From an uncultured Agathobacter sp. (GTDB lineage Bacteria; Bacillota; Clostridia; Lachnospirales; Lachnospiraceae), in the NCBI GenBank assembly GCA_934316545.1, contig CAKRDT010000003.1:47670-111669 (forward strand): a stretch of 64,000 bases of DNA, given 5' to 3'. The notes under the pieces were generated by a model. The model saw only the letters and a list, made by a program, of their open reading frames with translations, made no database searches and was not told the origin of the DNA. Positions 1 through 64,000 of this stretch are shown in pieces (the first letter of the stretch is position 1; every line of letters begins with the position of its first letter). The translations under genes were made by a program, and so were the position numbers.

Positions 1-1
1 C

Positions 2-304
2 ACCACTAAGACGAGCAAGAAATCCGTCAAGGTACAGGTCGCAGCCAAGAGCAGCAAGACCATGATCTCCGACATCAAGTCGCTGGGCTACACGGTCAAG
101 TACCAGTTCTATCGCTCGACGAAGAAGACCGCAGGCTACAAGCTGCTCAAGACAAGCAGCAAGAACAGCTTTATCAGCACCAAGGGCACGAAGGGCAGAA
201 AATATTACTACAAAGCCCGCATGTTGGTCTATGACGGCAAGACACTTGTGGCGAAGAGTGCGTTGAGACAGTGTAGTTATGGAGCACGAACCTGGATCAA
301 ATAA
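2..304 (+). CDS. C-terminal end of a large secreted surface protein (5' end outside window)
   Basis: The open frame enters from the left edge and stops at 302-304; an internal ATG at 62 is not a likely start because the reading frame and the homology continue upstream of it. The roughly 100 visible residues are the same basic, Lys/Ser/Tyr-rich C-terminal domain that ends the 1767-residue protein at 1274-6577 (residues about 1670-1767). Nucleotides 1-220 are identical to 6283-6502; the copies diverge only in the last 80 bases. It is therefore the tail of a paralogue of that protein. Its function is unknown; the domain resembles C-terminal domains of gut Firmicute surface proteins. A short hairpin (307-323) follows the stop but has no T-run. 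Confidence 0.8.
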   Translation, partial: TTKTSKKSVKVQVAAKSSKTMISDIKSLGYTVKYQFYRSTKKTAGYKLLKTSSKNSFISTKGTKGRKYYYKARMLVYDGKTLVAKSALRQCSYGARTWIK

Positions 305-349
305 ACCACCCGCTATGCGGGTGCGCGTCGAAGGTTATACCAAAAAAGG

Positions 350-507
350 CACCCTTTTTGTTACAATAGAGTTGTTCAAGCCTTATTGTAACTAAAAAAG
401 GAGGCCTTTGATGGCAAATATAAATCATAGCTTATCGCATACAAAATGGTTATGTTAGTACCATGTTGTGTTCACACCTAAGTATAGACGAAAAATAATC
501 TCTAATA
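350..507 (+). mobile_element. tnpA: IS200/IS605 left end and 5' relic of tnpA
   Basis: An ATG at 411, after an AGGAGG-like site, opens a frame beginning MANINHSLSHTKWLC, then a TAG stop, then YHVVFTPKYRRKII. This is the conserved N-terminus of IS200-type Y1 transposases with a nonsense codon where a Lys is usual. Homology ends near 507 where unrelated DNA begins. Upstream, 360-368 and 384-392 form a perfect 9-bp inverted repeat (GTTACAATA) and 350-360 a second small hairpin, as expected for the subterminal hairpin recognised by this family. The catalytic His and Tyr region is missing, so it is dead. Confidence 0.75.
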
Positions 508-553
508 TTTCCTTTCTTATCAGTATGCGTATTACGCCATTGTTTTGCAGTAA

Positions 554-692
554 TTCCAATGCAATATCTTTATAGGCATAGGTGCCGCCATACCTCCCGG
601 CTTTTGCAATGATACCTTTTGCGTGATTTTTTTCAATCCATTGCTTTGCAGACATAACAAAGCGATTCAGCCCGGCTTCTTGTTTATCCTAA
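554..692 (-). pseudogene. KilA-N domain protein fragment
   Basis: Read on the minus strand, this stretch encodes a recognisable piece of the KilA-N DNA-binding domain, including KQWIEKNHAKGIIAKAGRYG followed by GTYAYKDIALE. The frame extends upstream of its first ATG (655), so the ATG is internal. Homology stops after DIALE, where the usual E-F-x-x-W continuation is replaced by unrelated sequence. KilA-N proteins are common in phages and mobile islands. The fragment lies antisense to and directly after the tnpA relic, so two broken genes are fused here. No function is expected. Confidence 0.6.
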
Positions 693-849
693 AAGGGTAC
701 TCCCCCAACTCGGTCCGCCAACGCAAAGAGAAAATTGGCTACTCCACCAACGCGTTACGCCATCAAAAAGTTTGGAGGCCCTCAGAATGGTGAATCACCA
801 GCGCATCTGTTTTTTTGTGTGTCAAAAAACTTCTCATACTTTGGTAGGA

Positions 850-878
850 TTTACACCCCTGAAATATTAGTGTATAAT
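850..878 (+). promoter_or_regulatory. Promoter for the LuxR-type gene
   Basis: TTTACA (850-855), a 17-bp spacer and TATAAT (873-878). It lies 19 bp before the ATG at 897, which supports that start over the upstream ATG at 735. Confidence 0.6.
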
Positions 879-896
879 GTATTGGGAATAAAAAAT

Positions 897-1208
897 ATGC
901 AAAAAAAGACGAAAACAATATGTAAAGCACTGCGAGAAACAGGATGCCGCGGGCAAGCAGGCAAGAGGAAGACTTGCGTGGCTGGACATTTCTTTTCCCC
1001 CGGTGAGGAGCTGACGCCCACGGAGCTGCAAATTCTGCATCTGCTCTGCGCCGACAAGTCCAACGCCGAGATCGCGCAGATCATGGATGTGAAGCTGCCG
1101 ACCGTGAAGACCCACGTCAGCCACATTCTCGAAAAGCTGGATGTGAAGCGCCGGGCGGAAGCCAAGACAGCAGCGAAGAAGCTGCATTTAGTGCAGGACG
1201 ACCTGTAA
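897..1208 (+). CDS. Small LuxR/GerE-type DNA-binding protein
   Basis: This encodes about 103 residues. The C-terminal ~65 form a LuxR/GerE helix-turn-helix domain, recognisable from LTPTELQILHLL, NAEIAQIMDV and TVKTHVSHILEKLDV. No receiver or ligand-binding domain is present, so it is either a stand-alone DNA-binding protein like GerE or the surviving end of a larger response regulator. A longer frame starts at 735, but its first 54 residues look like nothing known and contain the promoter, so 897 is preferred. The ribosome site is weak. It lies 65 bp upstream of the large surface protein gene in the same direction and may regulate it; this is inferred from position only. Confidence 0.6.
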   Translation: MQKKTKTICKALRETGCRGQAGKRKTCVAGHFFSPGEELTPTELQILHLLCADKSNAEIAQIMDVKLPTVKTHVSHILEKLDVKRRAEAKTAAKKLHLVQDDL

Positions 1209-1273
1209 AAACAACATCCGGCAGATGTCGGATTTCCATATAAAGGCAAGATGATTTTTCAAGGAGGAAAGAT

Positions 1274-4200
1274 ATGAAAAAACGAGTATTGAGTATGTTC
1301 ACGGCGCTGGCCCTGTGCCTGACGCTCCTGCCCGCGCCCGCACGGGCAGAGGGGACGGAGGGCGGAGCCGCCCAAATCGGGAACACAGTGTATTCCACAC
1401 TGCCCGAGGCAGTGAACGCCGCACAAGACGGCGATACCATCAAGCTGCTGGCAGACTATGAGACTGCGGAAGGTTCTGGTGGGGAGGAAGAGAGTGGTCT
1501 CACTATCACAAAAAGTGTGACCCTTGATCTGAACGGCCATGGGATGGACGATTTCCGGGTGGCTCAGGTAAATGACGCGGTAGAAACTCTCCCGTCCGGC
1601 AATCTGACCGTTGAAGACACCAGCGCAGAAAAAACCGGAAAAGTCACTGGGATGATAGAACTTTTGGCCGGCAAGTTGACCATTAACGGTGGCACGATCG
1701 GTGATGGCAGAGATGGTGTCAGCATCGAAAACGGCAATCTGATCGTCAACGGCGGTACCATAGATTTTCTATACGGCAGCAACAGCGGTACGGTCACGAT
1801 CACCGGCGGCACCGTCAAAAACGCACGGTTTGGTGAAGGCTTCAACATCACCGTCACCGGCGGCAGCGGTCACACCGGTCTTTGGGATGTATCGGAAGGT
1901 ACATGGAACATTTCGGGCGGCGCGTTTGAAGGTGTAAAATTCCTAACCGGATCATCGGCGGAAAACCTGCACATCACCGGCGGCACGTTTGGGGAAATTA
2001 CCAGAAAAATTCTGCGGGATAGCATAGAAGCGCTTGCACCGATCTCCGGATTGCTGGCGGACGGCTATGCGTTCTATCAGAAAACCGACAGCGAGGAATA
2101 TGACCAGTGCGTAAAGCTTACTGATGCGATCGCCTACTTGGAAAATGTGCAGGTCAAGGGGCATACCCACAATTTTGTAAACGGCGTTTGCACCGTCTGT
2201 GACTACGCCTGCCTGCACACAAATATGAACGGTGACGGTTTCTGCTCCGACTGCAACACGCAAATGGTTGCCAAGGTGGAAGTCGGTGATACGGTTACCT
2301 ATTCCGCCGATTTCAAAGAGGCGATGAAGAATGCAACAAACGGCACAAAGATCACCTTGCTGGCGGATGTTTCGATTGCAGGAAGGACGGGCATTTCCGG
2401 CGACAATACAACGGTTACGCTGGATCTGAATGGACACAAGATCACAAGCGGATGGCTTGATGTTGGGGGCAAAGATACTAATGGGACTTATACGACCTGC
2501 ACCTTGAAGATCATCGGCAAAGGCAGTTATGAACCTCCGATGTATGGCGGCATAGTCACCGTTGATCTGAAAGCTACGCTGGATCTGAGCGAGTGGGAAG
2601 GCGGTACGATCAGCTCGATCAATATATCGGATAACTCGAACTATGAAGCAGAAACGCGGGAAGCCGCAGTAATCGTAGGACCGAAGGCGGGTACGATCGG
2701 AGAACTGTCGTTCGGGAATAATCAATTGCCTAAAATAACAAAGACCAAACTGAGCGGCGGCAGCTTTAATGAGATTTGGGCAGCTGATTTTGGGCCGGTC
2801 AAGCTTGGCGAACTGCTTGCAGATGGCTATGCGTACCAGAATGCAGATGGGTCGTATGTGAAGTACGAAACGACACTTCAGGGCGCGTCTATTTCCAATG
2901 TCAAGGTCGTAAAATGCCTGCATCCGAACATGAAACCGGATGCAACAACTGGCGTAGCAACATGCGAATACTGCGGCAAGAGCGGCAAATTCGTAGCCTC
3001 GGTGGATGGCAATCTCTATACCGATATGAATGGAGCCATCTCCTATTGGCTGGCAAACGGCGGCACATTGAAGCTGTATGCCGATTATACCGCTGCGGAT
3101 GGTACATGGAGCATTGGCAGCGGATTGCATACGATCAATCTGAACGGACATATGATGTCGGTTAAAGGTGACGGTGCATTCTTCAAGCCCACTAACAATA
3201 TGCATTTGACGGTTACCGATGGCACGGAGCTCGGTCAGATTACGAATATCCTCCTTGATGGGAGTCAGCGCGGGAGCTTTACGCTGGAGAGCGGTTATGT
3301 CGGCAATCTGGAGATGACCGGCGGCGCTGTCGTTGCGCTGAAGGGCGGCAGCGTTGACAATCTGGATGTACAGAACTGCTCTGCAAACACAAATCTTTCC
3401 ATCCAGGGCGGCAGCCTTGGCAAACTGAATATAGAGGATTGGGCTGATGGCATGCATGTTTCCGCCACGGGCGGCAGCCTTGGCGCGTATACACTGCCAA
3501 GCGGCAAGATTCTCGCGGATGTGCTGGATTACCAATATTACGCCGAAGGCACAAGCCTTGATAGACAGGTGGATACGGCACCTGGGGAAAAATTCGTTAT
3601 CAAGCGAGCCCCTTACGACTTTGGATCGACTTCTAAAGCGGCAGATGTTCCCATTAACGGCAGAATCCCCTTCATGGTTGACTTGCCCAGTGAAAATGTG
3701 GGCGTGTACGATGTGAAGTGGTATCGCAGAACGGATAGCGGCGCAGAACATATGACGGAGAATAAAGTGGCTGACGTGAATCTCAATGATAAGCTGGATG
3801 TATTCTGCGTGATTACAGGGTTGGATAGACCCAATAACGGCACTGTTCTCTGGCAGGTGGCAGTCAAGGGCTATACGATAAATGTCGTGCCTGCCAAGCT
3901 GAACGGCGACCAAACGGTCATTACGCAGAAGCCGAACACGGGCAACACCGGAAATCCGGCAGATAACCGCCTGGTGGTTACTCCGTTTTTCCCCAACGCG
4001 CTTAACGATGTAGAATACAAATTTGAGGTGACCTACAACGGACAGCCGCTGGAATTGGGTAAAGATTACACCATTAAAGATTCGAGCAATTTGGCAAAGA
4101 ATGCAGGAACGCACACGCTGACCATCGAGGGCATGGGCAATTATACGGGTGAAAAGTCGGTGACATGGACGCTTGAGCCGTATGAGCTTTCGGTTGAAAA

Positions 4201-6577
4201 CTTTTGTCATGCCCAGATTAACAAGACGTACGATGGTACAGATGCAGTGACTGACAGCACAAACGGAATCAGCGGGTTAAAGTCTTTTACTCTTGATTCT
4301 AAGAACCCGCGGAATCCTAAATTGTCGACTAGGGATACTTTTGATTTGGACGAGAGCGACTACCAATTGAGCAATATGAAATTCGACTCCGCAGAAGCCG
4401 GAGACAGAACCTTCACCGGCACAATGACGCTGACATCCGGCGGCAACTTTGTCTTTGCCGGTGGCAGCAGGGTGATGCAGATCGAATACGGCAGCAGCGG
4501 CGGCCGTCAGCTTGTTTTTATCGGCAGTGCGAGCATCACTGCCCCCGCGGCCAAGGCGCTGCAAGTCGCGAACAACCACGCGGCGACGTATACGGTTGAT
4601 CTGTCCGCGCTGCTGCCTGCGCTGGAGGCTCCCAGGGAGTACGGCGCGGTGACCTACGGCGCACCAGCTGTCAACTTGTCCAGCGACTATTACGCCGTTG
4701 GCACGGCAAGGATCGAAAACGGCAAGCTGATTTTGCCCATTCAGGCCGTGGATACAGACACGACAGGCAGCATTGGTTCTGTCGAGGTCAAGGTCTCTGC
4801 GACCAACTACCATGAATTCACCCTGACCATCAACGTCAATGCCACCAACAAGATCGTCCCCACCGGCGAGCCGACACTGAGCGCGAAGGCGCTGACCTAC
4901 GGTCAGGCGCTCTCCGCCATCAAGCTCTCCGGCACGATGAAGGATGACGGCAAGACCGTTCCCGGTATGTTCGCGTGGGTGGACGGCACGGTCAAGCCCG
5001 AAGTCGGCAGCGGGACGTATGAAGCGGCGTGGAAATTCACCCCCACTGACGGCGATACCTACGCCGAAGCCGACGGCACGGTGACGATCACCGTCAACAA
5101 GGCAACCCCAACCGGTACGCCGAAGTATACGGCGATTAGCAAGGAAGGACAGACCCTTGCGGATGCAAACTTAGCAGCTGCAGGCGAAAATAAAGAATCC
5201 TTATTCAAGTCTTTGGGAACAGGCATTCAAGGAATCGTAAAATGGGTCGAATCCGAGGACAAAACTACAGCGCTGAATCTGGGTACCAAGGTAGAGCAGG
5301 GCAAGGCCTACACATGGCTCTTTACGCCAAACGACTTGGCTAACTACAACAAGCTGACCGGCACGATCGTCCTTTGGGCGAAACCGACCTCCGGAGGCGG
5401 TGGCGGCGGTGGCGCAGCCCCGGCTCCGACACCGGCTGATGCGGATGTCATCACAGTCAAAGAAGACACGAAGGACAATACGACCTCCAAGCCGGGTGCG
5501 GAAAACGACACAACTACAATAACCAAGACAACCGTCAAGAATACGACGACCGAAACGACCAAGAACGAGCAGGGTCAGGATGTTTCCAAGACCACAGCCA
5601 GCGTTTCCAAAGACCTCGGTGACAAACTGCTCGATCAGGCGGTTTCCAATAAGTCCGATACGATCGAGATCACTGTGAAGTCCAGTGATGCGAATAACGG
5701 CAGCGGCGCAGGCAGCACAGGCGCGGCGGACAGCGTGAAAGCAACCGAAGTCGAGTTGCCAAAGGCGACCGTCAACGCGATCGCCAAGGACACGAACGCC
5801 GACCTTGTCATCAAGACCGACAACGGCGAAGTCGTCCTCGACAACAAGACCTTAGAAACGATTGCAGGCGCAGCCAAGGGTGACACCGTAACCATCGTGG
5901 TGGGCGAAAACACCCAGCTCAAGGAAACGCAGAAACCGGCGGAGAAGATCGTCGGCAAGAACGGCACGCTCTTCGAGCTTGTCGCGAAGATTGGCGAAAA
6001 ACACCTGCATCAATTTGAAGGCGGCAAGGCTTATGTGATTCTGCCGATGCCGCAAAAACTCAAGGGCAAAGACATCCTCGTGATCTACATCGACGACAAC
6101 GGCCTCTGCAAGATCCTGAACCACAGCGTAGTGAAGATCGGCGCAGAATATTACATTCGCTTCACGACGCCCCACTTCTCGACTTTCGCAGTCGTCGACA
6201 AAGACGAAGCAGAGGGGTTAATTAAAGAACAGAACGCCGCCCACGTCAAAGAACTGATGCAGAGCGCGAAGTTCAAAGTGACCACCACTAAGACGAGCAA
6301 GAAATCCGTCAAGGTACAGGTCGCAGCCAAGAGCAGCAAGACCATGATCTCCGACATCAAGTCGCTGGGCTACACGGTCAAGTACCAGTTCTATCGCTCG
6401 ACGAAGAAGACCGCAGGCTACAAGCTGCTCAAGACAAGCAGCAAGAACAGCTTTATCAGCACCAAGGGCACGAAGGGCAGAAAATATTACTACAAAGCCC
6501 GCGTGTTGGTCTATGACGGAAGCAAACTTGTGGCTAGGAGTGCACTCAAGCAGTGCAGCTATGGCGCAAGACGTTAA
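1274..6577 (+). CDS. Very large secreted surface protein with repeat, Ig-like and basic C-terminal domains
   Basis: The 1767-residue product begins with a signal peptide (MKKRVLSMFTALALCLTLLP, cleaved near ARAEG). A strong AGGAGG precedes the ATG. Residues ~30-760 contain three blocks of Gly/Thr/Ile-rich repeats ('TITGGT', 'LDLNGH', 'INGGTI') suggesting a right-handed beta-helix, separated by two short Cys/His segments with CxxC motifs (near 299-335 and 545-572). Residues ~880-1370 hold Ig-like/MBG-type modules ('YNGQPLELGKDYTI', 'TYDGTDAVT'). A poly-Gly/Pro linker lies near 1375, followed by a Thr/Lys-rich region and the basic C-terminal domain (~1665-1767). No LPXTG motif is seen. Probably an adhesin or matrix protein. 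The gene is richer in G+C than the core genes of the window, suggesting transfer or a separate lineage history. Confidence 0.75.
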   Translation: MKKRVLSMFTALALCLTLLPAPARAEGTEGGAAQIGNTVYSTLPEAVNAAQDGDTIKLLADYETAEGSGGEEESGLTITKSVTLDLNGHGMDDFRVAQVNDAVETLPSGNLTVEDTSAEKTGKVTGMIELLAGKLTINGGTIGDGRDGVSIENGNLIVNGGTIDFLYGSNSGTVTITGGTVKNARFGEGFNITVTGGSGHTGLWDVSEGTWNISGGAFEGVKFLTGSSAENLHITGGTFGEITRKILRDSIEALAPISGLLADGYAFYQKTDSEEYDQCVKLTDAIAYLENVQVKGHTHNFVNGVCTVCDYACLHTNMNGDGFCSDCNTQMVAKVEVGDTVTYSADFKEAMKNATNGTKITLLADVSIAGRTGISGDNTTVTLDLNGHKITSGWLDVGGKDTNGTYTTCTLKIIGKGSYEPPMYGGIVTVDLKATLDLSEWEGGTISSINISDNSNYEAETREAAVIVGPKAGTIGELSFGNNQLPKITKTKLSGGSFNEIWAADFGPVKLGELLADGYAYQNADGSYVKYETTLQGASISNVKVVKCLHPNMKPDATTGVATCEYCGKSGKFVASVDGNLYTDMNGAISYWLANGGTLKLYADYTAADGTWSIGSGLHTINLNGHMMSVKGDGAFFKPTNNMHLTVTDGTELGQITNILLDGSQRGSFTLESGYVGNLEMTGGAVVALKGGSVDNLDVQNCSANTNLSIQGGSLGKLNIEDWADGMHVSATGGSLGAYTLPSGKILADVLDYQYYAEGTSLDRQVDTAPGEKFVIKRAPYDFGSTSKAADVPINGRIPFMVDLPSENVGVYDVKWYRRTDSGAEHMTENKVADVNLNDKLDVFCVITGLDRPNNGTVLWQVAVKGYTINVVPAKLNGDQTVITQKPNTGNTGNPADNRLVVTPFFPNALNDVEYKFEVTYNGQPLELGKDYTIKDSSNLAKNAGTHTLTIEGMGNYTGEKSVTWTLEPYELSVENFCHAQINKTYDGTDAVTDSTNGISGLKSFTLDSKNPRNPKLSTRDTFDLDESDYQLSNMKFDSAEAGDRTFTGTMTLTSGGNFVFAGGSRVMQIEYGSSGGRQLVFIGSASITAPAAKALQVANNHAATYTVDLSALLPALEAPREYGAVTYGAPAVNLSSDYYAVGTARIENGKLILPIQAVDTDTTGSIGSVEVKVSATNYHEFTLTINVNATNKIVPTGEPTLSAKALTYGQALSAIKLSGTMKDDGKTVPGMFAWVDGTVKPEVGSGTYEAAWKFTPTDGDTYAEADGTVTITVNKATPTGTPKYTAISKEGQTLADANLAAAGENKESLFKSLGTGIQGIVKWVESEDKTTALNLGTKVEQGKAYTWLFTPNDLANYNKLTGTIVLWAKPTSGGGGGGGAAPAPTPADADVITVKEDTKDNTTSKPGAENDTTTITKTTVKNTTTETTKNEQGQDVSKTTASVSKDLGDKLLDQAVSNKSDTIEITVKSSDANNGSGAGSTGAADSVKATEVELPKATVNAIAKDTNADLVIKTDNGEVVLDNKTLETIAGAAKGDTVTIVVGENTQLKETQKPAEKIVGKNGTLFELVAKIGEKHLHQFEGGKAYVILPMPQKLKGKDILVIYIDDNGLCKILNHSVVKIGAEYYIRFTTPHFSTFAVVDKDEAEGLIKEQNAAHVKELMQSAKFKVTTTKTSKKSVKVQVAAKSSKTMISDIKSLGYTVKYQFYRSTKKTAGYKLLKTSSKNSFISTKGTKGRKYYYKARVLVYDGSKLVARSALKQCSYGARR
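6283..6502 (+). repeat. Second copy of a 220-bp exact direct repeat (first copy 1-220)
   Basis: Bases 1-220 and 6283-6502 are identical; the first difference is A at 221 versus G at 6503. Both copies lie in the 3' end of surface protein genes in the same orientation, 6.28 kb apart. Recombination between them would remove or duplicate one complete LuxR-plus-surface-protein unit. Confidence 0.9.
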
Positions 6578-6620
6578 TGCAAAACTGATTTTTTGCTAAC
6601 AGAATATAGAATTTTTACTT

Positions 6621-6655
6621 AGGGCTGACTGTAACAGGTCAGCCCTATTTCTTTG
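6621..6655 (+). terminator. Terminator of the surface protein gene
   Basis: A 9-bp stem (AGGGCTGAC at 6621-6629, GTCAGCCCT at 6638-6646) is followed by a T-rich tail. Confidence 0.75.
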
Positions 6656-6684
6656 ATGGGACAATACTGATAATAACTATACTG

Positions 6685-7408
6685 ATGACCTTTAATGAAT
6701 TTCTACTTGCCAACGGTGATGAAAATCTGGCGCAGTATCTGGAACAGGTGGATACCCTTGAACCTATCCCTGACGCCTTCTTTAATCCGCTGTATGAGAA
6801 GCTGAAGATGTACTATGTCACCGGTGGTATGCCGGAGTCGGTATTGATGTGGACGAAGGCACGGGATGTTTCTGCCATGCAGGAAGCATTGTCCGGAATC
6901 ATCGGAGCCTATGAGCGTGATTTTGCCAAGCATCCTAATCTCAGCGGGTTCCCGAAAATCTCAATGATTTGGAAGTCTATTCCTTCTCAACTGGCAAGGG
7001 AGAACAAGAAATTTATTTATAAGGTGGTCAAGGAAGGCGCACGAGCCCGTGAGTACGAGGATGCATTGCAAAGGCGCTTTGACCGAAAACTTTGTATTGC
7101 AGACTTTAATTACTCAGCTTGAAGTCATGCCCCGTTATTGGAGCCGGAACAACCCACCTTACGAGGTGGATTTCCTCATTCAGTGGGAGAATGACATCTT
7201 CCCCGTGGAGGTCAAATCCGAAGCCAACACAACCAGCAAGAGTATGAAGAAGTTCAAGGAACTGTTCCCTGATAAGGTCAAGCTCCGCATCCGTTTCTCA
7301 TTGGATAATCTGAAACTGGACGATGATGTGCTGAATATCCCGCTGTTCATGGAAGATCAGGCGGATCGATTGATTGGATTGGCATTGGAACAGGGCAGCG
7401 CACAGTAA
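6685..7408 (+). pseudogene. DUF4143-type AAA ATPase remnant, 5'-truncated with internal deletion and frameshift
   Basis: Two overlapping frames belong to one former gene. The first (6685-7122) carries the middle of a DUF4143 ATPase (YYVTGGMPESVLMW, IGAYERDFAKH, ENKKFIYKVVKEGARAREYE). The second (from about 7070 to 7408) carries the C-terminal part (ALTENFVLQTLI, PPYEVDFLIQ, FPVEVKSEANTTSKS). The P-loop ATPase domain that should precede 6685 is absent, and the segment between EDALQ and KGALTEN is missing, fused at 7069-7072 with a change of frame. Intact members pair an AAA module with a PD-(D/E)xK-like C-terminal domain. This copy cannot make a working protein. Confidence 0.75.
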
Positions 7409-7430
7409 TAGAAGTATGGAGAATACAGAT

Positions 7431-7532
7431 ATGGCTATTAGTAAAAAACTTGAAATTATATACCACAATGGTCAACCAGATGGCATTCGCTCCATTCGTC
7501 GCCATTTATCTACCATGACCACTTGCTCATGA
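7431..7532 (+). pseudogene. 33-codon relic, possibly the N-terminus of a GIY-YIG-type protein
   Basis: A short frame starts MAISKKLEIIYHNGQPDGIR and continues SIRRHLSTMTT before a stop. I recall this as resembling the beginning of GIY-YIG nuclease family proteins of gut Firmicutes, but the diagnostic GIY...YIG motif itself is not present, so the assignment is tentative. It follows the broken ATPase by 22 bp and is followed by about 135 bp in which I recognise nothing. Confidence 0.35.
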
Positions 7533-7668
7533 GATTCTCCATTTCTGTGATTAGAATATCACATTTTGAAGGGTGTGTTCAAGAAAAAGGGTTCACTTTG
7601 GAATCGGTCCATTAACAGGGATCTGATTTGTGAGCGTGTCTAAAACCGGGTAACCCACTTTTCTATGT

Positions 7669-7942
7669 GACCCGGTATATATGGGGAAGATAGCATATGG
7701 GCGCAGGCGTACAGAAAAGAAAACAGGAACCCGTAATGAAACTCATGTAGTGGAGCAATCAGAGTTCCCTGTTTATGAGGAAATTCATGAAGCAATTATT
7801 TCCGAGGAAGACTGGGATCTTGCACAGGAAAAGCGGTCAAAAAATAATTATAGGCGTGAAAAAATTCATGATCCGGAACATGCACATATTTTGTCCAGAA
7901 TATTAAAATGTCCTTGCTGTGGAAAAGGAATGTATGGAAATA
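7669..7942 (+). pseudogene. Large serine recombinase fragment
   Basis: The frame encodes the middle of a large serine recombinase: DPVYMGKIAYGRRRTEK, ETHVVEQSEFPVYEEIHEAI, ISEEDWDLAQEKRSK and a zinc-ribbon start LKCPCCGKGMYGN. The catalytic resolvase domain and the rest of the zinc ribbon and coiled coil are gone. Homology stops at about 7942 where DNA from a different gene begins in the opposite orientation. It is a relic of an integrated element. Confidence 0.75.
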
Positions 7943-7945
7943 TTG

Positions 7946-8063
7946 CCTGCCTCCATGCATCTACCAGCGGATGGAACTCTTCTTCAGTGAGCCCTATATC
8001 CAGAGCGCCCATCGCGTTCAAGGCTCTGACTGAATCTCCATAGCCGCGGGCAACAGCTCCGTG
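7946..8063 (-). pseudogene. Phage-type family A DNA polymerase fragment
   Basis: The minus strand reads ARGYGDSVRALNAMGALDIG then LTEEEFHPLVDAWRQA. This matches the conserved region of phage family A polymerases that normally reads GYGGSVGALxAMGALxMG and continues to the xxNPxIVxxWW segment. A stop lies immediately upstream of it and the serine recombinase relic abuts downstream, so about 38 codons survive. It points to a lost prophage or phage-derived island. Confidence 0.6.
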
Positions 8064-8308
8064 TTAGGATATGATATGTGTCAGAAAATCATAATGGACT
8101 GTGCAAAGGGTTATTCCTTCGCTTCTTGGTAAAATGTTACAAAAACAGAAGACGGATTTTGTGATGGGGTACACGTTTAACCTTTGAAAAACCCATATTT
8201 CTGCTGTACCATATAATCATAAATGAGAGTCAAATGGTGTTTGGTTTTTCATCAATGCTATCACTTGAACCTTTCATCATCAGATTATCAGAAAAAGAGG
8301 AAATCGAT
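8064..8308. other. Stretch without a recognisable gene before the LacI-type gene
   Basis: No supported gene. A TATAAT at 8212-8217 could serve the LacI gene, but the nearest -35-like TTGAAA (8184-8189) is 22 bp away, so the promoter is uncertain. The segment is probably further debris at the edge of the accessory region. Confidence 0.4.
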
Positions 8309-9334
8309 ATGGCACAGAACAGAGTTCGGATTGCGGATGTAGCGGATGCGTTAGGTCTTAGTACAGCGACTGTCTCAAAGGTGATTCACGGAAAAACAGA
8401 AAAGCTTTCGGATGAGACCGTAAAACGTGTCCAGCAGGAGCTTGAAAGTTCGGGGTATATTCCGAATATGGCAGGCATTCTGCTTGCAAGAAATAATTCC
8501 AGAATCATCGGTGTGGTGGTGAATGACAATGAAAAGTATGAAGGCAGGGTCTTAGAGGATGGATTTGTGATGTCATCGCTTAATGCTCTTTCTCATGAGG
8601 TAAATGAAAAAGGATATTTTCTGATGATAAAAACGACATCTGACATCAGTGAGATTCCGGTGTTTGCATCCATGTGGAATATGGATGGGCTGATTCTGAT
8701 GGGCTTTTGTGAAGCCGATTATGAGAAGCTAAGAAACCAGATGAGGATATCGTTTGTTGTGTATGATGGTTATTTTGAAAAATGCTCCAAGGTGGTCAAT
8801 CTGGTCATCAATCATTATGATGGCGGTTATCAGGCGGGAAAATATTTGAAGGAGCTGGGACATAAAAAAGCATTGTGCATAGCGGATAATTTCATATGCA
8901 TGGATCAAGAGCGCATCGAGGGATTTAGAGATGCCTTTGAACCGGGGGAAACATTCAGATGGGAAATACCGAAGACGGAAAAGGAAAGAATGCGCTTTTA
9001 TGAGGATAAATATAGGAAACTGATAAAGAACAATGTTACCGCTGTTTTTGCAGTATCGGATTTTTATGCACTTGAGTTTATGAGGTTTTTGCAGGGAAAA
9101 GGCATACAAATTCCAAAGGATATTCAGATCATAGGTTTTGACGACAATATGGCAAGCAGGGAAAGTAATCCTGCGCTTACAACGATTCATCAGGAGGCAC
9201 CTCTTAGGGCAGAAACTGCAATCAAGTGCCTTGAAGCAATGCGCGATGGAGCAGAATGTGAGACAGAAATTGTGTTGCCGGTTGAGTTAATAAAAAGAGA
9301 AAGTACGGGGGAATTATCATGTCAAAGTTTATGA
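8309..9334 (+). CDS. LacI-family transcriptional regulator
   Basis: The 341-residue protein starts at the ATG at 8309, preceded by AGAGGAAA; an upstream in-frame ATG (8234) would add 25 residues ahead of the helix-turn-helix and is unlikely. The N-terminal HTH (VRIADVADALGLSTATVSKV) and hinge are followed by a periplasmic-binding-protein-like effector domain that ends with the typical DIQIIGFDDN and LTTIHQEA motifs. It overlaps the MATE gene by 16 bp, so it probably controls that pump and itself. The ligand is not evident; neighbours include no sugar catabolic gene. Confidence 0.85.
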   Translation: MAQNRVRIADVADALGLSTATVSKVIHGKTEKLSDETVKRVQQELESSGYIPNMAGILLARNNSRIIGVVVNDNEKYEGRVLEDGFVMSSLNALSHEVNEKGYFLMIKTTSDISEIPVFASMWNMDGLILMGFCEADYEKLRNQMRISFVVYDGYFEKCSKVVNLVINHYDGGYQAGKYLKELGHKKALCIADNFICMDQERIEGFRDAFEPGETFRWEIPKTEKERMRFYEDKYRKLIKNNVTAVFAVSDFYALEFMRFLQGKGIQIPKDIQIIGFDDNMASRESNPALTTIHQEAPLRAETAIKCLEAMRDGAECETEIVLPVELIKRESTGELSCQSL

Positions 9335-10650
9335 AATCATTGTGTAAAATTGCAATTCCTGTTACCTTGCAAAGCATGCTGCAGGCATCCTTTTCCATTG
9401 TAGACCAGATTATGATCGGACAGCTGGGAGAGACGAATATATCGGCAGTTGGATTATGTGGAAATTTTTCTCTCATTTTTTCCGTGGTAATCGGTGCAGT
9501 GAGTACGGTTGCGGGAATATTGATCGCACAGTTTATTGGTGCGGAAGATACAAAAGAGGCATGGTGCAGCTTTGATGTGAGTCTCATTTGCGGAATTATG
9601 ATATCGGCATTGTTTTTGCTGGCGGCAGGTGGCTTTTCAACACAGATTCTTGGACTTTACACGAAGGATATGGGAATTATAAGTGCGGGCTCAGTCTACT
9701 TTAGGATTGTTGCGTTTTCCTATATTCCAATGGCAGTCAGCAATATTTTATCCTCATGGCTGCGCTGCAGGGAGCATGCCACGATACCGTTTTTAGCAAG
9801 CTTCGGGGCAGTTGCTGTAAACACAGGCCTTAATTATCTGCTGATATTCGGAACCTTTGGATTTCCATGTATGGGAATAAAGGGAGCCGCGGTTGCAACA
9901 CTTATTTCGCAGTTGTTTAACCTCGTATTTATTGTTATCGGATTTATCGTATGCATCAGGAAGGATAAAGATAAACCGGTATGGTCATTGCATTTCAGTA
10001 AAATTACGATCAGGGATTATGTGATTATGATTATGCCGATTCTCATCAGTGAGTTTTTGTGGAGTCTCGGACAAAATGTGGAGTCTGCTGTCTATGGTCA
10101 TCTAGGCACGTCAAACCTGGCGGCGTACACACTTACCTGCCCGATACAGGGGCTTATCGTAGGAGCGCTTAGCGGATTGTCGGCGGCTGCCGGTGTGATG
10201 GTCGGCAAGAGGCTTGGCAGGAAAGAATACGATGAGGCTTACACAGAATCGAAGAAAATCATGTATGCAGGCTTGGCCGGAGCGGTAGCCGTATCGACAT
10301 TGCTCATTCTTCTGGCAGGAGTATATACCGGGCTGTATCGTGTAGATGGCAGCGTAAAAGAGCTTGGAAAGATACTGCTTATTGTATTTGCCCTGTATGC
10401 GCCAATCAAGGTGGAAAATATGATACTTGGCGGCGGTATCATAAGAAGCGGCGGTAATACCAAAATCATCATGGTGATTGATATTGTTGGCACATGGTGC
10501 ATCGGAATTCCACTGTGTCTGCTTGCTGCATATGTATTTAAGTGGGGCATTGTTGGTGTGTACACACTGCTTACTACAGAAGAAATATTCAGACTGGTTG
10601 TATCGCTTATTATTTTTAAGAGACGCAAGTGGATGATCAGTTTATCGTAG
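9319..10650 (+). CDS. MATE-family efflux transporter
   Basis: The 443-residue membrane protein has the 12-helix MATE layout with two related halves and the characteristic start (AIPVTLQSMLQASFSIVDQI, MIGQLGETNISAVGL). It would export cationic drugs or metabolites using an Na+ or H+ gradient. Its start lies within the end of the LacI-family gene (16-bp overlap), indicating translational coupling. The TAG stop is the first three bases of a family B palindrome relic (10648-), so that element has settled exactly at the gene end. A terminator follows at 10802. Confidence 0.85.
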   Translation: MSKFMKSLCKIAIPVTLQSMLQASFSIVDQIMIGQLGETNISAVGLCGNFSLIFSVVIGAVSTVAGILIAQFIGAEDTKEAWCSFDVSLICGIMISALFLLAAGGFSTQILGLYTKDMGIISAGSVYFRIVAFSYIPMAVSNILSSWLRCREHATIPFLASFGAVAVNTGLNYLLIFGTFGFPCMGIKGAAVATLISQLFNLVFIVIGFIVCIRKDKDKPVWSLHFSKITIRDYVIMIMPILISEFLWSLGQNVESAVYGHLGTSNLAAYTLTCPIQGLIVGALSGLSAAAGVMVGKRLGRKEYDEAYTESKKIMYAGLAGAVAVSTLLILLAGVYTGLYRVDGSVKELGKILLIVFALYAPIKVENMILGGGIIRSGGNTKIIMVIDIVGTWCIGIPLCLLAAYVFKWGIVGVYTLLTTEEIFRLVVSLIIFKRRKWMISLS

Positions 10651-10740
10651 GCGTTTGCGAAAATCTTATGGCGGTGCGTTTTGGTTTGACTGAAAACAAA
10701 TGCATTGACAGATATTCCGAAAAACGACTGCGCTATCACA
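10648..10740 (+). repeat. Decayed end of family B palindromic element
   Basis: Bases 10648-10692 align without gaps to the ends of the 549-bp palindrome at 53347-53895 (33 to 34 of 46 positions). The first 11 bases (TAGGCGTTTGC) match the complement of its right end exactly, and TGGCGG is conserved. Most differences are C-to-T or G-to-A transitions. No inverted partner is evident, so this is a half copy. Confidence 0.55.
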
Positions 10741-10801
10741 AAAGGAAGGATACAGGAATCAAAATGATATTTAACACAAGGATGTGCTAAATAATGGTTA
10801 T

Positions 10802-10835
10802 AAAAAGATTCGGTGGAAGCACCGGATCTTTTTAC
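10802..10835 (+). terminator. Terminator downstream of the MATE gene
   Basis: AAAAAGATTCGGT (10802-10814) pairs with ACCGGATCTTTTT (10821-10833) across a 6-base loop, with one G-T pair; the 3' arm ends in a T-run. Confidence 0.7.
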
Positions 10836-10836
10836 G

Positions 10837-10884
10837 TTGACAAATAAAACAATATAGTGTATATATGTGTATATACATATATAC
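10837..10884 (+). promoter_or_regulatory. Promoter and palindromic operator of the YtrA-type ABC operon
   Basis: TTGACA (10837-10842), a 17-bp spacer and TATATA (10860-10865). A perfect inverted repeat, GTATATATG (10859-10867) and CATATATAC (10876-10884), covers the -10 and the start site. This is the expected position for repression by the GntR-family protein encoded third in the operon. Confidence 0.65.
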
Positions 10885-10928
10885 AGATGGAATAAAATTT
10901 TCCACGAACGAAAATACGAGGTAAAGGA

Positions 10929-11798
10929 ATGGAACAGACAATGATCAAAACCGAGAACCTATCCAAGCGATTCGGTTCATTTGCATTACAGGATATCCAT
11001 TTTGAACTCCCAGCAGGCTATATCTGCGGGCTGATTGGGGAGAATGGTGCAGGAAAGACAACGCTTTTAAACATTCTGGCGGGACTTTATGAGTACGATG
11101 GAACCGTTTATTTAGAGGGGAAAGAGTACCGTGCAAATCAGATGGAACTGCAGCAGGAGATCGGTTTCGTGTTTCATGAGGAATGGTTCGATGACTGGGA
11201 TTCGCTGATCGCAAACAGCAGACATTACGGAAAATATTATAAACACTATGATGAAGCATTGTTAAAAACATATTTTAAGCGTTTCCGGCTGGATGAGAAG
11301 AAAAAGTACAAAAAATTGTCCAAGGGAGAAAAATTGAAATTTGCGTTCGCTTTTGCGCTGGCGCATCATCCGAAACTGTTGCTGCTCGATGAGCCGGGGG
11401 CGAATTTTGATCAGACCTTCCGTGAAGAATTCCATCATATTTTAAGAGAATTTACCGCGGACGGAACGAAGAGCGTGATCCTCTCGACACATATTACTTC
11501 GGATGTGGACCGGTTTGCCGATTATCTGTTGTTTCTGAAAGAGGGAAGACAATTGTTGTACGGAGATATCGAGTCGGTCCGTGATGCGTACCGGATGGTG
11601 GCTGGCGAACGTTATGCGTTGAAAGCTTTTGGCGGGCGGCTGGTTTATATGGAGGAGACCCCGGTGGGATGCAGCGCTCTGGTCAAACAGGATCATGCGG
11701 AGTATGACCGGGCACTTAAGGTGTGGGAGCCGGACACGGAGGAACTGATGTATTATCTGGCGAAAGGAGAGGAGCATGGAAGAGGCAATCAAATATAA
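10929..11798 (+). CDS. ABC transporter ATP-binding protein (first pair)
   Basis: The 289-residue ATPase has Walker A GENGAGKTT (residues 37-45), signature LSKGE (130-134) and Walker B LLLLDEP (150-156). The Q-loop, signature and D-loop region fit the YtrB/CcmA-like group of ABC-2 exporters. A ribosome site (GAGGTAAAGG) precedes the ATG. It is the first gene of a five-gene operon: ATPase, permease, GntR regulator, second ATPase, second permease. The 3' end overlaps the permease gene by 23 bp. The substrate is unknown; YtrA-type loci in related bacteria respond to wall-active antibiotics or bacteriocins. Confidence 0.85.
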   Translation: MEQTMIKTENLSKRFGSFALQDIHFELPAGYICGLIGENGAGKTTLLNILAGLYEYDGTVYLEGKEYRANQMELQQEIGFVFHEEWFDDWDSLIANSRHYGKYYKHYDEALLKTYFKRFRLDEKKKYKKLSKGEKLKFAFAFALAHHPKLLLLDEPGANFDQTFREEFHHILREFTADGTKSVILSTHITSDVDRFADYLLFLKEGRQLLYGDIESVRDAYRMVAGERYALKAFGGRLVYMEETPVGCSALVKQDHAEYDRALKVWEPDTEELMYYLAKGEEHGRGNQI

Positions 11799-12477
11799 GA
11801 ATGTGATCAGAGAATATTTTCTGGAATATAAGAACCGTAATCAGGTATTGCAAAGCATCTTTTATGTGATCCTGTTTTGCGCATCGTTTTCGCCTTTGGT
11901 ATTTGGCAGTGCAAAGGAAGGACTGGGGTATATATGGCTCACATTTCCGATGGTTCTTGCGATGTTTGCAGCAACCGCACATACGAGTGCCCTGCCGCCG
12001 ATGCTGTATCTGGTTCCCGGATCGAGAAAGCTGCGCGAGGAATATATCCGGAGGATGTTAAATGTTAAGATTGGCCTGCCGCTTGCGTTGTGCGCGGTCA
12101 TCGATATCATCCTGCTGATCGTGCAGCCGATGATGATCAAAGGCGTGATCCTGCAGCTGGTAACGGTGTTTTTTATGTCCTATTGTGTGGGAATTACAAA
12201 CGACGGACTGGTCTGGCGGAATAATGTGTCGCGGGCAGCCTATGGGCAGGTAAGTTATTTTAACGGACCAATCACGGTATTCAGTGTGATCGCAAGCTGC
12301 GTGATGAGCAGCATCTGTTCTTCGGAGATTACGAATGTGGAATTTTGGATTGCGCTTGTTATTTATCTCATCATTTACGCACCTCTTTCTTATGCGCTTA
12401 ACAAGCGTTGGGGTGGAATCAGAGAGAAACTCGCCGTCTATGAACTTGCAACGAAGGAGGAGACATGGGACTGGTAA
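11776..12477 (+). CDS. ABC-2 type membrane permease (first pair)
   Basis: This 233-residue protein has about six hydrophobic segments and no other domain (for example PLALCAVIDIILLIVQPMMI and ALVIYLIIYAPLSYAL). It overlaps the preceding ATPase by 23 bp and the following GntR gene by 13 bp. This tight coupling makes it the membrane partner of the first ATPase. No conserved family motif could be named beyond the ABC-2 context. Confidence 0.7.
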   Translation: MEEAIKYKNVIREYFLEYKNRNQVLQSIFYVILFCASFSPLVFGSAKEGLGYIWLTFPMVLAMFAATAHTSALPPMLYLVPGSRKLREEYIRRMLNVKIGLPLALCAVIDIILLIVQPMMIKGVILQLVTVFFMSYCVGITNDGLVWRNNVSRAAYGQVSYFNGPITVFSVIASCVMSSICSSEITNVEFWIALVIYLIIYAPLSYALNKRWGGIREKLAVYELATKEETWDW

Positions 12478-12836
12478 TCGTCATTGAACCGCATGGAACG
12501 TATGCTATCTATGAGCAGATCGTCAATCAGATCAAGAACCAGATCATATCCGGTGAATTGCAGCCGGACGAGGCGCTGCCGTCCATTCGGGGACTGGCGG
12601 CGGATATCGGCGTCAGCGTGATCACGACGAAGCGCGCGTATGAGGAACTGGAGCGGGAGGGGCTGATCCGTTCTGTTTCCAATAAAGGATTTTATGTGTG
12701 CAAATACAACACGGATTATCTGCACGAAAAGCAGCTGATGGAATTGGAAAAACGCCTGCAGGAGTGGATCACGCTTGCAAAACAGGCGGGACTTGGAACT
12801 GAGGATATTCGCGAGATGCTGGAGGGATTGTTGTAA
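12465..12836 (+). CDS. GntR-family repressor, YtrA subgroup
   Basis: At 123 residues this has the YtrA-subfamily size: an N-terminal winged helix (YAIYEQIVNQIKNQIISGEL, LPSIRGLAADIGVSVITTKR, AYEELEREGLI) and only a short helical tail (~50 residues) for dimerisation, with no effector domain. YtrA-type repressors usually control the ABC operon they lie in and bind promoter-proximal palindromes. The inverted repeat at 10859-10884 over the operon promoter fits this. An inducer is not predictable from sequence. Confidence 0.85.
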   Translation: MGLVIVIEPHGTYAIYEQIVNQIKNQIISGELQPDEALPSIRGLAADIGVSVITTKRAYEELEREGLIRSVSNKGFYVCKYNTDYLHEKQLMELEKRLQEWITLAKQAGLGTEDIREMLEGLL

Positions 12837-12837
12837 G

Positions 12838-13503
12838 ATGGAGAATATTATTTTTTCTGCGAAGCAGGTACAGGGGAAGAAAGCATTATTCGGCAAAGGC
12901 AGGTTCGCTTTGCAAAATGTGGATTTTGAACTTCCAAGCGGATATATTATGGGAATCATCGGGGAAAACGGTGCCGGAAAGACGACATTCTTCCGCTATA
13001 TTATGGAGGAAAAGAAGCATTATCACGGCAGCTTTTATCTGGACGGAACCGATATCGCGGAGGATCACGCGTGGTCGATGAACCGGATCGGATTTGTCTC
13101 TGAGGAGCGGTTGTTTTTGCGGCAGAAGAGTGCAAGAGAGAATGCAAGGATGCTGGGAAGCTTCTATGATACATTTGATATAGAGCGGTTTGCTGCGCTG
13201 ATGGAGCAGATGAATCTTACCACGGCGCGAACCATTGGACAGATGTCACGCGGTGAGAATATGAAGTTTCAGCTTGCCTTTGCACTCGCGCATAAACCGA
13301 GGCTTCTTCTGTTGGATGAGCCGACCGCGGGGATGGATCCGATTTTCCGCAAGGAGTTTTACAGGCTGCTCCGGCAGCAGTTGGAGGTGCTTGATTGCTC
13401 GGTCATCATGTCCTCGCATCTGGAGGATGATATCAAAAAAGAGTTTGATTATATCGGACGGTTTGAGCATGGGGAATTTACTTCGTTTTATGAGAATTCA
13501 TAA
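12838..13503 (+). CDS. ABC transporter ATP-binding protein (second pair)
   Basis: The 221-residue ATPase starts at the ATG at 12838, one base after the GntR stop codon; a longer frame from 12775 would lie inside the GntR gene and lacks homology. Walker A is GENGAGKTT (42-50), signature MSRGE (136-140) and Walker B LLLLDEP (156-162). It is related to the first ATPase of the operon, which suggests an ancestral duplication. Partner: the membrane protein at 13539. Confidence 0.85.
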   Translation: MENIIFSAKQVQGKKALFGKGRFALQNVDFELPSGYIMGIIGENGAGKTTFFRYIMEEKKHYHGSFYLDGTDIAEDHAWSMNRIGFVSEERLFLRQKSARENARMLGSFYDTFDIERFAALMEQMNLTTARTIGQMSRGENMKFQLAFALAHKPRLLLLDEPTAGMDPIFRKEFYRLLRQQLEVLDCSVIMSSHLEDDIKKEFDYIGRFEHGEFTSFYENS

Positions 13504-13538
13504 GGTATTCTAATTGTAGGTAGAAGGAGGAAGGAGTC

Positions 13539-14057
13539 ATGACGATAGAAGGTAAGATGCAACAGCAGAAGTTAAAAGAATTTGACTGTACTTTGCGGGA
13601 GAGCACGGGCCAGCTGGCATGGTTTTTATACTGGATGTTTGCGGCTGTTGTGCTTATGGTGGGGCTTGTACTGATCTTTGACGGAATGTTTGATCATGAT
13701 GCATGGCTGCTGTTGGGCTATGTGTGGATGGTCGTTTATATGGACAACTATGTATTGGCGCCGTATCAATGGAGCAATGAAGCCTTCAGCCGGAGGATGC
13801 CGAAATCCGATGCGGTTTCAAAAATACTTCGGTTTGTTCCGGTTTCGCAAAAGAACTACATCCGCGTGAGGATGCAGTATCTTTGGAAGTTTGTGTGGAA
13901 ATTTGCTGCATTTGCCATGCTGATCGTGATCGGAAGCATGAGCGTTACGCAGAAAATTTCTCTTGTGAGGGTGATGGAAGGTGTTCTTTTATTTTTGGCC
14001 GGACCGATGCTCATTGGGTATATTGAGTTGAAGGAATCACTTTTTTACAGATCATAA
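13539..14057 (+). CDS. Predicted membrane protein, second ABC permease subunit
   Basis: A 172-residue protein with four to five hydrophobic segments (GQLAWFLYWMFAAVVLMVGL, LLLGYVWMVVYMDNYVLAPY, FAAFAMLIVIGS, LLFLAGPMLIGYIE). It follows the second ATPase by 35 bp with an AGGAGGAAGG ribosome site. It is short for a permease and I recognise no family; the role as the membrane partner of the second ATPase is inferred from operon position. Confidence 0.55.
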   Translation: MTIEGKMQQQKLKEFDCTLRESTGQLAWFLYWMFAAVVLMVGLVLIFDGMFDHDAWLLLGYVWMVVYMDNYVLAPYQWSNEAFSRRMPKSDAVSKILRFVPVSQKNYIRVRMQYLWKFVWKFAAFAMLIVIGSMSVTQKISLVRVMEGVLLFLAGPMLIGYIELKESLFYRS

Positions 14058-14208
14058 ATAAAATATGGAAAAATGTTACAGAAACATGACATTTCTTAGG
14101 GCTTTCTTAATCCTATTGCATTCTACATAAAAGAGTGGTAGAACGTGAAGCAGAAAGAAACAGAAGCAAAGAAAACGAAGAAAACTTCTTTCGAAGGAGG
14201 AAAATACT

Positions 14209-15027
14209 ATGAAAAAATTAATCACTACGTTATGTGCTGCTTTAGCGTGCAGCTTCCTTTTTACCGCAACACCCGTTTATGCGGACAATGCATACACGAT
14301 GACTACGGTAAAGAGTCATCTTTCTGTATGGTCTAACGGAAAGAATAAGGTGTATTTGAAGGATATTACAAAGAAAAATAAAGATGGAATCGACGAGATC
14401 GTAAAGCAGAAACTGTATCTGAAGAATGTCAAAACAGGCAAGTCAAAACTTCTGCAGACGATCAAGCTCGATCCTGAATCGGAGGAATGCTGCTATCTGA
14501 ATAATGTATACAAAACGACGGTTTACATGAACCGTGTCAGAGGAGTAGGAGACGGCGACCTGTACACTTATAACTGGAAGACCGGTAAATTCAAGTGTGT
14601 CAGAAAGAACTTTATTATCATAAATGCATCGGGAAAATATATGATTACAGCAAATTATCTTCCGACTGACATCAGTCCGTATCCGGCATATCTGTATAAG
14701 ATTACGTCCAAGGGATTGGAAAAAGTCAAAAAACTTGGCGCATATACCACGCAGGCGCAATTTGCCGGCAGGAAGATTTATTATGCAAAGTTTCCTTCCA
14801 ACGGAAGCATTCGTCAGATGAGTGTCTGGACCTGTGATCTGTCCGGAAAAAATACAAAAGAAATCTTTAGAACCAAGGCAAAAGATGAGCAGGGTTATGT
14901 TATGCTTGAACATGTGGATGAAAATTCATTTGTCTATGTAGAAGTTCCGGCAGACGGGGATCCGGTATATTATCGATTTGACATGAAAACGGAGAAAACG
15001 ACACAGATTCCGGAATCAGAAGTGTAG
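14209..15027 (+). CDS. Secreted propeller-like protein of unknown function
   Basis: The 272-residue protein has a clear signal peptide (MKKLITTLCAALACSFLFTA, cleavage near VYADN) and a strong AGGAGG at 14196. The mature part shows repeated short strands with aromatic and Lys/Thr-rich turns (VYLKDITKKN, LYLKNVKTGK, LYTYNWKTGKFK, VWTCDLSGKNTK, YYRFDMKTEKTT), the look of a TolB/DUF5050-like beta-propeller. It stands alone between the ABC operon and the GGDEF gene, with its own terminator. No catalytic motif was seen. Confidence 0.55.
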   Translation: MKKLITTLCAALACSFLFTATPVYADNAYTMTTVKSHLSVWSNGKNKVYLKDITKKNKDGIDEIVKQKLYLKNVKTGKSKLLQTIKLDPESEECCYLNNVYKTTVYMNRVRGVGDGDLYTYNWKTGKFKCVRKNFIIINASGKYMITANYLPTDISPYPAYLYKITSKGLEKVKKLGAYTTQAQFAGRKIYYAKFPSNGSIRQMSVWTCDLSGKNTKEIFRTKAKDEQGYVMLEHVDENSFVYVEVPADGDPVYYRFDMKTEKTTQIPESEV

Positions 15028-15058
15028 TAGATGTTGGTATTGTATAGAGAACCGGAAG

Positions 15059-15105
15059 AATCCGCGAAGAGGATTGGGAACAATTCGCTTCGCGGATTTT
15101 CTGTT
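15059..15105 (+). terminator. Strong terminator after the secreted propeller-like gene
   Basis: A perfect 11-bp stem, AATCCGCGAAG (15059-15069) and CTTCGCGGATT (15088-15098), followed by a T-rich tract. Confidence 0.85.
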
Positions 15106-15134
15106 TTATAATTAATGCAAACGATGTTTTTTTC

Positions 15135-15163
15135 TTGCAGGGCATAGGATTAGAGCGTATAAT
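15135..15163 (+). promoter_or_regulatory. Promoter of the TPR-GGDEF gene
   Basis: TTGCAG (15135-15140), 17-bp spacer, TATAAT (15158-15163). Confidence 0.6.
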
Positions 15164-15229
15164 GAATGATAAGTTTGGTGCTAGGAATTGCGTCGGCGGA
15201 TGCAATCCGATGAAGGGGGAGGCGCGTGA

Positions 15230-16861
15230 ATGGAATCTTCCAAAGCGGCGGAACAATTGGAGAACTGGAAGCAGGAAGTATTAACCTATTGGGTGAAAGA
15301 TCCCAGACGTGCGATAAAGGCATGCACGGAAATCGAAAACTATGCACAGAAAGATAAAGATTTTGAGAATCTGGCATTTGCCTATTTTTACAGCGGGGAG
15401 TGCCACTATGCCTTAAATGAAATAAACAGTATGATCGGACAGATGACGAATGCAATCGTTTATCTTAGCATATCGCATCTGTGGGAACTTCTTGCACGAG
15501 CGCAGAATCTGCTGGGCATCACGATGGCACACAAAGGAAATATATCGGTCGCATTGGATTATTACCTTGCAGGAATCAAGAACTGCAGAGAGCACAATGT
15601 GACAACGATGATCTGCAGTATCCATATTAATCTCGGATTTTTGTACCTGAAAAGCGGAGTGCACAAAGAGGCACAGAGATGCTTCGAGGAAGCCTATGAA
15701 TTCTATCAGAAAATGACAGAGGACGAGAGGCAGAATCAGATGGTGTGTCTTACCATGATCTACGCGAATCTGGCGATTTGTTATATGCTACGCACCGAAT
15801 TGGAACGGGCGCAGGAGTATTTTGAAAAAATAAGCAAAGAATGTCAGCCGTATTTTGAGGATATCGATTATGTGTATATGGATTGTCTGAAAGTGAGATT
15901 TTTCCATTTGAAAGGGGATTATGAACAAAGGGATGCGTGCATCGGGAACATTGACATGCGTATTACAGAACCGATGCCTTTATTGGAATTGTTTGATGAT
16001 CTGGAACGTTTGTGCGTCCTTTTGCTGGAAATTGGGCAGTTTGATGTTTTCCTGCACATCGTAGATCAATTGCAGAATGTGGTCGCTTCATCGGAAATTA
16101 TGGATGTAGGGCGCAGACTGCTTGCTCTCAGAATCGAATATTACCGCGTGATCGGTGACGATGAAGAATATATGAAAGCAACCGGATGGTTCTACGAGCT
16201 TGTGCGGGCAATGGATAAAGAAGGCAAAGACATGATTTCGAATATGCTTTATGCACGGATCGCACTCGAACGCGCGCATGAGAGCCGCAGGAAGATGGAA
16301 AAAGAAAACGAAATCCTGATGATGCGCTCAGAGACGGATGCGATGACGGGGCTGGCGAATCGTTACCGCCTGACGGATTATTTTGATAAAGCTTTGGAGA
16401 AATGCCGTAACCAAAAGAAATTATTATCGGTTGAGATACTCGATGTGGATTGTTTTAAAGAATACAATGACAATTATGGTCATCAGGCGGGGGACGAGTG
16501 CATTCAGGCGATTGCGTCCCTGCTTAAGGAGATGGAAGAAGATGAACCTGTCTTTTGTGCGCGCTATGGCGGAGATGAGTTTATCATTCTCTATAGTGGC
16601 GTGGAAGCGGAGGATGTGCGAAAGCGTGCAGAGCAGCTGCGGCAGGATGTGATCGGTTTACAGATGGTACATGAGTATTCGAAGGTTTATCCGTATGTAA
16701 CGATATCGCAGGGGATTTGTCAGGCAATCCCGATCCCCGGAAACAAGAGCTGGGATTTTCTGCACGTGGCAGATGAGATGCTCTACAAGGTAAAACGGAG
16801 TCAGCGTAACAGTATATGTGTCAAAGATTTCTGTGATTTGGAGGCAGACAGTAAATGCTAG
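15230..16861 (+). CDS. Diguanylate cyclase with N-terminal TPR-like repeats
   Basis: The 543-residue protein has about 370 residues of helical, TPR-like repeats (FAYFYSGECHYALNEINSMI, ARAQNLLGITMAHKGNISVA, INLGFLYLKSGVHKEAQRCF, YANLAICYMLRTELERAQEY), a coiled linker and a C-terminal GGDEF domain. The active site GGDEF is intact (about 447-451) and the metal-binding Asp region (ILDVDCFKEYND) is present, so it should make cyclic di-GMP. The RxxD product-inhibition site expected five residues upstream is absent. There is no transmembrane segment: a cytoplasmic enzyme sensing through protein contacts. An AGGGGGAGG-type ribosome site supports this start. It overlaps the next gene by 7 bp. Confidence 0.85.
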   Translation: MESSKAAEQLENWKQEVLTYWVKDPRRAIKACTEIENYAQKDKDFENLAFAYFYSGECHYALNEINSMIGQMTNAIVYLSISHLWELLARAQNLLGITMAHKGNISVALDYYLAGIKNCREHNVTTMICSIHINLGFLYLKSGVHKEAQRCFEEAYEFYQKMTEDERQNQMVCLTMIYANLAICYMLRTELERAQEYFEKISKECQPYFEDIDYVYMDCLKVRFFHLKGDYEQRDACIGNIDMRITEPMPLLELFDDLERLCVLLLEIGQFDVFLHIVDQLQNVVASSEIMDVGRRLLALRIEYYRVIGDDEEYMKATGWFYELVRAMDKEGKDMISNMLYARIALERAHESRRKMEKENEILMMRSETDAMTGLANRYRLTDYFDKALEKCRNQKKLLSVEILDVDCFKEYNDNYGHQAGDECIQAIASLLKEMEEDEPVFCARYGGDEFIILYSGVEAEDVRKRAEQLRQDVIGLQMVHEYSKVYPYVTISQGICQAIPIPGNKSWDFLHVADEMLYKVKRSQRNSICVKDFCDLEADSKC

Positions 16862-17364
16862 ATTCATGTGGAACAATTGCAAAATCAGCCAATATTGTAA
16901 AAGAAGCGGTTGTGGTCGGAGATGTCAGCATCGGAGCAAAAAGCACGGTGCTTTTTGGCGCGGTATTACGAGGGGACGACCATCCGATCATAATCGGAGA
17001 AGGGACAAATATTCAGGATAATTGTACGATTCATACCTCGCAGGTCGATCCGGCGATACTTGGCGATCATGTGACGGTCGGTCATAATGCCATCATCCAC
17101 GGATGCCAGGTCGGCGACAACACACTGATCGGAATGGGTGCCACCGTTATGAACGGCAGCGTGATCGGTAAGAATTGTCTTGTTGCAGCCGGCTCGCTGG
17201 TGCTTGAGCACCAGACGATTCCGGACGGAAGCATGGTAATGGGACGGCCGGCGAAGGTGACGCGTCCGCTTACGGAGGAGGAGATCGCGCATCTTGAGGA
17301 AAGCGCGCAGCACTATATAAAGACCGGGGAGAAGCTGCGGGCGAAAGGTTACTGTTATGCCTGA
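16855..17364 (+). CDS. Gamma-class carbonic anhydrase-like hexapeptide protein
   Basis: The 169-residue protein is a left-handed beta-helix of hexapeptide repeats (YrdA/PaaY family). The three zinc-binding His of gamma carbonic anhydrases are present: H60 (CTIHTS), H77 (TVGHNA) and H82 (IIHGC). Length and C-terminal helix (LTEEEIAHLEESAQHYI) fit the family. Members often bind metal and some hydrate CO2, but many have no proven activity. It overlaps the diguanylate cyclase gene by 7 bp and so is probably co-transcribed with it. Confidence 0.85.
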   Translation: MLDSCGTIAKSANIVKEAVVVGDVSIGAKSTVLFGAVLRGDDHPIIIGEGTNIQDNCTIHTSQVDPAILGDHVTVGHNAIIHGCQVGDNTLIGMGATVMNGSVIGKNCLVAAGSLVLEHQTIPDGSMVMGRPAKVTRPLTEEEIAHLEESAQHYIKTGEKLRAKGYCYA

Positions 17365-17429
17365 CGGATCTGGCGCGTAGACAGCTGTAAACGCCTAGGT
17401 CAGTATCAAAAGAAGCGAGGAAATAAAAT

Positions 17430-18041
17430 TTGAAGTTATATATTATCAGACATGGAGAGACATCCTGGAATAAGGCAAAAAAGCTGCAGGGGCGCAAGGA
17501 CATTATGCTGGATGCGGATGGCATCCGCCTTGCGGAACTGACTGGAGAGGGCATGAAGAATATCGATTTTGATCTGGTGATCTCCAGTCCGCTGATGCGG
17601 GCAAGGCAGACCGCGGAACTGGTGCTTGCGGGGCGGGAGATTCCGATGATCACAGACAAGCGGATTATTGAGATGTCGTTTGGAAAGTGGGAAGGTGAGT
17701 CGGTAAGAGAGAGCAAGGTGCTGCCGGAAGAATTTGTGGATAAGTTCTATCATGATCCATACAACTGTCCAAAGGCACCGGGCGGAGAATCGTTTCGTGA
17801 CGTTTTAGATCGTACCGCAGATTTTTATCAGTCCCTGATCAAAAATGAGGCCTATCAAGATGCCGATATTCTGATCTCGACACACGGAGCCGCGAGCCGC
17901 TGCCTGCTTGCCAATTTTTATGAGAACAAGACAGACATCTGGAGAGGCGGCGTGCCGAAGAATTGTTCGGTATGCATCGGTGAAGTGACAGATGGTGTCG
18001 GTGTGTTATTAGAGAAAGATAAGATTTATTATGAAGAATGA
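17430..18041 (+). CDS. Histidine phosphatase (phosphoglycerate mutase-like) family protein
   Basis: 203 residues with the RHGE catalytic motif at 7-10 (YIIRHGETSWN), the internal ISSPLMRARQTAEL segment and the second catalytic His in ISTHGAASR. Such enzymes remove phosphate from small molecules or proteins; the substrate cannot be told. The start is a TTG at 17430, spaced correctly from GCGAGG; no ATG fits the conserved N-terminus. It has its own terminator at 18048. Confidence 0.85.
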   Translation: MKLYIIRHGETSWNKAKKLQGRKDIMLDADGIRLAELTGEGMKNIDFDLVISSPLMRARQTAELVLAGREIPMITDKRIIEMSFGKWEGESVRESKVLPEEFVDKFYHDPYNCPKAPGGESFRDVLDRTADFYQSLIKNEAYQDADILISTHGAASRCLLANFYENKTDIWRGGVPKNCSVCIGEVTDGVGVLLEKDKIYYEE

Positions 18042-18047
18042 ACAAAG

Positions 18048-18090
18048 AGTCGTCAATCATGCAAATATTTGCAGGGTTGACGGCTTTTTC
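18048..18090 (+). terminator. Terminator after the histidine phosphatase gene
   Basis: AGTCGTCAA (18048-18056) pairs with TTGACGGCT (18077-18085), followed by TTTTT; the loop itself can fold (TGCAAATATTTGCA). Confidence 0.75.
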
Positions 18091-18139
18091 ACGTAAATTT
18101 ATAATGAAAAAGGATAAAAAACATAAATGAGGTAGCAGT

Positions 18140-18697
18140 ATGAAACTGGCGGTATTTTTTTCGGGAATCGGATACCACTGTGACAAGCCGCTTTTGTATT
18201 TTACAAGAGAGCTGGTCAAACAGGTGGGATTCGATGAGATAATCAATTTAAGTTATGCATGCCAGGCGGACAATGTTCGCGGCAATAACAGGAAAATGCG
18301 TGAGGTTGGAGAAATTTTATACGGACAGGCAGAGCGGAGTCTTGCTGAAGTGGACTTCACACAGTATGATGAAATCTTATTTGTATCGAAAAGTATCGGA
18401 ACTGCGGTGGCGGCAGCTTATGCGATGCGTCATCAGGTAATCTGTAAAAATATCTGGTACACGCCGCTGGCGCAGACGTTTGATTTTAAGCCACATGACG
18501 GAATTGCATTTACCGGGACGGCAGACCCGTGGGTAGAAACGGACGTGATCCGAGCGCGTTGTGCCGAGGCACGGATTCCGTTGTATGAATATGAGAATGC
18601 AAACCATTCGCTTGAAGTTGGAGATACGCTGGAGAATCTGCGGATTCTTGAGAATGTGATCATGCGGAGCCGGGAGTATCTACAGTCTTTGGAATAA
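18140..18697 (+). CDS. Small alpha/beta-hydrolase-like protein
   Basis: 185 residues with a plausible serine hydrolase triad: S85 in FVSKSIGTAVAAAY (a degenerate nucleophile elbow), D129 in FTGTADPW and H156 in ENANHSLE. The order and spacing match small alpha/beta-hydrolase proteins of Firmicutes without a lid domain. Substrate unknown. It stands alone after a terminator; a ribosome site (GAGGTAG) precedes the ATG. Confidence 0.65.
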   Translation: MKLAVFFSGIGYHCDKPLLYFTRELVKQVGFDEIINLSYACQADNVRGNNRKMREVGEILYGQAERSLAEVDFTQYDEILFVSKSIGTAVAAAYAMRHQVICKNIWYTPLAQTFDFKPHDGIAFTGTADPWVETDVIRARCAEARIPLYEYENANHSLEVGDTLENLRILENVIMRSREYLQSLE

Positions 18698-18699
18698 GA

Positions 18700-18799
18700 A
18701 CGTGACCCGGATCCGGTGCGAAGAACATCATGAGTGAAGGCTTCTATAGCCAGAATCGAAAATGCAATCATAGAAAATTAGGAGTTTCGCAATCGCTTA
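18700..18799 (-). repeat. Decayed copy of family B palindromic element
   Basis: Bases 18781-18799 (GGAGTTTCGCAATCGCTTA) are the exact reverse complement of 53347-53365, the left end of the 549-bp palindrome. GGCTTCTAT (18739-18747) and TGACCCGG (18703-18710) match its internal left-arm segments. This is an internally shortened copy. It lies in what could be read as an N-terminal extension of the lysozyme gene (from 18730), showing that extension is not coding. Confidence 0.6.
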
Positions 18800-18831
18800 T
18801 CATAGAAAATACAGTGAAGGAGAGTGGATAT

Positions 18832-19806
18832 ATGAGATGTTTGTTGTGGGAAAGTATGAGATGTCAAATGAGAGCAAAGCAATCGCAAAAACAGAATGGA
18901 TTACGTGTTCTGGCGGCAGCGTTCGTTGTGATGATGACAATCACGATGATTCCGGTTACGGAGGTGCAGGCGGCGAGCTATAGTGGCGAGGGTTTTGATA
19001 TATCCAGTCATAATGGTGAGGTAGATTGGAATCTGGTTTCAGAATCAGGTATGGATTTTGTCATGATAAGAACTGGGTTAGGACAGGCTCCGGATGTGGA
19101 TGCCCAGTTTGAGACCAATTATGACGGTGCGGTCGAAGCTGGACTGAAAGTGGGCGTCTATCATCTGTGTTGTACCCGAACTCCGGAAGATGCGGTGAAA
19201 GAAGCAGAGTTTTGTCTGGAAATTTTGGATGGAAGAGATCTGGACTATCCGGTTGCGTATGACATGGAACAGAAGGGAACCTTCGCAGGAGGAAAGGCGA
19301 ATACTACAGCGATCGCGAAAGCCTTCTGTGACACGATCGCAGATGCAGGTTATACGCCGATGATCTATTCGTCAACGTCATACCTGAATGATTATTTCGA
19401 CTGGACACAGTTGAAAGGGTATAAAGTGTGGGCTGCCGATTATCGTGGAGCAAAACCCAAGCTATCGGTGGCTGTTGACTTATGGCAGTATACAAAGGAA
19501 GGTTCTGTGGATGGAGCCAATATCGACAAGGGATATTGTGACCGGATCTACTCCTACATGGAAGCGACAAGCGTAAAATTTACCAAGGCTTCACTTACCA
19601 TGAAAAAGAAGACCACTGCGCAGGCGAAGATTAAGATGGGACCGGGTGGATGCACGGACACTAAGATCTTCAAATCTTCCAATCCGAAGGTTGTTACGGT
19701 CAATAAGAAGACCGGAAAGCTGACGGCAAAGAAGAAAGGCAAGGCAACGATCACGGTGAAGACCGGAAGCGGTAAAAAAGCAACGATGAAGGTTGTTGTG
19801 AAGTAG
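18832..19806 (+). CDS. Secreted GH25 lysozyme with C-terminal Ig-like (BIG2) domain
   Basis: The 324-residue protein starts at the ATG at 18832 after GAAGGAGAG. A signal sequence/anchor lies at residues ~22-47. Residues 52-240 form a GH25 muramidase: GFDISSHNGEVDWNLV contains the catalytic-face Asp (D56), AYDMEQ gives D144 and E146, and WAADYRG and WQYTKEG are typical. Residues ~248-324 form a BIG2-like Ig fold (SSNPKVVTVNKKTGKLTAKK, KGKATITVKT). It would cut peptidoglycan outside the cell for remodelling or competition. Confidence 0.85.
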   Translation: MRCLLWESMRCQMRAKQSQKQNGLRVLAAAFVVMMTITMIPVTEVQAASYSGEGFDISSHNGEVDWNLVSESGMDFVMIRTGLGQAPDVDAQFETNYDGAVEAGLKVGVYHLCCTRTPEDAVKEAEFCLEILDGRDLDYPVAYDMEQKGTFAGGKANTTAIAKAFCDTIADAGYTPMIYSSTSYLNDYFDWTQLKGYKVWAADYRGAKPKLSVAVDLWQYTKEGSVDGANIDKGYCDRIYSYMEATSVKFTKASLTMKKKTTAQAKIKMGPGGCTDTKIFKSSNPKVVTVNKKTGKLTAKKKGKATITVKTGSGKKATMKVVVK

Positions 19807-19883
19807 AGAGTTCATATAACCGTTGTGCTGGAACGGAAGATGAAAGTGCTTCATCATACAAAGAAGCGGAAGGGAAAAGAACC

Positions 19884-21992
19884 ATGAAGATTCACATCTT
19901 ACACACATTGCGTGATTATAAAAAAGAAAATCTTCCGAAGGACATTCTCGCCGGAATCATTATTATGGCGGTCTCCATTCCTATCTCGATGGGATATGCA
20001 CAGATTGCGGGGCTTCCGGCGGTGTATGGACTTTATGGATCGGTGTTTCCAATTCTGGCATTTGCATTATTTTCCACATCACCGCAGTTTATTTTCGGAG
20101 TGGATGCGGCACCGGCGGCATTGATCGGAGCGGCGCTTCTCTCGCTGAACATTGAGAGTGGATCAAAAGAAGCGTTAGCAGCAGTACCGGAGCTGACGTT
20201 TCTTGTGGCAGTCTGGCTGCTTGCTTTCTATCTGATGAAAGCCGGAAAACTGGTAAATTATATATCGGCGCCGGTGATGGGCGGTTTCATTACAGGTATC
20301 TGTACAACGATCATTCTGATGCAGCTGCCGAAGCTGATGGGAGGAACCGCGGGAACCGGGGAACTGCCGGAACTGGCAGAACATATTGGAAAGACACTGC
20401 CGGATATCAATGTTCCGTCGCTTCTGCTTGGGGCTGTGTCGCTGGTGATCCTTCTTATCACAAAGAAACTGTGGCCGAAAGTGCCGTTTGCGGTCATCCT
20501 GATGGCAGCAGGCGCATGGATGACAAAGTTTCTTCCGGTAGAAGCGTGGGGCGTAAATACATTAAGTATGGTGGAACCGGGGCTTCCCACATGGAAACTT
20601 CCGGATCTGTCGCTGGTCCCGATGAAGGAAGCCATCACGATCAGTCTGTCCGTAGCGGTCGTGATTATGGCAGAGACACTTCTTGCAGAGAACAATTTCG
20701 CACAGAAAAATGGCTATAAGATGGATGACAATCAGGAGATACTTGCTTTTTCCATGGGAAATTTTCTGGCTGCATTTACCGGCTGCTGCCCGATCAACGG
20801 ATCCGTGTCGCGCACTGCAATGGGGGAGCAGTATCAGGCGAAAACGCAGCTGACGGGAATCGTCGCGGGCCTTTCGATGATCGTTGTGCTTCTTTGCGGA
20901 ACCGGATTTATCGGTTATCTTCCCGTTCCGGTGCTGACAGCAATCGTGATTTCTGCGCTTCTTGGAGCAACGGAATTTGAACTTGCGGCAAGACTCTGGA
21001 AAGTATCGAGGACGGAATTTTTCATCTTTGTCGGAGCATTTGTCGGCGTGCTGATGCTTGGCACGATCAATGGTGTATTGATCGGTATCCTTCTCTCTTT
21101 CTCTGAAATGATCATAAGGACAGCAAAACCGGCGCGGTGTTTCCTTGGCATCCAGCCGGGACACAGTCATTTCCGGGATTTGAAGGAGAGCAGCCAGATC
21201 CATGCGCTGGAATCGGTTGTCATCTACCGCTTCAGCAGCAATCTGTTTTTTGCCAATATCGGGGTATTGCAAAGCGATATTGAAAATCATATCAGGAAAG
21301 ATACAAAGGCGGTGATTCTTGATGCGAGCGGAATCGGAAGTATTGATATTACGGCAGCGGATCGCCTGGAGCTTTTGTACCGTTCCTTAAAGGAGCGTGG
21401 AATTAAATTCTATATGACCGAACACATTGCGGCGGTCAATGAGCAGCTTCGAAAACTTGGACTTGGGTATCTGATCGAGGAAGGATGCGTGCGGAGAACG
21501 ATGCACATTGCGCTAAAGGATATGGGGATTCACAGACCATATCCGCTTGAAGGTGTGGATAACGAGGCGAGAAGTGCATCCAGAAAACGAGCGGACAATC
21601 GTGTACAGGAACTTGTGTGGGCATTCGGAAGTGAGTCGGAGGAGCAGATTGAAAAACAGATCCGTCTGCAGATCGAGCAGCTGAAAGAGAACGGAGATAT
21701 TGAGGAGCTGCTGCACGGACGCTGGTCGCATATGGAGGAACTCGATGAGGACGAGTGGCTCGAACATCTTGAGGAACATTTAAAGGAGATCGTACATATT
21801 TCAGGAAAAGATGAGCATGCGCTTGCGGCACATATTGAGGCCCATCGTAAGGAAGTGCATGAACGTATTGCAAGGGAGCATCCGGAGCTTGCGGAGCGTT
21901 TTCTGGAGCGCAGATATATGCTCGATGAACATTTGAAGGAAAAGAATCCGGATGTATATGCATTCATTGAAAATATGAGAAAGAAATCCTAG
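19884..21992 (+). CDS. SulP-family anion transporter with STAS domain and charged C-terminal extension
   Basis: This 702-residue protein begins with the SLC26/SulP transport domain (DILAGIIIMAVSIPISMGYA, GFITGICTTIILMQLPKLMG, CCPINGSVSRTAMGEQ), then a STAS domain at about 440-540 (VVIYRFSSNLFFAN, VILDASGIGSIDITAADRLE). Family members move sulfate, bicarbonate or other anions across the inner membrane; the ion cannot be told. The last ~130 residues form an unusual His/Glu/Arg-rich helical tail (HLEEHLKEIVHISGKDEHAL and repeats of similar composition), longer than usual for the family. A terminator follows directly. Confidence 0.85.
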   Translation: MKIHILHTLRDYKKENLPKDILAGIIIMAVSIPISMGYAQIAGLPAVYGLYGSVFPILAFALFSTSPQFIFGVDAAPAALIGAALLSLNIESGSKEALAAVPELTFLVAVWLLAFYLMKAGKLVNYISAPVMGGFITGICTTIILMQLPKLMGGTAGTGELPELAEHIGKTLPDINVPSLLLGAVSLVILLITKKLWPKVPFAVILMAAGAWMTKFLPVEAWGVNTLSMVEPGLPTWKLPDLSLVPMKEAITISLSVAVVIMAETLLAENNFAQKNGYKMDDNQEILAFSMGNFLAAFTGCCPINGSVSRTAMGEQYQAKTQLTGIVAGLSMIVVLLCGTGFIGYLPVPVLTAIVISALLGATEFELAARLWKVSRTEFFIFVGAFVGVLMLGTINGVLIGILLSFSEMIIRTAKPARCFLGIQPGHSHFRDLKESSQIHALESVVIYRFSSNLFFANIGVLQSDIENHIRKDTKAVILDASGIGSIDITAADRLELLYRSLKERGIKFYMTEHIAAVNEQLRKLGLGYLIEEGCVRRTMHIALKDMGIHRPYPLEGVDNEARSASRKRADNRVQELVWAFGSESEEQIEKQIRLQIEQLKENGDIEELLHGRWSHMEELDEDEWLEHLEEHLKEIVHISGKDEHALAAHIEAHRKEVHERIAREHPELAERFLERRYMLDEHLKEKNPDVYAFIENMRKKS

Positions 21993-21995
21993 AGA

Positions 21996-22022
21996 GCGCC
22001 CGGCTGCAGAAGCCGGGCGTTC
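21996..22022. terminator. Shared terminator between convergent sulP and yitT-type genes
   Basis: CGCCCGGCT (21997-22005) pairs with AGCCGGGCG (22011-22019). The G+C-rich stem lies between the stop codons of two convergent genes and could serve both. Confidence 0.7.
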
Positions 22023-22032
22023 AATCGTAGTA

Positions 22033-22875
22033 TCAGATGGAGGTAAATCCTTTGCCGAATACTTCGCTTGTGCTTGACATAGAAATAAAAGCATGCAGCT
22101 TGTTCTGATGAATAAAAGAGCGAAGCACTGCAGCCTGTTTACGTGTGAGTGTTGTAAAAATCAAATATCGTTTTTCGTTGGTATAGGCGCCTGTTGCTTC
22201 GACAATGGTAGCGCCTTTTTGAAGTTCGCCTGTGATAAAGTGGCAGATTGCATCTTTGTCGTCGCAGGTGATCATGATCGATTTGCGCAGCATGATATTT
22301 TCGATGATCGCATCGATCAAAAACGATTTTACAGTCAGTCCGACGAAAGAGTAGAGTGCGGTCTTGATATCGAAGACGAAACAGGCGATGATAATCATAA
22401 TCAAATCCGTGACAAATAGTGCGATACCGATATCATCCACATGCGTGTATTTCTTTACGATCATAGCAATCACGTCTGTTCCGCCGCTGGAAGATCCCTC
22501 ATAGAAGAGGAGTGCCGAAGCGATAGCCGGGAGCGCGATCGCAAAGATCAGCTCAAGCATCGGCTCGTTTGACAGCGGCTGCTTAAGCGGAAAGGCGCGT
22601 TCAAAGACAACAAGAAGTCCGGAGAGCAGTATGGTCGCGTAGGTTGTGCGCAGGGCGAATGATTTGCCGAGAAAGGCGAATCCGACTACGAGGAGTGCCA
22701 TATTAACGACAAACGAAAAGGAGCTGGCACTGATCGGAAGAATCTTCGCAAAGACGACCGCGGCACCGGTTACGCCACCGAAACAGAAATTGTTCGGAAA
22801 CTTAAAGAAATATACACCGATCGCCATAATGATGGTGCTGATGGTTATGATAAAGAAACTTTTTATTTGTTGCAT
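22033..22875 (-). CDS. YitT-family membrane protein
   Basis: 280 residues with five to six membrane segments in the first ~200 (DUF161-type: FPNNFCFGGVTGAAVVFAKI, GTDVIAMIVKKYTHVDDIG) and a C-terminal cytosolic DUF2179 domain (GATIVEATGAYTNEKRYLI, LTRKQAAVLRSFIHQNKLHA). This is the YitT/YqfU architecture, whose function is unknown. An AAGGGG ribosome site precedes the ATG on the minus strand. It is a single gene, convergent to sulP. Confidence 0.85.
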   Translation of the reverse strand: MQQIKSFFIITISTIIMAIGVYFFKFPNNFCFGGVTGAAVVFAKILPISASSFSFVVNMALLVVGFAFLGKSFALRTTYATILLSGLLVVFERAFPLKQPLSNEPMLELIFAIALPAIASALLFYEGSSSGGTDVIAMIVKKYTHVDDIGIALFVTDLIMIIIACFVFDIKTALYSFVGLTVKSFLIDAIIENIMLRKSIMITCDDKDAICHFITGELQKGATIVEATGAYTNEKRYLIFTTLTRKQAAVLRSFIHQNKLHAFISMSSTSEVFGKGFTSI

Positions 22876-22937
22876 ACGAATCCCCTTTTACCTAAATGTA
22901 TTGATGATTTCAGTTTAAAATGGGGCAGGGAGAAAGT

Positions 22938-22974
22938 CAACCGGAAGTCTTTTGATAAGAAAGATTTCCGGTTG
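22938..22974. terminator. Hairpin between the minus-strand MATE and yitT-type genes
   Basis: CAACCGGAA (22938-22946) and TTCCGGTTG (22966-22974) form a perfect 9-bp stem downstream of the MATE gene. The T-run on the minus side is weak, so termination strength is uncertain. Confidence 0.5.
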
Positions 22975-23016
22975 TTTGTAAAAAAAGGTTATGGAGTGGA
23001 TAAAATTTTGGACGGA

Positions 23017-24348
23017 TTATGCATAGTGGTACTTTTTCTTTTGGGTGAGAAAGAAGGTCACCGTCACGCACAGCGTCAAAAGCTCCGCAACGGAGATGGA
23101 ACTCCAGATTCCGTTGATACCGAACAGTATCGGGAGCAGCGTTACTGCGGCAACCTGAAACAGCAGAGTACGCAGGAAGGAGATCGCTGCGGAGACACCA
23201 CCGTTGTTCAGCGCCGTAAAGAACGATGAACCGAAGATATTAAATCCGGAGATCAGATACACCAGACCGTAGATGCGGAATCCGTGTTCCGTCATGGCAA
23301 GAAGCGCCGCATCGTATCCGACAAAAAGCATGGACAGCGGGTGTGCCAGAAGCTGGGCAAGCAATACGAGAAGGATGCCCCAGGTACTGATCAGAGTCAG
23401 GCTTTTTTTGAACAGATTTTTCAGCTCCATATGATTTCCGGCTCCGTAATGGTAGCTGACGATCGGCGCACTGCCGATGGAGTAGCCGAAGAAGATCGCC
23501 AGAAAGATGAAGTTGACATACATGATCGTGCCGTACGCTGCGACACCGTCCTGTCCGGCAAGTTTCATAAGCTGGATATTGTACAGTGAATTCACAATCG
23601 AACTTGAGAGGTTTGTCATCAGCTCGGAAGAACCGTTGGTACAGGTTTTGCAGAGGATTGCTCCGTTAAAATGCGTTTTGCCGAGGCGCAGCAGACTGGT
23701 GTTTTCCCGTCCGAAATAAAGGATCGGGAAAAATCCGCCGATCATCTCTCCGCATACGGTTGCGACCGCGGCACCGATGAGCCCGTAGCCGAGCACGCCG
23801 ACAAACAGGTAGTCGAGCACCATATTGGTCAGTCCGGCGGTAACGATGACGCCGAGCCCAAGCTTCGGTTTCTCCGCAGCAACGAAGAAACTCTGGAAGA
23901 CATTCTGCAGCATGAAAGCCGGCATCGAGATAAAAGTGATGCGCGCATAGATCACACAGTCACGGTGCAGCTCTCCGGTTGCACCGAGTGCGGTTGCGAT
24001 AAAAGGCACGATGAGCGCACCGAGGATCGCCAGAAGAATACCGCCGCCGAGTGTGATGTAAACGAGCATGGAAAAATATTCGTTGGCTTCCTTTTTCTTG
24101 CCTTCGCCGAGCGTCTTTGCAACGATCGCGCTGCCGCCGGTACCGATCATGAATCCAAGCGCCGAGAGCCCCATCAGAAGCGGCAGGATCAGGTTGATCG
24201 CTGCAAGTGCTGTCTTTCCGGCGTAGTTGGATACGAACAGTCCGTCCACGACGCTGTAGATCGAAGTAAAGATCATCATGATAATGGACGGCAGTACAAA
24301 CTGTATTAATTTTTTAAACGTAAAATGTTCGGATAACTGGATCTTCAT
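23017..24348 (-). CDS. MATE-family efflux transporter (DinF/VmrA-like)
   Basis: 443 residues, twelve predicted membrane helices in two homologous halves (FVLPSIIMMIFTSIYSVVDG, LIGAAVATVCGEMIGGFFPI, FFGYSIGSAPIVSYHYGAGN). It is predicted to export drugs or metabolites. It is transcribed from the MarR gene, one base after the MarR stop codon, so the two form an operon controlled by the operator pair at 24890-24933. It is not closely similar to the other MATE protein at 9319. Confidence 0.85.
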   Translation of the reverse strand: MKIQLSEHFTFKKLIQFVLPSIIMMIFTSIYSVVDGLFVSNYAGKTALAAINLILPLLMGLSALGFMIGTGGSAIVAKTLGEGKKKEANEYFSMLVYITLGGGILLAILGALIVPFIATALGATGELHRDCVIYARITFISMPAFMLQNVFQSFFVAAEKPKLGLGVIVTAGLTNMVLDYLFVGVLGYGLIGAAVATVCGEMIGGFFPILYFGRENTSLLRLGKTHFNGAILCKTCTNGSSELMTNLSSSIVNSLYNIQLMKLAGQDGVAAYGTIMYVNFIFLAIFFGYSIGSAPIVSYHYGAGNHMELKNLFKKSLTLISTWGILLVLLAQLLAHPLSMLFVGYDAALLAMTEHGFRIYGLVYLISGFNIFGSSFFTALNNGGVSAAISFLRTLLFQVAAVTLLPILFGINGIWSSISVAELLTLCVTVTFFLTQKKKYHYA

Positions 24349-24349
24349 A

Positions 24350-24844
24350 TTACAATTCCTTTCTATCTATCGATAATCCGGATGGTTTTGCTAAGTTATG
24401 AGCTGCTTCGCTGAGCGCGAGTGTATATTTTCGATACAATGCAAGCATCTGCCGGCATTCCTTATCACTCATGCATTGGAAGGCTTCGCTTTCCATCTGC
24501 ATGACCGGGTAGATCGTATTTTCCAATAAGGATTGTCCTGCATCGGTAAGGTTGATATGCATGCTGCGCCCCTTGCCGGAGGATAAGGTCAGGTATCCGG
24601 CAGCCTCCATCTGGCGGATGGAAGAGTTGACGGTCTGCTTGGGAATAAAGGTTGCGGCGCAGATATCTTTCTGCAGACAGCCGTCACCTAACTCGCAGAT
24701 GGAATAGAGAATATCAAACGCACTGTTGGATAAACCAAGCTGAAGAGCAATATTGTGATAGATTTCATTGGATTTCTTATATATGCGGTTAAACTCCTGC
24801 AAAGAAGTGCTGATATATGGCTTATCCATCTCTTTCTGTAACAT
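24350..24844 (-). CDS. MarR-family repressor of the adjacent MATE pump
   Basis: 164 residues with a central winged helix (FDILYSICELGDGCLQKDIC, IPKQTVNSSIRQMEAAGYL, SSGKGRSMHINLTDAGQSLL) flanked by dimerisation helices. Size and layout are those of MarR proteins. It is first in the operon with the MATE gene. Two related palindromes lie at its promoter, one wholly inside the -35/-10 spacer, strong evidence for autorepression. The inducing ligand is unknown. Confidence 0.85.
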   Translation of the reverse strand: MLQKEMDKPYISTSLQEFNRIYKKSNEIYHNIALQLGLSNSAFDILYSICELGDGCLQKDICAATFIPKQTVNSSIRQMEAAGYLTLSSGKGRSMHINLTDAGQSLLENTIYPVMQMESEAFQCMSDKECRQMLALYRKYTLALSEAAHNLAKPSGLSIDRKEL

Positions 24845-24889
24845 AAAACCTCCGTATAACGAGTCAATCAGTTTGCCGGACCAGTATTT

Positions 24890-24941
24890 AAGTCCGATTT
24901 CGTACTTAATCTAGTATAGTCCGATTTCGGACTTACGTCAA
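24890..24941 (-). promoter_or_regulatory. marR-MATE promoter with two operator palindromes
   Basis: On the minus strand, TTGACG (24936-24941), a 17-bp spacer and TATACT (24913-24918). The palindrome AGTCCGA-TT-TCGGACT (24918-24933) fills the spacer; a second, imperfect copy (AAGTCCGA-TT-TCGTACTT) is at 24890-24907, centre to centre 27 bp downstream. The arrangement fits two MarR dimers blocking polymerase. Confidence 0.7.
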
Positions 24942-24950
24942 GCAAAGAAT

Positions 24951-24979
24951 TTGACGAATTCCGGCGCAGTCATTACAAT
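24951..24979 (+). promoter_or_regulatory. nudC promoter
   Basis: TTGACG (24951-24956), 17-bp spacer, TACAAT (24974-24979); divergent from the marR promoter with only 9 bp between the two -35 boxes. Confidence 0.6.
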
Positions 24980-25042
24980 GAGAACGTTCGTTAAGATCAA
25001 TTTGATGAAAACAGATTTTATATAAGAAAGCGGGAGAGATTT

Positions 25043-25906
25043 ATGATACAGGACATTGCACCGATTCATCTGCACAATGAATTTCAATATAAGAAGCCAA
25101 AGGCGGAAAGCAGGATGCTTGCATACGGCAACCGGACGGTATTTTTGGATAATACGGATGAGAAGACAGGAATTCGATTTATCACTTATGAGCAGTTAAA
25201 CGCTTTTTATAAAGAAAGCGGTCTTTCTATGCCGCCTTGCATTTATCTGTTTGAGATGGGCGGAGAGGACTTTTTTTTGATCGATATTCCAAAAGATACA
25301 CAGCTTGGCGGATTTGCATTTCACACGCTTTTTTCCGTAAGAAGAATGCATCCGAAGGAGAAAGTGTATGCGGCAACGACAGGGTGGCATCTGTATGGAT
25401 GGTATCGGGACAACCGGTTCTGCGGGCGGTGTGCGCACGAACTGGTGCATGATACGAAGGAGCGCATGCTGCGGTGTCCGTCCTGTGGCAATCTGGTGTT
25501 TCCAAAGATTGCGCCTGCCGTCATCATCGGACTTGTGGATGGAGACCGGATTATGATGACAAAATATGCGGATCGTGAGTACAAACGATACGCATTGATT
25601 GCAGGATTTACGGAAATCGGGGAGACCGCAGAGGAGACGGTACGGCGCGAAGTGATGGAAGAGGTAGGTCTTGAGGTCAAAAATATCCGGTATTATAAGA
25701 GTCAGCCATGGGGATTTGATCAGAATCTTCTGATGGGCTTTTTCTGTGATCTGGCGAAGGAGGCACCGATCCGGCTTGAAGAGGATGAACTGTGTCTTGC
25801 GGAGTGGGTCGATTTCCACGATATACCGGACGATGAGGAGGGACTTAGCCTGACACATGAAATGATGACTTATTTTCGTGAGTCAAAACAAGCAGAAGTT
25901 TGGTAA
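25043..25906 (+). CDS. nudC: NADH/NAD+ pyrophosphatase (NudC-like Nudix hydrolase)
   Basis: 287 residues. A zinc ribbon (C127, C130, C145, C148: CGRC...CPSC) precedes a full Nudix box at 188-210 (GFTEIGETAEETVRREVMEE followed by VGL), and the NudC signature SQPWGFDQNLLMGFF follows. The enzyme cleaves NAD(H) and can remove NAD caps from RNA in other bacteria. It is a single gene with its own promoter, divergent from marR. Confidence 0.9.
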   Translation: MIQDIAPIHLHNEFQYKKPKAESRMLAYGNRTVFLDNTDEKTGIRFITYEQLNAFYKESGLSMPPCIYLFEMGGEDFFLIDIPKDTQLGGFAFHTLFSVRRMHPKEKVYAATTGWHLYGWYRDNRFCGRCAHELVHDTKERMLRCPSCGNLVFPKIAPAVIIGLVDGDRIMMTKYADREYKRYALIAGFTEIGETAEETVRREVMEEVGLEVKNIRYYKSQPWGFDQNLLMGFFCDLAKEAPIRLEEDELCLAEWVDFHDIPDDEEGLSLTHEMMTYFRESKQAEVW

Positions 25907-26032
25907 AAATAACTCTTTTGAGTAAATTTCTCAATAAGGGAAAAGCACTTTAAATTGCCAATTTTAGGGATTATAATGCTTCTTAAACAAAAAGAAGTGC
26001 ACATGAAAATATGTGCAGACAGGAGGCAGCAG

Positions 26033-26350
26033 ATGTTAAAGTGTTTTAAGAAAATTGATTGGAAAAAGACAGGAATCTTCGCAGGAGGCGTATTGTTCGG
26101 CACAGCCGGAATTAAAGTATTATCCAGCAAAGATGCCAAGAAAGTATATACAAGCTGTACTGCAGCCGTGCTTCGGGCAAAAGAGTGTGTCATGAAGACC
26201 GTAAGCACCGTTCAGGAGAATGCCGGTGACATTTATGAGGGCGCAAAGGAGATCAACGAGGAGCGCGCAGCACAGGCGGAGGCAGCTGCATTCGAGGATG
26301 CAGAGGCAGAAGAAACGGTAGCAGAGACAACGGAAGAGACCGCAGAATAA
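26033..26350 (+). CDS. Small membrane-associated protein paired with a metal P-type ATPase (DUF6110-like)
   Basis: 105 residues from the ATG at 26033, which has AGGAGG at 26021-26026; upstream in-frame ATGs (25955, 26003) lack one. A short hydrophobic glycine-rich segment (GIFAGGVLFGTAGIKVL) near residues 14-30 is followed by SSKDAKKVYTSCTAAVLRAK and an acidic Ala/Glu-rich tail. I recall this as the DUF6110 family, commonly next to heavy-metal ATPases; the name is from memory. It ends 12 bp before the ATPase start, so they are one operon. Function unknown; a chaperone or accessory subunit of the pump is possible. Confidence 0.6.
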   Translation: MLKCFKKIDWKKTGIFAGGVLFGTAGIKVLSSKDAKKVYTSCTAAVLRAKECVMKTVSTVQENAGDIYEGAKEINEERAAQAEAAAFEDAEAEETVAETTEETAE

Positions 26351-26362
26351 GAGGCGATAGGC

Positions 26363-28438
26363 GTGAAGTTTGTAATCAAGCATGAAATCAAGGGACGCAT
26401 GCGAGTCCATCTTGTTCAGTACCGTATGAACTGTGCGCAGGCGGATACCTTACTTTATTTCCTGCAGAATGACGAGCAGGTGACAAAGGCGAAAGTATAT
26501 GAACGTACTGCCGATGCGGTCATCTCTTATAAGGGAAGCCGCGGAGAATTGATCGGAAAGCTGCAGCAGTTTCAGTATGCAGAGGTCGACGTGCCGGAAG
26601 GCGTGATCGAGAATTCGAACCGTCAGATGAACGCTGAGTATCAGGAGAAAATGGTGGAGAAAGTCATTCTCCGCTATGCATCCAAGGCTTTGCTTCCGTA
26701 TCCGGTGCGTGCATGCTGGACGACACTGAAGTCGCTGCGCTATATCGGCAAGGGAATCAAGACGCTTGCCGCAAGAAAGATCGAGGTACCGGTTCTCGAT
26801 GCCACGGCGATCGGTGTTTCGATTTTAAGAGGAGATTGTGAGACAGCAAGTTCCATTATGTTCCTGCTTGGGATCGGCGAGCTTCTGGAAGAGTGGACGC
26901 ATAAGAAGTCGGTCGGTGATCTGGCACGGACCATGTCACTGAACATTGGCAAAGTCTGGCTCAAACAGGATGGTACCGAGGTACTTGTGGATGCAAAGAA
27001 AATCGTTGCAGGCGATGAAGTGGTCATTCATATGGGCAACACGATTCCGTTTGACGGTGTGGTCACAGACGGCGAGGCAACGGTCAATCAGGCATCCCTG
27101 ACGGGAGAATCCGATCCGGTCAGAAAAGCATTGGATGATTTTGTCTATGCGGGAACCGTTCTTGAGGAAGGCGAATTAACCATCCACGTTCAGGCAGTCG
27201 GCGGCAGCAGCCGTTATGATAAAGTCGTAAAGATGATCGAGGAGTCCGAGAAGTTAAAATCCGGACTGGAGAGCCGCGCGGAGCATCTTGCGGACAGTCT
27301 GGTTTTGTATTCTCTCGGAGGTACTGCGTTAACGTATCTTCTTACGGGAAATGTAACGAAGGCATTGTCCATCCTGATGGTGGATTTCTCCTGCGCCTTA
27401 AAGCTTGCGATGCCGGTATCGGTACTTTCGGCGATCCGTGAGGCAAGTGAGCATAATATCACGGTCAAAGGCGGACGCTATTTAGAGGCGATGGCGGAAG
27501 CGGATACGATCGTATTTGATAAGACGGGAACTCTGACAAAGGCGCAGCCGACCGTTGCAAAAGTGATATCGTTTAACGGATACAGCCCGGATGAACTGCT
27601 TCGGATTGCCGCCTGCATGGAGGAGCATTTTCCGCATTCTATGGCAAAGGCAGTCGTGGATGCGGCTAAAGAGAGAGGTCTTGATCACGAGGAGATGCAT
27701 TCGAAGGTTGAGTATGTGGTAGCACATGGTATCTCGACAATGATCAATGGCAGGAAAGCGGTCATCGGAAGCTATCACTTTGTCTTTGAGGATGAGGCAT
27801 GTACGATTCCGGCGGAAACGGAGCATATTTTTGAGACGCTGCCGGAACAGTATTCGCATCTGTATCTTGCAATCGAGAACGAGCTTGCAGCGGTCATCTG
27901 CATTGAAGACCCGCTGCGCAGGGAGGCAGCAGCGGTAGTTCGCGCATTACATCGTGCCGGAATTAAGAAAATCGTTATGATGACCGGAGACAGTGAACGC
28001 ATCGCGGGTGCGATTGCCAAGAAGGTGGGCGTGGATGAGTATTACTCGGAAGTCCTTCCGGAGGACAAGGCGGAATTTGTGGAGCGTGAGAAAGCGGCCG
28101 GACGCAAAGTAATCATGGTGGGTGACGGAATCAATGATTCACCGGCACTTTCTGCGGCGGATATCGGCATCGCCATCTCGGACGGCGCGCAGATTGCCAG
28201 AGAGATCGCGGATGTGACGATCGCTGCCGATGATTTGAACGAGGTTGCTGTGTTGAAGCTGTTGAGCGATGCGTTGATGAAACGGATTCATGGAAATTAC
28301 CGTTCCATTGTGGGATTTAACGCAGGACTGATCGCTCTCGGCGTGGCAGGCGTGCTTGCACCGACGACATCCGCATTGTTACACAATAGTTCAACGCTGT
28401 TTTTTACATTACGAAGTATGGGAAATCTTTTGGAGTAG
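26363..28438 (+). CDS. Heavy-metal-type (P1B-like) P-type ATPase with an atypical SCA motif
   Basis: The 691-residue protein starts at a GTG (26363). Residues 1-80 form an HMA-like domain without the CxxC metal site (RMRVHLVQYRMNCAQADTLL). The pump core has TGES (near 248), the phosphorylated Asp in DKTGTLT (near 386) and GDGINDSPAL (near 586). In the membrane helix where copper or zinc pumps have CPC, this protein has FSCALKLAMP (near 344), so its metal may differ from Cu or Zn. Transcribed with the small protein at 26033. Export of a metal ion is likely but the ion is unknown. Confidence 0.8.
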   Translation: MKFVIKHEIKGRMRVHLVQYRMNCAQADTLLYFLQNDEQVTKAKVYERTADAVISYKGSRGELIGKLQQFQYAEVDVPEGVIENSNRQMNAEYQEKMVEKVILRYASKALLPYPVRACWTTLKSLRYIGKGIKTLAARKIEVPVLDATAIGVSILRGDCETASSIMFLLGIGELLEEWTHKKSVGDLARTMSLNIGKVWLKQDGTEVLVDAKKIVAGDEVVIHMGNTIPFDGVVTDGEATVNQASLTGESDPVRKALDDFVYAGTVLEEGELTIHVQAVGGSSRYDKVVKMIEESEKLKSGLESRAEHLADSLVLYSLGGTALTYLLTGNVTKALSILMVDFSCALKLAMPVSVLSAIREASEHNITVKGGRYLEAMAEADTIVFDKTGTLTKAQPTVAKVISFNGYSPDELLRIAACMEEHFPHSMAKAVVDAAKERGLDHEEMHSKVEYVVAHGISTMINGRKAVIGSYHFVFEDEACTIPAETEHIFETLPEQYSHLYLAIENELAAVICIEDPLRREAAAVVRALHRAGIKKIVMMTGDSERIAGAIAKKVGVDEYYSEVLPEDKAEFVEREKAAGRKVIMVGDGINDSPALSAADIGIAISDGAQIAREIADVTIAADDLNEVAVLKLLSDALMKRIHGNYRSIVGFNAGLIALGVAGVLAPTTSALLHNSSTLFFTLRSMGNLLE

Positions 28439-28479
28439 ACAAAAAGGACAACTTAATTTTACGAAACTGTGCCAACTCC

Positions 28480-28525
28480 TTGAAAAACATCGACATTATT
28501 TGTATAATAATGTTGATGTTTTTAT
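28480..28525 (+). promoter_or_regulatory. Chemoreceptor promoter embedded in the upstream terminator hairpin
   Basis: TTGAAA (28480-28485), 17-bp spacer, TATAAT (28503-28508). The same DNA forms a 15-bp hairpin (28486-28500 with 28506-28520, one G-T pair) followed by a T-run, which would terminate the P-type ATPase transcript. The -10 box overlaps the loop and 3' arm. Confidence 0.65.
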
Positions 28526-28556
28526 TTTGAGATTATGAATGAAGAGGTAGTTTATC

Positions 28557-30245
28557 ATGAGAAAACATTCAGGCGAGAAGAAGAGAGGGTCTCTGGCAAC
28601 GAAAATTATTCTGGTCGTGTGTGTAGCGGTTATTGTGTCAAATGTGTTTAGTATCATGTTTATCGTAAGAGGAGCCCGGTCACAGATTCTTGCATCGGTA
28701 AAGACAACCATGATGGATCTGGCAGAAAGCAGTGACATGCTCGTAGAGAATGCAATGAACGCATCGGATCAGGATCAGCTGACATATGATGCCTATCTAT
28801 CTTTGCTGAAAGACGTTAAGATTGAAAATGTGGACAGTTCCTATGTCTATCTTGTCAATGAGGACGGAACGATGCTTTATCATCCGACCGAAGAAAAGGT
28901 CGGACAACCGGTAGAAAATGTTGTGGTTACCGGATTGGTCAAGCAGCTGCAAAACGGAGAACATCCTGGGAATGCAGTTGTAGATTATGACTTTCACGGA
29001 ACTACAAAATATGCTGCGTATTGTATTATGAGTAACAATGATATTGTTGTGGTAAGCGCGGATGAAAGTGATGCCTTAAGCGGTTTGAATCAGGTATCGG
29101 CAATGGCATTCGGAGTACTTGTCGGAATTGTTTTGGTCATGTGTGTGATTGCAAATATTATCGGAAGACGTATGGCAAAGCCGCTTGCAAAGTTAAGCAA
29201 CGTGATTGAGCAGATGGCGGAAGGCAATCTGAATGCGTCCTTTGAAGGAATCAAAGAGTCCAATGATGAGATCGGATTGATTAAGGTCCGTATGCAGCAT
29301 ATGGCCGCTTTGTTTAGTGATATTGTGGACAAAATTCGCAAGGCGAGTGATCATATGACCACAAGCAGTTCGGAATTAAATGAAACCAGTGAACAGACAT
29401 TGAGTGCAAACGGAGAGATCTCACGTGCGGTACAGGATGTTGCGGAAGGTTCTACCAATATGGCTACGTCCATTTTAGACATCAATGACAATCTCGGAAC
29501 GATGTCGTCGGAAACACAGGTGATCGATTCTTCGGTATATGAAATCAAGAAGCAGGCTGCAATTGTGCAGGAAAGCAGCCAGATGATGAGCGATAAGATG
29601 CGTGGTATGAGAGAGAGCAGTATGCGCATGGATGAGGGAATTGCCACAATTTCCGATCGCATTAAAAAGGTCAACGAGGTCGTCGGTAAGGTACAGGAAA
29701 TTGTATCCGTGATTGAAGAAATTTCCGGACAGACGAATCTTCTGTCGTTAAATGCTTCCATTGAAGCGGCAAGAGCCGGAGATGCGGGAAGAGGATTCGC
29801 GGTCGTTGCAGAAGAAATCCGTGTGCTGTCCGACAATACCAGTGAGCAGCTGGAGAATATCAGGAACATTATTTCCGAATTGATCAGTGAATGCAGTGAG
29901 TGTGTGAAGGCTTCCGAGAATATTGTGGAAGATAACGCAACACAGAAAGAAGAAATCGGATATGTTCTTTCTGAATTCGGAACGCTCGATGAGCAGATCG
30001 GGCTGACTGCAGACAAGGCAGAAGAAATCAAGCAGCTCGTAGAGACTATGGTCGAACTAAACGGAAACATTACACAAAGCAGCGGAGGCCTTACGGATGT
30101 CAGTTCGGCAAATGCTGCGGCAACCGAAGAGATGACGGCCAATATTGAGGAATTGAACGCGATGATGCATGGGATTGCGGATATGGCAGGTCAGATGCAT
30201 GAGCAGTCGGAAGAACTGAATCAGGCGCTGCAGTACTTTAAGTAA
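28557..30245 (+). CDS. Methyl-accepting chemotaxis protein with extracellular cache domain
   Basis: 562 residues: an N-terminal membrane helix (residues ~14-35), a periplasmic/extracellular cache-type sensor (~40-180; [20 protein letters not shown]), a second helix (~182-205), a HAMP domain (~205-260) and a signalling domain with the conserved hairpin tip ([20 protein letters not shown]). The ligand is not predictable. It indicates a motile or chemosensory organism. It has its own promoter. Confidence 0.9.
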
Positions 30246-30249
30246 ATCC

Positions 30250-30278
30250 TTGACAAACAAGATACATAAAATTATAAT
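30250..30278 (+). promoter_or_regulatory. Perfect consensus promoter of the ptsI leader
   Basis: TTGACA (30250-30255), 17-bp spacer, TATAAT (30273-30278). It begins 5 bp after the chemoreceptor stop codon; the transcript would start near 30285, upstream of a terminator and ptsI. Confidence 0.75.
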
Positions 30279-30291
30279 AATATTAATCGCA

Positions 30292-30364
30292 GGATAGTTC
30301 GCAGAAGATGCACTAAACCGAAAAAGTAAGACGCAATGCGCGTATGTGCTTTTTCGGTTTTTTA
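30292..30364 (+). promoter_or_regulatory. RAT-like antiterminator site overlapping a terminator in the ptsI leader
   Basis: A 28-nt segment (30292-30319) begins GGATAGTT and ends TAAACC, like the 28-nt RAT of the antiterminator gene downstream (GGATTGTT ... AAAACC). Its last bases form the 5' arm of a strong terminator: AAACCGAAAAAG (30315-30326) with CTTTTTCGGTTT (30349-30360), then T-run. Since the consensus promoter lies upstream of this terminator, ptsI appears to be expressed by antitermination. The middle of the RAT-like element is diverged, so this is a prediction. Confidence 0.5.
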
Positions 30365-30393
30365 CTTTTGCAGGATAAAGGAAGAAGGGGGAA

Positions 30394-32031
30394 ATGAAAA
30401 TGATGAAACGCGTATCGGGAAAGATTGCGTTCGGGGGAATCGCTATCGGCACCATTAAGGAACTTTCCAAAAAAAATGATCTGGTAAGACGTGTGCATGT
30501 CGAGGATGTTGCGGCGGAGCAGGAACGCTTTCAAGCAGCCCAGAAAGAGGCAATCAAGCAGCTCCAGGGACTCTATGACAAAGCGGTCAAAGAGGTTGGC
30601 GAGGATAATGCCGCAATCTTTGAAGTTCATCAGATGATGCTTGAAGATCTGGATTATCTTGACTCAATCCGTAATATCATCGAGACACAATCGGTGAATG
30701 CAGAGTATGCGGTGGCAACGACCGGTGATAATTTTGCGGAGATGTTTGCCGGTATGGATGACGATTACATGAAGGCGCGTTCTGCTGACGTCAAAGATAT
30801 TTCGGAGCGTGTGGTCCGCATACTTTCGAATCATGAGGAGCAGGAGCAGGACAAAGGTACCGGACGGAAACACATTATTGTGGCGGATGATCTGGCCCCG
30901 AGTGAGACGATTCAGATGGATCGTGAGGCAGTGCTTGCGTTTGTGACAAGACAGGGTTCGACCAATTCCCATACGGCGATCCTTGCCAGAACCATGAATA
31001 TTCCGGCACTGGTGCTGACACCGGTGGATGAGGGCGTGGACGGTAAGATGGCAATCGTTGATGGATTTAGCGGAACTGTCATCATCGAGCCGGACGAGGA
31101 AACGCTTGCGGCATATCAGAAGAAGCAGCAGGAAGAACTGGAACGAAGAGAACTTCTTGCGCAGCTGAAAGGTAAGCCGACCATTACGGAGGATGGAAAA
31201 GAAATCAAGCTTTATGCCAATATCGGCGGGGTAAAAGACGTTGGAGCCGTGCTGCAGAACGATGCCGCAGGAATCGGTCTGTTCCGAAGCGAGTTTTTAT
31301 ATCTGCAGAGTACGGATTATCCTACGGAAGAAGAACAGTTTAAGGCTTATAAGACGGTTGCGGAGATGATGGCGGGCAGGAAGGTGATTATCCGTACATT
31401 GGATATCGGTGCGGATAAGAAAGTGGACTACTTTCATCTCGACGAGGAGGATAATCCGGCGCTGGGATATCGTGCAGTGCGAATTTGTCTGACACGCCCG
31501 GAAATCTTCAGGACGCAGCTTCGGGCTTTGTATCGTGCAAGTGCCTATGGTAATATTGCGATTATGATTCCGATGATTACTTCTGTGTGGGAAGTGGAAA
31601 AGTCCAAAGAAATTATTCGGGAAGTGAAAGCGGAATTAAAAGAGGAAGGCGTTCCGTTTAAGGATGATGTGGAGGTCGGTATCATGATCGAGACTCCGGC
31701 GGCAGTCATGATCGCGGATGAACTGGCGCAGCTCGTTGATTTCTTCAGCATCGGAACAAACGATCTGACTCAGTATACACTGGCAATCGATCGTCAGAAC
31801 GAGCACCTGGATATGTTTTATAATGCACACCATCCGGCGGTTCTTAAGATGATCCGGATGGTAGCAGAAAGTGCACATAAAGCGGGAATCTGGGCTGGAA
31901 TCTGCGGAGAACTTGGCGCAGACTTGGAATTGACGGAAGAATTTGTTAAAATGGGAATTGATGAGTTGTCTGTTTCACCATCAATGATTTTCCCTGTAAG
32001 GAATAAAATTATTCATTCTAAGACAAAATAA
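30394..32031 (+). CDS. ptsI: PTS enzyme I (phosphoenolpyruvate-protein phosphotransferase)
   Basis: 545 residues, close to the usual length. The phosphorylated His is H193 (GSTNSHTAILAR), the PEP-binding site includes LFRSEFLYLQ and the C-terminal catalytic Cys is in GICGELGAD. It transfers phosphate from PEP to HPr, starting sugar uptake by the PTS. The ATG follows AGAAGGGGG. ptsH begins 18 bp downstream, so the two are one operon, in the order ptsI-ptsH rather than the common ptsH-ptsI. Confidence 0.95.
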   Translation: MKMMKRVSGKIAFGGIAIGTIKELSKKNDLVRRVHVEDVAAEQERFQAAQKEAIKQLQGLYDKAVKEVGEDNAAIFEVHQMMLEDLDYLDSIRNIIETQSVNAEYAVATTGDNFAEMFAGMDDDYMKARSADVKDISERVVRILSNHEEQEQDKGTGRKHIIVADDLAPSETIQMDREAVLAFVTRQGSTNSHTAILARTMNIPALVLTPVDEGVDGKMAIVDGFSGTVIIEPDEETLAAYQKKQQEELERRELLAQLKGKPTITEDGKEIKLYANIGGVKDVGAVLQNDAAGIGLFRSEFLYLQSTDYPTEEEQFKAYKTVAEMMAGRKVIIRTLDIGADKKVDYFHLDEEDNPALGYRAVRICLTRPEIFRTQLRALYRASAYGNIAIMIPMITSVWEVEKSKEIIREVKAELKEEGVPFKDDVEVGIMIETPAAVMIADELAQLVDFFSIGTNDLTQYTLAIDRQNEHLDMFYNAHHPAVLKMIRMVAESAHKAGIWAGICGELGADLELTEEFVKMGIDELSVSPSMIFPVRNKIIHSKTK

Positions 32032-32049
32032 CTGAAGGAGGACAAAAGG

Positions 32050-32307
32050 ATGAAGACATTTGATTACACGATTAAGGATGCTATGGGGATTCATGCAAGA
32101 CCGGCAGGACTTCTTGTAAAGGAAGCCGGTAAGTACGAAAGCAAGGTTTCTCTGACAAAGGATGGAAAGACGGTCGATGCTGCGAGACTGATGGCTGTTA
32201 TGAGCCTTGGAGTGAAACAGGGACAGACCGTTACCGTTACGGTGGAAGGCGCCGACGAGGGAAATGCAACCGCAGGAATGCAGAAGTTCTTCGAAGAGAA
32301 TCTGTAA
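32050..32307 (+). CDS. ptsH: HPr phosphocarrier protein lacking the regulatory Ser46
   Basis: 85 residues. The phosphate-accepting H15 is in GIHARPAGLL. In most Firmicutes residue 46 is the Ser modified by HPr kinase in the motif KSIMGVMSLG; here the aligned motif is AARLMAVMSLG with Arg at 46. This HPr can thus carry phosphate in the PTS but probably cannot be Ser-phosphorylated to act with CcpA. A terminator follows, so ptsI-ptsH ends here. Confidence 0.95.
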   Translation: MKTFDYTIKDAMGIHARPAGLLVKEAGKYESKVSLTKDGKTVDAARLMAVMSLGVKQGQTVTVTVEGADEGNATAGMQKFFEENL

Positions 32308-32326
32308 TTTTAATCAGGAATCAAAT

Positions 32327-32365
32327 GAGGCAGATACACAGAGTGTTTGTATCTGCCTCGATACG
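32327..32365 (+). terminator. Terminator after ptsH
   Basis: GAGGCAGATACA (32327-32338) pairs with TGTATCTGCCTC (32348-32359), a 12-bp perfect stem, followed by a T-containing tail. Confidence 0.8.
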
Positions 32366-32511
32366 TTTTATTTATAAAAATCTTGCTATTGTTTATTTTA
32401 GTTATATAGTTTATTGTTTTTTGAAAATAGCAAGTATTGTATGAAATTAACAAAAATAGACATAAAAGACCGCCAAATCTAACAAAACAGGTTCTTATAC
32501 ATGAGAAAAAC

Positions 32512-32540
32512 TTGACATAATATACAACAGGCGTTAAAAT
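32512..32540 (+). promoter_or_regulatory. Promoter of the antiterminator-EIIA operon
   Basis: TTGACA (32512-32517), 17-bp spacer, TAAAAT (32535-32540). The transcript would begin near 32547, just ahead of the RAT. Confidence 0.7.
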
Positions 32541-32570
32541 AAGTTTATACAAAAAAAGCAATAATTGAAT

Positions 32571-32646
32571 GGATTGTTACTGACCAGCAGGCAAAACCAA
32601 ATTTTACATCGTTCTTAGATGGATTGGTGTAGGGTTTGGCTTTTTT
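32571..32646 (+). promoter_or_regulatory. Ribonucleic antiterminator (RAT) overlapping a terminator, LicT/SacT type
   Basis: 32571-32598 matches the BglG/LicT RAT consensus closely: GGATTGTTACTG at the 5' side and GCAGGCAAAACC at the 3' side. Its 3' part (32591-32598) can instead pair with GGTTTGGC (32633-32640) followed by six Ts, forming a terminator. Binding of the antiterminator protein to the RAT would stop terminator formation. It lies directly upstream of the gene for such a protein, indicating autoregulation. Confidence 0.85.
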
Positions 32647-32683
32647 ATTGAAGGAGGTTGGGTTCCAGCAGACGGAGAGATTC

Positions 32684-33517
32684 ATGAATATTCAGAAGAT
32701 CATTAATAACAATGTAATATCGGCAGTAAATGATAGGAATGAAGAAGTTGTTGTTATGGGTCGCGGAATCGGCTTTAAGGCACATGCCGGAGATGCAATC
32801 GATGAGACAAAAATCGAGAAGGTATTTCGCATTGAGAACGAGACGATTTCCAGACAGTTTCAGGAAATCCTGGAGAATATTCCGCTAGAGCATATGCAGC
32901 TTACGGAAGAGATTATTTCCAAAGCCAAGGAAGTTTTGAATGTCAAGCTGAATCAAAGTATTTATGTAACCCTCACGGATCATATTAATTTTGCAATCCA
33001 GCGTCAGAAAGAAGGCGTTCGGCTTAAGAATGCGCTGCTCTGGGAAATCAAAGAGTTTTACCGAAGCGAGTACCAGATCGGACAATATGCGATCGAATTA
33101 CTTAACGAGAAGATTAAAACCGATTTTACGGAGGATGAGGCTGGCTTTATTGCTCTTCACATTGTGAATGCGGAATACAATACAAGTATTAACCATACAT
33201 TTGCAATGACAAATATGATTCAGGAACTTTTGCAGTTCGTTCAAAAAGAGATGGGGCGCAGGTATAACGAAAATTCGATTCATTATGAACGTTATCTTGC
33301 CCATCTGAAGTTTTTGGCAAGGCGTGTGTGTGACCACAACCTTTTGCCGGATGATGATATGGAGTTTGCAGCCGGGATCGAACAGAAATATCCTGCAGAG
33401 TATGAATGCAGCCGGAAAGCCGCAGGCTATATTAAGGAACAGTATCATGAGAGCCTCTCCGAAGAAGAGATCATGTATCTGGCAATCCATATCAAGCGCG
33501 TATTTATGGAAGATTAA
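32684..33517 (+). CDS. LicT/BglG-family transcriptional antiterminator
   Basis: 277 residues from the ATG at 32684 (GGAGAGA upstream); the longer frame from 32636 would begin inside the leader terminator. An RNA-binding CAT domain (residues 1-60, MNIQKIINNNVISAVND and VMGRGIGF) is followed by two PRDs (~65-170 and ~175-277) with conserved His in DHINFA, ALHIVNAE, HLKFLARR and LAIHIKRVF, which are sites of phosphorylation by HPr and EII in the family. It binds RAT sites to allow read-through. Likely targets are its own leader and possibly that of ptsI. EIIA and EIICB genes follow. Confidence 0.9.
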   Translation: MNIQKIINNNVISAVNDRNEEVVVMGRGIGFKAHAGDAIDETKIEKVFRIENETISRQFQEILENIPLEHMQLTEEIISKAKEVLNVKLNQSIYVTLTDHINFAIQRQKEGVRLKNALLWEIKEFYRSEYQIGQYAIELLNEKIKTDFTEDEAGFIALHIVNAEYNTSINHTFAMTNMIQELLQFVQKEMGRRYNENSIHYERYLAHLKFLARRVCDHNLLPDDDMEFAAGIEQKYPAEYECSRKAAGYIKEQYHESLSEEEIMYLAIHIKRVFMED

Positions 33518-33543
33518 GTGTATAGGAGGGAGTGGATAATCGT

Positions 33544-34026
33544 ATGCTTCAGTTATTCAAAAAGAAATCAGACGGAATCGTAATCGGGGCTCCGGTCAAA
33601 GGAAAAGCCGTACCGATCAGCGAGGTCAATGATCCGACATTTGGTGAAGAGATCCTGGGCAAGGGAGTTGCAATCATTCCGGCAGACGGAAAGATTTATG
33701 CTCCGGCAGACGGCCGGATCGAATTGCTGTTTGACACGATGCATGCGGTAAGCATGACAACGGATGACGGAGTCGAACTTCTCATCCATATCGGTCTTGA
33801 AACCGTAACCTTAAAAGGTGAACATTTTACTGCTCATAAGGCAACCGGCGATACCGTAAAGAAGGGAGATCTTCTGATCACAGTTGATCTTGAGGCGGTT
33901 AAGGCAGCAGGATTCGATGTGATTACGCCGATGGTTGTTTGCAACACCGGTGATTATCAGGCGGTGGAGGCTGTGACAGGCGCAGATGTTGAGCCTGGTG
34001 AATCGGTTCTTAAGATTAAAAAGTAA
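33544..34026 (+). CDS. PTS EIIA component, glucose/Crr type
   Basis: A 160-residue EIIA-Glc-type protein with the active-site His in ELLIHIGLETV and the conserved start GIVIGAPVKGKAVPISEVND. The ATG at 33544 is preferred; a GTG at 33532 sits only 2-3 bases from the AGGAGG. It passes phosphate from HPr to the EIIB of the permease encoded 107 bp downstream, which has no EIIA domain of its own. Confidence 0.9.
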   Translation: MLQLFKKKSDGIVIGAPVKGKAVPISEVNDPTFGEEILGKGVAIIPADGKIYAPADGRIELLFDTMHAVSMTTDDGVELLIHIGLETVTLKGEHFTAHKATGDTVKKGDLLITVDLEAVKAAGFDVITPMVVCNTGDYQAVEAVTGADVEPGESVLKIKK

Positions 34027-34133
34027 CCGCAATGTTTTCTATACAATTTATATTTTACACATTTTAAGTATTTTAGCCGGATCACAACGGCATAAAATAA
34101 AAGGGATTATTAAGATGAAGGAGGATGTTTACT

Positions 34134-35603
34134 ATGATGAAGTATTTACAAAAACTTGGTAAAGCATTAATGCTTCCGGTAGCCTGCTTACCTATCTGTG
34201 GTATTTTAATGGGTATCGGATATCTTATGTGTCCTGCAACTATGCAGGGTGGTGACATTTCAGGCGTGATTCCTATGATCGGATTCTTCCTGGTTAAGGC
34301 CGGTGGAGCGCTGATCGACAATATGGCACTGTTATTCGTAATCGGTGTCGGTGTCGGTATGGCAGACGATCATGATGGTACAGCAGGTCTTGCAGCATTA
34401 GCTTCATGGCTGATGATTACAAACCTTCTTTCCACAGGAGTTGTTACAACTCTGATGCCTGCAATCGCAGACAATCAGGATAAGATGATCGCATTCGGCA
34501 AGATTGCAAACCCATTTATTGGTATTCTTGCTGGTATCATCGGTGCTACATGCTACAATAAGTTCAAGAGCACAAAGCTTCCGGATTGGCTGTCATTCTT
34601 TAGTGGCAAGCGTTGCGTAGCAATTATCGCCGGTGTTGTTTCCATTATTGTTTCCGCAATCCTGTTGTTCGTATGGCCGTTAATCTTCGGTTTACTGATC
34701 GCAGCTGGTAACGGAATCGCAGGAATGGGTGCTGTTGGAGCTGGTATCTACGCTTTCTTAAACAGATTACTTATTCCAACCGGATTACATCATGCATTAA
34801 ACAACGTATTCTGGTTCGATACAATTGGTCTTGGTGACCTTACAAACTTCTGGGGAGGAAAGACATCAGCTGATGTTACCTGGGATCTTGGAATGTATAT
34901 GTCAGGATTCTTCCCATGTATGATGTTTGGTATTCCTGGTGCTGCACTTGCTATGATCAAGTCAGCAAAGAGCAACAAGAAGAAAGTTGCAATCGGTCTT
35001 TTAAGCTCCGCAGCATTATGTGCTTTCATCTGCGGTGTTACTGAGCCGTTCGAGTTTGGATTTATGTTCCTTGCTCCAGGACTGTACTTAGTATACGCAT
35101 TACTTTATGGTATCTTTACAGTTATCACAACACTCGTTGGTTTCCGTGCAGGATTCAGCTTCTCAGCCGGAGCAACAGACTTGTTCTTCTCAGCTTCCCT
35201 TCCGGCAGCTAAGAACACTTGGATGATCATTCCTCTCGGAATCGCAGCCTTCATTGTATTCTACGTAGTATTCCGTTTCATGATCGTTAAATTCGATCTG
35301 AAGACACCTGGTAGAGAAGATGATGATGTAGATGAGACAAAAGTAGAGTTAGCAAACAATGATTACACAGCTATCGCTGCAACAATCTTAGAGGGCCTTG
35401 GTGGCAAGGACAATGTAGTAAGCATTGATAACTGCATCACAAGACTTCGTCTCGAAGTTAAGGACAACACAGTCGTAGATGAGAAGAAGATTAAATCTGC
35501 AGGCGTTGCAGGTGTTGTCAGACCTGGCAAGACAAGTGTTCAGGTTATCATCGGAACGAAAGTTCAGTTCGTGGCAGACGAGTTCAAGAAGTTGTGCCGG
35601 TAA
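34134..35603 (+). CDS. nagE: PTS EIICB permease, N-acetylglucosamine (NagE)-like
   Basis: 489 residues from an ATG 9 bases after AAGGAGG (34118-34124); the ATG at 34125 touches that site and is unlikely. An EIIC membrane domain (~1-380) with PTGLHHALNNVFWFDTIGLG and GVTEPFEFGFMFLAP is followed by a short linker and an EIIB domain with the phosphorylated Cys in IDNCITRLRLEV. The EIIC signature resembles GlcNAc permeases more than glucose ones; specificity is inferred. There is no fused EIIA, which is supplied by 33544-34026. The gene uses T-ended preferred codons more than its neighbours, typical for a highly expressed gene. Confidence 0.85.
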   Translation: MMKYLQKLGKALMLPVACLPICGILMGIGYLMCPATMQGGDISGVIPMIGFFLVKAGGALIDNMALLFVIGVGVGMADDHDGTAGLAALASWLMITNLLSTGVVTTLMPAIADNQDKMIAFGKIANPFIGILAGIIGATCYNKFKSTKLPDWLSFFSGKRCVAIIAGVVSIIVSAILLFVWPLIFGLLIAAGNGIAGMGAVGAGIYAFLNRLLIPTGLHHALNNVFWFDTIGLGDLTNFWGGKTSADVTWDLGMYMSGFFPCMMFGIPGAALAMIKSAKSNKKKVAIGLLSSAALCAFICGVTEPFEFGFMFLAPGLYLVYALLYGIFTVITTLVGFRAGFSFSAGATDLFFSASLPAAKNTWMIIPLGIAAFIVFYVVFRFMIVKFDLKTPGREDDDVDETKVELANNDYTAIAATILEGLGGKDNVVSIDNCITRLRLEVKDNTVVDEKKIKSAGVAGVVRPGKTSVQVIIGTKVQFVADEFKKLCR

Positions 35604-35633
35604 TTTAGAAAATTAGTATAATCCCTTTCTTAG

Positions 35634-35665
35634 AGGCGGCTTTGCGTAATGCGGAGCCGCCTTTA
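35634..35665 (+). terminator. Terminator after the EIICB gene
   Basis: AGGCGGCT (35634-35641) pairs with AGCCGCCT (35655-35662), followed by a short T-run. Confidence 0.7.
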
Positions 35666-35683
35666 ATGATGAATCTGGGGGTG

Positions 35684-36025
35684 CCGTGATCAGATAGGGT
35701 TTCTCTAAAACGGACGATACCGGATTCATAAGATAAGATTCGAAAATTAGCAGTAAGTTTTTTGTCAGACGGACTTTGAACGATACCGACTTTCTCTCAG
35801 CTTTTTCTGCGAATTAACTCCTGCAACGATTTTTGATAGTTTTTCATCACATGAAACAATCATGCAATGATCCGAAACAATGGAACGCAGGAGCAGTCGC
35901 AGAAAAGAGCTTCGATAAAGTGTATCATTCAAAATCCTGTTGGTTGAATGCGTTTGCTGCTAATTTTCTTTTTTATATTTTGGCATCCGGTATCTGTGGA
36001 TTGGAAATAACCTATCTGATACACG
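35684..36025. repeat. Family A palindromic element, copy 1
   Basis: This 342-bp non-coding stretch is an imperfect palindrome about 35855: CGTGATCAGATAGG (35685-) faces CCTATCTGATACACG (36011-36025), GATACCGGAT (35716-) faces ATCCGGTATC (35985-35994), GAAAATTAGCAG (35742-) faces CTGCTAATTTTC (35957-35968). Its core 35770-35941 is the reverse complement of 36524-36695 in copy 2 with 170 of 172 positions identical. I see no gene in it; the 85-codon frame at 35833 crosses both the element and the spacer and resembles nothing. It starts 20 bp after the EIICB terminator. Nature unknown: a MITE-like element or large hairpin RNA are possibilities. Confidence 0.8.
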
Positions 36026-36415
36026 CTAAAATTTTGCTAAGTGGGGCGCTACACGCAAATATTCTCCCCTACATCCTCAATGCTATCTGAAGATAACATG
36101 CTACTTGTATTTTTTTGACTTAAGTTGTACTTGACCACAACAATTTTGGGTATACAGCAGAATTTTCGCTGCCTATACCCTTTTCACTGTAGTTCGATAC
36201 TTTTTTGTATTTGAGGAAAGATCATGACCTACAGGAGAAAAATGAGATCCAGGTCATGGAGGAACAGGGAAGACCATGACCTATAGGATAGAAGTAGAAA
36301 CCGGATCAGGAGATTCTGCTTGTTCGGAATTAATTTATATAAATAAATCACGCGCGGCGAAATTTTACATTTATCTGTAAAATAACACCGCGCGTCATTT
36401 TTCCTTATTTACTAT
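36026..36415. other. Spacer between family A copies: two hairpins and short repeats, no gene
   Basis: No supported coding region. A hairpin at 36148-36184 (GGGTATA with TATACCC, inner CAGC with GCTG, then TTTT) and one at 36350-36400 (ACGCGCGG with CCGCGCGT, inner ATTTTACA with TGTAAAAT, then T-rich) look like intrinsic terminators. Between them CATGACCT occurs at 36223-36230 and 36275-36282, with its complement AGGTCATG at 36251-36258. A small transcript of about 200 nt between the hairpins is possible, but no good promoter was found. Confidence 0.6.
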
Positions 36416-36807
36416 GAGGCAAATTTTTGTCGTGCATCAGATATGAATTTCTCAAATGCACAGATACCGGATTCACTAGGGGATTCAATAGGTAGAAAAA
36501 AATTAGCAGTAGTTTTCTATATTAACAGGATTTTGAATGATACACTTTATCGAAGCTCTTTTCTGCGACTGCTCCTGCGTTCCATTGTTTCGGATAATTG
36601 CATGATTGTTTCATGTGATGAAAAACTATCCAAAATCGTTGCAGGAGTTAATTCGCAGAAAAAGCTGAGAGAAAGTCGGTATCGTTCAAAGTCCGTTGAT
36701 TTTATAATAACTACTGCTAATTTTCGAAGCTTATATTATGAATCCGGTATTGTCCGTTTTAGAGAATCAAATCTGATCACGACAAACCCGAATTTGGGAT
36801 TTGCCTC
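36416..36807. repeat. Family A palindromic element, copy 2 (inverted)
   Basis: An imperfect palindrome centred near 36606-36611 with ends GAGGC (36416-36420) and GCCTC (36803-36807), and CGTGCATCAGAT (36431-) facing ATCTGATCACG (36771-36781). It is the inverted counterpart of copy 1 with a near-perfect core. Its right end touches the last base before the stop codon of the CaCA exchanger gene on the minus strand, so it forms the 3' flank of that gene and could end its transcript. The 127-codon plus-strand frame at 36443 runs across it and into the exchanger gene and is considered non-coding. Confidence 0.8.
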
Positions 36808-37725
36808 TTACCTTGCGATAATGTAGATACTGTATGCAAGGTAACATAGGATGCAAAGGAGACCTTCCCGGCGGGAGGTTTCGCGGTGCGTTTTTGCCAG
36901 AACAAGAATCAGGGCGCATACGGCAATCAGAATTGCAGTATCAATAAGCAGTTCCGGAGCTGCGTTGATCGGAGTAAGTACGGAAGCGGCGCCAAGGATG
37001 AACATGATATTAAAAATGCAGGATCCGACAGCGTTGCCCAAAGCGATACCGGAATCTCCCTTTTTTGCTGCGACAATTGAGGTCATAAGCTCGGGAAGAG
37101 ATGTGCCGATTGCTACAATGGTAAGGCCGACCAAGGTATCGCTCATACCAAGTGAGCGCGCAATCTGACTTGCATTGTTGACAACAAGATTGCCACCCAG
37201 AATGATTGCAGCCAATCCGCCAATGACCGAAAGAATGCTTCGGGGAATGCTGAGCTGCTTGAGAGGTTCCGTGTCAGTACGATCACGGATGGCGCTGCGG
37301 ATTATAATATAAAGATAGGCAGCCATGCTGACAAGAAGAATAACACCCTCTATACGGCTGAGTTTTCCGTCCAGCAGGAGAAGAAGCAGTATAACGGATA
37401 CTGCAATATTCCACCATAAATCACGATGCAGCATATCTTTGTGAGTGGTGATCGGTCGAAGCAGAGCAGATACGCCGATGACCATAAGAAGATTAAAAAT
37501 ATTTGATCCAACGATGTTGCCGAGGGATATGTCACTGTTTCCGGCAAGTCCTGCGGTAATCGAGACGGCAGCCTCGGGTGCGCTGGTTCCCATCGCGACA
37601 ATGGTAAGTCCGATCACGATGGACGGAACCCGCAGGATCCCGGCAATCGAAGAAGAACCATCCACGAAAAAATCCGCGCCTTTGAGAAGAAGAACAAAAC
37701 CGACAAGTAGTAATAAATACATCAT
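36808..37725 (-). CDS. CaCA-family cation exchanger under a manganese riboswitch
   Basis: 305 residues, ten predicted membrane helices in two inverted halves, each with the CaCA alpha-repeat motif: GTSAPE (46-51) and GTSLPE (207-212), plus GNIVGSNIFN and GNAVGSCIFN. Bacterial members (YrbG-like) exchange Na+ or H+ for Ca2+. The leader carries a yybP-ykoY-type Mn2+ riboswitch, which suggests that this copy exports manganese or that its expression responds to it. The minus-strand ATG follows GGAGG. Confidence 0.85.
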   Translation of the reverse strand: MMYLLLLVGFVLLLKGADFFVDGSSSIAGILRVPSIVIGLTIVAMGTSAPEAAVSITAGLAGNSDISLGNIVGSNIFNLLMVIGVSALLRPITTHKDMLHRDLWWNIAVSVILLLLLLDGKLSRIEGVILLVSMAAYLYIIIRSAIRDRTDTEPLKQLSIPRSILSVIGGLAAIILGGNLVVNNASQIARSLGMSDTLVGLTIVAIGTSLPELMTSIVAAKKGDSGIALGNAVGSCIFNIMFILGAASVLTPINAAPELLIDTAILIAVCALILVLAKTHRETSRREGLLCILCYLAYSIYIIAR

Positions 37726-37740
37726 AATGACCTCCAGTCT

Positions 37741-37890
37741 GTGCAGTAAAAAAGAGACTCTTACTGCACGAAAAATAGTGCAATAAAAGTCTCGTTACAT
37801 ACCAAAACGGGTATGGAAACTGTCCGGCCCCCAAGGCGTGATGACGAACAATTTCACATCGAAAGATGCCAACTACTCCCTCGTATTGTT
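37741..37890 (-). promoter_or_regulatory. yybP-ykoY manganese riboswitch with terminator
   Basis: On the minus strand the leader contains GGGAGTAG (37873-37880), TCGTCATCACGCC, the GGGGGCCGGACAGTTT region and CGAGACTTTT (near 37785-37795), the recurring blocks of the yybP-ykoY aptamer. The end of the aptamer (GAGACT) is also the 5' arm of a terminator whose 3' arm is AGTCTC followed by TTTTTT (about 37749-37795). This predicts termination without Mn2+ and read-through with it, switching on the exchanger. Confidence 0.75.
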
Positions 37891-37901
37891 GTGATAGTTA
37901 A

Positions 37902-37931
37902 TCTATAACACAAGATAGGTTGTATTGTCAA
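37902..37931 (-). promoter_or_regulatory. Promoter of the riboswitch-exchanger transcript
   Basis: On the minus strand, TTGACA (37926-37931), 17-bp spacer, TTATAG (37903-37908), or TATAGA one base on. Confidence 0.6.
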
Positions 37932-37939
37932 TAAAAAGA

Positions 37940-37968
37940 TTGAAATCGAACACATTTTCTGCTATGAT
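37940..37968 (+). promoter_or_regulatory. Promoter of the 139-residue membrane protein gene
   Basis: TTGAAA (37940-37945), 17-bp spacer, TATGAT (37963-37968); divergent from the riboswitch promoter. Confidence 0.55.
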
Positions 37969-38001
37969 GAGTCTGAGATTACAAAGTGAAGGTGGCAGAC
38001 A

Positions 38002-38421
38002 ATGAAGGTCATAAGGAATCACAGAATGTGGATTTGTCTGAGTTTAATATGGATGATTCTTCTGTCAGGAATGTGCTATGAATCCGTGAAAGCAGATTCC
38101 TTATTGTTGTGTCTGCATACCGGATCGATCGAGTCTCAACAGACGGCGCATCATCTGAATGATGCTTTTTTCGGTGGACCGCAGAACGAGGGAGCCGAGG
38201 AAGTGTTTGGAGTCAGAAATCTAGACTCCCGCCTGATCGCCGCAAGAAAAACAAGTCGTCTTAGCGGAATCCGCACGATTCTGCTTGCGCATCTTTTTGT
38301 GGTCGTCACGATCGGATTGATAAACTGGATCAACCGGTTCGTCCGGATTTCGGCTTTGCCGCCGTGTAACCGGCAGACGATCATTCACTATATTCACCAA
38401 AAGGACGGAGCCAAAGGCTGA
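38002..38421 (+). CDS. Predicted two-helix membrane protein, unknown
   Basis: 139 residues. A hydrophobic N-terminal segment (WICLSLIWMILLSGM, ~10-24) could be a signal anchor and a second lies at ~90-110 (ILLAHLFVVVTIGLINWI), with an ~60-residue polar region between that would face outside. I recognise no family. It is a single gene with its own promoter and a GAAGGTGG ribosome site. A weak hairpin follows at about 38443-38465. Confidence 0.55.
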   Translation: MKVIRNHRMWICLSLIWMILLSGMCYESVKADSLLLCLHTGSIESQQTAHHLNDAFFGGPQNEGAEEVFGVRNLDSRLIAARKTSRLSGIRTILLAHLFVVVTIGLINWINRFVRISALPPCNRQTIIHYIHQKDGAKG

Positions 38422-38523
38422 TAACAATCTTATTCAAGAACAGACCCGTGTTTGACAGGGGTCTTATTCGGTTACTTTAAAATAATAAGATTAGAGTGCA
38501 TGGAGCACGGAAAAGAGGAGAAT

Positions 38524-38673
38524 ATGGCATCTAATATTTTGGTGGCTATTTTTGCAGTAATTGTAGTGGGAGCAGCGGGATGGTCCTGCTGGTTTGAAAA
38601 CCACAGACAATCAGAGAAGGATCTTGAAGAACAGGTGAGTGCGCTTAAGACACAAAAATCCGAACAGAAATAG
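38524..38673 (+). CDS. Small single-helix membrane protein
   Basis: 49 residues from the ATG at 38524, preceded by AAGAGGAG; an in-frame start at 38452 lacks a ribosome site. One membrane helix (ILVAIFAVIVVGAAGWSCWF) is followed by a charged coiled tail (SEKDLEEQVSALKTQKSEQK). No family recognised. It sits 118 bp before a chemoreceptor gene. Confidence 0.5.
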   Translation: MASNILVAIFAVIVVGAAGWSCWFENHRQSEKDLEEQVSALKTQKSEQK

Positions 38674-38747
38674 AGTTTCGACCGGAACGACCCCTGCCGC
38701 GGACATCAAAAGTACGGAAAGTTTACATTCCTATTCGGATGAGGATA

Positions 38748-38756
38748 TGGTATAAT
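38748..38756 (+). promoter_or_regulatory. Extended -10 promoter of the second chemoreceptor
   Basis: TGGTATAAT at 38748-38756 is an extended -10 box; no -35 at the right distance. Confidence 0.45.
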
Positions 38757-38791
38757 TTTCATATGTAAGGATATCAGGAGGTATTTAACAA

Positions 38792-40087
38792 ATGAAAACT
38801 TTGGGGAAGAAACTGACCGTTGTGCTGGCAGTGGTATTGGTAGTGCTTGTGGCGTGGCAGTTGCTGGTGCTGACACTTTTGGAGAAGCATATAATTCATA
38901 CGTTTCTGGCACTTGTTTTGACGATAGTCGTAGCAGTTCTCATGATTGCATTGATCGCGGTAGCGGTCAAATATGTAATTGAACCGATTAAGATGGCAGT
39001 GATGGGGCAGCAGCCGGACCATGATTCGAAGATGGCGGCACGGACACAGAAGATGGCGGCAAGAGAGGACGAAATCGGAAAGCTGTTCCGACAGGTGCAG
39101 GGATCTGTTGGAACCTTTGCGCAGGTTATCTCAGGAATCCGGAATGCAACGAGGGAACTTGAGGAGGTAACGGAAGAATTTCAGAATATGTTTGCCGATA
39201 TGTCCGATTCTGTAAATGAAACAAATTCTGCAGTGGAAGTGATTGCAGAGAATACCCTGTCACAGTCAAACCGGACTTTGGATATGAAGGATAAAATTGA
39301 TGCGATTGGTACGACAATCGATTACATTTCCACGAATATTTCGAGTCTGACGCAGAGTGTGCAGATATTGAGTGAATATAATGATTCGGTTGATGAGATT
39401 ATGCAGGAGCTTATGAACATCAATGAGAAGAACGGAGATTCTATTGAGAATGTAAGGCAGCAGACCGAACTTACGAATACTTCCGCGCAACAGATTCGTA
39501 AGGCCGCCGAGATTATTGCCGGGATTTCGAATCAGACAAACCTGCTTGCGCTGAATGCGAGCATTGAGGCTGCCCGAGCCGGCGAACACGGAAGCGGATT
39601 CGCAGTTGTTGCGGAAGAGATTCGTGTTCTTGCAGACCAGTCAAAAGAATCAACGGAACAGATCAATCATGTTGTAAATGAATTGCTCAGCAATTCGCAG
39701 GTAAGTGTCGCAACCACGCAGGAAGTATCGGAAGCGTTTGCGGTACAGAGTCAGAAGGTGAATGAGACCGTTTCGATTTTTAAATCGCTTCATTCGGAAA
39801 TAAAGAAAGTAAGAGGTTCGATAGAGGAGATTAATGAGGAAGTCGGAACACTTGAGGCGCATAAGAATGTGATTGAAAGTGGAATTGATGCATTGTCCGA
39901 AGCATCCGGAGAGAATTCTTCTAATGCACAGGTTACAACCGAGAATCTTGCCGGTTTCCGGGAAAAGGTTCAGGAGTGTGGTGTCAAGACCAATCGTGTG
40001 GTTGGCGTTACGGAAGAACTGGTAGGATATATCCGCCGGTTTGATGCGGGGAATGTCCGGGAGAGAGTACTTGGCGAAGACGCTTAA
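38792..40087 (+). CDS. Methyl-accepting chemotaxis protein without an external sensor domain
   Basis: 431 residues: two adjacent membrane helices at ~8-31 and ~38-62 with almost no loop, then a signalling domain with the conserved tip region ([40 protein letters not shown]). With no periplasmic domain it must sense membrane state, a cytoplasmic signal or a partner protein. AGGAGG precedes the ATG. A terminator follows at 40109. Confidence 0.85.
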
Positions 40088-40108
40088 AATATGAATCAGT
40101 TACAAAAG

Positions 40109-40142
40109 ATGTTGTTCAGACAAATGGGCAACATTTTTTTTT
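40109..40142 (+). terminator. Terminator after the second chemoreceptor gene
   Basis: ATGTTG (40109-40114) pairs with CAACAT (40129-40134), followed by eight Ts. Confidence 0.6.
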
Positions 40143-40162
40143 GATTCATTGGAAATTCAAAA

Positions 40163-40378
40163 ATGAGCCATGTTCCACAGATTGTGACTTATATCGATGG
40201 TCCGTTTTATGCGGATGAAGCACTTCCTGTAAAGCAGCAGAAGCAAATGCTTCGGAATCAGTTGTATAAAATGATGTGCAGGCGGGCAAAAGAAAATACA
40301 GTAGAACTCATTCGTTATGTGGTGGAAGATAGTGATATCATTGGCGAGGACGGATTCTGTTTCGAATTTGTCTTGTGA
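40163..40378 (+). CDS. Small conserved-looking protein of unknown function
   Basis: 71 residues, no membrane segment, mixed charge (VTYIDGPFYADEALPVKQQK, MMCRRAKENTVELIRYVVED). The ribosome site is weak (GGAAA). Amino-acid composition and lack of a competing frame support a real gene, but no family is recognised. It lies between the chemoreceptor terminator and the rhodanese-TtcA gene, 57 bp upstream of the latter. Confidence 0.45.
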   Translation: MSHVPQIVTYIDGPFYADEALPVKQQKQMLRNQLYKMMCRRAKENTVELIRYVVEDSDIIGEDGFCFEFVL

Positions 40379-40435
40379 GAGAAAGCAGACAATGCTATAA
40401 TCAAGAAAGACAGAATGTGTGAGAGAGGATAGACA

Positions 40436-41596
40436 ATGTATCGCAAAACAATCGATGAATTACAGGAAGATACAAGAGAAAAACAGGTGATCGATCTCCG
40501 AGGCGAAGATGATTTCGAGAAGGAAACGTATCCCGGGGCAATGAATATTTATTGGGAAGAACTCGGCGAGCGCATCGATGAAGTTGCTAAGGATATGCCG
40601 GTTTATCTGATCTGCTACACGGGTCAGAAGAGTGACGAGCTGGCGCAGGATCTGCAGACAAAAGGATATGAGGCCTACAGTGTAGAAGGCGGCTATCGCG
40701 CATATTTGAGAAAGAAACTTACCGATTTCATGAAGCCGGATGAAAACCGAGAGGAGCGGCTTGAGGAACGGGCGAGGGATGTTGAGAGAAGCATTATCAA
40801 GAAGTTCAAGAAGCCGATTTGGAGACAGTTTACGAAGGCAATCAACGAGTATGAGATGATCAAAGACGGTGACAGGATCGCAGTCTGTATCTCCGGCGGT
40901 AAGGATTCGATGCTGATGGCGAAGCTTTTTCAGGAATTGGAAAGACACGGAAAGAAGAATTTTGAAGTGGTCTTTTTAGTTATGAATCCCGGATACAATG
41001 ATGTCAATTATGAGACGATTTTGAATAATGCAAAGATATTAAACGTTCCGATCACCGTGTTTCGAACGGAGATCTTTGATACGGTAGCCGATATTACAGA
41101 TTCTCCCTGTTATCTGTGCGCACGCATGAGAAGAGGCCATCTGTACAGCAAAGCAAGAGAACTTGGATGCAACAAGATTGCATTGGGACATCATTTTGAC
41201 GATGTGATCGAGACCATTGTAATGGGAATGCTTTACGGAGCCCAGATTCAGACGATGATGCCGAAGCTGCACAGTACGAATTTCCCGGGCATGGAATTGA
41301 TCCGTCCGCTGTATCTGATCCGGGAGGATGATATTATTCATTGGGCGCGGTACAATGATCTGCATTTTATCCAATGTGCGTGTCGGTTTACGGAAAATTG
41401 TGCATCTTGCGGAGGCACGGAAAAGGGATCGAAAAGAGCGGAAATCAAGGAATTGATACATACGCTTGAAAAACAAAGCCCGTATGTTGCAAAAAATATT
41501 TTCCGTAGCGTGGAGAATGTGAATCTTAATACGGTGATTGCATATAAAAAAGATGGTGTGAGGCACCATTTCCTGGATGATTATGACTTGGGATAA
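40436..41596 (+). CDS. Rhodanese-TtcA-like fusion, tRNA sulfur-modification enzyme
   Basis: 386 residues. An N-terminal rhodanese domain (~5-92) has its sulfur-carrying Cys at C60 (YLICYTGQKS). Residues ~125-386 form a PP-loop ATPase of the TtcA/TilS superfamily with SGGKDSML at 153-160, CYLCARMRRGHLY (two Cys) and CACRFTENCASC. TtcA enzymes adenylate and thiolate tRNA, usually cytidine 32, using a Cys-bound Fe-S cluster. Here the sulfur donor and thiolase are on one chain. Whether the substrate is tRNA-C32 cannot be shown from sequence. It has GAGAGG upstream and is followed by the EAL gene 23 bp on. Confidence 0.8.
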   Translation: MYRKTIDELQEDTREKQVIDLRGEDDFEKETYPGAMNIYWEELGERIDEVAKDMPVYLICYTGQKSDELAQDLQTKGYEAYSVEGGYRAYLRKKLTDFMKPDENREERLEERARDVERSIIKKFKKPIWRQFTKAINEYEMIKDGDRIAVCISGGKDSMLMAKLFQELERHGKKNFEVVFLVMNPGYNDVNYETILNNAKILNVPITVFRTEIFDTVADITDSPCYLCARMRRGHLYSKARELGCNKIALGHHFDDVIETIVMGMLYGAQIQTMMPKLHSTNFPGMELIRPLYLIREDDIIHWARYNDLHFIQCACRFTENCASCGGTEKGSKRAEIKELIHTLEKQSPYVAKNIFRSVENVNLNTVIAYKKDGVRHHFLDDYDLG

Positions 41597-41619
41597 TAAT
41601 TGTGAAAGGGGCAGTAGAT

Positions 41620-43299
41620 ATGGAAGAAATCAACGGTGGAAATCTGTTTGAACTTTTCTGTGGAATGATTGAGGCGTTTGATTCGTGTATGGATGATTAT
41701 CTGTACGTTCTTGATGTGCCGAACGATCAGTATTACATCTCGAAGAAGGCGATGAAGCGCTTTGCGATTCCGACGTTTATGTTTAAGAATGTATTGGAAA
41801 CACATAAAAAGTTTGTCTACAGGGAAGATGTCAAGCTTCTGGAAGAAGATCTGGCCAGTGTGATGAGCGGTCAGAAACTGGAACATAATCTGACATATCG
41901 ATGGATTGGTTCGGATGGGGAACCAATCTGGATCAACTGCAGGGGGCGTGTCATTCTCGGAACGGATGGAAAACCGCAATATTTGGTCGGATGCATTAAT
42001 GAGGTCGGCACGAAACAGATTGCGGATAATGTCAGCGGATTATTAGAGAGCGTTGCAATCAAGGATGTCTGGAATCTGCAGCATGATAAGATGACGAACG
42101 GATTTGTGCTCCGCATTGGAATTGATGGATTCAAAAGAATCAATGAGAAGTTTGGGGTGGAATACGGAGATTTTGTTCTGCATGAAGTGGCCAATTGTAT
42201 TCTGGGATGTATCAATACGCATCAGAAGGTATATCGTGTGGCAGATGAGTTCCTGATCATTGATCCGTCTGATGGGGAACCAAAAGCTGCTAAAAGGTTG
42301 TATCGAAAGATACGCAGCGAGGTGGATCAGATTATACGCAGAGATAACTATCGGACATTCTTTACGATTTCCGGCGGTGTGATCAGTGGCGAAGCGTTGG
42401 GGCGGATCGATTACAATGAATTGCTGAAATACAGTCAGTTTGCATTAAGTGAGGCAAAAATCCGCGGCAAGAATCAGGTTTACTATTTTCAGGAGGAAGA
42501 TTATGAGCGGTTTCTGCGGCGCAGAAAAATTCTTGTTGAGCTGCGTAAAGCGGTATCCAATGATTTTAAAGGATTTGATGTGTATTTTCAGCCGATCATC
42601 ACAAGCGGCGGATGCAATCTGTTTGCGGCAGAGAGCCTGCTTCGTTTCCGGACTTCTGAGAAAGAAGCTGTCTTTCCGGTGGAGTTTATTCCGATTCTGG
42701 AGGAGAGCGGACTGATCATTCCGGTTGGAAGATGGGTGCTTTACCAGGCTTTGGAAATGTGTGCGGAATGTCAGAAAATCCGACCGGAGTTTAAGGTAAG
42801 TGTTAATCTTTCTTATGTGCAGATTTTGAAGAGCAATTTCTTTAAGGATGTGGTGGAAGGGCTTAAAAAGTATCAGCTTCGTCCGGACAGCCTGATCATT
42901 GAATTGACGGAGAGTGGATATGTCGAGAATTCTCCGGCGGTCCATAAATTGTGGCGGCAACTGAAGGATTATGGGGTTATGATCGCAATCGACGATTTTG
43001 GAACCGGGTATTCGAATTTGCAGTCGATCGCTAATCTGATGCCAAATATCATCAAACTGGATCGTGGATTTACGGTAAAGGCACTCAATAATGTATATGA
43101 GCATCAATTGATGGATCAGATTATTCAGCTGTTTCACAGTGTGGAACTGAAGGTATGCGTGGAAGGCGTTGAGACGAGTGAAGAACTGACAGAAATTGAG
43201 AGACTGGCTGCGGACTGCATACAGGGATATTATTATGGTAAACCGTGTGAAAAGCAGACTTTTTATAATACGTTTGTTGAAAAGAAAGCGGATGAGTAA
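41620..43299 (+). CDS. Cyclic-di-GMP phosphodiesterase: PAS-like, degenerate GGDEF, EAL
   Basis: 559 residues from the ATG at 41620 (AAAGGGG upstream; GTG at 41602 is poorer). A PAS-like domain (~20-130; YRWIGSDGEPIWINCRGRVI) is followed by a GGDEF domain whose signature is changed to VADEF (YRVADEFLII), so it should not synthesise c-di-GMP and may only bind GTP. The EAL domain keeps the catalytic set: E in AAESLLRF, N in VNLS, E in ELTES, DDFGTGYSN, K in IKLDRGF, E in EGVET and Q in QGYYYGKP. Predicted to degrade c-di-GMP. Its terminator overlaps the stop codon. Confidence 0.85.
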   Translation: MEEINGGNLFELFCGMIEAFDSCMDDYLYVLDVPNDQYYISKKAMKRFAIPTFMFKNVLETHKKFVYREDVKLLEEDLASVMSGQKLEHNLTYRWIGSDGEPIWINCRGRVILGTDGKPQYLVGCINEVGTKQIADNVSGLLESVAIKDVWNLQHDKMTNGFVLRIGIDGFKRINEKFGVEYGDFVLHEVANCILGCINTHQKVYRVADEFLIIDPSDGEPKAAKRLYRKIRSEVDQIIRRDNYRTFFTISGGVISGEALGRIDYNELLKYSQFALSEAKIRGKNQVYYFQEEDYERFLRRRKILVELRKAVSNDFKGFDVYFQPIITSGGCNLFAAESLLRFRTSEKEAVFPVEFIPILEESGLIIPVGRWVLYQALEMCAECQKIRPEFKVSVNLSYVQILKSNFFKDVVEGLKKYQLRPDSLIIELTESGYVENSPAVHKLWRQLKDYGVMIAIDDFGTGYSNLQSIANLMPNIIKLDRGFTVKALNNVYEHQLMDQIIQLFHSVELKVCVEGVETSEELTEIERLAADCIQGYYYGKPCEKQTFYNTFVEKKADE

Positions 43300-43314
43300 T
43301 TCATCCGCTTTTGG
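43286..43314 (+). terminator. Terminator overlapping the EAL gene stop codon
   Basis: AAGCGGATGA (43286-43295) pairs with TCATCCGCTT (43301-43310), loop GTAAT containing the stop, followed by TTTT. Confidence 0.7.
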
Positions 43315-43365
43315 TGTCTTTGGTGCTATTTCAATCTGCCCATATGGTGCGCTAGGCTATGTAAC

Positions 43366-43746
43366 TTAATCGTTCGTTTGCAGAATGCCGCCGACATGGG
43401 ATTTGATTGCAGCGAAACTTTCCGCACTGATAACATGTTCAATACGGCATGCGTCCTCGGCAGCAATCTCCGGATCTACACCTAATCGGGTCAGACATTC
43501 GGTGAGTAATTCGTGACGCTCGTAGATCATTTCGGCGATTTCGCGTCCGGTATCGGTCAGATAGATGAAGCCGGCATCGGTTACGGTAATCTGGTTCTTT
43601 TCACGTAGATTCTTCATAGCGATGCTCACACTGGATTTCTTAAAACCCAGTTCATTGGCGATATCAACGGATCGTACGACCGGAAGCTTCTTACTTAATA
43701 TGAGAATGGTCTCTAAATAGTTTTCTGATGATTCATTACTGTGCAT
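43366..43746 (-). CDS. DtxR/MntR-family metal-dependent repressor
   Basis: 126 residues: an N-terminal winged helix (ENYLETILILSKK, VDIANELGFKKSSVSIAMKN) and the metal-binding dimer domain with ERHELL, and DACRIEHVIS, equivalent to the DtxR/MntR ligand region. The SH3-like third domain of DtxR is absent, as in MntR-sized members. The metal is probably iron or manganese. It is divergent from a small Cys-rich membrane protein whose promoter carries a DtxR-like palindrome. Confidence 0.85.
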   Translation of the reverse strand: MHSNESSENYLETILILSKKLPVVRSVDIANELGFKKSSVSIAMKNLREKNQITVTDAGFIYLTDTGREIAEMIYERHELLTECLTRLGVDPEIAAEDACRIEHVISAESFAAIKSHVGGILQTND

Positions 43747-43850
43747 TTTTACCCTCCAACTGCTCGTATGGAACGTAGCGTTCTGCTACATAGTTAAAAT
43801 TATAACATAAGTAGAGAAAATGTGCCAGTAAAAAACTCTTAATAAAGTTG

Positions 43851-43882
43851 TTGACAACTAATGGCAGTTAGTGTATACTAAC
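43851..43882 (+). promoter_or_regulatory. Promoter with DtxR-like operator upstream of the small Cys-rich protein
   Basis: TTGACA (43851-43856), 17-bp spacer, TATACT (43874-43879). GTTAGT-GTAT-ACTAAC (43867-43882), a perfect inverted repeat, covers the -10. It resembles DtxR-type boxes and is the likely target of the adjacent repressor. Confidence 0.65.
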
Positions 43883-43939
43883 AACGAATCAGAAAAAAAC
43901 GTATGCATGGGTCGTCCTGTTTTGAAAGGAGTGGTTGTA

Positions 43940-44077
43940 ATGTTAGCTACAGCAATTGTATTGGTTATACTGGCTGTCGTAGTTGCACTTGCTGCTAAAA
44001 GTCTTATAAAAGATAAAAAAAATGGGAAATCCATATCTTGTGGCGGTGACTGCAAACACTGTCACGGATGCCATTAA
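43940..44077 (+). CDS. FeoB-associated-type Cys-rich small membrane protein
   Basis: 45 residues from the ATG at 43940 (AAAGGAGTGG upstream; an earlier in-frame ATG at 43871 lies over the -10 box and cannot be used). One membrane helix (ATAIVLVILAVVVALAAK) and a Cys/His tail (SCGGDCKHCHGCH). This resembles the small Cys-rich proteins usually encoded next to feoB, though no feoB lies in this window. The divergent DtxR-type repressor and the operator suggest metal-regulated expression. Confidence 0.7.
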   Translation: MLATAIVLVILAVVVALAAKSLIKDKKNGKSISCGGDCKHCHGCH

Positions 44078-44094
44078 TGAAATGTTCAACGACG

Positions 44095-44121
44095 AAAAGA
44101 CCGGCTGCATCCGGTCTTTTT
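44095..44121 (+). terminator. Terminator after the Cys-rich protein gene
   Basis: AAAAGACCGG (44095-44104) pairs with CCGGTCTTTT (44111-44120). Confidence 0.8.
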
Positions 44122-44162
44122 GGCGTGATGCACTATTTGTTAGAACTTTACGGGAACACTGC

Positions 44163-44191
44163 TTGAATCGGTTTTAGAGGCATGATATAAT
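44163..44191 (+). promoter_or_regulatory. Promoter of the ABC exporter operon
   Basis: TTGAAT (44163-44168), 17-bp spacer, TATAAT (44186-44191). Confidence 0.6.
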
Positions 44192-44236
44192 TTTTCGTTG
44201 GACAAAATAAGAAGGGATTCTAAGAAGGAATATATC

Positions 44237-45994
44237 ATGAAAAAATTACTGGTTTATCTGAAAAACTATAAAAAAGAATGTGTTCTCGCACCTCTTTTTA
44301 AGCTGTTGGAGGCTTCGTTTGAATTGATCGTGCCTTTGGTTATGGCTGCCATCATTGATCGTGGTATTGCGGCAGCGGATCGCCCATATGTTTTTAAGAT
44401 GGGTGGGGTACTTGTCTTGTTAGCCCTGATTGGATTGACCTGTTCGATCACGGCACAGTACTTTGCCGCTAAGGCTGCTGTAGGTTTTGCTACAAAGCTG
44501 CGGTATTCACTTTTTTCCCACATTGAAACCTTATCATTTTCCGAGATGGATACGGTTGGAAGTTCTACCCTGATCACCCGTATTACAAGTGATATTAATC
44601 AGGTACAGTCCGGTGTAAACATGGTGTTACGCCTTTTTTTGCGGTCACCGTTTATCGTATTCGGAGCCATGATCATGGCGTTTACCGTGAACGTAAAGGC
44701 TGCATTTGTGTTCGTTGTGACCATTCCGCTTCTTTCCGTTGTCGTTTTTTCCGTTATGCTGGCAAGTATTCCTTTATTTAAAAAAGTCCAGCAAGGTCTG
44801 GATCAGGTGCTGGGGCATACGAGGGAGAACTTAGAGGGAGCCCGTGTGATTCGTGCATTCAATAAGGAGAAGGATGAGGCCGAAGCGTTTTATGCAAGCA
44901 ATCATTTCCTGACAAATATGCAGCTTGTGGTCGGACGGATTTCGACACTGATGAATCCGTTGACGTATATCATTATCAACTGTGCAACGATTGCGGTTAT
45001 ATGGGTTGGAGGCAAGCAGGTGTATGGCGGCATCATTACGCAGGGTGAAGTTGTAGCGCTTGTAAATTACATGTCGCAGATTCTGGTTGAGCTTGTAAAG
45101 CTTGCAAATCTGATTATATTGATCAATAAAGCCATCGCTTGTGGAAATCGTATCGAGGAAATTTTTGAGACAAAGTCTTCGGTTGTGAATTCTGCGGAAA
45201 AACAGGAGGATCAGCCATACACCGGAGAGGATGCGGTGGTATTTTCGCATGTATCCATGTCTTATGCATCGACTTCGGAGGAAGCGCTTACCGATATTGA
45301 TTTTGTGGCAAAGAAGGGAGAAACGATCGGCATCATCGGCGGCACCGGATCCGGTAAGTCGTCCGTCGTCAATCTGATTCCCCGTTTCTATGATGCATCA
45401 AAGGGAAGTGTGTCCGTTGACGGCAGAGATGTCCGCGATTATGATCTGACCGAACTTCGCGATAAAATCGGAGTTGTCATGCAGAAAGCGGTATTATTCC
45501 AGGGGACGATCGCAGAGAATCTGCGCTGGGGAAAACCGGATGCCACGGACGATGAACTGTGGCACGCGATTGAGGTGGCACAGGCAACGGATGTGGTGGA
45601 TGGAAAAGAGGGACGATTGGATTATCGGATCGAGCAGGACGGGCGGAATCTTTCCGGCGGACAGAAACAGCGTCTTACCATTGCCCGTGCAGTGGTAAAA
45701 AATCCGGATATCTTAATTCTGGATGACAGCGCTTCTGCATTGGATTTTGCAACGGATGCCAGGCTGCGTGCAGCGCTGCGGGAGATGCAGGGCAATAAGA
45801 CGATCTTTATTGTGTCGCAGCGGACTTCATCGATTCAATTTGCCGATAAGATCCTGTGTCTGGATGATGGACAGGTGGCAGGAATCGGAACACACGATGA
45901 GCTGCTGCGCAACTGTGAGATATACCGTGAGATTTATGAATCGCAGTTTAAGAAAGAAGATTTGGAAAAATCCAAAGAAGGAGGTGCCAGATAA
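44237..45994 (+). CDS. ABC exporter half-transporter with degenerate catalytic site
   Basis: 585 residues from the ATG at 44237 (AGAAGGAA upstream); the TTG at 44198 is less likely. Six membrane helices are followed by an ATPase domain: Walker A GGTGSGKS (near 368), signature LSGGQKQRL, and Walker B LILDDSAS (near 493), where the catalytic Glu after the Walker B Asp is replaced by Asp. This is the non-canonical-site half of a heterodimeric exporter like TM287/288 or BmrCD. The next gene overlaps by one base and supplies the other half. Confidence 0.85.
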   Translation: MKKLLVYLKNYKKECVLAPLFKLLEASFELIVPLVMAAIIDRGIAAADRPYVFKMGGVLVLLALIGLTCSITAQYFAAKAAVGFATKLRYSLFSHIETLSFSEMDTVGSSTLITRITSDINQVQSGVNMVLRLFLRSPFIVFGAMIMAFTVNVKAAFVFVVTIPLLSVVVFSVMLASIPLFKKVQQGLDQVLGHTRENLEGARVIRAFNKEKDEAEAFYASNHFLTNMQLVVGRISTLMNPLTYIIINCATIAVIWVGGKQVYGGIITQGEVVALVNYMSQILVELVKLANLIILINKAIACGNRIEEIFETKSSVVNSAEKQEDQPYTGEDAVVFSHVSMSYASTSEEALTDIDFVAKKGETIGIIGGTGSGKSSVVNLIPRFYDASKGSVSVDGRDVRDYDLTELRDKIGVVMQKAVLFQGTIAENLRWGKPDATDDELWHAIEVAQATDVVDGKEGRLDYRIEQDGRNLSGGQKQRLTIARAVVKNPDILILDDSASALDFATDARLRAALREMQGNKTIFIVSQRTSSIQFADKILCLDDGQVAGIGTHDELLRNCEIYREIYESQFKKEDLEKSKEGGAR

Positions 45995-47754
45995 TGCAGT
46001 CAAAGGAGCAGAGACAGGGACAGCTTGTTACATTAAAAAAAGTTCTTCATTATATGAAGCATTATATTCCGCTTCTCGTATTGTCAATTATTTTGGCAAC
46101 GATCAGTGTGGCACTGACGTTGTATTTTCCGATTCTTACAGGTAAAGCAATTGATCTGATACTCGCCAAAGGCAAAGTGGATTTTGATGGTATTCTGGTG
46201 CTGGCAAAAGAAGGCGTGATCGTGATCGTAATCACGGCTGCCGCACAGTGGGTCATGAACATGGCCAATAACCGTATGACTTACAATATGGTAAGAGATA
46301 TTCGCAGGGATGCGTTCGACAAAATCGAGAAGCTGCCCCTGGCTTATATTGACAGCCATTCACACGGAGATATGGTCAGTCGTATCATTGCAGACGTGGA
46401 TACGTTTGCGGATGGTCTTCTGATGGGATTTACGCAGCTTTTTACGGGGGCTGCAACAATCGTTGGAACGCTTTTGTTTATGCTTTCCATTCACATCAAG
46501 ATCACACTGGTTGTTGTAATTCTGACACCATTATCGCTTTTTGTGGCAAGCTTTATTGCGAAGCGGACCTATTCGATGTTCCAGCTTCAGTCGAAGACGC
46601 GTGGAGAGCAGACCGCTTTCATTGAAGAGATGATCGGCAATCAGAAAGTGGTACAGGCGTTCAATCATGAGGACGAAGCCTTAGAGGTGTTTGATGAAAT
46701 CAATGAAAGATTACAGAAGTATTCGCTTCGTGCGACCTTCTTTTCGAGCCTTGTCAATCCGAGCACACGTTTCATCAATAGCCTGGTATATGCAGCTGTG
46801 GGAATTACCGGAGCTTTGGCGGTTATTCTTACCGGAGGGGCATTTTCTGTTGGAAGTCTGTCCTGTTTCTTATCGTATGCCAATCAGTATACCAAGCCGT
46901 TTAATGAAATCTCCGGCGTTGTTACGGAGCTTCAGAATGCGCTGGCATGTGCGGCACGCATTTTTGAACTGATTGAAGAACCTGCAGAGAAACCGGATGA
47001 TGCGGATGCGTATGTTCTTGAGTCGGCAGATGGAACGGTTGATATCGATCATGTATATTTCTCCTATGTCCCGGATCAGCATCTGATCGAAGATTTTAAT
47101 CTTCATGTAGAGCAGGGACAGCGTATTGCAATCGTAGGACCAACCGGATGCGGTAAGACAACATTGATCAATCTGTTGATGCGCTTTTATGACACGAATT
47201 CCGGTAAGATTGAAGTCAGTGGCCATGATATCGGGCATATGACAAGGCAGAGCCTTCGCGCCAGCTATGGTATGGTACTGCAGGAAACATGGCTGAAAAA
47301 GGGTACGATTCGTGAAAATATCTGTATGGGGAAACCGGATGCGACAGAAGAAGAGATGATTGCCGCAGCAAAGGCCTCGCATGCGCATAGCTTTATCAAA
47401 CGTCTGCCGAATGGATATCAGACTTTGATCACAGAGGACGGCGGCAACCTGTCGCAGGGACAAAAGCAGCTTCTTTGTATTACAAGGGTTATGCTTTGTC
47501 TGCCGCCGATGCTGATTCTCGATGAGGCAACCTCTTCGATTGATACGCGAACGGAGATCCGGATCCAGAAGGCTTTCCTGACGATGATGCAGGGAAGAAC
47601 AAGCTTCATTGTCGCACATCGTTTGTCGACGATCCGTGAGGCGGATGTGATTCTTGTGATGAAGGATGGCAAGATCATTGAGCAGGGAGATCACGAGACA
47701 TTGCTTGCACAGAATGGTTTCTATGCCAATCTGTATAACAGCCAGTTTGCTTAA
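45994..47754 (+). CDS. ABC exporter half-transporter, catalytic partner
   Basis: 586 residues: six membrane helices, Walker A GPTGCGKT (near 382), signature LSQGQKQLL and canonical Walker B LILDEATSS with the catalytic Glu. The TAA of the previous gene and this ATG share a base, so the two are translationally coupled. Together they should form an asymmetric heterodimer exporting drugs or lipids. The signature LSQGQ, not LSGGQ, again fits such pairs. A terminator follows. Confidence 0.85.
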   Translation: MQSKEQRQGQLVTLKKVLHYMKHYIPLLVLSIILATISVALTLYFPILTGKAIDLILAKGKVDFDGILVLAKEGVIVIVITAAAQWVMNMANNRMTYNMVRDIRRDAFDKIEKLPLAYIDSHSHGDMVSRIIADVDTFADGLLMGFTQLFTGAATIVGTLLFMLSIHIKITLVVVILTPLSLFVASFIAKRTYSMFQLQSKTRGEQTAFIEEMIGNQKVVQAFNHEDEALEVFDEINERLQKYSLRATFFSSLVNPSTRFINSLVYAAVGITGALAVILTGGAFSVGSLSCFLSYANQYTKPFNEISGVVTELQNALACAARIFELIEEPAEKPDDADAYVLESADGTVDIDHVYFSYVPDQHLIEDFNLHVEQGQRIAIVGPTGCGKTTLINLLMRFYDTNSGKIEVSGHDIGHMTRQSLRASYGMVLQETWLKKGTIRENICMGKPDATEEEMIAAAKASHAHSFIKRLPNGYQTLITEDGGNLSQGQKQLLCITRVMLCLPPMLILDEATSSIDTRTEIRIQKAFLTMMQGRTSFIVAHRLSTIREADVILVMKDGKIIEQGDHETLLAQNGFYANLYNSQFA

Positions 47755-47806
47755 GGTAAGGTTGTAATGTAAAATCGGCTATGCATGGAATAAAACGATT
47801 GTATGA

Positions 47807-47842
47807 AAAACGGATACCTGGGAATTGGTATCCGTTTTGTGC
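47807..47842 (+). terminator. Terminator after the ABC exporter operon
   Basis: AAAACGGATACC (47807-47818) and GGTATCCGTTTT (47827-47838), a perfect 12-bp stem; self-complementary ends allow use by the convergent gene as well. Confidence 0.8.
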
Positions 47843-47876
47843 TTCTTTTATGAAATTGTAACTGCTAAGTAAAAAC

Positions 47877-49370
47877 TTAATTCTCTTCCTTGTCAGGATC
47901 CTTGTAAGAATATGCGTTGGAAATCTTGCAGTTTTCGGTAATCAATGTGACCGGATCGCGATAGAATGCGATGACAGGTGTGCCGATTTCGAGTGTCTTA
48001 TAAAGCTTTTTTGCAATCGACGGAGGTACATTGATGCATCCGTGTGAACCGGAAGTTTTGTAGATGTCTCCGCCAAACGAGCTGCGCCAGCTGGCATCGT
48101 GAATTCCTACATTATAGGCAAAAGGCATAAAGTATTTTACCTTGGAAGCGTAGTTCTCACCAACTAGTGTGGCATCCTTTTGTTTGTAGACGATTTTAAA
48201 CAGACCATCCGGTGAACCGTTTTTCTTTGCAATGTTACCGGAAACAATATCCGTTTCTACAATCAGTTTTCCTTCCTTGTAATACCACAGATGCTGCTTT
48301 GTGTAATCAATCTCTACATAGGTGCTGCCGATATCATCAAGACCACTCTGGCAGGCGGTCTGTTCGTAGACCGGTTCACGTTCGACCGGAGTACCGCCGC
48401 TTAGGTCTTCTTTCAGCCGGGCGGCTTCTTTGGTCTTGTTAATTACCCATCCGTAATCGCCGCCACCGATTTTGACGGTATCTCCGGAAGAAGTCTTGAA
48501 ATCACGAACGTCTCCGTATGTATTGTAGGTGCTGGCAAGATGCTGCACAAACTGTGTAAGCTTTTCTTCGCTCAGCGTTACGGTTCCGTCCCCGCTGATA
48601 TTGAGCATATGAAGAATGGTTTTGGAATCGAGATTTTCATCGACTCCATCAATCTGATAGTGCACGGTGGAAGAGGTGTATCCGGTGATCTGATCCATCG
48701 TGTCGCGGATTGTGCTGTCGGAGGCATGAACCGCAGGTTCTTCATAGCAGGAATCGGAGAGCGTGAGAGCAGCCTCCTGATGATCGACTGCCTGTGTGAT
48801 CTCCTGTAAGATCTCATCACGGATCGGTGCATTGCCGTCTACCTCATCGATAACCTTTGCATCGTCTCCCGACAAATCGATGCGTGCATCCTCCGGCTGC
48901 GTGATATAATCCGGATCAAAAATTTCAAGACTGTCAACGAGACGTTTAAGAGAAGCTTCATCATAGGAAAAGGAGCGGTTCATATCATAACGGTGCGTTT
49001 TAAAAATATTTACAGGCCAGGTAAAACCGTTTTGTTTATCCAGGAGTGCCTGTTCCTCGCCGGCCGCTTCATATTGGTAATTGAAGTCGGGACCGGCAAT
49101 ATGAAACCTGTTGCCTTTGCGGTCAAGAACCGTCAGAAGATAAGTGCTTGCACCATCCGTATGCTTCTCTGTTACATAATCAGCGGTCTTATTACCGCAG
49201 GCGAGTTCTCCGATGGTTGTCTTTGGAAAAAAGTGATGGTTATAATAGATTCCAAAACCAATGTAGACACCAAGGAGTGCAACGACGCTTCCGGTGAATA
49301 CACCGGAAACGATTTTTTGTAAGCGGCGCCGCTTGCGGCGATTGGCCAAGCTGCCTGTGTTTGCTGCCAT
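47877..49370 (-). CDS. Membrane-anchored L,D-transpeptidase (YkuD) with peptidoglycan-binding-4-like domains
   Basis: 497 residues from the ATG at 49370, correctly spaced from AAAGGATGG; the ATG at 49382 touches that site. A cytoplasmic basic stretch (ANRRKRRRLQK) and one membrane helix (~25-50) anchor it. Residues ~60-340 are PG_binding_4-like. The YkuD domain (~365-480) has the catalytic Cys445 in SHGCINVP. It makes 3-3 cross-links or attaches ligands in peptidoglycan. It is 59 bp downstream of the phosphofructokinase gene in the same direction. Confidence 0.85.
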   Translation of the reverse strand: MAANTGSLANRRKRRRLQKIVSGVFTGSVVALLGVYIGFGIYYNHHFFPKTTIGELACGNKTADYVTEKHTDGASTYLLTVLDRKGNRFHIAGPDFNYQYEAAGEEQALLDKQNGFTWPVNIFKTHRYDMNRSFSYDEASLKRLVDSLEIFDPDYITQPEDARIDLSGDDAKVIDEVDGNAPIRDEILQEITQAVDHQEAALTLSDSCYEEPAVHASDSTIRDTMDQITGYTSSTVHYQIDGVDENLDSKTILHMLNISGDGTVTLSEEKLTQFVQHLASTYNTYGDVRDFKTSSGDTVKIGGGDYGWVINKTKEAARLKEDLSGGTPVEREPVYEQTACQSGLDDIGSTYVEIDYTKQHLWYYKEGKLIVETDIVSGNIAKKNGSPDGLFKIVYKQKDATLVGENYASKVKYFMPFAYNVGIHDASWRSSFGGDIYKTSGSHGCINVPPSIAKKLYKTLEIGTPVIAFYRDPVTLITENCKISNAYSYKDPDKEEN

Positions 49371-49429
49371 AAAAGCTTCCATCCTTTCTTTAGGGAAAAC
49401 TTGAAAGCACATCGCCTGCCACAAGCTGT

Positions 49430-50668
49430 TTATGCGTGTGGCTTTAAGTGGGAAACCGGCATATAGACAGGTATTCCGTCCTGATAGACGATGGATACTT
49501 CTCCCTGAATCAGTGGTTTTAAGTATTCGTTTAATTCCGGCATGATATCGTTGCCGGCTTTGTTGATCCATTCGCGGGGAATGGATTTGGCTTCGTTTGC
49601 AATACCGGCGATCGGAGCATGATCATAACGGACTGCATAAGGGGTATTGGATACCCGTTCGAGTGTGACCATGCTTGCAGTAACTCCTTCTTCGGCGAGG
49701 GAGACTGCCTTGCTGCCGAGTGCAAACGATTCATCGAGATCCGTCTTGGATGCCAGGTGTGCTGCGCAGCGCTGAAGAACATTTACTTCAACGGATCGAA
49801 CCTTAACGCCGATATTTTCTTTGACCAGAAATTCAAGTGCTTTTCCGGCACCGGAGAGCTGCTGGTGGCCAAACTGGTCGGCAACGGCCTTCGAAGAGGT
49901 AATATAATCGCCATTCTTATCGCGGATGCCTTCGGATACCGCAACGATGACATTGTTGAGTGTTTTGAGCTTCTCGCGGATATCTGTTAGAAACTGATCC
50001 TTGTCAAACGGTGTTTCCGGAAGATAGATCAGGTGCGGAGCGGTATTGTAACTGTTGCGGGCCAATGCTGCCGATGCGGTAAGCCATCCGGCATCGCGTC
50101 CCATGATTTCGACGATGGTAACGCTTTTGACCGCATAGATAAAGGTGTCGTGTGCTACTTCAAGCATCGTGCCTGCAATATATTTGGCTGCGGAACCAAA
50201 TCCCGGAGTGTGATCAATCATGCAAAGATCGTTATCGATTGTCTTTGGAATGCCGATAATACGTATATCACTGTTGATTTTTGACGCGTAATCGGATAAC
50301 TTAAGAACCGTATCCATGGAATCATTGCCGCCGATATAGAAAAATGCTTTGATGTTCATTCGGGCAAACTGGTTAAATATAAATACATAAGGGGAATCAT
50401 CATCCTTGTAGTTCGGAAGTTTGTGCCGGCAGGAGCCAAGGTACATCGCCGGGGTGACTTTCAGACATTGCAATTTCTCGGCAGAGTCGATGGTCTCACT
50501 GAGATTGAGATAATTTTCATTTAAAATTCCGAGGATTCCGTTGATGGAACCGTAACAGGTGTCATATTTGTCCGAGTGTTGAACTCCGGCAATCACTCCT
50601 GCAAGACTAGCGTTAATTGCTGCGGTTGGGCCTCCGGATTGGGCGACCATACAGTTTGACTGATTCAT
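49430..50668 (-). CDS. Diphosphate-type 6-phosphofructokinase
   Basis: 412 residues, phosphofructokinase fold with VAQSGGPTAAINASLAG, YIGGNDSMDTVLKL, IGIPKTIDNDLC and MGRDAGW. The Lys in PKTIDND (Gly in ATP-dependent enzymes) marks the pyrophosphate-dependent group. The usual GGDDS is GGNDS here. It would phosphorylate fructose 6-phosphate with PPi, reversibly, in glycolysis. AAGGAG precedes the minus-strand ATG. Cofactor use should be regarded as predicted. Confidence 0.85.
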   Translation of the reverse strand: MNQSNCMVAQSGGPTAAINASLAGVIAGVQHSDKYDTCYGSINGILGILNENYLNLSETIDSAEKLQCLKVTPAMYLGSCRHKLPNYKDDDSPYVFIFNQFARMNIKAFFYIGGNDSMDTVLKLSDYASKINSDIRIIGIPKTIDNDLCMIDHTPGFGSAAKYIAGTMLEVAHDTFIYAVKSVTIVEIMGRDAGWLTASAALARNSYNTAPHLIYLPETPFDKDQFLTDIREKLKTLNNVIVAVSEGIRDKNGDYITSSKAVADQFGHQQLSGAGKALEFLVKENIGVKVRSVEVNVLQRCAAHLASKTDLDESFALGSKAVSLAEEGVTASMVTLERVSNTPYAVRYDHAPIAGIANEAKSIPREWINKAGNDIMPELNEYLKPLIQGEVSIVYQDGIPVYMPVSHLKPHA

Positions 50669-50749
50669 TCTGGTAACTCCTTATTCAAGTACTATTGATT
50701 ATGATAAACTCATTGTAGAGGGTTTGAGAGGAAATCGCAAGGGAAAGAC

Positions 50750-51778
50750 ATGAAAAATCAAAATTTAACAAATTCTTCATTATCTATATGGTATCAGGAC
50801 TGTTCGCTTTGTCCGAGAGAGTGTCATGTAAACAGGAACAAGGGGGAAAAGGGAGTCTGTGCGGTGGATGCAAAGCTTCGTGTTGCGCGGGCTGCACTTC
50901 ACTTTTGGGAAGAACCCTGCATCAGTGGGACAAACGGAAGCGGGGCAGTGTTTTTCAGCGGTTGTGCGATGCATTGCGTGTTCTGTCAGAATGAAAGAAT
51001 CGCACGGGGAGAGACCGGCTTTGAAATCAGCGGAGAGCGGCTGTGCGAGATCTTTCTGGAACTGCAGGAGCAGAAGGCAAACAATATTAATCTGGTGACT
51101 CCCGGACAGTACATTCCCCATATCATCGATGCGGTAGAAGCGGCAAAAAGACAGGGACTTTCGATTCCAATCGTATACAATACGAGTGCATATGAAAAAG
51201 TGGATACATTAAAGCGTTTAGAAGGGATCGTAGACATTTATCTTCCTGATTTTAAATATATGGATACGGATACGGCGCGTAAATATTCCCATGCTCCGGA
51301 TTATCCGTCCGTCGCCAAGGCTGCAATTGCCGAGATGGTGCGGCAGCAGCCGCGCCCGGTGTTTGTCTGGGAGAATCATCAGGCGGGAGAACCTCCATAT
51401 CCGGATAAAAAAGAAAATCCGACAGAAGCAAAGGATGGTGCGGTTATGGTCAATGGAGTGATTGTGCGTCAGTTATTGCTTCCGGGAAAGGTGAAAGAAG
51501 CACAAAAAATAGTTTCCTATCTGTATGATCATTATGGAAATCAGATATACTTAAGTATGATGAGCCAGTATACACCTCTGCCGCATGTGGTGAACAATCC
51601 GGAGCTGGCTCGAAAAATTTCCCACAGGGAGTATGAGGATTATATTAATGAAGCAATTAAAATTGGCGTGGAGCAGGCTTTCATTCAGGAGGGCGATGTG
51701 GCAGAAGAAAGTTTTATTCCGGATTTTATGAGTGGGAAAGGCGTATTACCGGAGACATCCGGGGATCAAAACAGATAG
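50750..51778 (+). CDS. Radical SAM protein, PflA-like (COG1313 type)
   Basis: 342 residues with the radical SAM cluster motif CAMHCVFC (C72, C76, C79) and an N-terminal extra Cys set (DCSLCPRECHVNR and GVCAVD). This matches the pyruvate formate-lyase activase-like group of unknown substrate. The middle carries the TIM-barrel strands (INLVTPGQYIPHIID, GIVDIYLPDFKYMDTDTARK). It is a single gene divergent from phosphofructokinase and overlaps an apparent longer frame of the next small gene. Confidence 0.8.
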   Translation: MKNQNLTNSSLSIWYQDCSLCPRECHVNRNKGEKGVCAVDAKLRVARAALHFWEEPCISGTNGSGAVFFSGCAMHCVFCQNERIARGETGFEISGERLCEIFLELQEQKANNINLVTPGQYIPHIIDAVEAAKRQGLSIPIVYNTSAYEKVDTLKRLEGIVDIYLPDFKYMDTDTARKYSHAPDYPSVAKAAIAEMVRQQPRPVFVWENHQAGEPPYPDKKENPTEAKDGAVMVNGVIVRQLLLPGKVKEAQKIVSYLYDHYGNQIYLSMMSQYTPLPHVVNNPELARKISHREYEDYINEAIKIGVEQAFIQEGDVAEESFIPDFMSGKGVLPETSGDQNR

Positions 51779-51881
51779 TGGGATGATGCCAAAAAATATA
51801 AAATACAGAGCAATATGTTATATAGAAATTTGTCGAAAGGTATTGTACGATGAACTCATATCATCAATGGAGGTAGCTTGT

Positions 51882-52175
51882 TTGAAGGGGAAAATCAAGG
51901 CTCAGCAGATTACGATTGAGTGTCCGAATACGATTTTTCATCTTTATATCCGTACCGACAATGAAATGTCGAAACTTGAGATATTTATGAGAAATCTAAG
52001 AACGGTTGAACGATTGGAACTGATTGACATTTATCAGTGGTGCAATCGTCAGCGAATCCTGTATGATACGGCATTTCATTATCGCAGAGACAATTCGCTC
52101 TGGAAGAATATGCGCTCGTATCTGCACTATTCCAGCCAGAAAATGAAATACAAGGTTCGTTTCAGAACGGCTTAA
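51882..52175 (+). CDS. Small protein of unknown function, TTG start
   Basis: 97 residues. A GGAGGT site (51869-51874) lies 7 bases before a TTG at 51882, the best start; the longer frame from 51732 overlaps the radical SAM gene and has no ribosome site. The protein is basic (KGKIKAQQITIECPNTIFHL, RNLRTVERLELIDIYQWCNR, MRSYLHYSSQKMKYKVRF) with no membrane segment. No family recognised. A strong terminator begins at its stop codon. Confidence 0.5.
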   Translation: MKGKIKAQQITIECPNTIFHLYIRTDNEMSKLEIFMRNLRTVERLELIDIYQWCNRQRILYDTAFHYRRDNSLWKNMRSYLHYSSQKMKYKVRFRTA

Positions 52176-52206
52176 GATCGTCAGTTGCTGCTGACGGTCT
52201 TTTTTT
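52175..52206 (+). terminator. Terminator after the small unknown gene
   Basis: AGATCGTCAG (52175-52184) pairs with CTGACGGTCT (52191-52200), one G-T pair, followed by seven Ts. Confidence 0.8.
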
Positions 52207-52239
52207 ACGGAGTTTGGCAAATTTTAAGAAAGACTTTAG

Positions 52240-52268
52240 TTGCACAGACAACGGTTTTGGGGTAGTAT
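52240..52268 (+). promoter_or_regulatory. Promoter of the LD-carboxypeptidase gene
   Basis: TTGCAC (52240-52245), 17-bp spacer, TAGTAT (52263-52268). Confidence 0.5.
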
Positions 52269-52288
52269 GGGAAAAAAGGAGGGAAGGT

Positions 52289-53311
52289 ATGAGATATCCT
52301 GAGTTTTTGGAAAAAAATGGAACCATTGGATTTGTTGCACCGGCATTTGGCTGTGCCACAGAACCTTACAAAAGTGCGTTTGCCAATGCAAGGAGAACTT
52401 TTGAAAAACTGGGACATACAACGGTCGCAGGAGAAAATTGTTATGCGGATCTGGGAATCGGGATCAGTAATACGCCTCAGAAATGCGGTGAGGAATTGAA
52501 TGAAGCTTACTGCAGCGAAGAATCCCGGATACTTATGTCGTGCGGTGGCGGGGAGCTGATGTGTGAGGTTGTTCCGTATATCGATTTTGAACGCATCAAT
52601 ATGGCAAAACCCAAGTGGTTTATGGGGTATTCGGATAATACGAATTTTACGTTTTTGCTCACAACCTTATGTGACACGGCCGCAATTTACGGACCGTGTG
52701 CACCGGCATTCGGCATGCAGCCGTGGCATGCGTCTTTGCACGATGCATATGACATATTGTGTGGACAAAAGCGTGAAGTGCGCAATTATGATTTCTGGGA
52801 GCGGGAAAGCTTAAAGGATGAGAACCGGCCGCTTGAGCCTTATCATGTGACGGAGCCTTTTCGTCTCCGGAGGTTCCCGGATGAGGAGGTTACCATCAAG
52901 GGAAGGCTGGTCGGTGGCTGCATGGACTGTTTGGTAAATCTGCTCGGTACGTCATTTGATGAAGTTCACAAATTTAATGAGCGGTATGAAGAGGATGGAA
53001 TCATCTGGTTTCTGGAGTCCTGTGATCTGAATATTATGTCGATCCGGCGAGCACTCTGGCAAATGAAGAATGCCGGCTGGTTTGAGCATGTGAAGGGATT
53101 TTTGATCGGGCGGCCGTATTGCTATGGAAGCGAGATGTTCGGCATGGATCAGTATGAAGCTGTTATGGGAATTCTGGCTGAATATGAGGCCCCGGTCATC
53201 ATGGATCTTGATATCGGTCATCTTGCCCCGATGATGCCGATGATCAGCGGAGCGCTTGCAAAGGTACATTCTGCGGGCAATGAGATTGATATCCGGTATA
53301 TCTTTGAATAA
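52289..53311 (+). CDS. S66-family LD-carboxypeptidase / MccF-like peptidase
   Basis: 340 residues from the ATG at 52289 (AAGGAGG upstream); the earlier ATG at 52214 lies before the promoter. The nucleophile Ser is near residue 115 in FMGYSDNTNF, with the family segments TIGFVAPAFG, SCGGGELM, LVGGCMDCL and FLIGRPYCYG. Family members trim tetrapeptides in wall recycling (LdcA) or inactivate microcin C-type nucleotide peptides (MccF); the insert around residues 160-200 favours the MccF-like group. It is followed by the family B palindrome. Confidence 0.8.
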   Translation: MRYPEFLEKNGTIGFVAPAFGCATEPYKSAFANARRTFEKLGHTTVAGENCYADLGIGISNTPQKCGEELNEAYCSEESRILMSCGGGELMCEVVPYIDFERINMAKPKWFMGYSDNTNFTFLLTTLCDTAAIYGPCAPAFGMQPWHASLHDAYDILCGQKREVRNYDFWERESLKDENRPLEPYHVTEPFRLRRFPDEEVTIKGRLVGGCMDCLVNLLGTSFDEVHKFNERYEEDGIIWFLESCDLNIMSIRRALWQMKNAGWFEHVKGFLIGRPYCYGSEMFGMDQYEAVMGILAEYEAPVIMDLDIGHLAPMMPMISGALAKVHSAGNEIDIRYIFE

Positions 53312-53330
53312 CATGCAGATTTAGTATAAT
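53303..53330 (+). promoter_or_regulatory. Possible ruvAB promoter upstream of the palindrome
   Basis: TTTGAA (53303-53308), 16-bp spacer, TATAAT (53325-53330). If used, the 549-bp palindrome would form most of the ruvAB leader. Confidence 0.45.
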
Positions 53331-53346
53331 GACAATTATGGCAGGT

Positions 53347-53895
53347 TAAGCGATTGCGAAACTCCTGTGGCGGCGTGTTCCGGCTGGGCTGACCCGGTGG
53401 CGGGCTTCTATGCTGAACACGATTTTAGACAAAATCATTGAATTTGCGAAAATCTCTGCTGGGCTCAATTTTTATGTCCGAGCAACGCTTCGACTGTGGC
53501 ACTCCAAGTGTCCGTCTGACACAGATGTGCTCAAAATTTCTAGTCTGCCTAAGAGGGGCACTTTGTGAATTTTGATTGTGCCCACTCTCGGTTAATGTCT
53601 CCCCTCATAGAATTGTGGAGAGCCATTAAGTTATGAGGTCGCAAACACGACCCGTGGGCACTCGTTCACAAAGGTGCCCCACGTAAGGCAGACACGAAAT
53701 CCATCGGACACATTCTGTGTTCAGACGAACATTCGGAGCGCCACTGTCTAAGCTTGAGCGGACAAAAATCATAGAAAGAGCCCAGCGGACATTTTCAGCA
53801 AATTCTTGATTTGGGATAACTAGTGTCAGCGTAGAAGCCCGCCACCGGTTCAGCCCAGCCGGAGCATGCCGCCACAGGAGTTTTGCAAACGCCTA
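53347..53895. repeat. Family B palindromic element, full copy
   Basis: 549 bp folding about position 53621. The terminal 64 bases (53347-53410) match the reverse complement of 53832-53895 at 58 positions; complementarity continues inward (for example TCTGCCT near 53545 with AGGCAGAC near 53687, and CCTCATA at 53603 with TATGAGG at 53632). No open frame of note occurs. Relics with the same ends lie at 10648 and 18700-18799, so it is a repeat family. It separates the carboxypeptidase gene from ruvA. As RNA it would be a hairpin of over 250 interrupted base pairs; whether it is a mobile element, a structured RNA or both is unknown. Confidence 0.8.
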
Positions 53896-53925
53896 AAATA
53901 CAAAAGAACTAAGAGGAGATTATTC

Positions 53926-54534
53926 ATGTACGCTTATATCAAAGGCGAACTTGCGGAAATCAATCTCGATCACATTGTGATCGAGACAGGCGGAATCGGG
54001 TATCAGATTTTTATTCCCGGTCAGATATTTGAATATTTACCGGCACTGGGAGAAGAGTTAAAAGTCTATACCTATTTATATCTCCGTGAGGATGCAATGA
54101 TCCTTTACGGATTTCTGACCAAAGATGATCTGGAACTGTTTAAGCTTCTGATCTCGGTCAGCGGAATCGGACCGAAAGGCGGACTTGCGATCCTTTCAAC
54201 CCTTGATGCGGATGATCTGCGTTTCGCGGTATTATCCGGAGACGCCAAGGCAATCGCCAAGGCACCGGGCGTCGGCGGCAAGACGGCACAGAGAGTGATC
54301 CTTGAATTAAAAGATAAGATGTCGCTTGAAGAGGCTTTCGAAAAGAAGACGCAGCATGTAGAGGAAGCAGCAAATGCTCCGGCAGTTGGTTCAATCAAAA
54401 ACGATGCGGTGCTCGCACTTACTGCTTTGGGATATTCGTCAACGGAGAGTCTTAAGGCGGTATCGCGCGTGGAGATTACGGATGCAATGGATGTCGAGGA
54501 TGTCCTTAAGGCAGCTTTAAAGCATATATTGTAA
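53926..54534 (+). CDS. ruvA: Holliday junction branch migration protein RuvA
   Basis: 202 residues from the ATG at 53926 (AAGAGGAG upstream); the longer frame from 53866 begins inside the palindrome. N-terminal OB fold (MYAYIKGELAEINLDHIVIE), two HhH motifs (LLISVSGIGPKGGLAILS, IAKAPGVGGKTAQRVILELK) and the small C-terminal RuvB-contact domain (ALTALGYSSTESLKAV). RuvA tetramers bind four-way junctions and direct RuvB. ruvB follows after 77 bp; ruvC is not nearby. Confidence 0.95.
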   Translation: MYAYIKGELAEINLDHIVIETGGIGYQIFIPGQIFEYLPALGEELKVYTYLYLREDAMILYGFLTKDDLELFKLLISVSGIGPKGGLAILSTLDADDLRFAVLSGDAKAIAKAPGVGGKTAQRVILELKDKMSLEEAFEKKTQHVEEAANAPAVGSIKNDAVLALTALGYSSTESLKAVSRVEITDAMDVEDVLKAALKHIL

Positions 54535-54611
54535 TTGACATTTGGTTTTCGGTGGCATGCAATACAAATCGAAAACAGTAAAAAATGATTTAGTAGGATG
54601 AAAATTAGCGG

Positions 54612-55607
54612 ATGGAAAAACGAGTGATTTCTACCCAGATGCAGGAGGAGGATTATAAAATCGAGTCATCCCTCCGTCCTCAGAAACTTGAGGATTACAT
54701 CGGGCAGGAGAAGATTAAAGACAATATGAAAGTCTATATCGAGGCGGCAAAGGCGAGAGGGGAATCGCTGGATCATGTTCTCTTTTATGGTCCTCCTGGA
54801 CTTGGTAAGACAACACTTGCCGGCATTATTGCAAACGAGATGGGAACGCATCTGAAGGTGACTTCCGGACCTGCGATTGCTAAGCCTGGTGAGATGGCAG
54901 CAATCTTAAATAATCTTGCGGAAGGAGATATTCTTTTTGTCGATGAAATACATCGTCTGAATCGTCAGGTTGAAGAAGTACTTTATCCGGCGATGGAAGA
55001 TTATGCGATTGACGTGATGATTGGAAAAGGCGAATCGGCCCGATCCATCCGGCTGAACCTTCCGAAATTTACGCTGGTTGGTGCAACAACACGTGCAGGA
55101 ATGCTTTCGGCACCGCTGCGTGACCGTTTCGGTGTGGTCAGCCACATGGAATATTACACGGTTGACGAGTTAAAGTCGATTATTTTACAGTCGGCGCATG
55201 TGCTGGATGTGGCGATCGACGATAAAGGCGCTTTTGAGCTTGCGCGACGATCCAGAGGAACGCCGCGACTTGCAAACCGTCTGTTAAAGCGTGTCCGTGA
55301 TTTTGCAGAAGTCAAATATGATGGCAGGATCACTTACGAAGTTGCTGCTTTTGCACTGGATCTGCTTGAAGTGGATAAGATGGGGCTTGATCAGAACGAC
55401 CGCAATATTATTTTGACGATCATTGATAAATTCGCCGGAGGTCCGGTCGGACTCGATACCCTTGCAGCTTCGATCGGTGAAGATTCCGGAACGATCGAAG
55501 ATGTGTATGAGCCTTATCTTGTAAAAAATGGTTTTATCAATCGAACACCGAAGGGGCGTGTGGCGACAGACTTTGCGTATGAGCATTTTGACCGGATCCG
55601 TGAGTAA
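54612..55607 (+). CDS. ruvB: Holliday junction DNA helicase RuvB
   Basis: 331 residues, full length. Begins with the family N-terminus ([20 protein letters not shown]), has Walker A GPPGLGKT (60-67), Walker [12 protein letters not shown], sensor region [20 protein letters not shown] with the arginine finger, and the C-terminal winged helix ([14 protein letters not shown]). It forms hexamers that pump DNA through RuvA-bound junctions. Part of the ruvAB operon. Confidence 0.95.
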
Positions 55608-55640
55608 TCATTTAGAGAAGCGTTATTTCACAACTTGTGG

Positions 55641-55669
55641 TTGCTTTTGCAAAGATAAGCGATTATAAT
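55641..55669 (+). promoter_or_regulatory. zapA promoter
   Basis: TTGCTT (55641-55646), 17-bp spacer, TATAAT (55664-55669). Confidence 0.55.
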
Positions 55670-55705
55670 ACAACATATAGTGGATGAAGAATTGGAGGAT
55701 ACGAC

Positions 55706-56155
55706 ATGTCAGCCAAAACAAGTGCCGAAGTGGTAATTGATGGAAAAGTATATACATTAAGCGGTTATGAGGGAGAGGAATATCTTCAGAAAGTAGCAGC
55801 TTATATCAATAACAAGATCAATGAATTTGAGTCAATCGAGGATTATCGTCATATTCCGTTAAATATGAAAAATACGCTGATTCAGCTCAATATTGCGGAT
55901 GATTATTTTAAGGCGAAGGCACAGGTTGAGAAGCTTGAGCGTGACATGGAAAATAAAGACAAGGAACTTTATGATCTCAAACATGATCTGATCTCCAACC
56001 AGATCAAGACAGAAAGTGCAGAAACTTCGTTAAAGGAACTTGAGGCTGAGAACAAGGAACTTCTTTTGAATAAGGCAAGACTTGAGGCGGCGCTTGAGGA
56101 TAAGCTGCTGGATGGAAAGCCTTCCGCATCAACATCCGATACAAAGAAAAAATAG
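55706..56155 (+). CDS. zapA: Cell division protein ZapA with long coiled coil
   Basis: 149 residues. Residues 1-95 are a ZapA domain (SAEVVIDGKVYTLSGYEGEE, LQKVAAYINNKINEFE, LNIADDYFKAKAQVEKLERD). The remainder is coiled coil (EKLERDMENKDKELYDLKHD, SLKELEAENKELLLNKARLE), making it longer than the ~100 residues of many ZapA proteins. ZapA bundles FtsZ filaments at the division site. AGGAGG-like GGAGGA precedes the ATG; a strong terminator follows. FtsW and penicillin-binding genes lie 2.4 kb on. Confidence 0.85.
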   Translation: MSAKTSAEVVIDGKVYTLSGYEGEEYLQKVAAYINNKINEFESIEDYRHIPLNMKNTLIQLNIADDYFKAKAQVEKLERDMENKDKELYDLKHDLISNQIKTESAETSLKELEAENKELLLNKARLEAALEDKLLDGKPSASTSDTKKK

Positions 56156-56162
56156 TAAGAAC

Positions 56163-56190
56163 GCTGTCGCATTTTGCGGCAGCTTTTTTT
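56163..56190 (+). terminator. Terminator after zapA
   Basis: GCTGTCGCA (56163-56171) pairs with TGCGGCAGC (56175-56183), one G-T pair, then seven Ts. Confidence 0.8.
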
Positions 56191-56231
56191 ACCTTAGTAT
56201 GGTATTTAATATAAACTTAAGGAAACAAAGG

Positions 56232-56260
56232 CTGAATATCAGAAGATTTTATAGTATAAT
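56232..56260 (+). promoter_or_regulatory. Promoter of the U32 peptidase operon, suggesting a leaderless transcript
   Basis: CTGAAT (56232-56237), 17-bp spacer, TATAAT (56255-56260). The usual start point (about 7 bases on) falls next to the ATG at 56268, leaving no room for a ribosome site. Confidence 0.5.
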
Positions 56261-56267
56261 GGGACAC

Positions 56268-58568
56268 ATGAATAGCGAAGTACAAACAAAGAATCATACG
56301 AATGAATTAAATAGAATAGAAAGAGGCTTTGAACTTTTAGCGCCTGCCGGATCGTTTGAGATTTTTAAGGCGGTGATCGCGGCCGGAGCGGATGCGGTTT
56401 ATGTGGGCGGTGACATGTTCGGTGCGCGTGCATATGCCAATAATTTTTCGGCAGAGGAACTTCTTGAGGCAATCGATTATGCACATCTGCACGGTGTCAA
56501 AGTCTACCTGACCGTCAATACGCTCCTGAAAAACGCAGAATTGACACGCAGACTCTACGATTATCTGCTGCCTTTTTACAAGCAGGGACTCGATGCGGTT
56601 CTGGTGCAGGATATGGGCGTATTTTCTTTTATCCGGGAGTGTTTTCCTGGCCTTCCGATCCATACGAGCACACAGATGACCGTGACGGGTGTGGAGGGTG
56701 CAAGGCTGATGCAGCGTCTTGGCGCGGAGCGTGTGGTGATGGCGCGTGAAGTATCGCTTCCGGAGATGAAACGGATTTATGAAGAGACAGGAGTTGAGCT
56801 GGAAGCGTTTGTACACGGCGCGCTTTGTTACTGTTATTCGGGACAGTGTCTGCTCAGCAGTATGCTTGGAGGCCGGAGCGGCAACAGAGGGCGTTGTGCG
56901 CAGCCTTGCCGCCTGGCGTATTCGGTACTTGACGAGAATCATAAAATATATGAGAAAGACAGTTATGTGTTAAGTCTTAAGGATATGTGCGGAATCGAGG
57001 ATCTAAAGAAGCTTTGGGATGCCGGTGTCTATTCGCTTAAGATTGAAGGACGAATGAAGCAGGCACCTTACGCTGCAGGCGTGGTATCGTATTACCGTAA
57101 GTATATTGACCGTTTTTTGGAGAATCAGAAGCAGGAGAAGGTTACGAAGTCTGATATGCAGGATATTTTAGATCTTGGAAATCGTTGTGGCTTTACGGAT
57201 GGATATTATAGCAAACAGAACGGACCGGACATGGTAACGTTTGTTAAACCAAGCTACGCGAAGACGAATGAAGCCTTGCAAAAAGGCATCGTTGATCGAT
57301 TTGTCGGACACGAGGACAAGATTACTGCCAACGGAAGCCTGACGCTTCATCTTGGGCAACCGGCTGTATATGAGCTTACAAGCAGTGTGTATACCGTACA
57401 GGCAACCGGAAATGAAGTGATGGCTGCACAGAAGAAACCGCTCAATGCGGATGATCTGAAAACACGTATGGCCAAAACCGGAGATACACCGTTTGTGATG
57501 AACGCAATCGATATTGTGATGGATGAGAATGTCTTTCTGCCGGTCGGAGCGCTCAACCAGCTTCGAAGAGAGGCGACGGAGCAGCTTTTGAATGCAATGT
57601 TATCTTCCTATCGAAGAAATGAAAACTTACAGGATTATAAACCGGCTGCAGACAGGGAAGAGAAGTGTGATCATGCAGATCAGGGAGCAGCTTTGGTTCA
57701 GACTGCAGAGATACCGGCTGCGTCAGTGTCCCGGCAGTCACCACGATACAGCTGCCTGATTGAAACCCGTGTATTATTATCCGAAATCTTAAACAGAAAC
57801 TGGATCAGCCGTGTGTATCTGGATTTCGGTGCATATCGGTGGAATCACTTTCCACAGGAACTTTCCGAGGATATTAAAGCAATCCGGGAGTCGGGAAAAG
57901 AGGCTTATTTTGCTTTGCCACGCATTTTCCGGATGAAGGCATCGGATTTGTTTACTCATTATAAGGTGGAATTTCAGGCGTTATCATTGGATGGTGTGCT
58001 GGTAAGAAATTACGAGGAGCTTTCCTCGGTGGAGTTCTATTTTGGTGAGACGAACATTGTGATCGACCACAATCTTTATACTTATAATGATTGTGCATCC
58101 GGTTTCTTTGATACCATGAAAATCAGTGAGAACACCGTTCCGCTGGAATTGAACCGTAAAGAAATCCTGCATCGCGATAATACTAAAAGTGCGATGGTCG
58201 TATATGGTTATTATCCACTTATGACAACGGCACCGTGTGTGCATGCGAATACACGCGGATGTGACAAAAAGCCGGGGCTTTGTTTCCTGAAAGATCGTTA
58301 TAAAGTGGAGTTTCCGGTCAGAAATTACTGTGACGCATGTTACAATGTGGTGTATAATTCGCTTCCGGTTATGCTTTTTGCCCATATGAGAGAATTAAAG
58401 GAAAGCGGTATGTTGGAGTTTCGTGCGGATTTTACGATGGAAACACGAAACGAAGCCCAAAAAGTGTTGGATCTGATGGAGGCATTCGCAGCCGGAAAAC
58501 AAAGCGAATATCCAATCGAGTGGAAGGATCGTTACACGAACGGTCACTATAAAAGGGGAGTCGAATAA
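56268..58568 (+). CDS. U32-family peptidase-like protein (RlhA/TrhP type)
   Basis: 766 residues from the ATG at 56268, the only start codon between the promoter and the conserved N-terminus; the longer frame from 56082 runs back through the zapA terminator. The U32 core lies at ~15-330 (ELLAPAGSFEIFKAVIAAGA, DAVYVGGDMFGARAYANNFS, FVHGALCYCYSGQCLLSSML, GRSGNRGRCAQPCR with the Cys set) and a DUF3656-like/second half follows, ending with a Cys cluster (CVHANTRGCDKKPGLCFLKD, NYCDACYNVV). Such proteins (RlhA, TrhP) hydroxylate rRNA or tRNA; older annotation is collagenase. FtsW starts 2 bp downstream. Confidence 0.8.
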   Translation: MNSEVQTKNHTNELNRIERGFELLAPAGSFEIFKAVIAAGADAVYVGGDMFGARAYANNFSAEELLEAIDYAHLHGVKVYLTVNTLLKNAELTRRLYDYLLPFYKQGLDAVLVQDMGVFSFIRECFPGLPIHTSTQMTVTGVEGARLMQRLGAERVVMAREVSLPEMKRIYEETGVELEAFVHGALCYCYSGQCLLSSMLGGRSGNRGRCAQPCRLAYSVLDENHKIYEKDSYVLSLKDMCGIEDLKKLWDAGVYSLKIEGRMKQAPYAAGVVSYYRKYIDRFLENQKQEKVTKSDMQDILDLGNRCGFTDGYYSKQNGPDMVTFVKPSYAKTNEALQKGIVDRFVGHEDKITANGSLTLHLGQPAVYELTSSVYTVQATGNEVMAAQKKPLNADDLKTRMAKTGDTPFVMNAIDIVMDENVFLPVGALNQLRREATEQLLNAMLSSYRRNENLQDYKPAADREEKCDHADQGAALVQTAEIPAASVSRQSPRYSCLIETRVLLSEILNRNWISRVYLDFGAYRWNHFPQELSEDIKAIRESGKEAYFALPRIFRMKASDLFTHYKVEFQALSLDGVLVRNYEELSSVEFYFGETNIVIDHNLYTYNDCASGFFDTMKISENTVPLELNRKEILHRDNTKSAMVVYGYYPLMTTAPCVHANTRGCDKKPGLCFLKDRYKVEFPVRNYCDACYNVVYNSLPVMLFAHMRELKESGMLEFRADFTMETRNEAQKVLDLMEAFAAGKQSEYPIEWKDRYTNGHYKRGVE

Positions 58569-58570
58569 TT

Positions 58571-59908
58571 ATGGTGCATTTGATCGTGCAGGCATCGAAG
58601 TATCTGATGATCATACTCTTTATGATCTATACCTATGAGTGTTTTCATGTCTTCAAATACGAGGGGGATGTCGAGGAACAAAAGCATATTTACGGAGTGC
58701 AGAGAACGTTGCTTTTTGTCATCCATTTTGATGCGTTTCTGGTACTTTATCTGACAACAGGGAATGTGCAGATGATCGGATTTTATCTGATGCAGCTTGT
58801 TCTGCTAATGATGATGATCGGATCCTATCATTTGTTTTATAAGCAGGCATCGGAGCTTGTGCTCAATAACATGTGTATGCTGATTGCCATCGGATTTATT
58901 ATTTTAACGCGCCTTTCCTTTGAAAAAGCCTTTCGCCAATTTATCTTTGTGTGTGCGGGAATGTTTATCGGACTTCTGATTCCTTTGGTGCTTCAGAATA
59001 TGTCCCTGTTCCGCAAACTGACCTGGGTGTATGCGGCGCTTGGAATCGGTGCGTTAGCACTCGTTGCGGTTGCAGGTCAGACAAGCTACGGAGCCAAGCT
59101 GTCTATCTCAATCGGCGGGATTGCGATCCAGCCGTCGGAATTTGTGAAGATTATTTTTGTTATGTTCATTGCATCCATGCTGTATCGCAGACAGGATTTT
59201 CATCAGCTTCTGGTTACTAGTATGGTTTCCGCAGTGTTTGTGCTTGCACTTGTTGCATCCAGGGATCTGGGCGGGGCGTTATTGTACTTTTTTACATATC
59301 TGGTTATGATCTATGTTGCGACGCGCAAATTTGCGTATTTCGGAGCCGGACTCGGACTTATGACCATTGCGGCTCTGGTAGGATACAAGGTATTTTCCCA
59401 TGTGCAGACGCGTGTGCTGGCGTGGTCGGATCCGCTTAAAGTAATCGACAATGCAGGATATCAGATCTGTCAGTCGCTTTTTGCAATTGGAACAGGAGGA
59501 TGGTTCGGCCTTGGACTGAATCAGGGCATGCCGAATAAGATTCCGGTCGTGTCGAAAGACTTTGTTTTTGCAGCGATTTCCGAGGAGATGGGCGGTGTGT
59601 TTGCCCTCTGCCTGATCATGGTCTGTGTGAGCTGCTTTTTTATGATCATGAATGTGGCGATGCTGCTGAAGGATAATTATTATCGTCTGACAGCGGTGGG
59701 ACTCGGTACGCTATACGCACTTCAGGTATTTCTTACGATCGGCGGTGTGATCAAGTTTATTCCTTCTACGGGCGTGACGCTTCCTCTTGTCAGCTACGGA
59801 GGAAGTTCACTTCTTTCTACCATGATTGTTTTTGGGATGATCCAGGGACTTTATATTGCCAATGCGACCAAGATGGATCATCAGCCAAAAAGGAAAAAGC
59901 AAAAATAA
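58571..59908 (+). CDS. FtsW/RodA/SpoVE-family peptidoglycan polymerase
   Basis: 445 residues with about ten to twelve membrane helices and the SEDS-family motifs (GGIAIQPSEFVKIIFVMFIA, ASRDLGGALLYFFTYLVMIY, ISEEMGGVFAL, FIPSTGVTLPLVSYGGSSLL). These proteins polymerise lipid II. AGGGGAG precedes the ATG. It is directly upstream of a transpeptidase gene, forming the usual SEDS-PBP pair for elongation, division or spore cortex; which one is not clear from sequence. Confidence 0.9.
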   Translation: MVHLIVQASKYLMIILFMIYTYECFHVFKYEGDVEEQKHIYGVQRTLLFVIHFDAFLVLYLTTGNVQMIGFYLMQLVLLMMMIGSYHLFYKQASELVLNNMCMLIAIGFIILTRLSFEKAFRQFIFVCAGMFIGLLIPLVLQNMSLFRKLTWVYAALGIGALALVAVAGQTSYGAKLSISIGGIAIQPSEFVKIIFVMFIASMLYRRQDFHQLLVTSMVSAVFVLALVASRDLGGALLYFFTYLVMIYVATRKFAYFGAGLGLMTIAALVGYKVFSHVQTRVLAWSDPLKVIDNAGYQICQSLFAIGTGGWFGLGLNQGMPNKIPVVSKDFVFAAISEEMGGVFALCLIMVCVSCFFMIMNVAMLLKDNYYRLTAVGLGTLYALQVFLTIGGVIKFIPSTGVTLPLVSYGGSSLLSTMIVFGMIQGLYIANATKMDHQPKRKKQK

Positions 59909-59934
59909 AAAATTCGTAGACGGAGGTTGATTTC

Positions 59935-61380
59935 GTGGCTAAAAATAGAAAGAACAAAAAGAAACAGGTGCAAACAGCTAAAAATAAAGAATTTCTCGTG
60001 ATCATGTATCTGTTTTTAGCAATGTTTCTCGGTCTGATGGCATATTTTGTCTATTTTCAGGTATACAAAAGCGAATCCTTCATCAACAGTCCGTACAATT
60101 CCCTTCAGGATCTTTTTGCGGAACGTGTGGTAAGAGGCGATATCCTTTCGGCAGACGGTCAGGTACTTGCCACAACAAAAGTTTCAAAAGATAAAAGTGA
60201 GACGCGGGAATATCCATATGGACGTATGTTTGCTCATGCGATCGGTTATGCGGTCAATGGTAAAGCAGGTATCGAAAATCAGGAAAATTTTGAACTCCTT
60301 CGTTCCCATGAGTTCTTCTTAAAACAAATGGGAGCGGATATTGCCGGTGATAAAACGCAGGGAGATACCGTTGTCACAACACTTGATTCTGCCGTACAGA
60401 AAGCTGCATATGAATCTTTGGGGAGTTATGACGGAGCTGTGATCGCGATGGAGCCGGAGACGGGTAAAATCATTACCATGGTTTCCAAACCGGATTTTGA
60501 TCCGAACACGATCCAACAGGATTGGGATACCGTTAACAGTGATTCGAGTACGGCACTTTATAATCGTGCAACACAGGGAAAATATGCGCCGGGATCGGTG
60601 TTTAAAATTTTTACAGCGCTGGAATATTATAAAGAAAATAAAAAAAGCTATACCGATTACAGTTATCAGTGTAATGGTTCCATTACTGTGGATGGGCAGA
60701 CGATCCATTGCGCCGGAAATCACAAACACGGAACGCAGAATCTGGAAACCTCATTTGCCAATTCCTGTAACTCTTCATTTGCCAATTTGTCTCTGACTCT
60801 GGATCGAAACAAATTTCAGGATCTGTGCAATTCGCTGCTTTTTAATAAAAGTCTTCCGATTGCATTTGAATCTTCAAAAAGCAGCTTTTCATTGAGCGGA
60901 TCGGATTCTAATGCGATGGTTATGGAAACGGGGATCGGACAGGGAAAAACACTTGTTTCACCACTGCACATGATACTCGTTGCAAGTGCCATTGATTATA
61001 ACGGAACACTGATGACACCGTATATGGTTGATCATACACAGAATGCCGCAGAAGTAGAGGTAAAGAAAAACGAGCCAAAAGAATATGCTTCATTGATGTC
61101 GGAGAAGGAAGCGCAGCTTATGCAGCAATATATGCGTTCCGTTGTCACATCCGGTACCGGATCGAAGCTTGCAGGTCAGTCCTACGAAGCAAGCGGCAAG
61201 ACCGGTACGGCACAGGTGTCGGATTCTTCTGATCAGACGAATGCATGGTTTGTGGGATATGCGAAAAAAGATGGATACCCTGATCTTGCAATCGCTGTTG
61301 TTGTAGAAAACAGTGGTGCCGGAAGTGCCTATGCAGTGCCGATTGCGAAGAAGGTATTTGACGTATATTTTAACAAATGA
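59935..61380 (+). CDS. Class B-like penicillin-binding protein (PbpA type)
   Basis: 481 residues, GTG start at 59935 with GGAGG upstream. A short cytoplasmic basic tail and one membrane helix (~22-44) lead to a reduced N-terminal domain and the transpeptidase domain with all three motifs: SVFK (S221-K224), SCN (277-279) and KTGT (422-425). It lacks the large PBP-dimer domain of PBP2/PBP3, like PbpA proteins encoded beside rodA in Actinobacteria and Clostridia. It should cross-link peptidoglycan made by the SEDS protein upstream. Confidence 0.85.
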   Translation: MAKNRKNKKKQVQTAKNKEFLVIMYLFLAMFLGLMAYFVYFQVYKSESFINSPYNSLQDLFAERVVRGDILSADGQVLATTKVSKDKSETREYPYGRMFAHAIGYAVNGKAGIENQENFELLRSHEFFLKQMGADIAGDKTQGDTVVTTLDSAVQKAAYESLGSYDGAVIAMEPETGKIITMVSKPDFDPNTIQQDWDTVNSDSSTALYNRATQGKYAPGSVFKIFTALEYYKENKKSYTDYSYQCNGSITVDGQTIHCAGNHKHGTQNLETSFANSCNSSFANLSLTLDRNKFQDLCNSLLFNKSLPIAFESSKSSFSLSGSDSNAMVMETGIGQGKTLVSPLHMILVASAIDYNGTLMTPYMVDHTQNAAEVEVKKNEPKEYASLMSEKEAQLMQQYMRSVVTSGTGSKLAGQSYEASGKTGTAQVSDSSDQTNAWFVGYAKKDGYPDLAIAVVVENSGAGSAYAVPIAKKVFDVYFNK

Positions 61381-61428
61381 TATACTTTTGACAGATGTTT
61401 TGAGAAACACGGCACAGGAGGTTTTGCA

Positions 61429-61881
61429 ATGATCGAGGCGACGAGCTGTGGCGGTGTGGTAATTTTTCGTGGAAAGATTTTACTTCTGTACAAGAATTAC
61501 AGAAATAAATATGAAGGCTGGGTTCTCCCTAAAGGCACTGTTGAACCGGGAGAAGAATACAAGGACACTGCAATCCGGGAGGTGAAAGAAGAAACCGGGG
61601 CTACAGCGACCATTATTCAGTATGTTGGCAAAAGTCATTATACCTTTTCAGTTCCGGAGGATACCGTGGAGAAAGATGTACACTGGTATCTGATGATGGG
61701 CGAAAGTTATTATAGTAAGCCACAAAAGGAAGAGTTTTTTGTCGATTCCGGATTTTATAAATATCATGAAGCGTACCACCTTCTTAAATTTGCAAATGAG
61801 AAACAGATTTTGGAGAAGGCGTACAATGAATATCTGGATCTCAAAAAAAGTAATCTGTGGGGTACCCACAAATATTATTAA
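61429..61881 (+). CDS. Nudix hydrolase
   Basis: 150 residues with a complete Nudix box (GTVEPGEEYKDTAIREVKEE followed by TGA) after GWVLPK. The short N-terminal CGGVVIF strand and basic patch resemble diadenosine polyphosphate or mutT-type enzymes; the substrate is not evident. ACAGGAGG precedes the ATG. It sits between the PBP gene and a small gene of unknown function. Confidence 0.8.
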   Translation: MIEATSCGGVVIFRGKILLLYKNYRNKYEGWVLPKGTVEPGEEYKDTAIREVKEETGATATIIQYVGKSHYTFSVPEDTVEKDVHWYLMMGESYYSKPQKEEFFVDSGFYKYHEAYHLLKFANEKQILEKAYNEYLDLKKSNLWGTHKYY

Positions 61882-61908
61882 AGATCAATCGGCAGAAGGG
61901 GTTTGCGG

Positions 61909-62235
61909 ATGAAGTGGTATCGTAAGCTTTACGTCAGCGAATCGATCGGGGATAAGGCCGGTCGGATTAAGTGGAAAATCAATCATAATGCAGGCACGAT
62001 ATCCGTGTATGTGATCGCTTTTGCTAGTAATCCGGACAACCTTTTGGATATCATACCGGCGTGGCAGCTTATGCAGAAGGGATACCCAGGGAATAATATT
62101 AAGATTATCGGGCTGGCAAAGGGATACGATGATGCGGTTGAACTTGTTCAAAAGATTATAGAAGAGACCTATGAGAATACCGGTGATGTCGATGTGTGGT
62201 CTTATCTTAAAGAAAATCGGAGGAAGAAGACATGA
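61909..62235 (+). CDS. Unknown protein upstream of the DUF2953 gene
   Basis: 108 residues from the ATG at 61909 (AGAAGGGG upstream; the TTG at 61903 is less likely). Mixed alpha/beta look (AGTISVYVIAFASNPDNLLD, IKIIGLAKGYDDAVELVQKI), no membrane segment. The stop overlaps the DUF2953 start by 4 bp (ATGA), so the two are coupled. I recognise no named family; similar small genes occur in this position in related bacteria, from memory. Confidence 0.6.
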   Translation: MKWYRKLYVSESIGDKAGRIKWKINHNAGTISVYVIAFASNPDNLLDIIPAWQLMQKGYPGNNIKIIGLAKGYDDAVELVQKIIEETYENTGDVDVWSYLKENRRKKT

Positions 62236-63152
62236 GTATTTTGCTTTTGATACTAAAGATCATTGGCATTGTATTGCTTGTCCTTCTTGCTTTGGTGATA
62301 CTTTTTATCATCGGAATCCTGTTTGTACCATATGCCTATCGGGTGAAAGGCAGTTTTCACGGGAAACCGGATCTTACGGCAAGTATTTACGGACTGGGCC
62401 ATCTGGTCGGCATCGGAGTGATTCTGACGGAAAGCGGCGCAAAAATGTATCTTCGTATCTGCGGAATCCGCAAATTTTTACGATCCGGTAATAAAGACAA
62501 CAAAACGGGTAATACTGACCAATATGAAGAAAGGGTAAGTGAAAATCCGAAGCCGGATAATCATGAAAAGCCGGCGATACAGGAAGTGGGCGAAGAATGG
62601 GAATCTGACAATGATGATGTGAACTCTGCGGATGCTGCGGAATCATTGGAAAACGAGACCGATGTTTTCCCGGCAGCGGATGTCCAAGTTTCGGGTAAGT
62701 TTCCTCAAAAAATCAAAAGCTGGATCGCGAAGATAAAGAACTTCTTTTATACATTAAAACAGGCTTTTTATCATATGAAGCAGACGATCCAGAAAATGAA
62801 GCAGCTTCTTACGGATGAAAGTCATAAGCGGGCTTTTACAAAGGTAAAGACTTCTGTCTGGCAGCTTCTGAAAATACTGATGCCACACAGACTGAAATTG
62901 AATCTGGAATATTCGACCGGTTCGCCGGACACGACGGCACAGCTTCTTGGCATCCTTGCAATGTTTCCGATCGGATATCAGAACAGGTGGAAGGTACATC
63001 CGGATTTTACGGCGGAGAATGCTTATGCAGAGGCTGATTTTGATGTGAAGGGGCGGGTGCTTGGAGTTTCATTTTTGAAACTGCTTTTAGGATTAGTTCT
63101 TGATAAGGACTGCCGAAAATTATATAATGACTTTATGACTATGAAGGCATAG
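62232..63152 (+). CDS. DUF2953 membrane protein (YtfI-like)
   Basis: 306 residues: an N-terminal membrane helix (~3-35, hydrophobic LLVLLALVILFIIGILF), a variable acidic middle (~95-155) and the C-terminal DUF2953 region (LKILMPHRLKLNLEYSTGSP, DTTAQLLGILAM, FDVKGRVLGVSFLKLLLGLV). In Bacillus the homologue ytfI is next to ytfJ/gerW in a forespore-expressed operon; the same neighbour lies here. Confidence 0.8.
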   Translation: MSILLLILKIIGIVLLVLLALVILFIIGILFVPYAYRVKGSFHGKPDLTASIYGLGHLVGIGVILTESGAKMYLRICGIRKFLRSGNKDNKTGNTDQYEERVSENPKPDNHEKPAIQEVGEEWESDNDDVNSADAAESLENETDVFPAADVQVSGKFPQKIKSWIAKIKNFFYTLKQAFYHMKQTIQKMKQLLTDESHKRAFTKVKTSVWQLLKILMPHRLKLNLEYSTGSPDTTAQLLGILAMFPIGYQNRWKVHPDFTAENAYAEADFDVKGRVLGVSFLKLLLGLVLDKDCRKLYNDFMTMKA

Positions 63153-63175
63153 ACACGGGATAGGAGGACGAAAAG

Positions 63176-63583
63176 ATGGCAGATAACAGCTTTAACAATA
63201 CAGTAGAATCATTATTTAAAGGAATGGACAGTTTCATTACAACAAAGACGGTTGTCGGTGATGCGGTGCACATTGGAGATACGATCATTCTTCCGCTTGT
63301 CGATGTATCGTTCGGTGTCGCTGCAGGTGCTTTCTCGCAGGAAAAGAAGAACAACGGAGCCGGCGGTATGGGGGGTAAGATCAACCCGAGTGCTGTGCTT
63401 GTAATTCAGAACGGTGTGACCAAACTTGTTAATATTAAAAATCAGGACAGCATGACAAAGATTCTTGATATGGTTCCGGACTTTGTTAATAAATTTACAT
63501 CCGGAAAGAACAAAGATGAGGATCTGACCTTTGAGGATATTGAACCGGAAAAGAATGAGGATGAGTCTGCAAAGGAAGCGTAA
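63176..63583 (+). CDS. gerW: Spore protein GerW (YtfJ)
   Basis: 135 residues with the GerW/YtfJ core: VESLFKGMDSFITTKTVVGD, TIILPLVDVSFGVAAGAF, GGMGGKINPSAVLVIQNGVT. In Bacillus it is needed for germination of spores. The Cys/Gly-rich variable loop is GAGGMGGK here. AGGAGG precedes the ATG. With DUF2953 it suggests the organism makes, or descended from makers of, spores. Confidence 0.85.
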   Translation: MADNSFNNTVESLFKGMDSFITTKTVVGDAVHIGDTIILPLVDVSFGVAAGAFSQEKKNNGAGGMGGKINPSAVLVIQNGVTKLVNIKNQDSMTKILDMVPDFVNKFTSGKNKDEDLTFEDIEPEKNEDESAKEA

Positions 63584-63629
63584 TCTTTTTTCAGGACGGA
63601 TAGTGATAATTGGATAGTTTCCATTCAGA

Positions 63630-63661
63630 AAGCATATATTAGAAGTAATATATGCTTTTTT
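63630..63661 (+). terminator. Terminator after gerW
   Basis: AAGCATATATTA (63630-63641) pairs with TAATATATGCTT (63646-63657), followed by Ts. Confidence 0.8.
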
Positions 63662-63670
63662 GGTGGGAAA

Positions 63671-63811
63671 ATGCGTAGAATCTGGGGATATACATTGTTC
63701 TGGTTTGCAATGGGAATGTTACTTATGTATATCGTGGGAGGTGGAATTGTCGGAATCCTGCTGATCGCGGGAGCGCTGTTGTTATCGTATCTGTTGTATT
63801 CGTGTAGATAG
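63671..63811 (+). CDS. Very small hydrophobic protein
   Basis: 46 codons: MRRIWGYTLFWFAMGMLLMY then IVGGGIVGILLIAGALLLSY and LLYSCR. Two membrane helices joined by a Gly turn. A GGTGGG site at 63663-63667 precedes the ATG. It follows the gerW terminator with only 9 bp between, so it needs read-through or a promoter inside the hairpin region. Similar two-helix mini-proteins are common in clostridia; function unknown. Confidence 0.5.
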   Translation: MRRIWGYTLFWFAMGMLLMYIVGGGIVGILLIAGALLLSYLLYSCR

Positions 63812-63892
63812 AAGCGTACCGCACAAGACGCTGGTCCGTTGCTTCGCGTGCGTTTTTAAATCACAGGAAGGAAAATTTCCTATGGTTAAAAA

Positions 63893-63920
63893 AAGAACCA
63901 TCACAGAAGTGATGGTTCTT
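63893..63920 (-). terminator. Terminator of rpmB
   Basis: AAGAACCATCAC (63893-63904) and GTGATGGTTCTT (63909-63920) form a perfect 12-bp stem; on the minus strand it ends in a T-run, serving the ribosomal protein gene. Confidence 0.8.
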
Positions 63921-63929
63921 AATAGCTTA

Positions 63930-64000
63930 CTAAGCTCTCTCAACTTTACCAGATCTAAGGCAGGAAGCACAAACATATAATTTCTGTGGTACTCCGTTTA
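63930..64000 (-). CDS. rpmB: Ribosomal protein L28, C-terminal end (5' end outside window)
   Basis: The last 23 codons read NGVPQKLYVCASCLRSGKVE then RA and stop. This is the conserved C-terminus of bacterial L28 with the CxxC of the zinc-binding form. The rest of the gene lies beyond the window edge. It is convergent to the small hydrophobic protein gene. Confidence 0.85.
   Translation of the reverse strand, partial: NGVPQKLYVCASCLRSGKVERA

Follow-up and report, generated by a model that had tools for sequence, protein, structure and literature searches.

The locus studied here lies in a window of 64,000 nucleotides (the whole stretch of DNA that was analysed) and consists of two convergent genes with a pair of large non-coding palindromes, A1 and A2, between them. 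Gene starts and neighbours, and thus the distances to stop and start codons given below, were obtained with a crude ORF script and not with a gene caller. The features are the following.

34125..35603, + strand: gene for a PTS transporter subunit IIBC of the GlcNAc (N-acetylglucosamine) type (TIGR01998)
35672..36045, + strand: A1, an imperfect non-coding palindrome of about 374 bp, outer limits approximate
35717..35753, + strand: left arm motif of A1, ATACCGGATKC...AAATTAGCAG
35769..35941, + strand: core of A1, identical to the A2 core at 171 of 173 positions
35957..35993, - strand: right arm motif of A1
36046..36409, no strand: spacer between A1 and A2, without an ORF of 60 aa wholly inside
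36410..36806, - strand: A2, an inverted copy of A1 of about 397 bp, outer limits approximate
36464..36509, + strand: left arm motif of A2
36524..36696, - strand: core of A2, the counterpart of the A1 core
36714..36750, - strand: right arm motif of A2
36808..37725, - strand: calcium/sodium antiporter gene, convergent with the PTS gene (TIGR00367)

When A2 is inverted, the two copies are 84.6% identical over 371 columns (35682-36037 against 36419-36784; searching the window gives E 6e-112), and each copy is self-complementary. The original prediction, which had described two large non-coding palindromes in inverted orientation with similarity extending beyond a shared core, is borne out on both points. 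It had given this core as 170 identical bases out of 172, which was right: we count two mismatches, at 35834 and 35869, in 173 aligned bases, the inverted core arms (35769-35941 and 36524-36696) being 99% complementary over 173 nt. Outside the core, the left arms of A1 and A2 are identical at 73 of 82 positions (9 differences, 4 gap events) and the right arms at 75 of 90 (15 differences, 10 gap events), with one extra gap event at the core edge. Identity is thus 98.8% in the core and 83-89% in the arms (Fisher p 2.5e-6), a contrast drawn from two copies only. A core far more alike than its arms suits a recent duplication or conversion. We also considered that a single template-switch event had produced both core mismatches. 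This idea was dropped: the two positions lie within the same 5-bp stem of A2 (36592-36596 with 36627-36631) but are not partners.

The palindromic nature of each copy is seen in several ways. Aligned with its reverse complement, A2 is 68.6% identical over 395 columns (E 3e-19), and global self-alignment yields Watson-Crick pairs at 124 of 158 positions for A1 and 147 of 175 for A2. Folded as DNA, A1 reaches -66 kcal/mol (z -7.7) and, folded as RNA, A2 reaches -155 kcal/mol (z -12.6), none of 100 shuffles being as good in either case. The motif ATACCGGATKC-N-AAATTAGCAG is present in all four A arms, against a mean of 0.00 in 100 shuffles of the window, and was derived from the same four arms in which it was counted. 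The arms of A are not copy-specific, the identity between left and right arms being 0.73 within A1 and 0.74 within A2, against 0.87 between the A1 left and A2 right arms and 0.69 between the A1 right and A2 left arms. The boundaries of A are approximate. The geometry of the pair is confirmed as real and lies far beyond chance.

Inverted near-identity is a known form of assembly artefact, and the A pair could have arisen as a fold-back or a misjoined inverted duplicate. That such artefacts are possible is suggested by MT839852, a 4.2-kb human faecal contig that matches another palindrome of the window (B, described below) at 73.9%: it starts inside its palindrome, may be an amplification artefact and was used in alignments only. 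However, 24 substitutions and 14 gap events separate the arms of A1 from those of A2, for 2 substitutions in the core, whereas a simple fold-back would be uniformly identical. This contrast between arms and core counts against an artefact, which we regard as highly improbable.

One could also assume that A is a resident bidirectional terminator, or an mRNA 3' end structure, which was duplicated in place. The convergence of the flanking genes fits such a role, as does the stop codon of the antiporter gene, located 2 bp from the end of A2. However, A far exceeds the size of a terminator, palindrome B, which has the same build, precedes a start codon, and a scan of 35580-36830 gave no terminator-like site (mean of 0.7 in shuffles). 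Two short hairpins with weak T runs, at 35633-35665 just outside A1 and at 36148-36182 in the spacer, look terminator-like by eye; they were unscored by the scan and both lie outside A. A terminator origin is therefore quite improbable. The spacer further contains a 56-bp hairpin (36345-36400) and, at 36214-36308, a degenerate 43-nt direct repeat (72%) with CATGACCT units; in this same region, a 20-codon ORF preceded by a ribosome-binding-like GAGGAAAG can be made out by eye. Recombination between the two copies might invert this spacer, as the original prediction had suggested.

The original prediction had recognised no gene, transposase or known RNA family in the pair, and our scans agree with it. 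Neither Pfam nor NCBIfam recognises the 127-aa ORF that runs across A2, no transposase ORF was found within the A element, and Pfam detected no transposase among the 51 window ORFs scanned. Covariance models of Rfam, run on the whole window, gave no family at gathering score; with lax thresholds, 11 matches were obtained (best E 0.52), all of them well under that score. Around A, no target-site duplication was seen by eye, and comparing the synteny of the flanking genes in five loci (L006-L009 and L036) revealed no empty site. Elsewhere in the window, a 120-aa ORF at 7681-8043 carries a partial serine-type Recombinase domain (PF07508, E 4.5e-7) and is perhaps a remnant of a mobile element. A 289-nt direct repeat is also present at 1-289 and 6283-6571 (94% identical), its second copy lying at the 3' end of the ORF 1274-6577.

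Relatives of A were sought in several collections. Plasmids and phages gave no match. The search of related family genomes, which the original prediction had proposed, was carried out with A2 and produced only matches of 23-34 nt, in 2 of 397 and 3 of 345 genomes, judged to be due to chance after inspection. These two sets overlap, and the two best candidates were scored per genome, so that weak relatives of A may be missed. We take the family searched to be Lachnospiraceae, because the first centre genome, G001, comes from an Anaerocolumna record. In genome contigs, the pattern of the A arm motif had five matches, none of them a large palindrome and all judged to be chance. Beyond these, the sequence most similar to A is in L005, over 53 columns with an E of 9e-5, and this similarity includes letters selected by the pattern. 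In viral contigs, the arm pattern gave no match, the core pattern eight and two core words one and none, respectively, and around these nine matches we found neither a 60-bp palindrome nor a similarity to A longer than 21 nt. At the search sensitivity used, none of these collections (plasmids, phages, family genomes, genome contigs and viral contigs) yielded a convincing relative of A, and the known copies of A are the two that stand side by side in the window.

The window contains one other palindrome of the size of A, which brings its total to three.

53346..53896, + strand: B, a second giant palindrome of 551 bp, of a family distinct from A, 30 bp upstream of the ruvA start

The surroundings of B included, 53320-53915 reaches -342 kcal/mol when folded as RNA (z -23). 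Two of the 397 family genomes match B, namely G294, over 28 nt only, and G067, at two places. B-like copies are found at ten places of G067, including the copy used as query, several of them cut by contig ends; the five complete ones are palindromes of about 510-530 bp. Within the genus of G067, the B family was found in one of five genomes and in none of the other four. No match to B was obtained in plasmids, and viral contigs gave a single 20-nt match within a 782-aa ORF in one search and nothing in a second one. In the window itself, sequences of the B ends recur at 18780-18799 (20 nt exact) and at 10648-10693, where 46 nt match at 74%, of which 27 nt at 85%.

Giant palindromes are numerous in G067. 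In a sample of 772 kb, which includes contigs picked for their B matches, 16 palindromes of at least 200 bp were counted: five belong to family B, ten to a superfamily C (one of these being a Y1 transposase element) and one stands alone. The 597 kb of this genome not chosen for B matches hold eight, the transposase element included. As controls, no palindrome of at least 200 bp was found in 136 kb from 30 family loci, fetched around the PTS gene and thus not a random sample, and G398 and G114, which by DNA identity at the PTS locus (78 and 74%) are the closest to the window among the relatives that we found, gave none of at least 60 bp in 141 kb. Searched with the region of a C copy, G067 has matches at 16 places, counting the query itself and some incomplete ones, and a C element was found in one of the 397 family genomes, which is G067 itself. 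B and C share a signature, B being 60% identical to one C copy over 275 positions (E 2e-6). The sequence of A resembles neither B nor C, its only match being 14 nt in one C copy (E 0.20). Together with the palindromes of G067, B makes A part of a class and not a local oddity.

Some observations concern the surroundings of the palindromes in G067. According to the crude ORF calls, those at L112:11513-12018, L111:3384-4093 and L138:10199-10777 start at a stop codon or at most 10 bp from it, and for two of them the next start codon follows about 30 bp after their end. The C copy arms in L152-L156 have by eye the look of inward-facing terminators, with a hairpin followed by a T-rich stretch. An empty site was sought for two C copies. 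The L112 copy gave no match in the other four genomes of the genus. For the L138 copy, the right flank matches all four genus mates and reaches the element edge in two of them; the left flank was not found in them, so no clean empty site is available.

We then compared the arms within and between copies of B and C. For C, 11 of the 16 places, those with a near-complete core, were used and truncated copies were left out. Identity is on average 0.86 between the two arms of a copy, 0.60 between left arms of different copies and 0.86 between cores, and the left arm is best matched by its own right arm in 8 of the 11 copies (permutation p 5e-5, the smallest value attainable with 20,000 shuffles). 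For B, the comparison took the window copy and the five complete copies from the ten places of G067, with truncated copies and MT839852 left out and L057 trimmed by 13 nt at each end. Identity is 0.88-0.97 within copies, 0.67 between copies and 0.81 for the cores, and each of the six left arms has its own right arm as best match. Being alike within a copy and unlike between copies, the arms of B and C thus evolve rapidly, yet in concert.

If RNA pairing were the cause of this concerted change, G.T mismatches should exceed A.C mismatches on the transcribed strand. Over 18 giant palindromes (A1, A2, B and 15 of the 16 of G067, the L073:18346 transposase element being left out), we counted 111 G.T for 98 A.C (heterogeneity p 0.17), in a set where copies of the same family are not independent and orientation is arbitrary for most. 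There is thus no G.T excess over the 18 palindromes that would indicate selection at the RNA level. This balance speaks for a pairing that would be kept at the DNA level in the palindrome class, and it would fit a DNA-level copying such as the template switching at inverted repeats described in PMC8794818 and PMC8604942. The six B copies taken in a single orientation gave 42 G.T for 30 A.C, and this result was counted against the DNA-level reading. As to the near-identity of the A cores, the original prediction had proposed recent duplication, conversion or selection on structure; the first two are suited by the contrast between core and arms, and selection on RNA structure is not supported so far by the mismatch counts.

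These counts bear on the possibility that the A palindromes encode a structured non-coding RNA in two copies, with transcription running outward from the spacer (minus strand for A1, plus strand for A2). Both copies fold strongly, the energies of the cores are lower on the outward strand (-75.0 and -74.1 against -58.1 and -60.9), and A2 displays 7 G.T and 0 A.C on the plus strand. A1, however, has 8 G.T and 6 A.C on the plus strand and, in the orientation of A2 (A2 being inverted), 6 G.T and 8 A.C; these numbers are too small for A to be read alone. The balance over the 18 palindromes, the lack of an Rfam family for A and the promoter-like sites, of which the scan of 35580-36830 gave four for a mean of 3.6 in shuffles and hence no excess, also argue against an RNA. 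We consider this explanation unlikely.

One element of superfamily C in G067 encodes a transposase.

L073:18346-19472, 1.13 kb: Y1 (RAYT-like) transposase element of G067, with 110-nt inverted ends (PF01797, E 4e-16)

Short GGGAC repeats make up its 110-nt ends. The L138 copy of C terminates in a short repeat that occurs at many places in G067, G399 and G373 and matches the end of the Y1 element at 96% (G067:C7:19449-19475). The end-repeat motif of C has 30 occurrences in the 772 kb of G067 and 3 in 278 kb from other loci of the family. Among the 11 C copies with a near-complete core, six are bounded on both sides by this motif within 300 nt and five are not; none of five B copies is bounded by it within 200 nt, and the motif is absent from the window. 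PF01797 is present in four of the five genomes of the genus, in one of them with internal stop codons, and a tblastn search of the window with the Y1 transposase of G067 gave nothing better than E 0.16. Since some C copies are bounded by an end repeat like that of the Y1 element, a Y1 enzyme would be a plausible mobiliser for part of C, and a more conjectural one for B and A.

The Y1 element has a length and a plan similar to those of the A locus taken as a whole. On this basis, A1, the spacer and A2 could form one composite inverted-repeat element of about 1.13 kb, which would be related to an element such as the Y1 one but be decayed or non-autonomous, an idea with which the 79% complementarity between the outer ends of the A pair agrees. 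However, the Y1 transposase is unmatched in the spacer, its two weak matches being located elsewhere, and the spacer contains no ORF of 60 aa wholly inside it. Moreover, no end sequence is common to the two, and each A copy is a full palindrome, unlike the arms of the Y1 element. We therefore hold a composite element to be distinctly unlikely.

A parallel can be drawn with repeats known from other bacteria. REP, BIME and REPIN sequences and the RAYT-TIRtron elements (PMC3733652; see also PMC3116915) resemble A, B and C in that they are non-coding extragenic palindromes, often in inverted pairs and patchy among relatives. For C, the likeness includes the bounding repeat of 6 of the 11 copies and the Y1 element with similar ends, in which GGGGACAG fits by eye the GGGGWSAS motif of TIRtron ends given in PMC3733652. 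However, REPs measure 20-40 bp according to that same paper and the giant palindromes 350-700 bp, and in the window the C end motif is absent and the Y1 transposase of G067 unmatched. PMC3733652 contains none of the words 'clostridi', 'firmicutes' or 'lachno'. Bacterial MITEs (RUP, NEMIS, Bcr1, ERIC and Nezha) are likewise non-coding, foldable, intergenic and without a transposase of their own; in PMC3733652 and PMC2229807 they are 70-300 bp long with terminal repeats of 15-30 bp, whereas the giant palindromes are palindromic throughout, with arms that vary between copies and a core that is conserved.

With regard to mechanism, quasipalindrome correction or template switching, as presented in PMC8794818 and PMC8604942, homogenises the arms of inverted repeats at the DNA level without selection on RNA, as the arms of B and C suggest, and may invert spacers. 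PMC8604942 concerns short inverted repeats, and arms of 60-90 bp in elements of 500 bp would be a much larger case; A, for its part, differs from such correction by its lack of arm matching within a copy. In the literature searched, where coverage of subscription journals is poor and absence from print is not implied, we found no account of such large palindromes dispersed in such genomes.

Altogether, we favour as the probable explanation, with ample room for doubt, that a single large non-coding palindromic repeat is present here in two inverted copies, A1 and A2, and comes from a class of large non-autonomous repeats, with pairing at the DNA level and a homogenised core. A has the build of B and C, since it is a full-length imperfect palindrome of the same size range (about 0.35-0.7 kb), intergenic and without a recognisable gene; its core is also more conserved than its arms, as judged from two copies. 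Because it shares this build but has neither sequence similarity to B or C nor copy-specific arms, we file A as a putative orphan family of the B/C-like giant palindrome class, by architecture only. A itself would be a non-autonomous mobile repeat. In the class, the pairing of the arms would be kept by DNA-level copying, either through hairpin or template-switch repair or through conversion, and not by an RNA function. The A cores would owe their near-identity to a recent duplication or to conversion between A1 and A2. A further and weaker assumption would be that a transposase acts in trans, perhaps of the Y1/RAYT type as for part of family C.

A bolder hypothesis would be that A, B and C represent a distinct kind of mobile DNA in bacteria, one maintained as a hairpin, with a core that spreads and arms that are rewritten at each site by self-templated copying. 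The arms would then diverge quickly between copies, stay matched within a copy and often grow to the edges of neighbouring genes. We think it rather unlikely.

In bacteria, instability would be expected of palindromes as large as A, B and C. Nevertheless, G067, a genome of about 2 Mb, carries such sequences at some 30 places, of which a part are incomplete or truncated by contig ends. Concerted, copy-specific arms devoid of an RNA-strand signature would offer a natural test of DNA-level hairpin copying. Such copying can mimic the compensatory changes that are usually taken as proof of an RNA structure. A warning would follow for elements of this kind, in which covariation should not be equated with evidence of a functional RNA.
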